A stretch of DNA of 39,939 nt from contig JAFTKM010000016.1 in the NCBI GenBank assembly GCA_017453245.1, positions 1 through 39,939 on the forward strand, read 5' to 3'. Origin of the DNA: Clostridia bacterium. Its GTDB lineage: Bacteria > Bacillota > Clostridia > Oscillospirales > CAG-272. Both the position numbers and the translations under genes were made by a program. Shown piece after piece: positions 1-39,939 of this stretch. The notes under the pieces are model-generated. The model ran no database searches. It was not told the origin of the DNA and saw nothing but the letters and a program-made list of their open reading frames with translations. The number at the start of each line of letters is the position of its first letter. The first letter of the stretch is position 1.

Positions 1-138
1 ATAATGTACTTTTCCATAAATTCATATTCCTTTCTTTCAAAAAAGCCTTATAAATACAGACTTTTTCGGCTGTTCGGGAATATGTTTCGACCGCTTGGCG
101 TATCGCCATAAAATTAGGTCTGTTATGAACACTCCGAC

Positions 139-182
139 CAACAAAAAGAACCACTCATTACGGGTGGTTCTTTTTGTTGTTG
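139..182 (+). terminator. Intrinsic terminator of a gene left of the window
   Basis: A perfect 16-bp stem pairs 139-154 with 164-179 around a short loop, and the 3' arm contains a T5 run. The arms contain A5/T5 runs, so it could work in both directions. No coding region precedes it here, so the gene it ends lies outside the window. Confidence 0.75.
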
Positions 183-188
183 GGTAGC

Positions 189-411
189 GGTCGATTTGAA
201 TTTAGCACTCGGTCTCGTACCGAGTGCTGTAAGTATTGCAACTCGGGATAACTCCCTTCTAATCGTTCCGCCTTAGTATTTACCAGACCGCCATCTCCTC
301 GTTTGGCAAGATTCCACCAAGGTGGAATGCACATTCTCGCCGCAGGCGAATACCTTGCTACCCCGTGGGTAGGTCGATTTGAACTCCCCGTAAGTATTGC
401 CACTCGGGATG
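189..411. repeat. Hairpin-rich non-coding spacer with a duplicated segment
   Basis: I see no gene here. GGTCGATTTGAA occurs at 189-200 and 372-383, each followed by GTAAGTATTGC and then ACTCGGGAT (229-249 and 390-410), so a segment is duplicated. Between the copies are several small perfect hairpins: AGCACTCGGT/ACCGAGTGCT (204-228), ATTCCACC/GGTGGAAT (about 311-328), and CTACCC/GGGTAG just before the second copy. It resembles the hairpin-plus-linker arrays found elsewhere in the window. Confidence 0.6.
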
Positions 412-467
412 AATATCTCCCCTCGTTCCCTCTCCCGGCACAATTTGTAAACAATCTATTAAGCCGC

Positions 468-521
468 TTGACATTCTTACTCTAATGTGTTAGAGTGTAA
501 GTGTACTCTAACGCGTTAGAG
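468..521 (+). promoter_or_regulatory. blaI promoter with two BlaI-type operators
   Basis: A -35 TTGACA (468-473) is followed 17 bp later by TAGAGT (491-496). The -10 lies inside a near-perfect palindrome, CTCTAATGTGTTAGAG (480-495). A second, perfect 16-bp palindrome, CTCTAACGCGTTAGAG, occupies 506-521 just before the ribosome binding site AAAGGAG (522-528). Two dyads over the promoter and early transcript are the classical layout for autorepression by BlaI/MecI dimers. Confidence 0.85.
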
Positions 522-535
522 AAAGGAGAAACACT

Positions 536-901
536 ATGGAAACACCAAAGGTATTTGAGAGCGAGTATCGCTTCTGCCTGATATTGTGGGCACACGAGCC
601 GGTAAAGAGTTCGGAGCTCGTGGAGCTCTGCCGCGAGCAGCTCGGCTGGAAGCCTACGACGACGTATACGGTCATCAAGCGCTTATCCGAGCGCGGTGTA
701 CTGAAGAATGAGAACACCGTCGTCACCTCCCTTGTCACGAAGGACGAGGTGCAGGCTTCGGAGATCGACGAGATGGTGGAAAAGACCTTTGAGGGCTCTC
801 TCCCTGCGTTTATCGCCGCGTTTGCCAAGCACAGGAGAATCTCCGACAAGGAGCTTGACGAGGTGCAGGCTATGATCGACCGCTATAGGAGAGGAGAGTG
901 A
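536..901 (+). CDS. blaI: BlaI/MecI-family transcriptional repressor
   Basis: This 121-residue protein has the length and layout of BlaI/MecI/CopY repressors: an N-terminal winged helix (about residues 1-75, with the recognition-helix region around TYTVIKRLSERGVL) and a C-terminal dimerisation helix region. Family members bind palindromic operators as dimers and are inactivated by proteolysis when the partner M56 membrane protease senses a cell-wall signal. The start is fixed by AAAGGAG 8 nt upstream. Two palindromes in the promoter are the likely operators, so it should repress itself and the next gene. Its stop TGA (899-901) lies a few bases before the ATG of the next gene, indicating one operon. 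The inducing signal cannot be read from the sequence, and a beta-lactamase link is not shown because no beta-lactamase lies nearby. Confidence 0.88.
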   Translation: METPKVFESEYRFCLILWAHEPVKSSELVELCREQLGWKPTTTYTVIKRLSERGVLKNENTVVTSLVTKDEVQASEIDEMVEKTFEGSLPAFIAAFAKHRRISDKELDEVQAMIDRYRRGE

Positions 902-903
902 CT

Positions 904-2637
904 ATGTCTGAGCTTTTCCTCCATGTTATTAATATGAGTATTTCTGCAAGCTACGTTGCTTTTGCGGTGTTGCTTTTGCGCTTCCCCCTAAAAAAAGCCC
1001 CAAGGTGGATCAGCGTTCTTCTTTGGGGATTTGTCGGAATTCGCCTTTTATTACCCTTCTCGCTAGAGAGCGCGCTAAGCCTTATCCCGAGTGCTGAGGC
1101 GGTAAGTCCCGACATAATGATGGATAGCACTCCGTCAGTCAACACGGGTATACCCGTGATAAATAGTACGCTAAATCCTATCATCACCGACTCCTTAGCA
1201 CCCGCGCCCGGTGACAGCGCAAATCCCTTGCAAATACTGATCCCCATACTTTCCGTAATTTGGGTCATCGGTATGATCACGCTCTTTGCCTACACAGCGA
1301 TTAGCTACGTAAAACTCAAGCGCAAAGTAGGCACTGCCGTTATCTACTGCGACAACGTATATATGAGTGAGAACGTTACCTCGCCGTTTGTCCTCGGGAT
1401 CATCAAGCCGAGGATATATCTTCCCTTCGGAATAGACGAGGGACATATGACTCACGTTATAGCGCACGAGGAGGCACACATACGCCGCCGCGACTATTTG
1501 TGGAAACCGATAGGCTTTCTTTTGCTCACTGTACACTGGTTCAATCCTCTGATGTGGCTCGGCTATATTCTGCTCTGCCGTGATATTGAGCTTGCGTGCG
1601 ATGAGAAGGTTATAGGGGAGCTTGGGACCGATGCAAGAGCAGATTACTCCGAGGCACTCCTCGCCTGTAGTGTGAGTCGACGCGCGATATCCGCCTGCCC
1701 TCTTGCCTTCGGTGAGGTGGGTGTAAAGGATCGCGTCAGATCTGTGCTGAACTACAAAAAGCCTGCGTTCTGGATAATTGTAGTCGCGCTTATCGTCTGC
1801 GCCTCGGTTGCAGTCTTTCTACTCACCGACCCGAAGGACGAAAAAGGCGGTGAAGTCGACCCCGAGAAGCTCACACAAGCACAGCGCGAGGTGTGGGAAG
1901 AATACCCGGAATACTTCGGTCTTGACTCTTCCGACGGACTTGACGTCTACGTATGCCAATTCGCACTCGGCGGCTACTCCTTCAGCCTCACGTCTCATTC
2001 GATCATTGATAAGAATACGACGGAGCTTATGGCGCTGAAGAGCACGAGTGCCTCACAGATGCGCACCATACTCTCGAGCTATGACGTAGACGGTGATGAA
2101 ATTTATATCAAGCCATGGCAAAACCCCTTCTCAAGCTATATAGGCAGCTATTGGCTGCATCAGATCGGCGAGGACCTCGGTATTAAAAGAAGGATATACA
2201 CCGAAAATGTAAAAAGTATGATCCTTGACACAAGCTGGGGCCACGCTCCAGGAGAAGGTAACGATAATCTCAATCTGCTCTATATGACACCTACGATGTC
2301 ATGGGTAGACTCATCCGTATCAAGAGTCAGAATTTCCGCAAAAAAGCTCTACGATGCCGACACGGGTGAGCTTATCGGCACTCTAAAGGAGTTCACACTG
2401 ACTCCCTCGAACCTAGATAATCTGATGGAAATGTCGGAAAATTACGCCGAGCTTACCGAGGATATCAGAGAGAATAACGTCCTCGCCTTTGAGATCACGC
2501 CAACTAAGTCAAAGGCTGTCAACCTCTACTATATACTTGTGCAGAACGACGGAAGCATCATCATCGTGTACGGACACTACGAAAACGGCGAAAAAGCCGA
2601 TTTTATCAGATGGATATACGACACGGGGAAAATGTAG
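904..2637 (+). CDS. M56-family membrane metalloprotease sensor (BlaR1-like)
   Basis: The N-terminal half has several membrane segments and an M56 core: zinc motif HEEAH (residues 188-192) and a downstream glutamate in ELACDE (about 229). Another membrane helix lies near residues 285-305. In the family, ligand sensing outside the cell activates the cytosolic zinc protease, which ends BlaI repression. The C-terminal ~270 residues do not show the penicillin-binding transpeptidase motifs (SxxK, KTG) of true BlaR1, so the sensed ligand is unknown. ATG 904 is preferred over GTG 898 because GAGGAG (891-896) is 7 nt upstream of it. It follows blaI with almost no gap and is co-transcribed. Assignment as an M56 sensor is firm; the signal is not. 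Confidence 0.82.
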   Translation: MSELFLHVINMSISASYVAFAVLLLRFPLKKAPRWISVLLWGFVGIRLLLPFSLESALSLIPSAEAVSPDIMMDSTPSVNTGIPVINSTLNPIITDSLAPAPGDSANPLQILIPILSVIWVIGMITLFAYTAISYVKLKRKVGTAVIYCDNVYMSENVTSPFVLGIIKPRIYLPFGIDEGHMTHVIAHEEAHIRRRDYLWKPIGFLLLTVHWFNPLMWLGYILLCRDIELACDEKVIGELGTDARADYSEALLACSVSRRAISACPLAFGEVGVKDRVRSVLNYKKPAFWIIVVALIVCASVAVFLLTDPKDEKGGEVDPEKLTQAQREVWEEYPEYFGLDSSDGLDVYVCQFALGGYSFSLTSHSIIDKNTTELMALKSTSASQMRTILSSYDVDGDEIYIKPWQNPFSSYIGSYWLHQIGEDLGIKRRIYTENVKSMILDTSWGHAPGEGNDNLNLLYMTPTMSWVDSSVSRVRISAKKLYDADTGELIGTLKEFTLTPSNLDNLMEMSENYAELTEDIRENNVLAFEITPTKSKAVNLYYILVQNDGSIIIVYGHYENGEKADFIRWIYDTGKM

Positions 2638-2639
2638 GG

Positions 2640-2745
2640 CGCAAGGCTCCAATGCAAAATGCAGAATGCAAAATTAAGGTAGGAACGTAGCACAAACCGT
2701 AGGGCGGGGGCTTGCTCCCGCCGAGGCGGTAATTGAAAAGCGAAT
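2640..2745. repeat. Interspersed repeat with TTTGCATT units and a GC hairpin
   Basis: A run built from AATGCAAAA/AATGCAGAA units starts just after the stop codon (2652-2676). It is followed by a hairpin in GGCGGGGGCTTGCTCCCGCC (about 2704-2723). The reverse complement of this block reappears at 35560-35620 and 35735-35760, and the GC hairpin reappears near 38544-38566. It is non-coding dispersed repeat DNA. Bases 2746-2880 hold nothing else I recognise. Confidence 0.65.
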
Positions 2746-2882
2746 AGGCAAATCTGCGCTTGTCGGCGCGGATAATACAAGGCATACCGTCACCGCCCCC
2801 GCATTTGTTTTTTATGAATAAATCGGTGCGTATATATTATAAAATATTTTCCCAAGAAATTTCAAAAAATTTTCAAAACCTC

Positions 2883-2911
2883 TTGCATTTTTAGTTTTGG
2901 TATGCTATAAT
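2883..2911 (+). promoter_or_regulatory. rpmB promoter
   Basis: TTGCAT (2883-2888), a 17-bp spacer and TATAAT (2906-2911), with a TG one base before the -10 (extended -10). The ~75-nt leader contains a small hairpin, AGCTT/AAGCT, at about 2956-2969. Confidence 0.85.
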
Positions 2912-2990
2912 ACTACTTGTCAATTTATGAATACAAAAAAAATTATATAAAATTCAGCTTGAAAAAGCTAGATTTTAGGGAGGTATCAAA

Positions 2991-3176
2991 ATGGCTAAGT
3001 GTAGCGTTTGCGGTAAGGGTGTTACTTTCGGACACAACGTATCCCACTCCAACCGTAAGACAAACAGAACCTGGAAGCCTAACATTCGTAAGGTTAAGGC
3101 AGTAGTTGACGGTACAAGAACTTCTGTATACGTTTGCTCCCGTTGCCTTCGCTCCGGTAAGGTAGAGCGTGCATAA
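2991..3176 (+). CDS. rpmB: 50S ribosomal protein bL28
   Basis: A 61-residue protein starting MAKCSVCGKG with the bL28 features: an early basic segment (HNVSHSNRKTNRTWKPN) and a KAVVDGT region. It has two CxxC pairs (residues 4/7 and near 49/52), which marks the zinc-binding version of this large-subunit protein. AGGGAGG (2977-2983) sets the start. It has its own strong promoter and a terminator just downstream, so it is a single-gene unit, as is common for rpmB in Firmicutes. Confidence 0.97.
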   Translation: MAKCSVCGKGVTFGHNVSHSNRKTNRTWKPNIRKVKAVVDGTRTSVYVCSRCLRSGKVERA

Positions 3177-3220
3177 GGGTCAAAAACAAATATGGGCTAC
3201 GCCCAATCCCTTATAAAAAG

Positions 3221-3268
3221 CAGAAAGAGAGAGAATGAAGCAGTTTTGCTAAGCTCTCTCTTTTTCTG
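3221..3268 (+). terminator. rpmB terminator
   Basis: AGAGAGAG (from about 3226) pairs with CTCTCTCT (from 3254), with an inner AGCA/TGCT stem, and the 3' arm runs into T5. A smaller GGGC/GCCC hairpin precedes it at 3194-3203. Confidence 0.65.
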
Positions 3269-3270
3269 TT

Positions 3271-3582
3271 GGTGAAGTTTTTGCTGCCGCAAAAGTGAAG
3301 TTGCTCTAAGCCTCCCTCACCGAGGTAGCGAAGCGGCCTGAGAGTGTTAAAAAACGATTGATAATCGTTTTTCCTCGTAGGTGACCGAGTCGCAACGAGA
3401 AGGTGGCACGGCAAGGCCGTGACGGAAGGAGTCTTTCTCGCAGTGAAGTTGCTTCGCAGTGAAGTTCGTGCTATCGCACGAGTGAAGTTAAGTTTGCCCA
3501 CTTTGCCGAAGGCAAAACTTCACTATCCGTAGGATAACTTCACTGGACATAGTAAACTTCACTTGCCCCTTAGGGCAAACTT
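3271..3582. repeat. Hairpin-linker array A1 (AGTGAAGTT/AACTTCACT linkers)
   Basis: Short palindromes are separated by GTGAAGTT or its complement. Stems include CGTGC/GCACG around TAT, TATCC/GGATA and GCCCCTTAGGGGC. The linker orientation flips about midway, so the two halves are complementary. The centre carries a longer GC-rich unit (about 3306-3455, the CCTCCCTCACCGAGG family) that contains an inserted ACGATT hairpin. The same long unit recurs in inverse orientation at 23767-23900. No coding content is supported. Confidence 0.8.
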
Positions 3583-3584
3583 AG

Positions 3585-3634
3585 TTATGCGTGTTCCCCG
3601 TTAAGAACACGCATAAAAGCGGAGTTTTTTGTTT
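3585..3634 (+). terminator. Hairpin with T tract after array A1
   Basis: TTATGCGTGTTC (3585-3596) pairs perfectly with 3605-3616 (12 bp). Eight bases later there is a T6 run and then GTTTT. Read in the opposite direction, this hairpin precedes CTAAGTTTGCCC, the same order of parts seen after other gene ends in this window. Confidence 0.55.
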
Positions 3635-3681
3635 TATTCCTAAGAAAGGACGGTGTCTTAATATCACCGTCATACTAAAAT

Positions 3682-4422
3682 ATGAAGATAAAAATTGCAA
3701 TAGCAGACTCGCGCATTGACGCGGCGGCTGAGAGGAAGCTCACGCTCCTTGGCTACAAGGTCATCACTCTACCGCCCTTCTCGCGCCTTTCCGAAGCGGT
3801 GGCGTCACACCCCGATATGCTGATACACAGAATAGGTAACGAATATATCTCCTACGCCGATTACTGCGAGGAGGCGTCCTACGTTTTTTCGGATCTTTCC
3901 CTACTCTCCGTAGGCACGGGCGCGCGCTTCACCTTTACGTCTGATGAGGTCGCCCCCGAGTATCCGCGCGACGTAGGGCTCAATGCCCTCGAGATTGGCG
4001 GCAAGCTCTTTCTCCGTCGTGCGAGCGCATCCGAGACTCTCTTAAATACAGCCGAAAAGCACGGACTTCGGATAGTGGACGTCAAGCAGGGCTACCCTGC
4101 CTGCACGGTCTTGAAGCTCTCGGAGGAGGCGGCAATAACCGCGGACGCGGGAATGGCTAAAATTCTCTCGGAGCACGGCATCCGTGTGACTTTAATCGAG
4201 GCGGGAGGCATTTCTCTGCCCCCTCACGAATACGGCTTTATAGGCGGCGCGGGAGAGGTTGACGAGGGTAAGCTCTACCTCTTCGGTGACCCCAAGACTC
4301 ACCCCGACGGTGAGAAAATAGTAGCCGCGGCAGAGGCCGAGGGCTTAAGAGTTATCCCCCTCACGAGCGGTGTCCTTTGTGATCTCGGCGGTATCCTTTT
4401 TGCTGATGGTAACATTGATTAA
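3682..4422 (+). CDS. GME-fold-like protein of unknown function (DUF6873-like)
   Basis: A 246-residue soluble protein without signal peptide. Its repeated alpha/beta layout and the late GVLCDLGGILF segment, with a cysteine near the C-terminus, resemble the DUF6873 group related to guanidino-modifying enzymes (arginine deiminase-like fold), in which the catalytic cysteine is near the end. This is recalled similarity, so the activity is unassigned. An in-frame stop at 3676-3678 fixes ATG 3682 as the first usable start. No Shine-Dalgarno is close to it; AAAGGA (3645-3650) lies 32 nt upstream, separated by a GACGGTG/CACCGTC hairpin (3649-3671) that could shorten the effective distance. The last 78 bp overlap the convergent permease gene. 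Confidence 0.6.
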   Translation: MKIKIAIADSRIDAAAERKLTLLGYKVITLPPFSRLSEAVASHPDMLIHRIGNEYISYADYCEEASYVFSDLSLLSVGTGARFTFTSDEVAPEYPRDVGLNALEIGGKLFLRRASASETLLNTAEKHGLRIVDVKQGYPACTVLKLSEEAAITADAGMAKILSEHGIRVTLIEAGGISLPPHEYGFIGGAGEVDEGKLYLFGDPKTHPDGEKIVAAAEAEGLRVIPLTSGVLCDLGGILFADGNID

Positions 4423-5421
4423 TACAGTTAAAATCGGCACAAGCAAAAGCCCGACAATACCGAAAAGCGAATAGCCGACGTAGATGAAAACAAGCGGCAG
4501 AAGCGGATGGACTCCGAGGTTTTTGCCAACTATCTTAGGCTCGATAACCTGACGGAATACGGTATGCGCGACAAACAGTACGAGAAGCCCTATGCCAAAC
4601 GGAGTCTTGCCGACGAAGAAGGACCATATCCCCCACGGGATAAGCACCGCGCCGACACCCAGCACGGGCAATAGGTCGAGGAGCGCTATGACTATCGCCA
4701 TAATAACCGGATAGGGCGCGCGGATAAGAAAGAGGCCGAGAAGCATCTCAAGGAAGGTTATGACAAGGAGCAAAAGGTAGGAGCGCATATACTTTAAGAA
4801 GGCGCCGAAGAATCCGTCCTTCAGCTTGACTATGACCTCAAACGCGCGGCGCGGTAAGAGTCTTTTTACCGAGGCGTTTATCTCCTCAAGTCCTATGGCA
4901 AAGTATGCCGAGGCGATAACGCTGACAAGCAGGAAGAAGAGAACCTTCGGCACGGCGGAGACCACCGAGGAGAGCGCAGAGCCGAGGGTTGTAAGCAGCG
5001 ACATACCGAGGCGGTATAGAGCGTCGGCAACGTAGTCGGTGAAATCGCCGAAAAGCCTGCCGAAAAATCCGCCCGATCCGACAAGCCCCGAGATAAACTC
5101 CTCAAGCGAGCCCTCCCCCTCCCCGAGTCCCGCAAGCAGCTCCCACACCTCGCGCGAGAGGAGCCATACGCCGAGTGACACAAGGCCAAATAAGGCAAGG
5201 TATAAAAGGACCGTCAGAATAAGGCGGATGATCCTCGGCTTTATCTTAAGCTTCTCTGAAAGATACGCCGCGGGCGGCCGCATGGCAAAGGCGACAAACC
5301 AGCCGATGAGAAACGGCAACAGATAGAAAAACAGGTGCTTAAAAAACAGATAGGCAAGAAGCATCGAGCCGATGACGAGCACGACAAGATCGGCATATTT
5401 TCTGATTTTCTCAAAATTCAT
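4345..5421 (-). CDS. AI-2E family transporter, YtvI-like integral membrane protein
   Basis: A 358-residue membrane protein with paired N-terminal helices (about residues 10-50), another near 62-85, a long central hydrophobic region and a C-terminal helix cluster. The late segment EPKIVGKNLGVHPLLPLVFIYVGYSLFGIVGLLLVPIL, read in pieces, matches the conserved C-terminal signature of the AI-2E permease family. The N-terminal FFYLLPFLIGWFVAF region resembles the sporulation-associated YtvI branch. Substrates in this family are uncertain (AI-2 export, ions). The gene runs against the preceding gene, overlapping its last codons. Its ATG abuts the -35 of the divergent cyclophilin promoter. Confidence 0.8.
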   Translation of the reverse strand: MNFEKIRKYADLVVLVIGSMLLAYLFFKHLFFYLLPFLIGWFVAFAMRPPAAYLSEKLKIKPRIIRLILTVLLYLALFGLVSLGVWLLSREVWELLAGLGEGEGSLEEFISGLVGSGGFFGRLFGDFTDYVADALYRLGMSLLTTLGSALSSVVSAVPKVLFFLLVSVIASAYFAIGLEEINASVKRLLPRRAFEVIVKLKDGFFGAFLKYMRSYLLLLVITFLEMLLGLFLIRAPYPVIMAIVIALLDLLPVLGVGAVLIPWGIWSFFVGKTPFGIGLLVLFVAHTVFRQVIEPKIVGKNLGVHPLLPLVFIYVGYSLFGIVGLLLVPILTVLINVTISKKDTAEITKDTAREGDNS

Positions 5422-5449
5422 TGACTACAACCTCAAAAAATGATATACT
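5421..5449 (+). promoter_or_regulatory. Cyclophilin gene promoter
   Basis: TTGACT (5421-5426), a 17-bp spacer and TATACT (5444-5449). The -35 begins at the first base of the divergent permease start codon. Confidence 0.85.
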
Positions 5450-5496
5450 AAATTGTATCCAGATAAGAGATCATTTAACACACGAAAGGAAAAGAT

Positions 5497-5967
5497 ATGG
5501 TAACCATCGAAATGGAAAACGGCGGCAAGATCGAGCTTGAGCTCTACCCCGAGCACGCTCCCATCACCGTCGCAAACTTTGAAGCGCTCGTTAAGGCAGG
5601 CTTCTATAACGGACTCACCTTCCACAGAGTTATCCCCGGCTTTATGATCCAGGGCGGAGACCCCCTCGGCAACGGTATGGGAGGCTCGGAGAAGAAGATC
5701 AAGGGCGAGTTCCGCGCAAACGGCCACCCCAACCCCATCAAGCACGAGAGAGGCGTTATCTCCATGGCGAGAGCCTACGACCCCAACTCTGCATCCAGTC
5801 AGTTCTTTATTATGCATAAGGACGCTCCCCACCTCGACGGTCAGTACGCAGCCTTCGGTAAGGTTGTCTCCGGTATGGAGGTAGTCGACGAGATCGCATC
5901 CATCCCCACAGATTACTCCGATAGACCTAAGATCGCGGTAAGAATTAAGACTGTTACCTGCGACTGA
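5497..5967 (+). CDS. Peptidyl-prolyl cis-trans isomerase, cyclophilin type
   Basis: A 156-residue single-domain cytosolic cyclophilin. It shows FHRVIPGFMIQGGD (residues 42-55) with the catalytic arginine R44 and substrate-pocket Q52, then SQFFIM (101-106) and LDGQYAAFGKV. The length and motifs fit bacterial PpiB-type enzymes, which accelerate prolyl isomerisation during folding. The start is supported by AAAGGA (5485-5490) six bases upstream and a strong promoter. The TGA stop (5965-5967) lies within a perfect 8-bp hairpin (TGCGACTG/CAGTCGCA, 5959-5977) that opens array A2. Confidence 0.95.
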   Translation: MVTIEMENGGKIELELYPEHAPITVANFEALVKAGFYNGLTFHRVIPGFMIQGGDPLGNGMGGSEKKIKGEFRANGHPNPIKHERGVISMARAYDPNSASSQFFIMHKDAPHLDGQYAAFGKVVSGMEVVDEIASIPTDYSDRPKIAVRIKTVTCD

Positions 5968-6388
5968 TTCAGTCGCAACTAAGTTTGCCCCTCGGCAAAC
6001 TTAACTTCACTGCGAGAAAGACTCCTTCCGTCACGGCCTTGCCGTGCCACCTCCCTCGGTGAGGGAGGCTTAGAGCAACTTCACTGTGCGACAGCACAAC
6101 TTCACTGCGAAGCAACTTCACTGCGAGAAAGACTCCTTCCGTCACGGCCTTGCCGTGCCACCTCCCTCGGTGAGGGAGGCTTAGAGTCAACTTCACTGTG
6201 CGACAGCACAACTTCACTGCGAAGCAACTTCACTGCGAGAAAGACTCCTTCCGTCACGGCCTTGCCGTGCCACCTCCCTCGGTGAGGGAGGCTTAGAGCA
6301 ACTTCACTGTGCGACAGCACAACTTCACTGCGAGTGTGAGCGAGTCAACTTCACTGCGAAGCAACTTCACTGCGAAGCAACTTCACCA
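5959..6388. repeat. Hairpin-linker array A2 with a triplicated ~111-bp unit
   Basis: From the cyclophilin stop codon, hairpins alternate with AACTTCACT: AAGTTTGCC/GGCAAACTT, GTGC/GCAC around GACA, and GC/GC around GAA. A long unit (GAGAAAGACTCCTTCCGTCA onward to GGCTTAGAG, itself containing CACGGCCTTGCCGTG and CCTCCCTCGGTGAGGGAGG palindromes) starts at 6012, 6123 and 6235. This gives a tandem triplication with 111- and 112-bp periods. The array ends just before the terminator at 6411. It is non-coding. Confidence 0.85.
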
Positions 6389-6403
6389 TCTTACATTAAA
6401 CGC

Positions 6404-6446
6404 AATACAAAAAGCGCGGTTTTTGCAAACCGCGCTTTACTTTTTT
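6404..6446. terminator. Bidirectional terminator, left copy of the 42-bp direct repeat
   Basis: AAAGCGCGGTTT (6411-6422) pairs with AAACCGCGCTTT (6427-6438), with T6 after it and an A-rich stretch before it. It can therefore end both the cyclophilin transcript and the minus-strand restriction operon, whose last stop codon (6445-6447) lies in the T tract. Bases 6404-6445 are repeated without a mismatch at 12081-12122. Confidence 0.85.
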
Positions 6447-9367
6447 ATTCCTTTACCTTAAGGAAGCCTTGCTTAAACGCTTCGGGGAATTGGAACATCT
6501 TGCCTCCGATCTGATCGAACTTGACGTATACGGACTTCCCTTCCTTTATCCAGGAGACGTTTCCCTCTCCAAAGCTCTTGTGTACTACACGAGTGCCGAC
6601 CTCTACGTGCGGAGGAGTATACACCTCTGTCACTTTTTTTCTCAGGCGTGCTGACGTGGGGGACGGGCGGCGTCATCGGAGGCGCTCCGACCAGAGGAGG
6701 CACGTGCTCTGTGAGCTTATACGGCCTTGAGAAATCCTTGACCGTAGGCGTCGGCTGCTTTTCCTTGCTCCGAGTTACCGCAACAATAGCCTTACCGCGA
6801 GAGGTACGCAAGCCGCTCGTCATTGACTCCTGCTGACACGCATACAGTCTCTCATATTCCTCGCGCTTAAGGACTGTATCCCAGCCTCCAACGCTTTCGC
6901 GGGTGTGCTTATCTATTCCTGTATAAACGAGGCTCGTATCCTCGTAGCGCTTGAACTTGAACACCGCGTCATTCATTCTCGCGGAGTTAAAGACGTTCAA
7001 GGAGCAAAGAAGCTCAAAGTCCTTGAGAGTGAGTCCCGTAACCCTCTTGAACAGATTAGGCTCAAGCTGAGTTATAACGTCCTTCAATGAATATTCTCTG
7101 AAGTCGGTCAGATACATAAACACCGGTATTCTCGTTGCAAACTTGATAAGCTTCTCTTGTATCTGCTTACGCATAGACTTCGCTTTCTTTTCTTCTTCTG
7201 AAAGCTCTTCCTTTTCCCTCTTAGTAAGCTTTTCCTTTTTCTCCTGCTTAGCCTTCTTCACCGCCTCGGATTTATTGATAATAGTCTCAATATCCTTGTT
7301 AAGAGAGCGGAAGCCCTCAATGCTCATAAGAGCCGCCATCGCATCGGGATTATCCATAAGGCGCTTCAGGGTTGCGTTGTCCACGTTGACAAGAAGCGCG
7401 GACTCCCACCTACGCGCAAGAAGCGTCGCGCTCGTTCCCGCAAGTGCTATATCAAGAACGTCCTGTGCTGAGATCTGCGTCATCTTGCTGCCATCATACG
7501 CGAGAACGGGAAGGAAGCGCATGAAATCGGCAACCTTCTTTTCGGGATTAGACTCGTTCACGTCAAGGCTGCAAGAATAGTCGGAAATCTGCCTTAGCGC
7601 TCTGTCAAGAGCAAAGTCGAAGATGTAGCACTCCTGCTTCAGTATCTCGCGCTTGCCCTCTGTGTTTGTGTACTCCCAGGGAGATTGAACACGGAAAGCG
7701 GTCTGAAAATACGTTTCGGGAGATTTAAGATTTCGAAGCATAAATACACCACACCACGGCTTTACCGTAACTCCGGTAGTAAGCTTACCGCACGAAAGCG
7801 TGATAGTCTTTGTTGCGAGGGGGTCACCCATCGTTTTAGCGACCGGCTCTAATGCGTCGAGGCCTATTCCTGCGGCAGTACCCGCGCAAACGACAACCTT
7901 GTAATCGTGATAGAAGGTATTCTGCTTCTCACGAAGAAGATTTGCCATCGCGAAGCAGGAAGCTACGTTTGGCAAGAACCAAAGTGTGTGCGAAAGGACG
8001 GAAAGAAGTCGCGCATCGTTATACGGCATCGGCGGTCTCTTGTCTATACCGAGCTTCAGGTCGTCAACCGCCCCGGGAAGGTACGAGCCGCGGATAAGGT
8101 CAAGCCACTTCTGTACCTCGTTCTTATAAACAAACTGCGCATCCTTGCCCTTCCCCTTTGCCGAGAAGAATACGTTAAGGTCGAACTCGTTGAACTCGCC
8201 CTGCATTGCTATATGACGGATGCTGTCGGGGATGCGGTAAGTAAGCATAACCATACGCGGCAAAGCGGCGTAGGGATTGCCCGAGCCTACCCATTCCTCC
8301 TTTGCCTTCTGCTCGTCCGAATATGTCCAGTTAAATATCTGCTCCTCTATAAACTCACCGGAGTTGATGGCGCGGAAGGGTGTTCCCGAGAGGAAGAGAT
8401 AATGCGCCGCTGTAATGGGAAGGAAGGACTCGTTATATGCGTTGTCCGCTTCATTCTTCTTGTAAGACTCGGCATCGAAGTCCGCGTTTTCTTCCTCGTC
8501 AAGATTTTCAAAAAGCTTCTTCGCATTTTCTCGCCACGCACCGAAGTGGTATTCGTCAAAGATGACCAGATCCCAATTCGTATAGTGTATGAACTCGTTC
8601 TTTGCCTTAATACCGCCGTTATCGTTGGTGCCGAGAAGGTCCTGGAACGAGCCGAACACAACGATGGGGCGCGACTTGTCCGCCGCGTCAAACTGCTCGT
8701 CTATGCTTATATTGTCGACGTGCGCATCCTTGTTTGAAATAAACTGCCATCCCTCAAAATCAACGTGAGAAAGAAGGTCCTCGCTCCACGCAGACTCAAC
8801 CGCGGGCTTGAAGGTGAGGACAAGAACACGCTTGAAGCCCATCTTTTTCGCCAGCTGATAGGATGCAAAGGTTTTACCAAAACGCATCTTCGCGTTCCAA
8901 AGGAATTTTGGAGTTCTGTCGGGAAATTCCCTTTTTGCCATAGAAAAGTAATCAATAGTTTGCTTTACGGCGCGATGTTGCTCCGGACGCATACCAAAGG
9001 CTTCAGTACGCTCGTCAAGCCTGATACCGCATTTTAGCTCGCGAATTGCTATTTTAACGTCGCGGACGTCGCACTTGAACCACTCGTTCTTTTTGTCTAT
9101 GGGAAGGTTTCTGAAGCCTTTTCTTTTCAGTATCTTATGTACTTGCTTGTCCGTGAAGGAGGAGCCGTCGGACTTCATTGCAGACTCTTGATACAGTATT
9201 TCGTGCGGTACGTGAACCGCGCCAATCTGCTCTTCAATTCTTATTTCTGCGCTTCTGTCAGTATATCCAACCTTAACGTAGCCTTCGTGTGACTTAACGC
9301 CAACAAGCTTGTAAACGTATATCGTTGGATTGACTTCGGGACGCCCTATAAAAAATTCTTGTGCCAT
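6445..9367 (-). CDS. GIY-YIG-like/DEAD-box helicase restriction protein, frameshifted near the C-terminus
   Basis: Residues about 16-37 (IYVYKLVG...YVKVGYT) look like a GIY-YIG/T5orf172-type nuclease module. A superfamily 2 helicase core follows: MRPEQ near 126, Walker A NAKMRFGKT (158-166), DEYH (271-274), SGTP (327-330) and a motif V/VI region (TTGVTVK...FRVQSP). Such proteins cut or translocate DNA in restriction systems with an Eco57I-like methylase, which is the next gene upstream, 4 bp away. In frame the protein runs to 6473 with an unlikely arginine-rich tail after STPEKK. At a T7 tract (6634-6640; A7 in the mRNA) the plausible C-terminal domain (VGTRVVHKSFGEGNV...FPEAFKQGFLK) continues in another frame and ends at 6445. 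Removing one A gives ~971 residues. This could be an assembly error, a real lesion or slippage. Confidence 0.8.
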
Positions 9368-9371
9368 AGTC

Positions 9372-10919
9372 TTACTCCATCGGCTTTATCATCGACTCAA
9401 TAAAGTCAATTTCTTCTTGTGTCAAGCCGTACTTTGCGTAAAGTTCTTCGTCAGTCCAAGGTTTGGAGAAGTCTTGCATTGGAACAAATTGATATACGGC
9501 TTGCGTCGCGTGCTGCGTATTCTTCTTGAACAAAACCATAAATCTAAAGAAGCGAGTAGAAATATACGAAATACAATTTTGTGCTTCTTGTTTTGATTTG
9601 AATGATCCGATAACCAAGTATGTTTCGGTACAAAGTGAATTTGGATTTCCCACAAAAGGTTTATTTATTACTTGCGATGGAAAAGCACCCATTCCATACG
9701 CTTGTGTTATATAAACTTTCCACTTATCAATTAAATCTGTTCCTTTTTTTGCTGTATTTTTATCTATATAACCTACTCCATCTTTTTGCCAACCAAAATA
9801 ATAAAATTCAGATAATCCTTTTTCTTTATGAGTTGTAAAAGAAGGTTTGATTCTTTTATAAGAGCCTTGCACCCTTACATCATACCCGAAAGGATCGTTT
9901 GCACTTACTATATTGGCAAAACTCTCCTCTTTGAATTTTTTAACTTTGTGTAAAACAGATACTTGAAAACTGTTTCTAATAAATGTGTCTACACCTTCTT
10001 CTAACAAAGGTCTTATGGATACAAATTCTTGCTTATTCGCATTATGTGTCGTAATTTCACACAAACCTCTATTATCTCTATCCCATAAAAAGAAGCAAAC
10101 TCCCCCCTCTATCTGAACGCCGTTAAAGCAATCCGAAGAATTGGGGTAATCGTGTATTTTTCTAATTCTGTCATCGTTAAGCATATCTTTTCTGAAAGAA
10201 TCCAGATTTCTTCCGCCTGAATACCACCTCGCAGGAATTATCATACTTAAATATCTCGGTTTAAGTTTTTTGGCTTGTTCTACAAAAGAATTATAAAGAG
10301 GTATTGCTCCTGCTCCATTACCACTTCCATCACTTAACTGATAAGGCGGATTTCCTATAATAACATCGAATTTCATATTAAATAATTCCTCTGCTCTGTT
10401 GATATGTATAAATTCATAAGCGTGAGTCTCAAGGTCATCGCCTCTATCGTATTCATCTTTGGATGCACGACAATAAACGCACTTTCCCTCCGACCAAGTA
10501 TGCTTAATACGCTTGAAACGAATGTTTCCCTCGGCGTTTTCTCTTTCAAACTTTGATACTGAAAGATCGCCGTTAGGATACTTAGAGCAATAAACGCCGC
10601 GGCGGGATAAAAGGCTTGTAAGCTCGGTTATCGCAATTCCGTAAAGCTGCTTATGGAAGATATGGTCGAGGCGCTCCTGCAAGTCGGGCATCTGCCTCTC
10701 AAGCCCTACAATAAGTCTTTTTGCAATTTCGCGAAGGAACACTCCGGTCTTGCAAGCAGGATCAAGGAAGGTTGTATCGGGGTTAGAGAAAAGCTCCTGC
10801 GGGAGCATATCGAGCATCTTGTTTGCAACTTCCGGCGGGGTAAAAACCTCATCGTTGGAGAGATTCGCCAAGCAGGATAGGACGTCCGGGTTATATACGT
10901 TGTTAAACAAATCAGCCAT
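9372..10919 (-). CDS. Eco57I-like N6-adenine DNA methyltransferase
   Basis: A 515-residue protein with S-adenosylmethionine motif I FLDPACKTGVF (51-61) and catalytic motif IV NPPY (190-193), the hallmark of amino-methyltransferases. The region after ~300 would be the target-recognition part. Motif I has lysine where DPACGSG has glycine, which is a tolerable but unusual change. A CVYC pair near 147-150 may bind metal. The start ATGGCTGA overlaps the end of the upstream gene by 8 bp, and the helicase gene starts 4 bp after its stop, so the three are translationally coupled. Its role is probably protective methylation and/or target recognition for the partner helicase-nuclease. Codon use after about residue 200 is more AT-rich than in flanking housekeeping genes, which fits horizontal acquisition. 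Confidence 0.85.
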   Translation of the reverse strand: MADLFNNVYNPDVLSCLANLSNDEVFTPPEVANKMLDMLPQELFSNPDTTFLDPACKTGVFLREIAKRLIVGLERQMPDLQERLDHIFHKQLYGIAITELTSLLSRRGVYCSKYPNGDLSVSKFERENAEGNIRFKRIKHTWSEGKCVYCRASKDEYDRGDDLETHAYEFIHINRAEELFNMKFDVIIGNPPYQLSDGSGNGAGAIPLYNSFVEQAKKLKPRYLSMIIPARWYSGGRNLDSFRKDMLNDDRIRKIHDYPNSSDCFNGVQIEGGVCFFLWDRDNRGLCEITTHNANKQEFVSIRPLLEEGVDTFIRNSFQVSVLHKVKKFKEESFANIVSANDPFGYDVRVQGSYKRIKPSFTTHKEKGLSEFYYFGWQKDGVGYIDKNTAKKGTDLIDKWKVYITQAYGMGAFPSQVINKPFVGNPNSLCTETYLVIGSFKSKQEAQNCISYISTRFFRFMVLFKKNTQHATQAVYQFVPMQDFSKPWTDEELYAKYGLTQEEIDFIESMIKPME

Positions 10920-11634
10920 TTTCTTTTACCCTCCTGTAATGAATCGGCGCGAATTCTCTGATTGGCTTGGGTATATAGGCTTTCTCGATAGGATCAAAAT
11001 CCCAATAATCAGAGCATCTGTCATCGTCATCAAACCAACCAAGCGTCATTTGTATATCATCAAGAGTCTCTCTTGTATTTTCTCTCAGAAGGACGTCAAG
11101 ACGGTAATCCCTACGCTTAACCAGAAAGCTGCCGTCCGCAAACTTCCAATCGGAAAAGATAATGGGCTCGTCGGTATCGTTTCCATCTGCATCCACACAC
11201 ATCATAGAGAGCGCGTTACCAAGGACGATATTGCGAGACAGGATAAACCTTACCGCCTCGCGCGTTTCGTCATTTGCATCCTTCTTGCAATTTGCCGTGT
11301 ATTCCCTATTCCATATATCAAACATTCTTTCGCGACAGCAAAGAACGTTATCCATCATAATATCCACGCCGTATATGCTCATCATTGCCTTTACTGAATT
11401 TACTTCGTAGAGGAAAGAATCCTTCATCGATTCTCTTTTGGCTACGGCGAGCTTGCGTGAAATTATTTCGGCAAGAAAGTTACCGTCTCCGCACGCCGGC
11501 TCAAGAAATAAGGAGTCCAATCTCTCGCACTCATCCCTTACAAGATCACACATCGCCTTGACCTCACGCTCAGCCGTGAATACCTCACCGCGCTCAGCCA
11601 CTCTTTCCTTTGATTTAATCTGTGAGTTATCCAT
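10912..11634 (-). CDS. Small methyltransferase-like subunit of the restriction island
   Basis: A 240-residue protein from ATG 11634, preferred over a longer frame because AGAGGTG sits 6 nt upstream of it. It has GEVFTAEREV and a clear motif I, LEPACGDGNF (about 44-53), followed by a GNAL...FSDWKF segment often seen next to type II/ISP-like methylases. There is no NPPY motif, so alone it should not methylate adenine. It may bind cofactor or act with the next protein, which has NPPY. It is the first gene of the operon, behind a consensus promoter covered by operators. It overlaps the next gene by 8 bp. Function as a partner subunit is inference. Confidence 0.7.
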   Translation of the reverse strand: MDNSQIKSKERVAERGEVFTAEREVKAMCDLVRDECERLDSLFLEPACGDGNFLAEIISRKLAVAKRESMKDSFLYEVNSVKAMMSIYGVDIMMDNVLCCRERMFDIWNREYTANCKKDANDETREAVRFILSRNIVLGNALSMMCVDADGNDTDEPIIFSDWKFADGSFLVKRRDYRLDVLLRENTRETLDDIQMTLGWFDDDDRCSDYWDFDPIEKAYIPKPIREFAPIHYRRVKENG

Positions 11635-11667
11635 TTTGCACCTCTGGTTTATGCATTTACATAAGAT

Positions 11668-11737
11668 AGTATAACGCAAATGCGTTAATTTGTCAACGCA
11701 TTTGCATATTAATTCTTACGCAAATGCGTTATATACT
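11668..11737. promoter_or_regulatory. Divergent promoters with three XRE operators at 22-bp spacing
   Basis: Minus-strand promoter: TTGACA (complement of 11691-11696), 17 bp, TATACT (complement of 11668-11673). Plus-strand promoter: weak TTAATT (11709-11714), 17 bp, TATACT (11732-11737). Three ACGCA-NN-TGCGT dyads lie at 11673-11686, 11695-11708 (degenerate right arm) and 11718-11729, with centres exactly 22 bp apart. One falls in each promoter spacer and one lies between the -35 boxes. This is a controller-protein arrangement. Confidence 0.85.
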
Positions 11738-11769
11738 ATATATATAAACGTTTCTATATGGGGTGAATT

Positions 11770-12072
11770 ATGGTATATATAAATAAGAAAATTGTTGAGA
11801 TGTACGAGGCGAGAGGATGGACTTTATACACTCTTGCGGAAAAAGCTGATGTGCCGTACTCCTCTCTGAACTCATCGATCAACAGAAATACTCCGCCAAA
11901 GATCGACACCTTAGAACGCATTTGCGAAGCCTTTGGTGTGACACTCGCCCAATTCTTTATTGATGATGAGGATCTCGAGGTTCTGAACAAAAAAGAAAAA
12001 GAGCTTATCGCTCTCTTCAGAAAAATGCCCGAGGAAAAGCAACAAGCTCTTTTGGAATTGTTGGATAGATAA
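11770..12072 (+). CDS. XRE-family (Cro/C1-type) regulator of the restriction island
   Basis: A 100-residue protein with a helix-turn-helix in the first ~65 residues (YTLAEKADVPYSSLNSSINR and the PPKIDTLERICEAFGVTLAQFF segment typical of the family) and a helical acidic tail. It is divergent from the restriction-modification genes. The three symmetric operators in the intergenic region sit in both promoters, so the likely job is autoregulation plus control of the operon, like C proteins of restriction systems. The start is supported by GGGGTG about 6 nt upstream. The gene ends 9 bp before the right copy of the 42-bp repeat. Confidence 0.88.
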   Translation: MVYINKKIVEMYEARGWTLYTLAEKADVPYSSLNSSINRNTPPKIDTLERICEAFGVTLAQFFIDDEDLEVLNKKEKELIALFRKMPEEKQQALLELLDR

Positions 12073-12080
12073 TATTTGTG

Positions 12081-12122
12081 AATACAAAAAGCGCGGTTTT
12101 TGCAAACCGCGCTTTACTTTTT
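12081..12122. terminator. Bidirectional terminator, right copy of the 42-bp direct repeat
   Basis: Identical to 6404-6445, with the same 12-bp stem and T tract. It serves the XRE gene (plus) and the MFS gene (minus). Just beyond, TTTACCTTA-like sequence is also shared with the left side after a short indel. Confidence 0.85.
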
Positions 12123-12148
12123 ACCTTATTTTGATTTTAACAAATGCT

Positions 12149-13360
12149 TTAGTGCGTAAGTATAAATTCCTTAGTTCTCGGATGGAAGCAGAAATAGATC
12201 ATCGGAACGAGTGAGAGTGCGTTTCCAATAGCAAACACGATGTAGAGTGGGAAGACGTCTCCGAGAACGCCGTATACCACGCTCGACAGCGCCGCTCCGC
12301 CAACGCAAGCGGACTGTATAAATCCGAGGATCGCGCCTCTGTTCTCCTCGGGGAGAGCAAGCATCATAGACGCGTTGAACACCGTGTTGCCCGCGCTGTT
12401 TGTAAACGCGCCGAAAAAGACGAACACGCACATAATTATAAATCCGACCGAAAGATATCCGATAGTCAGAAATACGACCGAGGCCGTGAAGCCGAGTGAC
12501 AAGACTAAGAAGCGGATTTTCGGCGTAAGCTTTACTATACCGAGTATAATAACCGCGACGAGAGAGGCGGCGGTCCAGATGGACATCAGATACCCGTACA
12601 TATCAACGGTAAAGCCCTTCTCCATACAGAATGGCAAAATCAACTGCATAGGGCCTGCGCCGAGAAGATTTAAGATCAGAACAAAGGGGACGAAAAGCTT
12701 AAGACTCGGGTCGTCAAAGATCACTCGCACCGCGGTTTTGTAATCACGGAGTACTCCCTTCACGGTTACGGCTTCGCCCTGACTGACCGTCCTCGGGACG
12801 TGTACAAACAGCTCGGTTATAGCCGAATAAAGGTTGCTGAGACCGTTGATCACTACGATAAGCGGCACTTCAAAGAATGCAACCATCACGCCGCTGAATG
12901 CCGTTCCAACCATATTAATGAGAGAGGATGAGCCCGAGAAAATTGACTGTCCTCTGACCATATCGTCGCGCGGAATTATATCGATCATCAGGGTGCTTGC
13001 CGCGGGAGAATAAAAGACGGTGCCAAGAGCAGCGAGGAATGCGGCAATCAATATACCCACGACGTTAAGCTTATCCAGATACGCGAGTATTCCCACGGTC
13101 AGCATAACCGCGCATTGAAGAAGATCCATACCGACGAGCACCCACTTGCGGTTGCATCTGTCAACTATACTGCCTGCGAAGGGTGAAAGAAGCATCGTCA
13201 CAAACATCGATACAGCAGACATTATTCCCATAAGGCTCGTTGAGCCCGTCTTTTCATATACCCAATAACCGATAGCAACCGAGTACATAAGGTCGCCAAT
13301 CGTGCTTACAGCGCTTCCCTGCAAAAGCAGAACAAAATCCTTATTCCAGAGCTTTTTCAT
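12149..13360 (-). CDS. Major facilitator superfamily exporter
   Basis: About 403 residues from ATG 13360, which has AAGGA five bases upstream; a farther upstream ATG (13381) has none. It has twelve predicted membrane segments. The first loop motif AGSIVDRCNRKWVL (after helix 2) matches the G-x-x-x-D-R-x-x-R/K-R motif A of MFS. The overall pattern (GSAVSTIGD at the start, SGVMVAFFEVPLIVVINGLS mid-protein) resembles the EntS/macrolide-efflux-like branch. It probably exports small molecules by proton antiport; the substrate is unknown. It is a single gene with its own promoter and shares a terminator with the XRE gene. Confidence 0.82.
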   Translation of the reverse strand: MKKLWNKDFVLLLQGSAVSTIGDLMYSVAIGYWVYEKTGSTSLMGIMSAVSMFVTMLLSPFAGSIVDRCNRKWVLVGMDLLQCAVMLTVGILAYLDKLNVVGILIAAFLAALGTVFYSPAASTLMIDIIPRDDMVRGQSIFSGSSSLINMVGTAFSGVMVAFFEVPLIVVINGLSNLYSAITELFVHVPRTVSQGEAVTVKGVLRDYKTAVRVIFDDPSLKLFVPFVLILNLLGAGPMQLILPFCMEKGFTVDMYGYLMSIWTAASLVAVIILGIVKLTPKIRFLVLSLGFTASVVFLTIGYLSVGFIIMCVFVFFGAFTNSAGNTVFNASMMLALPEENRGAILGFIQSACVGGAALSSVVYGVLGDVFPLYIVFAIGNALSLVPMIYFCFHPRTKEFILTH

Positions 13361-13407
13361 AAAATCCTTCTCTTTTTGCATTTTTCAATAGTATATCACG
13401 GAATATC

Positions 13408-13435
13408 GGTATACTCAATGCACTCCGGTTGTCAA
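13408..13435 (-). promoter_or_regulatory. MFS gene promoter
   Basis: On the minus strand, TTGACA (13435-13430), a 16-bp spacer and TATACC (13413-13408). A GCAACC/GGTTGC hairpin lies just upstream (about 13440-13455), at the end of the neighbouring ATPase gene. Confidence 0.7.
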
Positions 13436-13471
13436 TTTAGCAACCTCAGGTTGCAAAACGCATTTGTTTTG

Positions 13472-14662
13472 TTAATTTAACAACCAATCCGCAATATCAA
13501 TAATTCTCACACCCTCATACTGATACTCATCGTGTCGAGTGCGTGAAACTATTATCTTGGGATAAGCATCCTTAATCTGAAGCAACGGTGAAACCTCACG
13601 TTCAAATGTCTTTTCGTCGCTGACGTTATCAGAAACCTGTATATAAATCTTTTCGTTGCGCTTGATGGCGACGAAGTCTATTTCTTTCTTGTAAAGCACA
13701 CCGACATAGACCTCGTATCCTCTGCGGAGTAGCTCTATCGCAACCACATTTTCAAGAATTCTGCCGTAATCCATATTCTTCGTGCCTAGCTTTGCATAAC
13801 GGAATGTGTGGTCACTCAAATAATACTTATCGTTGCTTGAAAGATACTTTTTGCCTTTGACGTCGTATCTGCGGACTTTATAAAAGGAGAAGGCATTGCA
13901 CAAATACTGAATATACGAGCTGATGGTAACATGATTGACCTTTTCTTTTACGTTGCTGAAGGTGTTTGTGATGTTTCGTGCTGACGTCAGATTTGATACG
14001 TTGTCCATCAGATAATCCACAAGCCTGTCCATAAGCTGCATATTGCGGATTTTATATTTCTTGCGAATATCCCGGACGATCAAGGTGTTGAAAACATCGG
14101 CGATATAATCATACTTGGCTTCCTGATCTTTATAGAGATAGGAGCCTGCCATACCGCCCTCAATCATATATTTATCAACGGCAGCGTACTTGTCGCCGTA
14201 ACCAAAATACTGCATATATTCTTTGAATGAGAACGGGAATACCTTAATTTCAAACGTTCTTCCTGTAAAGAGCGTAGCAAGGTCAGAGCTCAGAAGGAAG
14301 GCGTTCGATCCGGTAATATAAATATCAAACTTTTCAGATGCGTGCAAACCGTTGATTGCTTTCTCAAAGTCGGTACACATCTGAACTTCATCAATCAAAA
14401 CGAAATTTTCTTTGCCCGCTACATACTGCGAATTGACGTAGTCGTACAAAGGTCTGTATTCAAGCAGATGGTCAAACTCCGGCAAATTGAAGTTGATTAT
14501 AATGATGTTGTGGTCGGGTACGTTCTGTTCAATATGATTCTTAAATGCTTCAAGCAACTTGGACTTTCCACTACGACGAACGCCTGTAATTACCTTAATA
14601 TCCGGGGTACCGATTACGTTGACAAGCTTTTCTAAATATTGATTTCGAGTAATAAGTTTCAT
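13472..14662 (-). CDS. AAA ATPase with C-terminal DUF4143 domain
   Basis: A 396-residue protein from ATG 14662 (GAGAGGTGG about 8 nt upstream; the frame is open further but without a ribosome site). It has Walker A GVRRSGKS (about 27-34) and Walker B FVLIDEVQ (about 91-98), a sensor-like YITGSNAFLLSS, then a winged-helix part. A C-terminal nuclease-like DUF4143 region shows the E...EIDFVAIKRNEKIYIQV pattern of PD-(D/E)XK folds. These proteins are widespread in gut Firmicutes and Bacteroidetes with no settled function; defence or toxin-antitoxin-like roles have been proposed. It stands alone behind its own promoter, next to the restriction island. Confidence 0.85.
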   Translation of the reverse strand: MKLITRNQYLEKLVNVIGTPDIKVITGVRRSGKSKLLEAFKNHIEQNVPDHNIIIINFNLPEFDHLLEYRPLYDYVNSQYVAGKENFVLIDEVQMCTDFEKAINGLHASEKFDIYITGSNAFLLSSDLATLFTGRTFEIKVFPFSFKEYMQYFGYGDKYAAVDKYMIEGGMAGSYLYKDQEAKYDYIADVFNTLIVRDIRKKYKIRNMQLMDRLVDYLMDNVSNLTSARNITNTFSNVKEKVNHVTISSYIQYLCNAFSFYKVRRYDVKGKKYLSSNDKYYLSDHTFRYAKLGTKNMDYGRILENVVAIELLRRGYEVYVGVLYKKEIDFVAIKRNEKIYIQVSDNVSDEKTFEREVSPLLQIKDAYPKIIVSRTRHDEYQYEGVRIIDIADWLLN

Positions 14663-14684
14663 AGTACACCACCTCTCGTACAAC

Positions 14685-14713
14685 ATTATAACACACATTT
14701 TTACCATTTTCAA
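14685..14713 (-). promoter_or_regulatory. AAA ATPase gene promoter
   Basis: Minus strand: TTGAAA (14713-14708), a 17-bp spacer, TATAAT (14690-14685). An inverted repeat of TTTACCATTTT with AAAAATGGTAAA (about 14700-14732) overlaps the -35 and could be an operator. Confidence 0.75.
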
Positions 14714-14769
14714 TAGTTTTTCAAAAATGGTAAATAGAAACGCGTGCATCTGTGAACGATATAAATTAT

Positions 14770-14813
14770 GGGGCTGAGTCAAAAGCTTTAAATTAAGCTA
14801 ATGATTCAGCCCC
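14770..14813. repeat. Nested inverted repeat between two minus-strand genes
   Basis: GGGGCTGA (14770-14777) pairs with TCAGCCCC (14806-14813) around an inner AGCTT/AAGCT hairpin. It lies downstream of nagB and upstream of the ATPase gene. It may be a terminator or the remains of a small element; on the minus strand no strong T run follows. Confidence 0.5.
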
Positions 14814-14830
14814 TTGAGTTTTATGTTTTT

Positions 14831-15014
14831 AACGATGTTGCTCCTTAAAGTCGCAATGATGTTTTGCTACGCAAAATGATGTAACGAGCGTATGCTCGTA
14901 ATGATGTAATGCTTGCCATATGTGCGCGAGCACACATCATAAGCGAAGCGACATCATTGTCAAGGACAACATCATTTGCCCGGGGAGGGCAAGCATCATT
15001 GTTACTTCGTAACA
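14831..15014. repeat. Hairpin-linker array B (AATGATGT/ACATCATT linkers)
   Basis: Non-coding. In the nagB sense direction the stop codon lies in TGTTAC/GTAACA (15000-15014). Then linker ATGATG alternates with hairpins such as TTGCCC/GGGCAA, TGTCC/GGACA-like and TGTGC/GCACA. It then flips to ACATCATT with ACGAGC/GCTCGT and TTTTGC/GCAAAA. The first and last linkers are complementary, so the block can close on itself. Confidence 0.85.
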
Positions 15015-15763
15015 GTCTCAGGATGCTTTTCAAGGATTACGGAGAGAGCCTCCTCGTCTGCGCATACTACGACCTCGCCCTTAAAGAACTGAAGAATAGA
15101 TGCGGGAACCTCGGGAGTAACGTCACCGAAGAGAGACTTCTCAAGGATCTCTGCCTTGCCCTTACCGAGAGCGATAAGGAGGATCTTCTTGGCGTTCATG
15201 ATCTGACCGCAGCCCATAGAAAGAGCCTGAGTGGGAACGTCCTCTCTCTTCTCGAAGAAGCGGGAGTTAGCGTCAATGGTGGAGTCGGTGAGGTCAACAA
15301 GACCTGTACCCTTGGTGAAATAGGATCCGGGCTCGTTGAAGCCGATGTGACCGTTGTTGCCGATGCCGAGAACCTGAACGTCAACGCCGCCCATAGAAGC
15401 AACTACGTCGTCGTATCTCTTGCACTCTGCAACGGGATCGGTAGCAAGACCGTTGGGAAGATTGGTGTTTGCCTTATCGATGTCAACGTGGTCAAAGAGG
15501 TTGTGGCTCATGAAGTAAGCGTAGGACTGATCGTGGTCTGCGCTAAGGCCAACGTACTCGTCAAGGTTAACGCTCTTAACGTTCTTGAAAGAGATCTCAC
15601 CCTTGTTTACTCTCGCGATGAGCTCCTTATACATACCGATGGGAGAGGAGCCGGTTGCAAGGCCGAGAACCGCGTCGGGCTTATTCTTCAGAACCTCGGT
15701 AATAACGTTTGCAGCATTAACGCTCGCGCAATGAGCACACTTGCCATATACTATCTTAATCAT
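15002..15763 (-). CDS. nagB: Glucosamine-6-phosphate deaminase
   Basis: A 253-residue enzyme converting glucosamine-6-phosphate to fructose-6-phosphate and ammonia. It shows the phosphate loop GLATGSSP (34-41), LDEY with catalytic D68, and GIGNNGHIGFNEPG (133-146) with the ring-opening histidine region. The length is typical of the compact Firmicutes NagB without the large allosteric extension. The start is set by AAGGAGA upstream. It is the last gene of a minus-strand set with two sugar kinases, separated from them by array C. No separate strong promoter is visible, so it is probably co-transcribed. Its stop codon is inside the first hairpin of array B. Confidence 0.95.
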   Translation of the reverse strand: MIKIVYGKCAHCASVNAANVITEVLKNKPDAVLGLATGSSPIGMYKELIARVNKGEISFKNVKSVNLDEYVGLSADHDQSYAYFMSHNLFDHVDIDKANTNLPNGLATDPVAECKRYDDVVASMGGVDVQVLGIGNNGHIGFNEPGSYFTKGTGLVDLTDSTIDANSRFFEKREDVPTQALSMGCGQIMNAKKILLIALGKGKAEILEKSLFGDVTPEVPASILQFFKGEVVVCADEEALSVILEKHPETVTK

Positions 15764-15802
15764 TGTATTAGTCTCCTTATGTAAACTATTTTTGTCAAAA
15801 AT

Positions 15803-15944
15803 GGGGTTATGAGTTGAAGCACGGCTTCATGATTTGAATTACAACCCATAATGCGCTTCAGCGCAATTCATGCCTTAGGCAATTCATGAGCCGAAGCTCA
15901 ATTCATGCGCTTTTGCGCAATTCATTGCGAGCTCCGCTCGCTTA
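15803..15944. repeat. Hairpin-linker array C (ATGAATT/AATTCAT linkers)
   Basis: In the kinase sense direction, directly after the TAA stop: GCGAGC/GCTCGC (15927-15941), then hairpins GCGC/GCGC around AAAA, GAGC/GCTC around TTCG, GCC/GGC around TAA and GCGC/GCGC around TGAA, each joined by ATGAATT. It ends with AATTCA and a GAAGC/GCTTC stem within GGGTT/AACCC flanks. Non-coding, between two genes of one operon. Confidence 0.85.
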
Positions 15945-17027
15945 GCAGTACTTCTTAACGATTGCTCTCATCTGGTCAAGCTGCGCTTCCATATCGGATA
16001 CGAGCTTGAACTGATTTCTACATCTGTCAAGGTTGTGGCTCGGTCTGTGGATTCTGAAGTAGGTGTCACCGTTAAGGTAATCCGCAAGGAATCTCATACC
16101 GCACTCGAAGGTCATCATAATAGCGCCGATGGGAAGCATCTCAAGCTCGCCCTCGGTAAGTCCGCCCTTAGCGCCCTCGATGAAGCCCTTAACGTAGAGC
16201 TCGTAAAGAGAGATGTCGAAGTTGACCTTGGAGAGATCGGTCTCGTCCTCAAGAGCGGTGGTAGCGCCGAAGCGGATGGAGTCACCGAAATCGTTTACGG
16301 AGTAGCCGGGCATAATGGTGTCAAGGTCTACTACGCAAAGAGTCTTGCCGGTGTTGATATCAAAGAGAATGTTGTTGAGCTTGGTGTCGTTGTGAGTAAC
16401 TCTGAGAGGAAGTCTGCCCTCAGCGTGAGCGATCTCAAGAGTCTTTGCAAACTCGCATCTTGACTTAGCGAACTCAACCTCAGCACTAACCTCGGCGAGT
16501 CTGCCCTTAGCGTCATTCTCGATAGCCTCCATAAGCTGGCGGTATCTGTCGGGAGTGTTGTGGAAGTTCACGATAGTCTCGTGGAGAGTCTCTGCGGGAT
16601 AGTCGCGGAGCATATACTGGAAGTCACCGAAGGAAACGGCGCTGTCGTAGAACTGCTCGGGTCTCTCAACCTTGTCGTAGCCGATGGACTCGGTAACGTA
16701 TACAAGAAGACGCCAATACTCGCCCTCAGCGTCGATGGTGAAGGACTTACCGTCCTTGGTGGGAATAGCGTTGAGAACCTCACGAAGGGGATCTCCGCCC
16801 ATCTTCTCGATCTTTGCTCTGATGAACTTGGTAACGCCTACGTAGTTCTCCATAAGGAGGTCGGGGCGCTTGAACACGTTCTTGTTGATTCTCTGGGCAA
16901 CGTACTGAACTCCGTTATCCATAGTAACGAGTCTTGTGTCATTGATGTGACCGTTGCCGAAGGGGATACAGTCAACGACCTTGCCCTCAACGTCAAATGC
17001 TGCGATTACGCTTTCGATAGATACCAT
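15942..17027 (-). CDS. APH-fold sugar kinase, NahK-like (N-acetylhexosamine 1-kinase type)
   Basis: A 361-residue aminoglycoside-phosphotransferase-fold kinase. The catalytic loop is THNDTKLNNILF (211-222, base D214) and the metal-binding aspartate is in VVDLDTIMPG (D234/D236). The length and the HxDTKxNN pattern match N-acetylhexosamine 1-kinases of the lacto-N-biose/mucin-sugar pathway, which make GlcNAc-1-P or GalNAc-1-P. The neighbours fit: a ROK kinase 5 bp upstream and nagB downstream. The ribosome site GGAGG is inside the last codons of the ROK gene, so the two are coupled. An alternative is another anomeric or small-molecule kinase. The TAA stop abuts the first stem of array C. Confidence 0.72.
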   Translation of the reverse strand: MVSIESVIAAFDVEGKVVDCIPFGNGHINDTRLVTMDNGVQYVAQRINKNVFKRPDLLMENYVGVTKFIRAKIEKMGGDPLREVLNAIPTKDGKSFTIDAEGEYWRLLVYVTESIGYDKVERPEQFYDSAVSFGDFQYMLRDYPAETLHETIVNFHNTPDRYRQLMEAIENDAKGRLAEVSAEVEFAKSRCEFAKTLEIAHAEGRLPLRVTHNDTKLNNILFDINTGKTLCVVDLDTIMPGYSVNDFGDSIRFGATTALEDETDLSKVNFDISLYELYVKGFIEGAKGGLTEGELEMLPIGAIMMTFECGMRFLADYLNGDTYFRIHRPSHNLDRCRNQFKLVSDMEAQLDQMRAIVKKYC

Positions 17028-17032
17028 AGTGT

Positions 17033-17986
17033 TTAATCCTCCATAATTCCTAGTAATCCCGCGCCGATTATTCCGGCGTCGTTTTTATAGACCGCGGCTT
17101 CCACACGCGTTCTCATGTCCTTCGTACCGAAGGAAGTGTACCTGAGTCTTTCACGGAGCGGACGCATAAGCTCCTCGCCCTGCCCCGATATTCCGCCTCC
17201 GAGACATACTACGGAGGGTTGGAAAATGTTGATGATATTCGCGATACCGATAGCGAGGTAATTTACAAAATCCTCGATGACCTGATGCGCGGCAAAGTCG
17301 CCTCTGGAGTTAGCCTTGAAGGCTGTGCGTCCGTCGATCCTCGTAATATCTCCGCCTGCTATCTCCCACATAAGGCTGTCGGGATAAAGCTTCATCATTC
17401 TCCTCGTCTCGTGCACGAGAGCCGTAGCCGAGCAGTAAGCTTCAAAACAGCCGCGCAGACCGCAGGCGCAATGTCTGCCGTCAACGGCAATGACCATATG
17501 TCCGAGCTCTGCCGCAAAGCCGTTGAAGCCCTCCCATATCTTACCGTCAAGAATGATTCCGCCGCCGATACCCGTACCGAGAGTGATAGCGATAAGAGAG
17601 TCCTCACCGACACCGCAGCCCCACTTAGCCTCGGCGTATGCCGCCGCGTTAGCATCGTTGGCAACGAAGGTCGGTCTGCCGGTGATACGCGAGAGTATCT
17701 CACCGAAGGGCTCGTCACTCCAGCCGAGGTTGACCGCGCTGATAACGACTCCCGCTCTTACGATACCGGGCGTTGCGATGCCTATCCACAAAACGTCGGA
17801 AAGCGAGATGCCCTCCATTTGGCAAAGGTCAAGGCAGACCGCCTTTATATCCGAGGATATCTCCTCGCAGGGACGCGGCGCGCGAGTCTTCACGCTCTTT
17901 TTATGAAGTATCCTTCTTCCGTCAAGGTCGATAAGTCCCACGGCGATATTCGTGCCGCCGAGGTCAACTCCTATGCAATATTTCAT
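17033..17986 (-). CDS. ROK-family sugar kinase
   Basis: A 317-residue kinase with phosphate loop DLGGTN (8-13), catalytic ND pair (D111), a glycine-rich LGTGIGGGI, and the ROK zinc motif with H163 and C173-x-C175...C180. There is no N-terminal DNA-binding domain, so it is an enzyme, not a repressor. It probably phosphorylates glucose, N-acetylglucosamine or N-acetylmannosamine at the 6-position. With NahK-like kinase and NagB it makes a hexosamine unit, although a NagA deacetylase is not in the window. It is the first gene of the operon, divergent from the AraC-type regulator, behind TTGAAA-17-TATAAT. Confidence 0.88.
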   Translation of the reverse strand: MKYCIGVDLGGTNIAVGLIDLDGRRILHKKSVKTRAPRPCEEISSDIKAVCLDLCQMEGISLSDVLWIGIATPGIVRAGVVISAVNLGWSDEPFGEILSRITGRPTFVANDANAAAYAEAKWGCGVGEDSLIAITLGTGIGGGIILDGKIWEGFNGFAAELGHMVIAVDGRHCACGLRGCFEAYCSATALVHETRRMMKLYPDSLMWEIAGGDITRIDGRTAFKANSRGDFAAHQVIEDFVNYLAIGIANIINIFQPSVVCLGGGISGQGEELMRPLRERLRYTSFGTKDMRTRVEAAVYKNDAGIIGAGLLGIMED

Positions 17987-18008
17987 AAATTCCTCTGCAT
18001 CTTAAAAT

Positions 18009-18076
18009 ATTCTACAATAATTATAAACTATGTTATTGACATTTTCAAGGTAAAATTGTATAATTATTTGTAGAAT
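18009..18076. promoter_or_regulatory. Back-to-back promoters with a shared inverted repeat
   Basis: Plus strand: perfect TTGACA (18036-18041), 17 bp, TATAAT (18059-18064). Minus strand: TTGAAA (18048-18043), 17 bp, TATAAT (18025-18020). The -10/start regions are inverted copies: ATTCTACAATAATTATA (18009-18025) against the complement of 18059-18076, differing by one inserted A. The arms are a candidate operator pair controlling both the sugar operon and the regulator gene. Confidence 0.85.
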
Positions 18077-18118
18077 AGCACATTTTTTAAGATTATTTTA
18101 CAAACCCGGAGATTTAGT

Positions 18119-18946
18119 ATGACAAAGGATGAGATAATCTCGGTTCTCGCGGAGCTGAACAAGATAACCGGCTTTCGCGTATCCCTCCACGGAGCGGATT
18201 ACTCAGAGATAGCCGCCTACCCTCCCGAGAAGAGAAAATTCTGTCAGATGGTGCATAAGGACCCCGCGGAGTATGAGAAATGCGTAGCCTGCGACAAGGC
18301 CGCCTGCAAGAGGGCGCTCAGCGACAAGAGCACGCACATCTACACCTGCCGCTACGGCTTCACCGAGGCGGTGAGTCCGCTCTACAATTTCGGCACGCTG
18401 ACGGGCTTTCTTATGATGGGGCAGGTGCTCGAGACGGGAGAGGACGGCAAGCCTCTGCACCCCGAGGTAAAGAATATACGCGCTCTCGGTGAAGAGACAG
18501 CCGCTCTTGCCAAGGCAACGCCCGCGGTCGACGCGGATATGGTGCGCTCGTACGTTAAGATAATGACGATATGCGCGCAGTATCTGACGCTCTCAAACGC
18601 AATTCCCTCGGCAAAGCAGACGGTAGCCGAGATGGCGAAGAAGTACATCTTCGACAACTACAAGTCAAAGATAACGATTGCGGACATCTGTGAGGAGATC
18701 GGCTGCTCAAAGTCCACGCTCATCACCGGCTTCAAGCGCGAATACGGCACAACGGTGAACAGTTACATCACCGAGGTCAGGCTCGGCGAGGCGGTGAATA
18801 TGCTGAAGTCGGGTGAGAGACACATCGGCGAGATAGCCGCGGAGACAGGCTTCTCGGATCAATCCTATTTCTCCAAGGTTTTCTCGGCTAAATACGGAAT
18901 ACCGCCAAGCGAATACGACAAGAAAAAAGAACAACAAGGGGGTTAA
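18119..18946 (+). CDS. AraC-family regulator with PocR-type sensor domain
   Basis: A 275-residue protein. Residues ~5-150 form a PocR-like ligand-binding domain with a cysteine cluster (FCQMV, CVACDKAACKRAL, YTCRYGF) that may hold a metal or substrate, as in PocR proteins sensing small hydrocarbons or sugars. The C-terminal ~100 residues hold two AraC helix-turn-helix units (ITIADICEEIGCSKSTLITGFKREYGTTVNSYI and IGEIAAETGFSDQSYFSKVFSAKYGIPPSEY, each a known family pattern). It is divergent from the hexosamine operon and is the likely activator or repressor of it. Its stop is 2 bp from the next gene start, so it is also coupled to the nuclease genes. Confidence 0.88.
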   Translation: MTKDEIISVLAELNKITGFRVSLHGADYSEIAAYPPEKRKFCQMVHKDPAEYEKCVACDKAACKRALSDKSTHIYTCRYGFTEAVSPLYNFGTLTGFLMMGQVLETGEDGKPLHPEVKNIRALGEETAALAKATPAVDADMVRSYVKIMTICAQYLTLSNAIPSAKQTVAEMAKKYIFDNYKSKITIADICEEIGCSKSTLITGFKREYGTTVNSYITEVRLGEAVNMLKSGERHIGEIAAETGFSDQSYFSKVFSAKYGIPPSEYDKKKEQQGG

Positions 18947-18948
18947 CA

Positions 18949-20019
18949 ATGAAAATTCTGCACACTTCGGATCTACATATAGGCTCACCCCTCACCTCAA
19001 GACTCTCGCAGGACAAGGTCAGAGAGAGAAAGGGCGAGCTGCTCACTAATTTTGAGAGAATGATCGAGGAGGCCGTATACCAGAGAGTCAGTCTGTTTAT
19101 CATAGCGGGCGACCTCTTCGACACAAGCAAAATAACGAAATCAAATGCCGAGAGAGTTATCGGCGCTATCGCGAGATGTCCGTCGATAGACTTCCTGTAT
19201 CTGCCCGGCAATCACGAGAAGGACGCGCTCGCAGAGAGCGGCGTTACCCTGCCGGAGAATCTCAAGACGTTCGGCGAGGATTGGACCTACTTCGACTACG
19301 GCGAGGTCTGTGTCGCGGGTAGGAGCGAGATCAAGGCGGGAATGTTCTCCTCCCTTGAGCTCGATTACAGAAAGACTAATTTCGTGGTGCTCCACGGCGC
19401 GCTCGCAGACGGCAGGACGGGCGGCGAGACGATAGGCAGACGAGAGCTTGAGGGAAAGCATATAGACTACCTCGCGCTCGGTCACTACCATACCTACTCC
19501 GAGCACAAAATAGATGAGACGGGCATAGCCGTGTATGCGGGAACACCCGAGGGACGAGGCTTTGACGAGGTTGGCACCAAGGGCTTTGTCATCATTGAGG
19601 CAGACGGCAGACACGCACGCCACACCTTCCGCCCCTTCGCGAAAAGGACGCTGAGGATAGTTGACGTTGACCTTGAGGGTGCGCTCTCACGCGCGGACGT
19701 TGACAGACGCGTTGACTCCTCCCTTTCGGGCATTCCTCACACCGACCTTGTTAGACTGAGGCTGTGCGGCAAGAGAGCGCCCGAGCTCTTCCCCGACGAG
19801 GGCGCGATACTCTCGAGATGGCAGAGCGCCTTCTACCACTTTGAGGTAAAGGACGAGTCGAGCATACGCATTAGTCCCGACGACTACAAGTACGACCGCT
19901 CCCTGAAGGGCGAGTTTATCAGACTCGTCACCTCTAAGGGGGACCTCACCGACGAGGAAAAGGACAAGATAATACGCACAGGACTCGCCGCTCTTATGGG
20001 CGAGGCTGACGAGATATAA
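18949..20019 (+). CDS. yhaO: Mre11/SbcD-like metallophosphoesterase (YhaO-like nuclease)
   Basis: A 356-residue protein with the calcineurin-type nuclease motifs in order: DLHIG (D8, H10), GDLFD (D55), GNHE (N88, H89), a VVLHG histidine and GHYH. These residues bind two metal ions. The C-terminal ~120 residues are a capping/ATPase-binding part. With the following YhaN-like ATPase it should form a Mre11-Rad50-type DNA repair complex. The ribosome site AAGGGGG lies in the last codons of the regulator gene. The downstream gene starts 9 bp after its stop with GGAGG between. Linking a DNA repair pair to a sugar-type regulator in one operon is unexpected. Confidence 0.87.
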   Translation: MKILHTSDLHIGSPLTSRLSQDKVRERKGELLTNFERMIEEAVYQRVSLFIIAGDLFDTSKITKSNAERVIGAIARCPSIDFLYLPGNHEKDALAESGVTLPENLKTFGEDWTYFDYGEVCVAGRSEIKAGMFSSLELDYRKTNFVVLHGALADGRTGGETIGRRELEGKHIDYLALGHYHTYSEHKIDETGIAVYAGTPEGRGFDEVGTKGFVIIEADGRHARHTFRPFAKRTLRIVDVDLEGALSRADVDRRVDSSLSGIPHTDLVRLRLCGKRAPELFPDEGAILSRWQSAFYHFEVKDESSIRISPDDYKYDRSLKGEFIRLVTSKGDLTDEEKDKIIRTGLAALMGEADEI

Positions 20020-20028
20020 GGAGGGTGT

Positions 20029-22452
20029 ATGAGACTTATTAAATGCTATATCGAAAACTTTGGTCTATTGCACACCGAGGAGTTCAGCTTCAACAAGGGA
20101 CTCAACTGCTGTATCTCGGACAACGGTACGGGAAAAACCACACTCACCGCCTTTATCGAGGCTATGCTCTACGGCATAGGCGAAGGAAGAAAGCAATCTC
20201 TTGACGAGAATCCGAGGAAGAAGTACAGCCCCTGGCAGGGCGGTAAATTCGGCGGCTCTCTTACCATAGAGGCGGGCAAAAAGAGGTACACCATCGAAAG
20301 AAGCTTTGGTCAAAGGCCGGCTGACGACACCTTCAGGCTTATCGAGACCGACACGGGTAAGATAAGCTACGAATACGGCGAGGATATCGGCGAGAAGCTC
20401 TTCGGCATCGACCGCGACGGCTTCCTGCGCACAGTATTCCTCTCGGAGAAGAATCTCCAGGGCAAAAACGATAACAAATCCATATCCGCAAAGCTCTCAG
20501 ACCTCGTCGGAGTTGACGGTGACGTCGGCGGCTTTGACAGCGCAATAAGACTGCTTGAGGACAGACGTAAGTTCTACTTCAAGAAGGGTAACACGGGCGA
20601 GATAGCCAACGTAAAGGAAAGAATAAACGAGTGTCAGCGCCGCATCGACGCGATAGATACGCTCGAGGTTGAGGCCGCGAAAAAGGAGGAAAGACTCCGC
20701 GAGCTGAAGGCTGAGAAGGAAAGACTCTCTCTCCTTGAGGGCGAGCAGAAGATGAAGCTCCACGGCTTCCAGAAGCAGAAGGAAAGAAGCTCACACGAGG
20801 AGACCTACGGCGCGATGATGGCATCTCTTAGCGAGGAGAAAAAGCGCTTCTCGGAGGTGACCGAATTCTTCGCAAAGGGGCTTCCCTCAACCGTACAGAT
20901 AGACGGCGCGAGAGACACCTACGCCGAGGCAGAGAGGCTTAAGGCGGAGGCGCTTGAGGAGAGCGGAAACGAGGAATACGTCTCCCTCAGCGAGTTCTTT
21001 AAGGCGGGCACAGACTTCGTTGAGATAGCCGAGGCGGAGAGAGCCGCAGGCCTTGCCGACGAGAAGTCGAAGGAGATAGCCGCGATCAAAAACGGCTTTG
21101 ACAAGCGCTCACTAGAGATGCGCTCACTATTCCAGGACGAGGTACCTGCAAGAGAGGAAATAGAAAGGATCGAGAAATCTGCAAAGGGCGGCTTCAGCGT
21201 CCTCAAAATTCTACTCATCATCCTCGGTCTTGGACTTACGGTTGGCGGAATTATTATCGGAGAAATATACGGATATGCGATGTCTGCCATCGGTGCACTT
21301 GTAGCAATATTCTCTCTTATTTCAGCCGTTAAGCGCGGAAATAGCAAAGAACTGTTGTCATTCGTGCGCAAATACGGTGACGGCGAATCCGGTAGCGCAA
21401 AAGCGAACCTTGACGAGATAAAGGACAAGCTCACACGTTACGAGGTTCTCGCGGCAGAGCTTGACGGAGCGCTCGAGGGAGCTGAGGAGACCTACTCCAC
21501 ACTTACTCTCAAGGTATGCGCATTCCTTGAAAAGTTCCCCGTTGTCGAAGCTGACTCGATGCTTGAGTCGGTTATGATAATCAAGCAGAAATACACAAAA
21601 TACTACGCAATAAGCGAGACGGGAGAGGTCTCACAGAGCTCAAAGATGACTAAGCTCAAGAGAAGCGAGGAGCTGATGAAAAACGCTATGGCCTTCCTCT
21701 CCTACTTCCCCACTAAAACAAACGAGCCCTTCGCAGAAATCCGCGACAGACTCAGCGACTACAACTACCTCAAGGTCAGCGTCGCAAGGCTCGAGAGAGA
21801 GTGCGATCTCTACGCCGTCAAGTACGGTGTGACCGGTAAGATTGCCCCCTCGGACAACGAGGCGGAGTCGGCGGCAAACGCCACCCTCACCGAGCTCACC
21901 GAGAGAATGAAGGCGCTCTCCGCCGAGTACGCTCTTGTTGAGCGCGAGCTGAATCTCGCAAGAGCCGAGATCGATAAGAAGGATGAGTACGAGATGGCGA
22001 AGGCAGAGCTCGACGACCTTTACAGAAAGCACGTGGAGAGCCTTGAGATCATCAAGAAGACCTCGCTGTGTCTGAGGGAAGCGTGCGACAATATCACCTC
22101 CAAGTATCTTGGCAAGACCAAGGAGAAGTTCATCGAATACTCCGCTCTTATCGCGGGAGTCGAGGGCGAATATACCCTCAGCACCAGCTTTGAGCTCGGC
22201 AAGACCGAGCGCGGCGAATCCCACGGAATAGAGTCGTACAGCCGCGGCACGCGTGACCTGTATTCACTCGGTCTGAGACTCGCGCTCGTCGACGCTCTCT
22301 ACGAGAAGGAATCCCCCTTCATTATACTCGATGATCCGTTTATTGCTCTTGACGACTCCAAGCTCGAGAGAGCGAAGAACACGCTCAAGACTCTCGGCAA
22401 GTCAAGACAGATACTCTACTTCACCTGCTCAAAGGCGAGAGAGATAGTGTAG
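20029..22452 (+). CDS. yhaN: YhaN-like AAA ATPase with coiled coil and membrane hairpin
   Basis: An 807-residue SMC/Rad50-like ATPase. Walker A NGTGKTT is at 32-38, the ABC signature-like segment SRGTRDLYSLGLRLA near 738-752 and Walker B FIILDDPFIALDD near 760-772, with long coiled coil between. At the coiled-coil apex (about 389-434) are two hydrophobic segments, KILLIILGLGLTVGGIIIG and YAMSAIGALVAIFSLI, predicted membrane helices, instead of the Rad50 zinc hook. This matches the Firmicutes YhaN form, which is thought to sit at the membrane. It is partnered with the YhaO-like nuclease directly upstream. The TAG stop (22450-22452) is within the hairpin TGTAGCGT/ACGCTACA that opens array A3. 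Confidence 0.88.
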   Translation: MRLIKCYIENFGLLHTEEFSFNKGLNCCISDNGTGKTTLTAFIEAMLYGIGEGRKQSLDENPRKKYSPWQGGKFGGSLTIEAGKKRYTIERSFGQRPADDTFRLIETDTGKISYEYGEDIGEKLFGIDRDGFLRTVFLSEKNLQGKNDNKSISAKLSDLVGVDGDVGGFDSAIRLLEDRRKFYFKKGNTGEIANVKERINECQRRIDAIDTLEVEAAKKEERLRELKAEKERLSLLEGEQKMKLHGFQKQKERSSHEETYGAMMASLSEEKKRFSEVTEFFAKGLPSTVQIDGARDTYAEAERLKAEALEESGNEEYVSLSEFFKAGTDFVEIAEAERAAGLADEKSKEIAAIKNGFDKRSLEMRSLFQDEVPAREEIERIEKSAKGGFSVLKILLIILGLGLTVGGIIIGEIYGYAMSAIGALVAIFSLISAVKRGNSKELLSFVRKYGDGESGSAKANLDEIKDKLTRYEVLAAELDGALEGAEETYSTLTLKVCAFLEKFPVVEADSMLESVMIIKQKYTKYYAISETGEVSQSSKMTKLKRSEELMKNAMAFLSYFPTKTNEPFAEIRDRLSDYNYLKVSVARLERECDLYAVKYGVTGKIAPSDNEAESAANATLTELTERMKALSAEYALVERELNLARAEIDKKDEYEMAKAELDDLYRKHVESLEIIKKTSLCLREACDNITSKYLGKTKEKFIEYSALIAGVEGEYTLSTSFELGKTERGESHGIESYSRGTRDLYSLGLRLALVDALYEKESPFIILDDPFIALDDSKLERAKNTLKTLGKSRQILYFTCSKAREIV

Positions 22453-22672
22453 CGTGTTTACGCTACAACTAAGTTTGCCCCACGGGGCAAGTGAAGTTTA
22501 CCTTGTAAGTGAAGTTATCCTTCGGATAGTGAAGTTTCGCCACGGGCGAAATGGGCAAACTTAACTTCACTGTGCCCCGGCACAACTTCACTCGGCGTAG
22601 CCGAACTTCACTGCGTAGCAACTTCACTGCGTAGCAACTTTACGTTCGCATCAGCGAAAACTTCACTTTCAC
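22448..22672. repeat. Hairpin-linker array A3
   Basis: From the yhaN stop hairpin: CTAAG, TTGCCCC/GGGGCAA, then GTGAAGTT linkers with TATCC/GGATA and TCGCC/GGCGA hairpins. It then flips to AACTTCACT with GTGCC/GGCAC, CGGC/GCCG around GTA, GC/GC units and TTCGC/GCGAA. Both halves use the same linker in opposite orientation. Non-coding. Confidence 0.85.
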
Positions 22673-22712
22673 AATACCCCATTTCCCGTCATTTTCATAT
22701 AATGATATAGGA

Positions 22713-22765
22713 TAGCCGGGCAGATACGCCTCGATTTACCCCGAGGTATACTGTCCGGCTTTTTC
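22713..22765 (+). terminator. Long GC hairpin followed by T5
   Basis: AGCCGGGCAG pairs with CTGTCCGGCT (one G-U pair), continued by ATAC/GTAT and CCTCG/CGAGG, then TTTTTCTATA. It could end the yhaN transcript. A TATAAT at 22698-22703 without a clear -35 lies just upstream, so it could instead be an attenuator in the leader of the DUF11 gene. Confidence 0.65.
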
Positions 22766-22773
22766 TATATACT

Positions 22774-22843
22774 AGGCAAGAGAGATAAGTGCATAAAGCG
22801 CTGAAAATCCACGCTTTATAGTTAGTATTATTCCCTCTTGCCT
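22774..22843. ncRNA. Conserved structured element, copy E1
   Basis: Seventy bases closed by a perfect 9-bp stem AGGCAAGAG/CTCTTGCCT. Inside are AGATAAGTG, an 8-bp stem ATAAAGCG/CGCTTTAT with loop CTGAAAATCCA, and TTAGTATTATTC. Two more copies with the same blocks occur at 26926 and 31592. It lies 20 bp before the DUF11 start. I do not match it to a known riboswitch, and its coding strand is uncertain. Confidence 0.6.
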
Positions 22844-22863
22844 AACGAAAAGGAATATGAAAA

Positions 22864-23715
22864 ATGGCTATTTTCACAAATCAGGCAAACCTCATTTTCA
22901 ACGGTCAGACGACCTCCTCGAATATCACGACGGGCGAGGTTACCAGCGGTCTTTCCCTCACCAAGACCTCTATCTCGCGTGACTACGGCAGGAGTGACCA
23001 CGTCGCGTATATCGTGACCTTTGTAAACGAGGGCGGCGCCATCACGGGCGCAACGCTGACGGACGATCTCGGCTCGTTTACCGTCGGGAATAACACCGTC
23101 ACCCCCTTCACCTACGTCGAGGGCTCTCTCTTATTCTACCAGAATGGCGTACTCACGGACGGTCCCACAGCCGTAGGCGGTCCTCCCCTCGTTATCACGG
23201 GCATAGATATTCCCGCGGGCGGCAACGTGCAGATAATCTACGAGGCGGCGACAAACGAGTTCACACCCCTTATGGCTGGCGCATCGGTGACCAATACCGC
23301 ATATCTTGCGGGTACGGGCGTGGTTGATCCCCTTTCCGACACCGCGGTGGTTACCGCCAGGGACGAGGTAGCTCTCACTATCGCCAAGGCAATGTATCCC
23401 ACAACCGTGAACGAGGACGGCACCTTGGTCTACACCTTCATCATACAGAATACGGGAAATACGGCCGTTGTGGCAACCGATGATCTTATCGTCACGGATA
23501 CCTTCAACCCGATTCTCAATCCTATCGCCGTGACTCTTGACGGAGTCGAGCTGACTGAGGGTTCACAGTACACCTATGACGAGTCTACCGGTGAGTTTGC
23601 GACTCTCCCCGGCGCGGTTACAGTGCCTGCGGCAACCTATACTCAGGATCCCGTGACCGGAGTGTATTCCATCACCCCCGGCGTTGCAGTCATCACCGTA
23701 ACAGGCAGAGTATAA
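22864..23715 (+). CDS. DUF11-domain repeat protein
   Basis: A 283-residue, threonine/valine-rich protein without signal peptide, sortase motif or membrane helix. It contains two immunoglobulin-like DUF11 units: one about residues 30-165 (SLTKTSISRDYGRSDHVAY..., VTFVNEGGAITGATLTDDL) and one about 168-283 (LTIAKAMYPTTVNEDG..., FIIQNTGNTAVVATDDLIVTDTF). DUF11 proteins are structural surface or spore-coat-like components in Firmicutes; lack of an export signal fits a spore or unusual export route, but that is inference. AAAGGA (22848-22854) is 9 nt upstream of the ATG. Element E1 fills its leader and array A4 begins just after its stop. Confidence 0.8.
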   Translation: MAIFTNQANLIFNGQTTSSNITTGEVTSGLSLTKTSISRDYGRSDHVAYIVTFVNEGGAITGATLTDDLGSFTVGNNTVTPFTYVEGSLLFYQNGVLTDGPTAVGGPPLVITGIDIPAGGNVQIIYEAATNEFTPLMAGASVTNTAYLAGTGVVDPLSDTAVVTARDEVALTIAKAMYPTTVNEDGTLVYTFIIQNTGNTAVVATDDLIVTDTFNPILNPIAVTLDGVELTEGSQYTYDESTGEFATLPGAVTVPAATYTQDPVTGVYSITPGVAVITVTGRV

Positions 23716-23725
23716 CCCATGCGCT

Positions 23726-24022
23726 GCCCATAGGGCAACTTCACTCGGCACAGCCGAACTTCACTGTGAGAAAGACTCCTTCCGTCACGGCCTTGCCGTG
23801 CCACCTTCTCGTTGCGACTCGGTCACCTACGAGGAAAAACGATTATCAATCGTTTTTTAACACTCTCAGGCCGCTTCGCTACCTCGGTGAGGGAGGCTTA
23901 GGGCAACTTCACTCGGCACAGCCGAACTTCACTGCGAGAAAGACTCCTTCCGTCGCGGCCTTGCCGTGCCACCTCCCTCGGTGAGGGAGGCTTAGAGCAA
24001 CTTCACCACCCATAGGGCAAAT
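23726..24022. repeat. Hairpin-linker array A4 with two long GC units
   Basis: It begins with GCCC/GGGC around ATA, then AACTTCACT linkers and CGGC/GCCG hairpins. A long unit (about 23767-23905) carries the inserted AAAACGATT/AATCGTTTT hairpin and is the inverse of the unit in array A1. A shorter copy without the insert is at 23936-23998. It ends just before a terminator. Open frames here repeat the same translated text as in A1 and are not genes. Confidence 0.85.
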
Positions 24023-24038
24023 ATCCCTTATACCTTGG

Positions 24039-24069
24039 CGCGGCTCACAACTTGCGAGCCGCGTTTTTT
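24039..24069 (+). terminator. Intrinsic terminator after the DUF11 gene
   Basis: CGCGGCTC (24039-24046) pairs with GAGCCGCG (24056-24063), followed by T6. Confidence 0.9.
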
Positions 24070-24088
24070 CGTGTTTTTTGCATACATT

Positions 24089-24290
24089 TATTAATTCGCG
24101 CTTGTGTATATTTACCTATACGCAAGCAAGAGCGCGCTTTTTTAAAGTTGATTTAATTGACTTTTTCCCTCTTTTATGCTAACATAACGGAGTACCGCCC
24201 TTGCGACACATCCGAAGAGCTGTGCAAAAAAGCGTAGGCAAGAAAATCCGACTGACAAGTCCTACGGCTGCAACAATATAAGGTGATGAC
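24089..24290 (+). promoter_or_regulatory. Promoter and structured leader of the acyltransferase gene
   Basis: A hairpin GCTTGTGTATA/TATACGCAAGC (one mismatch) followed by GCGCGC and T6 lies at about 24092-24147. The promoter is TTGACT (24157-24162), 17 bp, TAACAT (24180-24185) with a preceding TG. The ~100-nt leader can form CTTGC/GCAAG, CACA/TGTG and GTAGG/CCTAC pairings. I do not recognise a known riboswitch in it. Confidence 0.6.
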
Positions 24291-25538
24291 ATGAAAAAAG
24301 ACAAGAAGAATAAAAAGAAAAACAAACAAAATATATTCCTTTACCGATTAGTGCGCTTTCTCGCCTGGTTTGTGGCGATCTTCGCCTTCAGGAGAAAGTT
24401 CATAAGAAACGAGATCAAAGGTAAGAAGGGCCCGTTTGTAATAATCGCTAACCACGAGGCGGCGCTCGACTTCGTCAACCTCATCGGCGCGACACGCACA
24501 CCGCTCTCCTTCGTTATCAGCAACTCCTTCTACAACACACTTCCCTTCAAGAGCGTTGTATCAAGGCTCGGTATGATACCGAAGCAGCAGTTCCAGACCT
24601 CGCTTAGGGACCTCGGAGCTATGAGGAGCACCATCAGGGAGGGAAAGATCCTCGTTATCTACCCCGCGGGACTTATGTGCGAGGACGGCCAGTCCACCCC
24701 CATTCCCGCCGCGACCTACGAGTTCCTCAAGTGGCTCAATACCGACGTCTACGTCGCGAAGACGATTGGCACCTACTTCTCCATGCCCAAGTGGGCAAAG
24801 GGAATCCGCGTCGGCAGAACCTTTATAGATATCTACAAGCTGTTTGATAAGGACGCGCTGCGCGAGATGCCTCTCGAAGAGGTAAAGGAAAAGACCTCTG
24901 AGGCGCTCGACTTTGACGCCTATCTCGAGCAGGAAAAGCTCAAGATCAAGTACCGTAAAAACGATAATATCGAGGGTCTTGAGAACGTGCTCTACGTCTG
25001 CCCCAACTGCATGGGCGAGTTCACCATGCGAACGAAGAAAAAGAAGACCATCTACTGCGTGCAGTGCGGCTTTGAGGAGACGAGCGACAAGTACGCCTTC
25101 TTACATAACAAGAAGGGCGTCGGAAAAGAGGTGCGCCACGTTTCCGCTTGGTCGAGAATGATCTACGAAAGCCTCAAGGAAAAGGTTGAGGAGGGCAAGA
25201 TCAAAAAGCTCACCACCATGGCAAGAGTCCAGACCATCGACCCGAAGAAGCATAAGTACCGTAACGCAGGCAGAGCGAGAATAACCCTCACCCCAGACAC
25301 CCTCTCGATCAAGGGTAACATAAACGGCGAGGATATCGACCTCGCGATGCCTACCTCCGCCTTCCCCTCCCTCCCCTTCAAGCCGGGCAGAAACTTTGAG
25401 ATCCAGCACGGAGATATCTCCTACCGTTGCTTCCCTCAAAAGCCCCTCGTCGTAATGAAGTGGGTAAACCTCGTCAAGATCTACTACGAGATCAAGACCG
25501 CAGAGAAGGCGCAAGAGGCAGAGGCTAAGGTTAAATAA
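24291..25538 (+). CDS. PlsC-like acyltransferase with C-terminal zinc ribbon
   Basis: A 415-residue protein with a lysine-rich N-terminus, a hydrophobic anchor (about 20-35) and the acyltransferase HX4D motif HEAALD (H55-D60). YPAGLMCEDG then stands in for the usual phosphate-binding EGTR-like motif. These enzymes acylate lysophosphatidic acid or similar lysolipids at the membrane. After residue ~230 there is a zinc ribbon with C237-x-x-C240 and C256-x-x-C259, then a beta-rich tail. The added ribbon is not part of standard PlsC (~240 residues). The start is supported by AAGGTG upstream, a clear promoter and a terminator after the stop. Confidence 0.8.
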   Translation: MKKDKKNKKKNKQNIFLYRLVRFLAWFVAIFAFRRKFIRNEIKGKKGPFVIIANHEAALDFVNLIGATRTPLSFVISNSFYNTLPFKSVVSRLGMIPKQQFQTSLRDLGAMRSTIREGKILVIYPAGLMCEDGQSTPIPAATYEFLKWLNTDVYVAKTIGTYFSMPKWAKGIRVGRTFIDIYKLFDKDALREMPLEEVKEKTSEALDFDAYLEQEKLKIKYRKNDNIEGLENVLYVCPNCMGEFTMRTKKKKTIYCVQCGFEETSDKYAFLHNKKGVGKEVRHVSAWSRMIYESLKEKVEEGKIKKLTTMARVQTIDPKKHKYRNAGRARITLTPDTLSIKGNINGEDIDLAMPTSAFPSLPFKPGRNFEIQHGDISYRCFPQKPLVVMKWVNLVKIYYEIKTAEKAQEAEAKVK

Positions 25539-25547
25539 AAAAAGATT

Positions 25548-25578
25548 AAGGACAGAGAAAAGCTCTCTGTCCTTTTTT
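25548..25578 (+). terminator. Acyltransferase gene terminator
   Basis: AAGGACAGAG (25548-25557) pairs with CTCTGTCCTT (25565-25574), followed by a T run to 25578. Confidence 0.9.
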
Positions 25579-25630
25579 GTTATCGGGGCGTTATGACAAC
25601 AACGGTTGTCAAATATCGATGTTTACATAA

Positions 25631-25758
25631 GTGAAGTTTTCGCTGTCGCGAAAGTGAAGTTCGGCTACACCGAGTGAAGTTACACTTCGCGTAGTGAAGT
25701 TAACCTCGTCCTAAATGGACGAGCTTAGTTGTAGGGCGTTTCTTACGAAAACCCTACA
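25631..25758. repeat. Hairpin-linker array A5
   Basis: Read from the minus-strand alarmone synthetase gene: its TAG stop lies inside TGTAGGG/CCCTACA (25730-25758). Then come AACTAAG, CTCGTCC/GGACGAG, and AACTTCACT linkers with TACGCGAAGTGTA-like, TCGG/CCGA and TTCGC/GCGAA hairpins. It stops near 25631, where a short spacer leads to the convergent terminator. Confidence 0.85.
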
Positions 25759-26548
25759 TTATGGGCATATCGAGCTTGCGTAACCTCTCAAGGAGCATAT
25801 CGTCCTCGGTGGGCGCGTCCTCGGCGGACTCAATTTTCTTGCGGAGCTTCAGCATATGCTCGTCGGTTGCGGCGATTACGTCGGCGCAGGCTCTGAGCTC
25901 ATTGCAGACCGACTCCTGATCGGGGATCTCCCTTTTATACCTTATCTGGTGCTCGAGGCTCGCCCAGAAGTCCATAGCTATCGTGCGTATCTGTACCTCG
26001 ACCATAACCTCCTTCTTGCTGTCGGCAAGATAGACCGGCACGGAGATTATCAGATGCAGGCTTCGGTATCCGTTTGGCTTAGGACTCGAAATGTAATCCT
26101 TGCACTCGATGAGCTTCACGTCATCCTGCTTTAAGAGGGCGTCTGCGATGGCATAAATATCGTCGATATACGAGCATATCACGCGGATTCCCGCGACGTC
26201 GCGCACGTTCTTTTCTATATTCTCTATGGTAAATGCAAGGCCGTTTCTCGAGAGCTTCTCGGCGATACTCTCCGTCCTTTTGAGACGTGAGGTGACCGAG
26301 CTTATGGGGTTTCTTTTGTGCTTGAGGTTGAACTCGGTTGAGAGTATATCGAGCTTTGTCTCAATCTCCTTTATAGCGCAGGTGTAGACCATCTGCAGAT
26401 CCTTGTACTCAACCACAGACCACATCATTCTCTTCGCCTGATTCATCACCATATTCACAGCGCCCGAGCTCATCAGCATATTGCCGATACGCTCAGCACC
26501 GCCGGAGCTATGCATCATATTTTCAAAGCTATTTTCCGTCATTTTCAT
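25754..26548 (-). CDS. Small alarmone synthetase (RelA/SpoT synthetase domain)
   Basis: A 264-residue protein with one RelA/SpoT nucleotidyltransferase domain and no hydrolase or TGS domain, the layout of RelP/RelQ-type (p)ppGpp synthetases. Family blocks are DVAGIRVICSYIDDIYAIAD, the G-loop-like ISSPKPNGYRSLH and VEVQIRTIAMDFWASLEHQIRYK with the catalytic glutamate. It has a ~60-residue N-terminal extension rich in methionine. It transfers pyrophosphate from ATP to GDP/GTP in the cytosol, tuning growth under stress. Its start overlaps the end of the small membrane protein gene by 20 bp, so they are coupled. Its stop codon starts array A5. Confidence 0.9.
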   Translation of the reverse strand: MKMTENSFENMMHSSGGAERIGNMLMSSGAVNMVMNQAKRMMWSVVEYKDLQMVYTCAIKEIETKLDILSTEFNLKHKRNPISSVTSRLKRTESIAEKLSRNGLAFTIENIEKNVRDVAGIRVICSYIDDIYAIADALLKQDDVKLIECKDYISSPKPNGYRSLHLIISVPVYLADSKKEVMVEVQIRTIAMDFWASLEHQIRYKREIPDQESVCNELRACADVIAATDEHMLKLRKKIESAEDAPTEDDMLLERLRKLDMPIM

Positions 26549-26876
26549 TCTCCTTTGCCTTTTTACTGCGTAGCTTTTCCTTAACGCTATTCTTCATATC
26601 GATAAGCACCGCGAGCGTCTTCTGATCGTTTGGGAACAGAAGCCTCAACAGACCTATCGCGATAGCCACGGTCACGATCTTCTCGGGCGAGATAGGCAGC
26701 CATAAAAAGGTCAGGTATGCGCCCGCAACGGCGATCATCCAACCGATATTAAAATACGTTCCCACGCCAAGCATTACGTACGACCAGCCGTTGGTTATCA
26801 ACCAACCTATGCCGAAGCATAAAAGAAAGCGCGGATTTAATATAAACTGTACTGCTTTTTTAATTTTTTGCTTCAT
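26529..26876 (-). CDS. Small three-helix membrane protein
   Basis: A 115-residue protein from ATG 26876 with three hydrophobic segments (about residues 15-35, 40-62, 65-82) and a basic, hydrophilic C-terminus. I do not recognise the family. A longer in-frame start exists but has no ribosome site; the chosen start has only AAAGG about 15 nt upstream, with a short AAGGT/ACCTT stem between. It is co-transcribed with the alarmone synthetase, whose gene begins inside its last codons. Its leader contains structured element E2, downstream of an extended -10 (TAGAAT, complement of 27052-27057). Confidence 0.6.
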   Translation of the reverse strand: MKQKIKKAVQFILNPRFLLCFGIGWLITNGWSYVMLGVGTYFNIGWMIAVAGAYLTFLWLPISPEKIVTVAIAIGLLRLLFPNDQKTLAVLIDMKNSVKEKLRSKKAKENENDGK

Positions 26877-26925
26877 TTTACAAGGTTGACCTTTCATTCG
26901 GTAAGACGGGCTTCCCTGCCCGCTA

Positions 26926-26999
26926 TGCAAGAGAGATAAGTGTCTGGGGAGCGCCGAAAACTCACGCTTCAGTTCCGGTTCGCATTATTCTCTCTTACC
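26926..26999. ncRNA. Conserved structured element, copy E2
   Basis: GCAAGAGAG pairs with CTCTCTTAC (one G-U). Internal AGATAAGTG, a GCG/CGC stem with loop CCGAAAACTCA, and GCATTATTC match E1 and E3. A GGGC/GCCC hairpin lies beside it at about 26908-26922. On the minus strand it is in the leader of the small membrane protein gene. GGTAAGA (26900-26906) is also complementary to TCTTACC at the far end, giving an alternative closing stem. Confidence 0.6.
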
Positions 27000-27051
27000 C
27001 GGCCGTAAAGGAGTCTGACTTATAACTGCTTCGCATCTTACGGCTAGTCTA

Positions 27052-27057
27052 ATTCTA
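27052..27057 (-). promoter_or_regulatory. Extended -10 promoter for the membrane protein/alarmone operon
   Basis: TAGAAT preceded by TGC on the minus strand. The -35 is weak. The transcript would begin near 27045 and first form a CCGTAA/TTACGG hairpin (about 27003-27044). Confidence 0.5.
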
Positions 27058-27125
27058 GCACAGAAATGTTTTTGAAAAGTAAGCGTAATGTTAGCGTTCT
27101 GTTAAATTTGCGGGAGAAAATAAAG

Positions 27126-27165
27126 ATGGGAAAGTCAGGCAAAAGCCGACCTTCCCACTTTTATT
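27126..27165 (-). terminator. P-type ATPase gene terminator
   Basis: On the minus strand GGGAAGGTCGGC pairs with GCCTGACTTTCCC (imperfect), followed by ATCTTTATTTT, just after the ATPase stop. Confidence 0.6.
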
Positions 27166-27171
27166 CATATA

Positions 27172-29832
27172 TTATTTGCTATGAGCTTTGATAACACCTA
27201 TCGCCTTCGACACCTCCATTACAAGGAGAGGAACGAAGATGAGCGCAAGACCGATGAGGTAGTGCTGCCAGGAGAGGTAGATGAGTCCGAAGATGGTGTT
27301 AAGTCCGGGAACGAACATAACGAGCGCAACAAGGATAACCGACGCAAGAGCGGCGAGGTTGAGGTTCTTGTTGGTGAACGGACCGATCTTGAAGAGGGAG
27401 TGCTCAGAGCGCATATTGTACGCCTGAACGATCTGGCAAAGCGCGAGAATGAAGAACGCCATGGTCTGACCTGCCTTCTCGGAGGGAGTGATGCCGCCGA
27501 GGGTTGCGTACTGACCGATATAGTAGCCCGCGAGGGTGAGAGATGCGAACATTATACCCTGAATTACTACCTTAATACCAAGACCGTGTGCAAAAATACC
27601 CTCGTCCTTGGGCTTAGGCTGCTTCTTCATAATATTCTTGTCAACCGCTTCCATACCGAGCGCGATAGCGGGGAGGGAGTCGGTTACAAGGTTGATCCAG
27701 AGGAGCTGCATCGAAAGAAGCGGAGAGTGTGCCGCGCCGAGGAAGAGCGCGCCGATTATCATCGCCATAAACACGGTGATAACCTCGCCGATGTTGGTTC
27801 CGAGGAGGAAGCCGATAACCTTCTTGATGTTATCGTAGATGCCTCTTCCCTCTCTTACCGCGTCAACGATGGTGGAGAAGTTATCGTCGGTGAGTACCAT
27901 ATCCGACGCGCCCTTGGCAACGTCTGTACCGGTGATACCCATTGCACAGCCGATGTCCGCCGCCTTGAGTGCGGGAGCGTCGTTTACGCCGTCACCGGTC
28001 ATAGCAACGACTCTGTCCTTTCTCTGCCATGCCTTGACGATTCTTATCTTATTCTCGGGAGATACTCTTGCGTATACCGAGATATTCTCAACGTTTTCAT
28101 CAAGCTCCTCGTCGCTCATTCTGTCGAGCTCCGCGCCGGTGATAGCCTTGTCACCCTCCTCGAGAATACCGAGGTCGGACGCGATAGCAGACGCGGTAAC
28201 AACGTGGTCACCTGTGATCATAACGGGCTTGATGCCTGCCTCACGGCAGGTTGCAACTGCAACTCTTACCTCAGGTCTCGGAGGATCTATCATACCGACG
28301 AGTCCGAGGAAGGTGAGGTCGGATTCAAGAGACGCGGAGTCGACAGTCTCGGGAAGAGTGTCGATAACCTTGTAGCCTACCGCAATAACACGGAGCGCCG
28401 CGCGGCTCATCTCCTCGTTCATACGAGCGGCCTTCTCAATATCTCCTGCTACGGTGATGGACGCCATAACGTCAAATGCGCCCTTGGTGATAACCACCTT
28501 CTTGCCGTCGATCTCGTTGACGGTAGTCATAAGCTTTCTGTCAGAGTCGAAGGGGAGCTCCGCAATACGGGGGCACTCGGAGTTGAGTGCGTCCTTGGTC
28601 ATACCTGCCTCGTGAGAAGCAAATACTATCGCGGTCTCGGTGGGGTCACCGATATGCTTTACGCTCTCGCCCTCAAAGATGACAGAGCCGTCACAGCAAA
28701 GGGTAGCGAGCTTAAGAAGGTTGTTCAGCTTCTCATCGTCGGTGCCTATCTCTACGAGCTCATCAGAGCCGTCGGTATATGCCTTGACGAGAGTCATTCT
28801 GTTCTGTGTAAGAGTACCGGTCTTATCCGAGCAGATTACCGACGCGCCGCCGAGAGTCTCGACCGCGGGGAGCTTACGGATAAGGGCGTTACGCTTAACC
28901 ATTCTCTGCACTCCGATGGAGAGCACGATGGTAACGATTGCGGGCAGACCCTCGGGGATAGCCGAAACAGCGAGAGATACGCTGGTCATGAAGATGTCGA
29001 GAGGATCGTTGCCGCTGGCAAAGCCGACTACGAAGATAACGCCGCAGCAGGCAAGCGCGAGGATACCGAGATATTTACCGAGCTGTGCGAGCTTCTTCTG
29101 AAGAGGAGTCTCGGTCTCACCCTCGGAATCAAGAAGGTTTGCGATCTTACCCATCTCGGTGCTCATTCCGGTAGCGGTAACCACCGCCAAGGCAGTACCG
29201 TAGGTAATGCTGCAGCCCGAGAATACCATATTGTGTCTGTCGCCGAGAGGAGCGTCGGGAGCTACTACCTCGTCTGCGTCCTTCTCACTGGGAACAGACT
29301 CACCTGTGAGCGCCGCCTCCTCACTCTTGAGGCTGACGGATCTGATAAGTCTTGCGTCAGCGGGAACAAAGTCGCCCGCCTCGAGCTTGATGATATCGCC
29401 GGGAACGAGGTCCTCAGCGTTGATCACCTTCTCTACTCCGTCGCGGATAACTCTCGCGTGGGGAGCGGACATACCTTTAAGTGCGTCGAGCGCACGCTCT
29501 GCCTTGCCCTCCTGGATAACGCCCATCACCGCGTTGAGAACAACGATGAGGAGAATGAGGATAGGCTCGAAGAACTCGCCGTGACCGCCGTTTGCCGCCT
29601 CAACGCAAGCAAGGGTGAAGGACACAGCCGCAGCCGCGATAAGTATGAGTATCATCGCGTCCTTAAACTGGTCGATGAATCTCATAAAGGTGCTTTTCTT
29701 TTTCTTTTCCTTGAGCGCGTTCTTGCCGTATTTTTCGGCAAGCTCTGCCGCCTTAGCTTCGCTAAGACCTAGCGCGCTGTCGGTAGCAAGGTCGCTTAAT
29801 ACCTCGCCCGTTTGTTTAGCGTGAAAATCCAT
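27172..29832 (-). CDS. PMCA-type (P2B-like) cation-transporting P-type ATPase
   Basis: An 886-residue pump with the full P-type order: N-terminal cation-ATPase domain, LTGES actuator loop (about 175-179), PEGL (293-296) in the ion-binding helix, phosphorylated DKTGT (D336), TGDGVND hinge, and a C-terminal helix with NLVTDSLPAIALG. PEGL plus the N...D pair is typical of calcium pumps. Related bacterial pumps also export manganese and are often under manganese riboswitches, and a candidate lies on the opposite strand. AAGGAGA upstream fixes the start. A TTGTCG-17-TAAAAT promoter lies at 29916-29888 on the minus strand. The long antisense frame over it is a composition artefact. Confidence 0.93.
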   Translation of the reverse strand: MDFHAKQTGEVLSDLATDSALGLSEAKAAELAEKYGKNALKEKKKKSTFMRFIDQFKDAMILILIAAAAVSFTLACVEAANGGHGEFFEPILILLIVVLNAVMGVIQEGKAERALDALKGMSAPHARVIRDGVEKVINAEDLVPGDIIKLEAGDFVPADARLIRSVSLKSEEAALTGESVPSEKDADEVVAPDAPLGDRHNMVFSGCSITYGTALAVVTATGMSTEMGKIANLLDSEGETETPLQKKLAQLGKYLGILALACCGVIFVVGFASGNDPLDIFMTSVSLAVSAIPEGLPAIVTIVLSIGVQRMVKRNALIRKLPAVETLGGASVICSDKTGTLTQNRMTLVKAYTDGSDELVEIGTDDEKLNNLLKLATLCCDGSVIFEGESVKHIGDPTETAIVFASHEAGMTKDALNSECPRIAELPFDSDRKLMTTVNEIDGKKVVITKGAFDVMASITVAGDIEKAARMNEEMSRAALRVIAVGYKVIDTLPETVDSASLESDLTFLGLVGMIDPPRPEVRVAVATCREAGIKPVMITGDHVVTASAIASDLGILEEGDKAITGAELDRMSDEELDENVENISVYARVSPENKIRIVKAWQRKDRVVAMTGDGVNDAPALKAADIGCAMGITGTDVAKGASDMVLTDDNFSTIVDAVREGRGIYDNIKKVIGFLLGTNIGEVITVFMAMIIGALFLGAAHSPLLSMQLLWINLVTDSLPAIALGMEAVDKNIMKKQPKPKDEGIFAHGLGIKVVIQGIMFASLTLAGYYIGQYATLGGITPSEKAGQTMAFFILALCQIVQAYNMRSEHSLFKIGPFTNKNLNLAALASVILVALVMFVPGLNTIFGLIYLSWQHYLIGLALIFVPLLVMEVSKAIGVIKAHSK

Positions 29833-29887
29833 TTCACTTATATCTCCTTTTTATTTATTATCATTTTGGAAAATGCTAACCTCGTAT

Positions 29888-29916
29888 ATTTTATCATTGA
29901 CTTTACTTCCCGACAA
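29888..29916 (-). promoter_or_regulatory. P-type ATPase gene promoter
   Basis: TTGTCG (29916-29911), a 17-bp spacer and TAAAAT (29893-29888) on the minus strand. Confidence 0.6.
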
Positions 29917-29993
29917 TAGACACATTTTTTATTTTGTTACATTTTTTCTCGAAAGCTTTGATATGATTATTTAAAATAAAACTTAAAAAAGTC

Positions 29994-30022
29994 TTGATTT
30001 ATTCATAAATATATGCTATAAT
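29994..30022 (+). promoter_or_regulatory. Promoter of the riboswitch-TetR transcript
   Basis: TTGATT (29994-29999), 17 bp, TATAAT (30017-30022) with TG one base before it. Transcription should start near 30029, right at the first aptamer stem. Confidence 0.85.
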
Positions 30023-30027
30023 TACCA

Positions 30028-30187
30028 AATGTAAGGGAGTAGTCGGCACTCTTGTGTGGTGATTGTTCAACATCGTGACTCGTCGTTACAAATCAAAAAA
30101 GCCTCTTTTGGGGCGGTATTGTAGGGCGGTCTGGCATCATCTTATGCGACGAGACTTATCTGTATGGCAGATAGGACTCGTTTTTTT
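30028..30187 (+). ncRNA. Candidate manganese (yybP-ykoY type) riboswitch with terminator
   Basis: GTAAG (30031-30035) followed by GGAGTAG is the 5' signature, and GACGAGA then CTTAT (30149-30159) closes the same stem. This resembles the GGGGAGUAG/GCAAGACC pair of yybP-ykoY RNAs. The switch is visible: CGACGAG (30147-30153) can pair with CTCGTCG (30079-30085). Alternatively CGAGACTTATCTG (30150-30162) pairs with CAGATAGGACTCG (30168-30180) as a 13-bp terminator stem (one mismatch) before T7. The family assignment is from memory of the consensus; the leader-terminator switch is seen directly. Confidence 0.6.
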
Positions 30188-30233
30188 GTACCCTATCAGC
30201 AAAAACAAATTAAGTTTTTTCACGGAGGCGCAA

Positions 30234-30836
30234 ATGGCAGACTCAAGCATAACCAAGTCAGCTCTCGGAGGAGCGCTGAAAAAATTAGTAACCGAAAAAC
30301 CCTTTGAAAAGATCAGCGTAGGCGAGATATGCGACCTATGCAGCATGAACAGAAAGAGCTTTTATTATCACTTCCACGACAAGTATGAGCTTGTGGTCTG
30401 GATATTTGAGAATGAGTTCATAGAAAACGTGAAGGGACACAAATACGGCAACATCTGGGAGATGATGTCCGTTCTGTGCTCATACTTCTATCAGAACAAA
30501 TCCTTTTACAAAAAGATACTTCAGATAAACGGTCAGAATTGCTTTACCGACTATTTCGCGTCAATGTGTAAAAGGAACTTCGTCGCAAAAATGAGCGAGA
30601 GGCTCGAGGGCATCACCATAACCGACAAGAACGTTATTCTATACGCTAACTTCTTCGTCTTTTCCGTTTACACGTGGCTCACGGGCAATGACCAAAGAGA
30701 TGACGTCGAGTTTGTCAAGGACATCAAGAACAGCGTGGTATTCGGCGCGGAGCTCGCGCATTTCTTCACTCACGATGAAAGAAAGCAGATAAATGACTCC
30801 GATATCACTATGAAATATCGCATAATAGGTAAATAA
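30234..30836 (+). CDS. TetR-family transcriptional regulator
   Basis: A 200-residue protein. The N-terminal helix-turn-helix has the TetR pattern (PFEKISVGEICDLCSMNRKSFYYHFHDKYELVVWIF, residues ~22-57). The C-terminal all-helical domain resembles the DhaS/TetR_C group. ATG 30234 is chosen because GGAGG (30224-30228) is 5 nt upstream; the frame is open further but lies in the riboswitch/terminator. It is divergent from the P-type ATPase gene. Control by a probable metal riboswitch is odd for a TetR regulator and suggests that it acts in the same metal response. Target genes are unknown. Confidence 0.82.
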   Translation: MADSSITKSALGGALKKLVTEKPFEKISVGEICDLCSMNRKSFYYHFHDKYELVVWIFENEFIENVKGHKYGNIWEMMSVLCSYFYQNKSFYKKILQINGQNCFTDYFASMCKRNFVAKMSERLEGITITDKNVILYANFFVFSVYTWLTGNDQRDDVEFVKDIKNSVVFGAELAHFFTHDERKQINDSDITMKYRIIGK

Positions 30837-30855
30837 CCGTTGTCAAAAACATATA

Positions 30856-30899
30856 AAAAGAGCACTCGGGGAGCTTGATCGCCCTGAGTGCTCTTTTTT
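30856..30899. terminator. Bidirectional terminator between tetR-like gene and mscL
   Basis: AAAAGAGCACTC (30856-30867) pairs with GAGTGCTCTTTT, plus GGG/CCC inside. A-rich and T6 flanks allow both directions. Confidence 0.9.
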
Positions 30900-30915
30900 C
30901 GTTTATTAAGTTAAA

Positions 30916-31518
30916 TTACGACTTTCTGATCTCTGCGAGAATGTCCTTGAGCAAGTCCTCGGTGGTGGGGTTAGCAAGTCTTTCGAGTCTTGCCTTCTCC
31001 TCTGCCTCAGCCTTTTCCTTAGCGGCGGCCTCCTCAAGAGCGGCCTTCTTATCAGCAAGGAACTTCTCAATGTTCTCGTCGGTGAGCTTGATGCCCTGCT
31101 TCTTCATTTCCTTAAGATCAGCCTTGGTGGGTACGTCCTGCATAATGTCAGAAACAAGCTTCTTGTGTCCGTCGCGGAGCGTATTCACGAGCTTAACGAT
31201 GGTGAACAGAACGATAGCTACGAGAAGGAAGTTGATAATAGCATTGATGAAGGTACCCCAGTCGATATAGATGGACTGAGTAAGGTCAACCTCACCCGTC
31301 TCCGGGTTGGTAACAAGGGTAAGGAAGGTGTAAACCTCGCTAAGAGAGTTTGCGCCAAAGATAAGAGTGAGAAGATAGTTGATTATAGGCTTGAGTATGT
31401 TGTTACTGAGTGCGTTTACGATCGCGGTAAACGAGCTACCTACGATAACACCGACAGCCATGTCTACGATATTGCCGCGGGTTATGAATTTTTTGAATTC
31501 GCCGATGATTTTTTTCAT
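30916..31518 (-). CDS. mscL: Large-conductance mechanosensitive channel MscL
   Basis: A 200-residue protein starting with the MscL N-terminal helix and first membrane helix (FKKFITRGNIVDMAVGVIVGSSFTAIVNAL), a periplasmic loop with YIDWGTFINAIINFLLVAIVLF as the second helix, and a cytosolic tail. Usual MscL is ~130-150 residues; here an extra ~60-residue charged, alanine/glutamate-rich coiled segment (about 135-185) extends the tail. It opens under membrane tension to release solutes in hypo-osmotic shock. AAAAGGAG is upstream of the start. The GH2 gene ends 145 bp upstream on the same strand; the gap holds element E3 and a strong hairpin. Confidence 0.93.
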   Translation of the reverse strand: MKKIIGEFKKFITRGNIVDMAVGVIVGSSFTAIVNALSNNILKPIINYLLTLIFGANSLSEVYTFLTLVTNPETGEVDLTQSIYIDWGTFINAIINFLLVAIVLFTIVKLVNTLRDGHKKLVSDIMQDVPTKADLKEMKKQGIKLTDENIEKFLADKKAALEEAAAKEKAEAEEKARLERLANPTTEDLLKDILAEIRKS

Positions 31519-31548
31519 AATGTTCTCCTTTTAGTGATTTATTAGCAC

Positions 31549-31573
31549 CCTCGCGGAATACTCGTCCGCGAGG
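31549..31573. promoter_or_regulatory. Strong 9-bp hairpin in the mscL leader
   Basis: CCTCGCGGA (31549-31557) pairs with TCCGCGAGG (31565-31573). No T run follows, so it is not a standard terminator. Confidence 0.6.
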
Positions 31574-31591
31574 CGTATTAACCAATTCTTA

Positions 31592-31658
31592 AACAAGATA
31601 GATAAGTGCTGAAAGCGCTGAATATTCACGCCCCTAGCTTGTCCGTATTTTTCTTGCC
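31592..31658. ncRNA. Conserved structured element, copy E3
   Basis: ACAAGA/TCTTG closing stem, GATAAGTG, then GCG/CGC with loop CTGAATATTCA and GTATTTTTC. The same blocks in the same order occur at 22774 and 26926. On the minus strand it lies between the GH2 stop and mscL. Confidence 0.6.
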
Positions 31659-31663
31659 TCGCC

Positions 31664-33874
31664 TTACTCCTCCACGCCAAGATCATACAGAGACCGTACC
31701 CGAATCACTCTTTTCAGCTTTTCTATGGTCGTGATTCTCGGTGTAGTAAGCCTTAGCCGTATCGGCGCCTTGCCGGTGATGTCAAAGTAGTTTTTGTCAA
31801 GCGAGACGTCCTCGCCCTCAAAGCTGACCTCAGCCCCCTTGACGAAGCAATCCGCCGAGACGGTAGCGACATATTCCGTTCCGTTACCCATTACCTCGAT
31901 CGAGTAATTCGGCTTCGGGAAGGCGAAACGCTTGTTTTTTGTAAATAAATATGCACCTTTTGAGGACTCATTGCTCTTATCCGACACAGAGTACAACAAA
32001 TAGTATTCATTCTCATGTCCGGATATAGCGCTTCCGAGATCCACGTCGTGCACCCTGAGATTCGACGACGCCTTCACCCTTATCGGGAAGGAATCGCGGA
32101 AGACGGGCTGATTCTTCGAATTCATCACCGCGTAGGTAAATACTCCTACGTAATCCTGACGCATATCGTTGGATACGATAAACTTGACTCTCGTGCCGCC
32201 CCGTATAGCCGAAATCCTCACAGGAGCGAAGAATGCCTTTTCGTAGTAGTGGAGCGGCTTCCGTCCGCCGTAATAGTCCACAGCCGAGGGAGAGATCGAG
32301 GGCCACGGATCATTCATACGGCGCATAAAGATACCGAGCGGCTTTCTTTCCTTACGTCTTGCCTCCTCCACGTCAAGCATAGAGAGCTCCGCGGAGCACA
32401 TTCCCATAACGTAGGAGAGCTCCTTCATTCCGTTGGCGTAAGGGTACGAATCGTAAGCTCCCGAAATCATATCGATGACCGCGTCCCTGCTTGCGCCGTG
32501 AAGCTCGAATACCTCGGAGCCGAGATTTCTCTTCTCGGGCTCGGCGAGTCTTGTCGCCGTGTCATAGGTCGGGAGCGAGGAATGTCCGACGCGGACAAGA
32601 TGCTTTCTCGTCTCACCCGAAATATCAAAGACGTTCATACCGTCAAACGCGGAGAAGCTTCCCGCGAATTCCGCCGCCTCGTTATCCGAGCCGAAAAGAC
32701 GCTGTACCCTGCCGTTGCCGACGATGACACCCAAGGACGGGTGGTGCACAATTCTTGTGAGATTGTCACGAAGCTCCGCGCCGACGCTCTCGCGAAACGC
32801 CTGAGTGTCCTCGGCCTCTGAGTCCTCAATCGGCAATTCTGCCCATACCAGAAGTCCGAGCTCATCGCAGGCATCAAAGAAGTAATTTTCGGGGTAATAC
32901 CCGCTACCGTGTATAAATATCGAGTTAAAATTAGCCTTTTTCGCATCCTCAAGCAGGGCTCTTGTCCTTTTCTCAGAGAGCCTTGACGGAAGGATATCCT
33001 CACACATATATTCGCCGCCCATAGCAAGGACTCTCGAGCCGTTGACGCAAAGAGTCATTCCCTCACCGTCCTTCTCAAGAGCGACCGTGCGCAGACCTAT
33101 CCTCATCTCGTAGGTATCCTCTATCTCGCTCTCCGAATAGAGATTGACGTTGAGCTTGTAGAGATTCTGCATACCGAGGCCGTTAGGCCACCAGAGATTC
33201 GGGTCGGAGACCGTAATATTTCCCTCTCCTCCGACAAAACCGCAGAAGTAAACGTTACCCGCGGGCGAGGTGAGCGTTGCAACCGCGCGCGAGAGCTCGT
33301 CATATCCGAGTGTGCTGACGGAAAGATCGAGCCTTACCGCCCCCTCCGTATGCGTCTGCTTTACCTTGATATCCGAGATGATCTTATGATTGAAGGCAAC
33401 GACCTCTATCTTGCGGAAGATTCCCATGTCGCAAAGACGCGGCGAGCCCTCGGAGCCGAGGGTTGAGCCAATCTTCCTCGACGAGCCGTTTTTCCCTGCT
33501 GAAAAGCTGAGCTTAAGCACGTTTTTGCCCAGAGAGAGCTTAGTCTTTACGTCAAAAACGTACGTGCGGTGGACGTTGTCCGTCTCTCCGATGACCTGAC
33601 CGTTTATCTCAACTGTGCAGAAGCCGTCAAGACCGTGGAAGCGCAGAAGCACGTTTTTCATCGATATAACAAGAGGCGTTATCTCAAATTCGGCAGTAAA
33701 CACGCAATCCTTGTCGGAATACGGCAAGAGCCTTGCCACGTTATCCGAGACCGACGGGTCGCCCGTCACACCGTTTTCAAACAAAACGGAATACAAAGAG
33801 CACGGAGCCGTGCAAGCAAGACCCGAGTATTTCCCCGAGTCCATTACAAAGCTCTTTATCTCCTGCTTTACCAT
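31664..33874 (-). CDS. Glycoside hydrolase family 2 (beta-mannosidase-like) protein with altered active site
   Basis: A 736-residue, leaderless GH2-type protein: N-terminal jelly-roll (FHGLDGFCTVEINGQVIGETDN near 79-100), immunoglobulin-like domain with WWPNGLG (228-234), barrel with FIHGSGYYPENYFFDACDELGLLVWAE pieces (320-346), and the late MNDPWPSISPSAVDYYGG segment (520-537) typical of beta-mannosidases and glucosaminidases. The site expected to read GNNE (acid/base glutamate) reads GNGR (386-389), after HPS (378-380). A candidate nucleophile region is CSAELSM (E496). It may be inactive or use another residue. AAGGGGG precedes the start; the promoter is TTGAAA-17-TAAAAT. Confidence 0.78.
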   Translation of the reverse strand: MVKQEIKSFVMDSGKYSGLACTAPCSLYSVLFENGVTGDPSVSDNVARLLPYSDKDCVFTAEFEITPLVISMKNVLLRFHGLDGFCTVEINGQVIGETDNVHRTYVFDVKTKLSLGKNVLKLSFSAGKNGSSRKIGSTLGSEGSPRLCDMGIFRKIEVVAFNHKIISDIKVKQTHTEGAVRLDLSVSTLGYDELSRAVATLTSPAGNVYFCGFVGGEGNITVSDPNLWWPNGLGMQNLYKLNVNLYSESEIEDTYEMRIGLRTVALEKDGEGMTLCVNGSRVLAMGGEYMCEDILPSRLSEKRTRALLEDAKKANFNSIFIHGSGYYPENYFFDACDELGLLVWAELPIEDSEAEDTQAFRESVGAELRDNLTRIVHHPSLGVIVGNGRVQRLFGSDNEAAEFAGSFSAFDGMNVFDISGETRKHLVRVGHSSLPTYDTATRLAEPEKRNLGSEVFELHGASRDAVIDMISGAYDSYPYANGMKELSYVMGMCSAELSMLDVEEARRKERKPLGIFMRRMNDPWPSISPSAVDYYGGRKPLHYYEKAFFAPVRISAIRGGTRVKFIVSNDMRQDYVGVFTYAVMNSKNQPVFRDSFPIRVKASSNLRVHDVDLGSAISGHENEYYLLYSVSDKSNESSKGAYLFTKNKRFAFPKPNYSIEVMGNGTEYVATVSADCFVKGAEVSFEGEDVSLDKNYFDITGKAPIRLRLTTPRITTIEKLKRVIRVRSLYDLGVEE

Positions 33875-33948
33875 AAATCCCCCTTCGGAAAGCCGCCCCG
33901 ACCTGATTTTCGGGCATACAGCTTATCCATATAAAACCATTATGTTTT

Positions 33949-34101
33949 ATTTTAACATAAATATCTTTCTTTTTCAACCGTTTGTTCGATGTAAAAATGT
34001 ACAAACCGAATTAATCTTTTTTGTTCAACCAACCAAAAATATCGAAAATGACCAAATCTCTCCTCTTTTCTATTGAAATATTTTTAGGTTTATGTTAAAA
34101 T
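33949..34101. promoter_or_regulatory. Divergent GH2 and lipoprotein promoters sharing a 13-bp inverted repeat
   Basis: Minus strand: TTGAAA (33977-33972), 17 bp, TAAAAT (33954-33949). Plus strand: TTGAAA (34073-34078), 17 bp, TAAAAT (34096-34101). TTTATGTTAAAAT at 34089-34101 is the exact complement of 33949-33961. Between them (33978-34072) I see no other feature. Confidence 0.8.
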
Positions 34102-34132
34102 GAATTGCATAAATAAAAAAAGGAGCTCAATT

Positions 34133-35470
34133 ATGAAACTCAACAAGGCTTTATTTTTGGTTTTGATTCTCTCTGTTGTGTTCGCTTTCACATCGTGTGA
34201 CGTTATTATGGACTCGCCCGTTGGCGATCTCATCAACAAGTTACCCTTTGTTAACAGCGAGCTTACCGTAGAGTTCGACAGCAACGGCGGTTCCAAGCTT
34301 GATTCCGTATCCGTTGCAGAGGGTGAGCCCGTAGAGGCGCCCGCTGATCCTACCCGTGAGGGCTACACCTTCGCAGGCTGGTTCTACAACGACACCGAAT
34401 GGAATTTCGAAAACCCTGTAACCGAGGATATGGTCCTCGTTGCAAAGTGGGATAAGCTCCCTGAGCCCTGCACACACCTTGACAGAAATGACGACGGTAA
34501 GTGCGATAAGTGTGAAGAAAGCTTCGACGATGGCAGCGATCTTCCCCCTGTAACCAACTACAAGATCATCTACATGGATGGCGCAACCAGACTTGATCTT
34601 ACTCCCAACACCTATAACTCCCAGAGCACCGGTCTTGTACTTCCTACTCCCGATGCTAAGGCTAACTATGAGTTCACCGGCTGGTACTCCGACGCAGCTC
34701 TCACCAAAAAGGTTGAGTCCATCGACGTTAACGGTAAGGGTAACATAGTTCTCTACGCAGGCTACACTCCCGTAAGCTTCAAGATCAATTACGAGCTTAA
34801 CGGCGGTGTTAACGCTGAGGAGAACGTTACCGAGTATAACGTACATAGCATTCCCACAGCTCTTAAGGCAGCTACCAGAGGCGGCTATGAGTTCACCGGT
34901 TGGTACACCGACGCTGAGCTTACCACTCGCTTCGTACGTATCGATCCCAACGCTCTTGGCGACGTAACCGTATACGCAGGCTGGAGCGTAATCACCTACT
35001 CCATTAAGTTCTACGACGGTGAGACCAAGCTCGACTTCGATCTTACCTCTTACCAGATTAGTGATACCGACATCGCTCTTCCCGCAGTTGCTGAGAAGGA
35101 AGGCGTTACCGTTGTTGGTTGGCGCGATGCTGACGGCAAGGATTACCCCGTTATCGCTGCAGGTACATACGGCGACCTCGTTCTTTACGCTACCTATGAG
35201 TATAAGGTATACTACATTACCTACGAGCTTAACGGCGGCGAGCTCAGCGAGGACAACGTTACCTCTTACATCCACGGCAAGCTTCCCGAGCTCGCTGATC
35301 CCGCATCCAGAGACGGTTACCTCTTCCAGGGCTGGTATCTTGATGCTAAGTGCACTGAGGAAATCAAGGATCTCTCCGCTCACGTAAACCAGGATATCAC
35401 CATTTACGCTAAGTGGGCTCCCTACACCGAGGGTGACAGCGAGAACCTTACTCCCGAGGCTCCCTTCTGA
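34133..35470 (+). CDS. Lipoprotein with InlB B-type (Listeria-Bacteroides) repeats
   Basis: A 445-residue protein with a lipoprotein signal peptide: MKLNK, a hydrophobic stretch and lipobox FTSC, giving Cys22 as the lipidated residue. About five beta-grasp B repeats of 60-70 residues follow. The first has VEFDSNGGS...EGYTFAGWFYNDTEW, and later ones have YELNGGV...GGYEFTGWYTDAEL and YELNGGEL...DGYLFQGWYLDAKC. Between repeats 1 and 2 is HLDRNDDGKCDKCEE, a calcium-loop-like, cysteine-containing linker. Such repeats act as surface spacers or adhesion domains. ATG 34133 has AGGAG about 8 nt upstream. It is a single gene with its own promoter and terminator. Confidence 0.88.
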   Translation: MKLNKALFLVLILSVVFAFTSCDVIMDSPVGDLINKLPFVNSELTVEFDSNGGSKLDSVSVAEGEPVEAPADPTREGYTFAGWFYNDTEWNFENPVTEDMVLVAKWDKLPEPCTHLDRNDDGKCDKCEESFDDGSDLPPVTNYKIIYMDGATRLDLTPNTYNSQSTGLVLPTPDAKANYEFTGWYSDAALTKKVESIDVNGKGNIVLYAGYTPVSFKINYELNGGVNAEENVTEYNVHSIPTALKAATRGGYEFTGWYTDAELTTRFVRIDPNALGDVTVYAGWSVITYSIKFYDGETKLDFDLTSYQISDTDIALPAVAEKEGVTVVGWRDADGKDYPVIAAGTYGDLVLYATYEYKVYYITYELNGGELSEDNVTSYIHGKLPELADPASRDGYLFQGWYLDAKCTEEIKDLSAHVNQDITIYAKWAPYTEGDSENLTPEAPF

Positions 35471-35493
35471 TTTTAAAATTAATGAATAATTTT

Positions 35494-35526
35494 AGCCCGT
35501 GTGCGAAATGCACACGGGCTTTTTTT
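35494..35526 (+). terminator. Lipoprotein gene terminator
   Basis: AGCCCGTGTGC (35494-35504) pairs perfectly with GCACACGGGCT (35510-35520), followed by T6. Confidence 0.92.
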
Positions 35527-35554
35527 GTATTTGTTTGGTCGGGTTAAAGTTACG

Positions 35555-35888
35555 GGACGTCGGTCCCTACAATCCGTTCCTCGTTCCTCATTTTGCATTT
35601 TGCATTCTGCATTTTGCATTGGCGGACCGTCGAGTAGCGAAGCGAAACCGAGGGTATTGAATGAGAGTCCGGTGGACTCTCAGACCCCGAGGTGACCGAG
35701 CCCGCAGGCGAGACCGCCGGTCCCTACGGTTTGTACCTCGTTCCTTAATTTTGCATTGATGAAACGTAAGAATTGCTAGCGTATCGCAACCTCATCCACC
35801 ACTTCGTGGTCCCCCTTCCCCAAAGGGGAAGGTTGATTTTGCATTTTGCATTGGCGCAGCCTTGCGCTTGGCGCTTCGCATTTCGCAT
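35555..35888. repeat. Composite non-coding repeat block
   Basis: No gene is supported. GGTCCCTAC followed by a CGTTCCTC-like stretch and TTTTGCATT appears twice (about 35559-35620 and 35730-35760), and matches the inverse of 2652-2700. TTTTGCATT is iterated at 35589-35620 and 35836-35856, and degenerates to TTCGCATT at 35876-35890. The segment GCAACCTCATCC to CTTCCCC/GGGGAAG (about 35786-35833) recurs at 38625-38740. The following gene's stop codon lies in the last GCATTT unit. Confidence 0.7.
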
Positions 35889-36377
35889 TTATCTAAGCCC
35901 TTCTGCAAACTCCTCGGTTGCTTCGATAAATATATCCGCGTTCTCGTACTCCGAGCGGATGGAAACAAGATACACGCACTCGGGGAGCATGGTCGGGAAA
36001 TAGGGATACCTGATAACGCCCTTTTCGCATTTATACGCGCGGTATTCCTTGCCCGTCATTTTCCTGACCTCGGTTATCGACCACAGATCGAGCCTTGCCA
36101 GAGTCCTTGAGGTCTTCCCTACTCTCATATTGACAACGAAGGATTCTCTGCCTCCGTCATTTCTTATCTCGTAATAATATTCCGCGGCAACGTGTCCGTT
36201 GTAGACGTATATAGCGGCGGTGATAAATCCGAGAGCGACAAGCCACAGAATACCCGAGTACGCCGCGCCGAAATATGCCGCAAGTATAAAGATCAGAGCC
36301 GTACCGATAAGGCCGAGGAAGACGTATCTTGAAACCTTGTTTTTTGATTTTACGCTAAGCGTCATCTCACCTGACAT
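35889..36377 (-). CDS. Membrane protein of unknown function, two helices
   Basis: A 162-residue protein. Two adjacent hydrophobic segments (about 17-39 and 42-60) are followed by a soluble C-terminal domain with mixed strands (EYYYEIRNDGGRESFVVNMRVG, LARLDLWSITEVRKMTGKEYR). The pattern resembles small PH-like membrane proteins, but I cannot name the family. The start ATG shares one base with the TGA of the upstream gene (TGATG), and GAAAGGAG lies in the end of that gene, so the two are coupled. The stop is inside a dispersed repeat. Confidence 0.65.
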   Translation of the reverse strand: MSGEMTLSVKSKNKVSRYVFLGLIGTALIFILAAYFGAAYSGILWLVALGFITAAIYVYNGHVAAEYYYEIRNDGGRESFVVNMRVGKTSRTLARLDLWSITEVRKMTGKEYRAYKCEKGVIRYPYFPTMLPECVYLVSIRSEYENADIFIEATEEFAEGLR

Positions 36378-37078
36378 CAGGGACGCTCCTTTCCCGAGAG
36401 CTTGTAATCCTCGAATAAGGAATAGTCATTTGTCCTCTCATAAACGAGGATATAATAAGGCTCTGCGCCTTCTACGTCATTCAAGGTTATCTTGAGTCTT
36501 ATCCAATCGGGAGTCTCAGAGTCAAGGAAGGTGACGTCCGAGAAAACGAGCTTGTAGTAGGTGTACATAAGGAGGCTGTCGCTCGAGGAGTGGCTGAGAG
36601 TACCTATCTTCTCCACTTCTCCCGACTCGTCAAACGGCACTCTCTCAAGCTCAAAGGTGAAGAGGTCGTCGGCATTCTCGTCGAGCCTTACGCCATACTT
36701 CTCCTCGATCGTGTCAAAGACGGAGGAGTTGTATCTTATCGAGAGCTGGAGCTGACCTACGTCCTCGATCACTATGAGATTATCCGCAAAGAAGCTTGCG
36801 AAATCGGGATCGTCATAAGGCGCGCGCAGAGTCTGAGTCTTGGCAAATATCTCGCCGTCCTGAAGATCATAATATTCGGTGAGCTTCTCGTCAAAGTAGA
36901 CGTTTTTCATCTCACTCGGATAATAGTTAAAAAGAATTACTCTGAAAAGTATCAGTCCGACAACGAGACAGCATACCGCGATAATTATCGCCTTAAGAAT
37001 TGTTAGGGCGGGATTTTTACTTTCCCTTGGCTCCTCGTCTATCTCGTCATAATCGCCGTAGCGTTCTATATCTTCCAT
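36377..37078 (-). CDS. Single-pass membrane protein of unknown function
   Basis: A 233-residue protein with an acidic N-terminus (~25 residues), one membrane helix (TILKAIIIAVCCLVVGLILFRVILF, about 27-50) and a ~180-residue outer domain rich in acidic residues and strands. No catalytic motif is evident. It is the first gene of a two-gene unit with the preceding entry, behind a strong TTGACT-17-TATAAT promoter, with AAAGGA 8 nt before the ATG. The paired membrane topology suggests that the two proteins act together. Confidence 0.65.
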   Translation of the reverse strand: MEDIERYGDYDEIDEEPRESKNPALTILKAIIIAVCCLVVGLILFRVILFNYYPSEMKNVYFDEKLTEYYDLQDGEIFAKTQTLRAPYDDPDFASFFADNLIVIEDVGQLQLSIRYNSSVFDTIEEKYGVRLDENADDLFTFELERVPFDESGEVEKIGTLSHSSSDSLLMYTYYKLVFSDVTFLDSETPDWIRLKITLNDVEGAEPYYILVYERTNDYSLFEDYKLSGKERP

Positions 37079-37111
37079 AGGATAGTCCTTTCACTTATTT
37101 TTACATCTTAA

Positions 37112-37206
37112 ATTATATATGAAAGAAGAAGCAAAGTCAAGAAAGCGGGAAAAGAATTTAAACTTAATTAACACCTCTTGCAATCCACGCGCTTTTGTGC
37201 TAAAAT
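37112..37206. promoter_or_regulatory. Divergent promoters of the membrane pair and the M28 peptidase
   Basis: Minus strand: TTGACT (37140-37135), 17 bp, TATAAT (37117-37112). Plus strand: TTGCAA (37178-37183), 17 bp, TAAAAT (37201-37206) with TG one base before the -10. Confidence 0.85.
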
Positions 37207-37244
37207 ACATTCAAGCAATCTAACCCTGAGACGGGAGGCATATT

Positions 37245-38207
37245 ATGACAGAAACAACAAAAGAAATATTCGAAAAATACGAGGTCAGAAAGACCAAGGA
37301 GCAGAAGGCGGCCTTCAGAGACTACCTCACCTCAGTCGCCAAAGACAAGGGATACAAGGTCGTGACAGAGGAGTCGGGTAAGAGTGTCAAGAACGTTATC
37401 GTCGGTGACCCCGGGAGCGCGGAGGTCATCTACACAGCGCACTACGACACCTGTGCGGTAATGCCGCTCCCGAATTTCATCTCGCCGAAGTGTTTACCGC
37501 TATATATACTTTATCAGCTTGTTTTGTCACTTATTATTTACATAATTCCCTTTTCCATAATGCTTTCGGCAAATCCGATACTTGAGGCCACGGGATCGAA
37601 GGCTCTGTTCGCCTTAGCTCTCTACGGCGGCTACGCCCTCCTGCTCGGTATGACCTACCTCGTTATCAACGGCCCCGCAAACAAGCACACCGCCAACGAT
37701 AACACCTCGGGCGTCACGCTCCTTATCGATATAATGTCCGAGCTCCCCGAGGAACTAAAGAGCAAGGTAGCCTTCATCTTCTTCGACCTTGAGGAAAGAG
37801 GCACCGTCGGCTCCAAGTGCTATAAGAAGCTGCACCCGAGAGTCGCCAAAGAAAAGCTAATCCTCAACTTTGATTGCGTGTCCGACGGCAAGAATATCCT
37901 CTTTGTTCCTAAGAAGGGCGCATACGATAAGGAAGGCGCAATCGCCGAAGCCTTCACACCCACGGGTGAATATACCGATTCCTATTCCGTCGAGGTGGCA
38001 AGAAAAGCATTCTACCCCTCCGACCAGCGCAACTTTGAGCGCGGCGTCGGAGTCTCCGCCCTCAATAAATCAAAGAGCGGTATCCTCTATATGGATAAGA
38101 TACATACAAAAAGAGATACCGTCTACGACGAGGAGAATATAGCCTTCCTCAAGACAGGCGCAATAAGGCTCGCAGAAATGCTCGCTAAAGAAAAGGTTGA
38201 ACTGTAA
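37245..38207 (+). CDS. M28-family zinc metallopeptidase with internal membrane segments
   Basis: A 320-residue protein with the M28 metal and catalytic pattern: AHYDT (about 67-71), NDNTSGV with bridging aspartate (about 152), DLEERG with the catalytic and ligand glutamates (about 184-189), and later DQRNFER. Between the first and second motifs two hydrophobic segments (about 85-105 and 120-140) suggest anchoring in the membrane. M28 enzymes are aminopeptidases; the substrate is not evident. There is no signal peptide, so the catalytic part may face the cytosol. GGGAGG is upstream of the ATG and the promoter is consensus-like. Confidence 0.83.
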   Translation: MTETTKEIFEKYEVRKTKEQKAAFRDYLTSVAKDKGYKVVTEESGKSVKNVIVGDPGSAEVIYTAHYDTCAVMPLPNFISPKCLPLYILYQLVLSLIIYIIPFSIMLSANPILEATGSKALFALALYGGYALLLGMTYLVINGPANKHTANDNTSGVTLLIDIMSELPEELKSKVAFIFFDLEERGTVGSKCYKKLHPRVAKEKLILNFDCVSDGKNILFVPKKGAYDKEGAIAEAFTPTGEYTDSYSVEVARKAFYPSDQRNFERGVGVSALNKSKSGILYMDKIHTKRDTVYDEENIAFLKTGAIRLAEMLAKEKVEL

Positions 38208-38478
38208 AACCGGAATAGGACAAACCAAAATCAGTTACGTTATAAATAAGAATAAAAACAAGGTACATACAATATTAACGTTTGAGGCAGAAAGTAAAAT
38301 AATATACCTAGAGCTTACACCGCAATCCGCTAAACCTTGGTACGGTCAAGAAATTATTTACTCAAATGAGCAAGAGCTTTTACAAGAGTATGAAAGTAAC
38401 GGTTATGACATCTCCGACGTAACGAATCTGGTTACGATTGGAGAACGACCATACTTTTTACTAGACAGATTAAACTAA
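38197..38478 (+). CDS. Possible small protein or gene remnant, AT-rich
   Basis: A frame of 93 codons beginning only with TTG, which overlaps the last codons of the peptidase gene. It is much more AT-rich than its surroundings. The translation (KVHTILTFEAESKIIYLEL, then YDISDVTNLVTIGERPYFLLDRLN) looks protein-like, but I do not recognise it. No ATG or clear ribosome site exists. It may be a 5'-truncated remnant of an acquired gene. A good terminator follows it at 38505. Confidence 0.35.
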   Translation: MNCKTGIGQTKISYVINKNKNKVHTILTFEAESKIIYLELTPQSAKPWYGQEIIYSNEQELLQEYESNGYDISDVTNLVTIGERPYFLLDRLN

Positions 38479-38504
38479 CAAATTCCCATTCATACAATAG
38501 CAAA

Positions 38505-38541
38505 CCCCGACAGACCTCAAAATCTGTCGGGGTGATTTTTT
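38505..38541 (+). terminator. Intrinsic terminator
   Basis: CCCCGACAGA (38505-38514) pairs with TCTGTCGGGG (38523-38532), followed by TGA and T7. Confidence 0.9.
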
Positions 38542-38624
38542 TCGGCGGGAGCAAGCCCCCGCCCTACCATATTGCAATACAGCATAGCCCGATCTGCAAT
38601 GTGTTTTTTATTAGTTAGCGCATC

Positions 38625-38740
38625 GCAACCTCATCCGTCACTCGCAATGCTCGTGCCACCTTCCCCAAGGGGGAAGGTTTATCCCAACCTTCCCCCTTGG
38701 GGAAGGTGGATTTTGCGAAGCAAAAGACGGATGAGGTTGC
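38625..38740. repeat. 116-bp nested palindromic element
   Basis: The outer arms GCAACCTCATCCGTC (38625-38639) and its complement (38726-38740) are perfect over 15 bp. The inner arms 38656-38679 and 38686-38709 are perfect over 24 bp around TATCCC, and each is itself built on CCTTCCCC/GGGGAAGG. A TTTTGC/GCAAAA hairpin lies on the right side. Half of this element occurs at 35786-35842. It is a MITE-like dispersed element without coding capacity. Confidence 0.8.
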
Positions 38741-38956
38741 CCAATTCTAGCATCCCTCTTCGCATTTGAGCAATCAAATTTAGATGGCGCTGACTTTGGT
38801 AGTTTCTAAGCGAATAGATTATGATAATCAAGCGAAAGCGTATCGGGGAGAAACGCTCACCAGGACGCTCGCGCAGATTGCTCCGTGGCGGCTCACCGCA
38901 AGGGGAGCACGGTGCGAAGCACCAAGGACACAAGGTGGACTTGCGCCACAAGGAGT

Positions 38957-39215
38957 AGAAACCCGCCTTCTTCGACCCGAAGCAATAGAAAACTATTGCG
39001 AGCTTTGGTCGAAAAGCGAGCTGAAATCAAAGGATTTATAGTAGATTTTGAGCTAATAAATTTAGTTTCAGCTTTATCTGTGCATCTAAGCGAATAGATT
39101 TAGATGAGAAACCCGCCTTCTTCGACCCGAAGCAATAGAAAACTATTGCGAGCTTTTATCGAAAAGCGAGCTGAAATCAAAGGATTTATAGTAGATTTTG
39201 AGCTAATAAATTTAG
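38957..39215 (+). repeat. Direct repeat of ~109 bp in a gene-free region
   Basis: 38957-39065 and 39107-39215 are identical except for two adjacent bases (GG to TA near 39007/39157), 150 bp apart. CTAAGCGAATAGATT precedes the second copy (39087) and also occurs at 38807, so a larger unit may have been duplicated. The short frames over the copies share the same text but lack support as genes. The rest of 38742-38956 holds no recognised feature. Confidence 0.75.
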
Positions 39216-39238
39216 ATGAAGAAGGCGCCTTCTTCATC
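39215..39238. repeat. 24-bp perfect palindrome
   Basis: Centred on GGCGCC with arms GATGAAGAAG and CTTCTTCATC. A second AAGGCGCCTT lies at about 39274-39283. It sits upstream of the gap 3' end and could form a stem in its 3' region, though no T run is adjacent. Confidence 0.6.
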
Positions 39239-39308
39239 CCGCCAGGCGTAGGTGTTCTACGTCAAGGGGTGAAAAGGCGCCTTATTCGCGAAATTTATCG
39301 CTCAAAAA

Positions 39309-39939
<631 letters not shown>

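Follow-up and report, generated by a model that had tools for sequence, protein, structure and literature searches.

Hairpin-linker arrays of Clostridia, which include the Gut-1 RNA family, are linked to IVP genes and may form the non-coding body of a selfish DNA element family

We analyzed a stretch of 39,939 nucleotides from a Clostridia bacterium (hereafter the window), in which short palindromes alternate with a short linker downstream of several genes. A first-pass annotation had described five similarly built loci in 3' regions. These loci are real, each of them lies 3' of a stop codon, and they are designated elements A to E here. Two further arrays in the window carry other linkers, namely 14855-15000 (AATGATGT) and 15829-15941 (ATGAATTG). 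In addition, a second palindromic repeat (GAAAGACTCCTTCCGTC...) occupies positions like those of array units between linkers in three of the five loci. The features are listed below, with H0 denoting the hairpin at the 3' end of the host gene.

3271..3489, minus strand: element A, right array GGTGAAGTT ... AGTGAAGTT, interrupted by a nested repeat at ~3303-3441
3512..3587, minus strand: element A, left array, a Gut-1 match (RF01706, 40.9 bits, below the 50-bit cut-off)
3585..3616, minus strand: element A, H0 hairpin TTATGCGTGTTC/GAACACGCATAA, 12 nt arms, 100% complementary
5960..5976, plus strand: element B, H0 hairpin, 8 nt arms, 100% complementary, 1 nt spacing
5980..6388, plus strand: element B, body, a TAAGTTTGCC/GGCAAACTTA hairpin followed by a right array only
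14855..15000, no strand assigned: array of another linker type with both arms, AATGATGT ... ACATCATT
15829..15941, minus strand: array with ATGAATTG/CAATTCAT linker and H0 GCGAGC/GCTCGC
22448..22467, plus strand: element C, H0 hairpin TGTAGCGT/ACGCTACA, overlapping the stop codon 22450-22452 of ORF 20029-22452
22466..22540, plus strand: element C, left array, Gut-1 RNA (RF01706, 52.9 bits, above the cut-off of 50)
22553..22667, plus strand: element C, GGGCAAACTTA and right array; GGGCAAACTTA is able to pair with TAAGTTTGCC at 22470
23737..24007, plus strand: element D, right-array type linkers with two nested repeats and no left array
25629..25705, plus strand: element E, three-hairpin array, Gut-1 RNA (RF01706, 50.8 bits)
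25730..25758, minus strand: hairpin TGTAGGG/CCCTACA adjoining element E, overlapping the stop codon of the minus-strand ORF 25754-26548
3303-3441, 6012-6076, 6123-6188, 6235-6299, 23766-23904 and 23934-23999: copies of the GAAAGACTCCTTCCGTC repeat, in short and long forms

The 5' arm of the element B H0 (GCGACTGA) consists of the final codons and stop of ORF 5497-5967, and the body of this element holds three copies of a 111-112 bp block containing the nested repeat (6003-6299). The array at 15829-15941, with its H0, lies directly after the stop of the minus-strand ORF 15942-17027, and the AATGATGT linker of 14855-15000 was also found upstream of three IVP genes (L376, L393, L424), a family described below. 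Elsewhere in the window, we observed a weak match to the leucine operon leader at 143-247 on the minus strand (34.2 bits, cut-off 50) and a palindromic stretch at 22776-22845 (AGGCAAGAG...CTCTTGCCT), which is multi-copy in the congener G006, with several copies at contig ends.

The linker AACTTCACT has 34 exact matches on the two strands of the window, compared with 0.28 expected and a maximum of 2 in shuffled sequence. In the genome that the window comes from (G000; 64% complete, with 1.59 Mb in 27 contigs), two linkers separated by 6-20 nucleotides were found 149 times and the reversed control pattern 0 times, so the proposed over-representation of the linker holds. Among 274 units between successive GTGAA[AG]T linkers, taken from stretches of G000 and 58 loci of other genomes, the mean net stem score was 4.72 versus 1.87 for shuffled units, and 75% of units versus 5.7% of shuffled units scored at least 4. 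Thus the stems vary while their complementarity is maintained well above shuffled controls, as had been suggested. The description of these stems as perfect does not apply to all of them: GCGAAGC forms only 3 bp, GGACATAGTA (3545-3554) is poorly paired, and T.C/C.T mismatches (for example in GACTCGC..GCTCGC units) make up 59 of the 91 non-Watson-Crick cells counted below. One unit type that we had taken for a non-hairpin pairs around such mismatches, and that assignment was dropped. The linker had also been called invariant, which did not stand, since the outer linkers differ (GGTGAAGTT / AACTTCACC) and other families use other linkers. It occurs in two orientations because a full copy contains two head-to-head arrays. 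A scan of viral contigs returned 83 stretches, with at least two matches at 11 loci.

No named family had been thought to show this build, but two of the arrays pass the Rfam cut-off of 50 bits for Gut-1 RNA (RF01706), at 22466-22540 and 25629-25705. Two other matches in the window stay below it, one being the left array of element A and the other lying in the right array of element C (22580-22668, minus strand, 32.1 bits). The Gut-1 consensus consists of three hairpins with GUGAAAU joins. The arrays are therefore an already catalogued build, and Gut-1 is a named family without known function. An entry in Weinberg et al. 2010 (PMC2864571) lists it as certainly RNA, non-cis-regulatory and from the human gut only, and text searches of the accessible literature found no further papers on Gut-1. 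G000 holds 64 Gut-1 matches at E<=0.001, 13 of them above the cut-off. Counting G000, matches were present in 46 of 59 relatives (39 above the cut-off) and, under strict filters, in 64 of 391 genomes of the window's class (39 above the cut-off). None of the 14 control genomes exceeded the cut-off, and one (E. coli) gave a sub-cut-off match. Among the named records listed, the linker pair appeared in at least 114, of which 81 are Clostridia by taxonomy. Clostridia account for 53 of the 57 listed records with two or more matches, and the other records, most of which have a single match and come from unrelated phyla, look like chance hits. Compared with the Rfam entry, the three hairpins and the GUGAAAU-type linker are alike; unlike it, the array is here one half of a two-array, multi-copy, IVP-linked element, it is found across the class rather than in the human gut only, and its linker is one of several types.

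Partial copies included, 35 clusters (~193 kb of G000) and 58 loci of other genomes share one plan, in which H0 at the 3' end of the host gene is followed by AAC[T/G]AA.., a left array, a centre and a right array. The left array, which is the Gut-1 part, comprises some three hairpins whose linkers all point the same way. The centre contains a GGGCAAACTTA- or GGATTT-like stretch that can pair with the beginning of the left array, and the linkers of the right array are complementary to those of the left. This make-up of a full copy, with H0 at a gene 3' end and two inverted arrays, is a new finding. The first-pass annotation had noted neither H0 nor the inversion of the two arrays, nor had it recognized the association with IVP genes or that linkers vary between families. 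Element C (22453-22672) is predicted to fold with its left linkers paired to its right ones and the hairpins protruding at the junctions; the fold strength is z -4.85 as DNA and z -4.47 as RNA. Across genera, linker, loop (mostly CTNCG or CTNTG) and unit order are alike. An H0 with a net score of at least 6 ended at the boundary in 64 of 94 pattern-found 5' ends, and in 20 of these 64 a stop codon lay inside H0 with the upstream frame open for at least 60 codons; both counts are given without a shuffled control. At least 3 of the 20 (L385, L405, L412), which lie behind tRNA genes, are probably chance; behind tRNA genes, H0 is a terminator-like hairpin immediately after CCA. By inspection, a T-run or a hairpin directly borders the left end, and sequences resembling promoters lie between array and IVP gene. 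As a separate observation, a recurring sequence, GCATCTAAACCATTCGG..TCTTCC, was found near the element in several genomes (L333, L336, L340, L342).

The comparison of loci between genomes that had been proposed was carried out with the congener G006, which matches much of the window in collinear order (long blocks at 73-87% DNA identity). No array was present at any of the five collinear sites inspected (opposite 3271-3583, 15829-15941, 22448-22667, 23737-24007 and 25629-25758), and element B (5960-6388) is not collinear in G006. Copies are dispersed, and they are absent from the congener at four of four collinear loci of the original five. At the rpmB site of element A, G006 has a plain terminator hairpin, of which the G000 insert replaces the 5' arm and loop (~11 bp). 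No target-site duplication was seen at rpmB, and few sites have clean junctions. Native hairpins were present at two G006 empty sites, rpmB and beside 25754; the element A H0 was absent at the empty rpmB site, and no hairpin such as the element C H0 was found at the corresponding empty site. Opposite 14855-15000, G006 lacks 1.4 kb and has instead a short array-like stretch with a TTATGA linker (contig 57, 6398-6547, within L537), which was excluded from the five empty sites.

This occurrence of different linker types in one place, a TTATGA stretch opposite a AATGATGT array, recalls the 3' end of the RlmD/RumA gene (TIGR00479), where 16 of 23 readable genus loci carry arrays in the same place with five linker types (7 of 30 loci were left out, their C-terminal motif being unreadable). 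The H0 of these loci has host codons as its 5' arm and a 3' arm situated past those codons. The locus's own arms matched at 213 positions, compared with a permuted mean of 180 (0 of 20000 permutations), and exceeded the mean of the others' arms in 12 of 16 loci, the exceptions being G447, G032, G025 and G020. Most array-free loci have no H0, and G030 has another hairpin without an array. Either the hairpin is the target or the insertion mirrors the host's end. Element B shows the same picture, with host codons and stop (GCGACTGA) facing TCAGTCGC.

Downstream of many arrays lies an ORF of the 23S_rRNA_IVP family (four-helix-bundle; PF05635, TIGR02436). The protein behind one G000 array matched TIGR02436 at 9.6e-29 and the solved chain 2rld at 3e-21; a reference title in PMC3936711 speaks of five four-helix bundles for the family structure. 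IVP genes were present in 47 of 59 relatives, 112 of 391 class genomes and 0 of 14 controls. Across the 391 genomes, 50 had both Gut-1 and IVP, 14 Gut-1 only, 62 IVP only and 265 neither (odds ratio 15, p 1e-19, by a Fisher test that ignores relatedness). With one genome per family at the order level (23 genomes), the corresponding counts were 11, 1, 3 and 8 (p 0.003, relatedness again ignored). A Gut-1 match at E<=0.1 was found at 10 of 30 IVP loci versus 0 of 10 Y1 loci. At least four short hairpins lay within 250 nt upstream of 14 of 27 IVP genes (3 of the 30 were left out, their upstream DNA being too short); the same held for 1 of 25 ORFs taken from Y1 loci and for 9 of 842 on viral contigs. 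This plain count with other controls took the place of a first linker-agnostic detector, which was too strict (score of at least 2 in 9 of 30 IVP upstream regions versus 22 of 923 control windows and 0 of 300 shuffles). The control of that detector was biased because most of its loci had been retrieved through AACTTCACT; of the 18 control windows that scored 3 or more, at least two belong to IVP genes (L064, L110). Counting against an IVP element, 62 of the 112 IVP-bearing class genomes had no Gut-1 match, 14 of the 64 Gut-1 genomes had no IVP match and 20 of the 30 IVP loci gave no Gut-1 match; the mismatched genomes may partly reflect other linkers, strict filters and incomplete genomes. In G000, two of seven IVP genes lie directly behind a GTGAAGT array, and none of the seven is on the window's contig. 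Beside one of the G000 genes (C17), the ORF directly after it (L283:687-1277) shows an HNH-like stretch by eye, DHIFPIAQGG..NPSNW, and had no NCBIfam match.

The linkers upstream of IVP genes include GTGAAGT, GTGAAAT, ATGAAAT, GTTATAT/GTGATAT, ATGAATT, ATGAAG, ATGATGT, GTGATGT, TTATGAT and others. On a tree of 83 IVP proteins (87 genes, less three below 95 aa and one fragment, L413+2608), the linker labels require 25 changes versus a shuffled mean of 56.9, a value as low being reached in 0 of 200 shuffles; this is a quick tree with few columns, on which 'no array' counts as one label. A label was assigned to 63 of 87 genes, a share that is circular and is not used as evidence because the motifs were read from the same upstream regions. 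The label 'none' means fewer than four listed motifs, and L381, L425 and L427 with this label show an array by eye. Linkers therefore group by IVP clade, which makes Gut-1 one linker type among those of a larger family. Adjacent DNA is co-inherited, and the clustering is therefore no proof of linker recognition. In one group, 17 of the 22 rows labelled array-free cluster together (17 of 83 tree rows), mostly with A/T-rich flanks by eye, which counts against the selfish-element reading given below. Within the same group, A/T-rich imperfect inverted repeats with GCAAAAT- or AATGAAT-like heptads, closer to the 23S IVS, were seen by eye (L370, L371, L373, L374, L378-L380, L388, L396). A GTGAAGT-type IVP was found in five of 36 genus members, and these five have 149, 70, 32, 11 and 9 matches of the linker-N6-20-linker pattern, compared with 0-44 in the other 31 (p 6e-4, or 0.002 without G000). 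The exceptions, in which the cognate IVP was not found and which count against the reading, are G011 (44 matches), G029 (25), G001 (17) and G004 (13).

Taken together, we consider it fairly probable that the arrays make up the non-coding body of selfish DNA elements, which form one family and, where they bear a gene, encode a single IVP protein. We observed its architecture, dispersal, empty sites, IVP linkage and co-occurrence, clade-wise linker clustering and a target hot spot; linker recognition by IVP and the mode of movement we infer. The 23S rRNA intervening sequence (IVS) with an S23/IVP ORF is described as a selfish element in PMC4990558. It has the same protein family and structured flanks, a likeness confined to the gene-bearing subset; in contrast to it, the elements in this study are found 3' of protein or tRNA genes and not inside 23S rRNA, and they have hairpin-linker arrays instead of one long terminal stem. 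MITEs are likewise short, dispersed and non-coding, with inverted arms and empty sites. Here, the linkers of one array complement those of its inverted counterpart, with H0 and variable 3' ends on the flanks; hairpins are nested within the arms, and no target-site duplication was seen. Avd of diversity-generating retroelements resembles PF05635, the IVP family here, according to a passage of PMC10053308, whereas no reverse transcriptase tracks the arrays. One weak IVP match lies just upstream of a reverse transcriptase match (G015 contig 18, 5972-7526), an arrangement as in these retroelements. IVP genes have also been reported in cas loci, with 18 genes in a passage of PMC3936711 and in a figure legend of PMC10910872.

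If Gut-1 were a true structured RNA, free-standing or in 3' UTRs, acting as a regulator or stability element, the IVP genes would be chance neighbours or cargo. Rfam curation and the entry of Weinberg et al. speak for this, as do the strong RNA fold of element C and the preserved stems. The base pairs point elsewhere. A selected RNA is expected to show G:U pairs, while a DNA palindrome, or one corrected by copying, need not. In 291 hairpins with 1565 stem cells (25 of 316 units dropped beforehand), the 91 non-Watson-Crick cells comprise 59 T.C/C.T, 16 A:C, 11 G:T and 5 others, so G:T amounts to 0.7%, versus 119 of 1780 (6.7%) in 84 tRNAs from the window and from loci largely overlapping those of the stem count. 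Only the G:T share was compared, because the pairing rules of ARAGORN leave no A:C in tRNAs. RNA-type covariation with G:U tolerated, a yardstick of our own and not that of Rfam, was thus not found. The rarity of G:T, comparable to that of A:C, speaks against selection on RNA, and DNA-level conservation or palindrome copying fits better. The DNA strand folds equally well, the T-run or hairpin at the left end and the promoter-like sequences before IVP genes do not suit such an RNA, and neither do dozens of dispersed copies with empty sites. We therefore regard the RNA explanation as unlikely. The first-pass annotation had offered selection on structure or a hairpin-making copying mechanism, and the two are not cleanly separable; the few G:T cells favour the DNA-level alternatives over RNA selection. 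A purely mutational origin of stem perfection, with template switching during replication keeping quasi-palindromes perfect in functionless stems of decaying repeats, would agree with the rarity of both G:T and A:C and with the mirroring of host codons by the outer H0 arms at rlmD/rumA. However, mutation alone is insufficient given the likeness of linker, loop and unit order across genera, and it leaves out the IVP linkage, so we give this origin a slim chance.

In REPIN/REP-RAYT systems, a single protein accompanies many dispersed inverted palindromic copies bearing a conserved tag. The arrays resemble them in this respect; they differ in having no tracking Y1 transposase (RAYT), variable stems, about six hairpins per full copy and a four-helix-bundle protein. 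The arrays could be REP/BIME-like repeats that an unrelated transposase has spread and that the host retains as signals at 3' ends or for chromosome structure, with IVP merely a user. Palindromes with a conserved foot, inverted pairs and positions at gene 3' ends, the layout of REP/BIMEs (PMC2817692, PMC3733652), were all found here. Yet the Y1 transposase (PF01797), present in 18 of 59 relatives, shows no association with Gut-1 (p 0.51), unlike IVP, which tracks it, and we judge this possibility quite improbable. The reverse transcriptase (PF00078) of a group IIC intron or other retroelement was also rejected as a general mover (12 of 59 relatives, p 0.43). Neither enzyme was found in G000, an absence that is weak alone because the genome is 64% complete; neither was found in G028 (96% complete, 49 Gut-1 matches), G038 (98%, 33), G054 (99%, 11) or G050 (98%, 9).

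Under the selfish-element reading, a copy would comprise H0 at the host gene 3' end, a left array, an inverted right array and, in some copies, an IVP gene, with Rfam's Gut-1 RNA corresponding to the left array of the GTGAAAT/GTGAAGT linker types. Gene-less copies would be non-autonomous relatives, more numerous than the gene-bearing ones. IVP may recognize its own clade's linker and hairpin code on DNA that, when single-stranded, would fold as a fishbone. Insertion would be aimed at hairpins at gene 3' ends, such as terminators, tRNA ends and the rlmD/rumA end, and the host would thereby be spared. The catalytic enzyme would as a rule be neither a Y1 transposase nor a reverse transcriptase. 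More speculative, and doubtful in our view, is a transposase-free class of mobile elements, in which IVP oligomers would read the linker code where gene 3' ends are being replicated and single-stranded DNA folds as a fishbone, and fold-back copying would insert and maintain the element; the 3' arm of H0 would then mirror the host's 3' codons, and stems would be perfect yet free to change.

To our knowledge, the role and mobility of IVP have been open ever since 23S rRNA intervening sequences were found. If the selfish-element reading is true, an Rfam orphan, recorded as a non-coding RNA of the human gut, would gain an owner, and the IVP/four-helix-bundle proteins would gain a genomic home. DNA palindromes would then be seen to give rise to structured-RNA calls, and it becomes testable whether a small protein without known catalysis, together with a repeat code, drives a selfish element.
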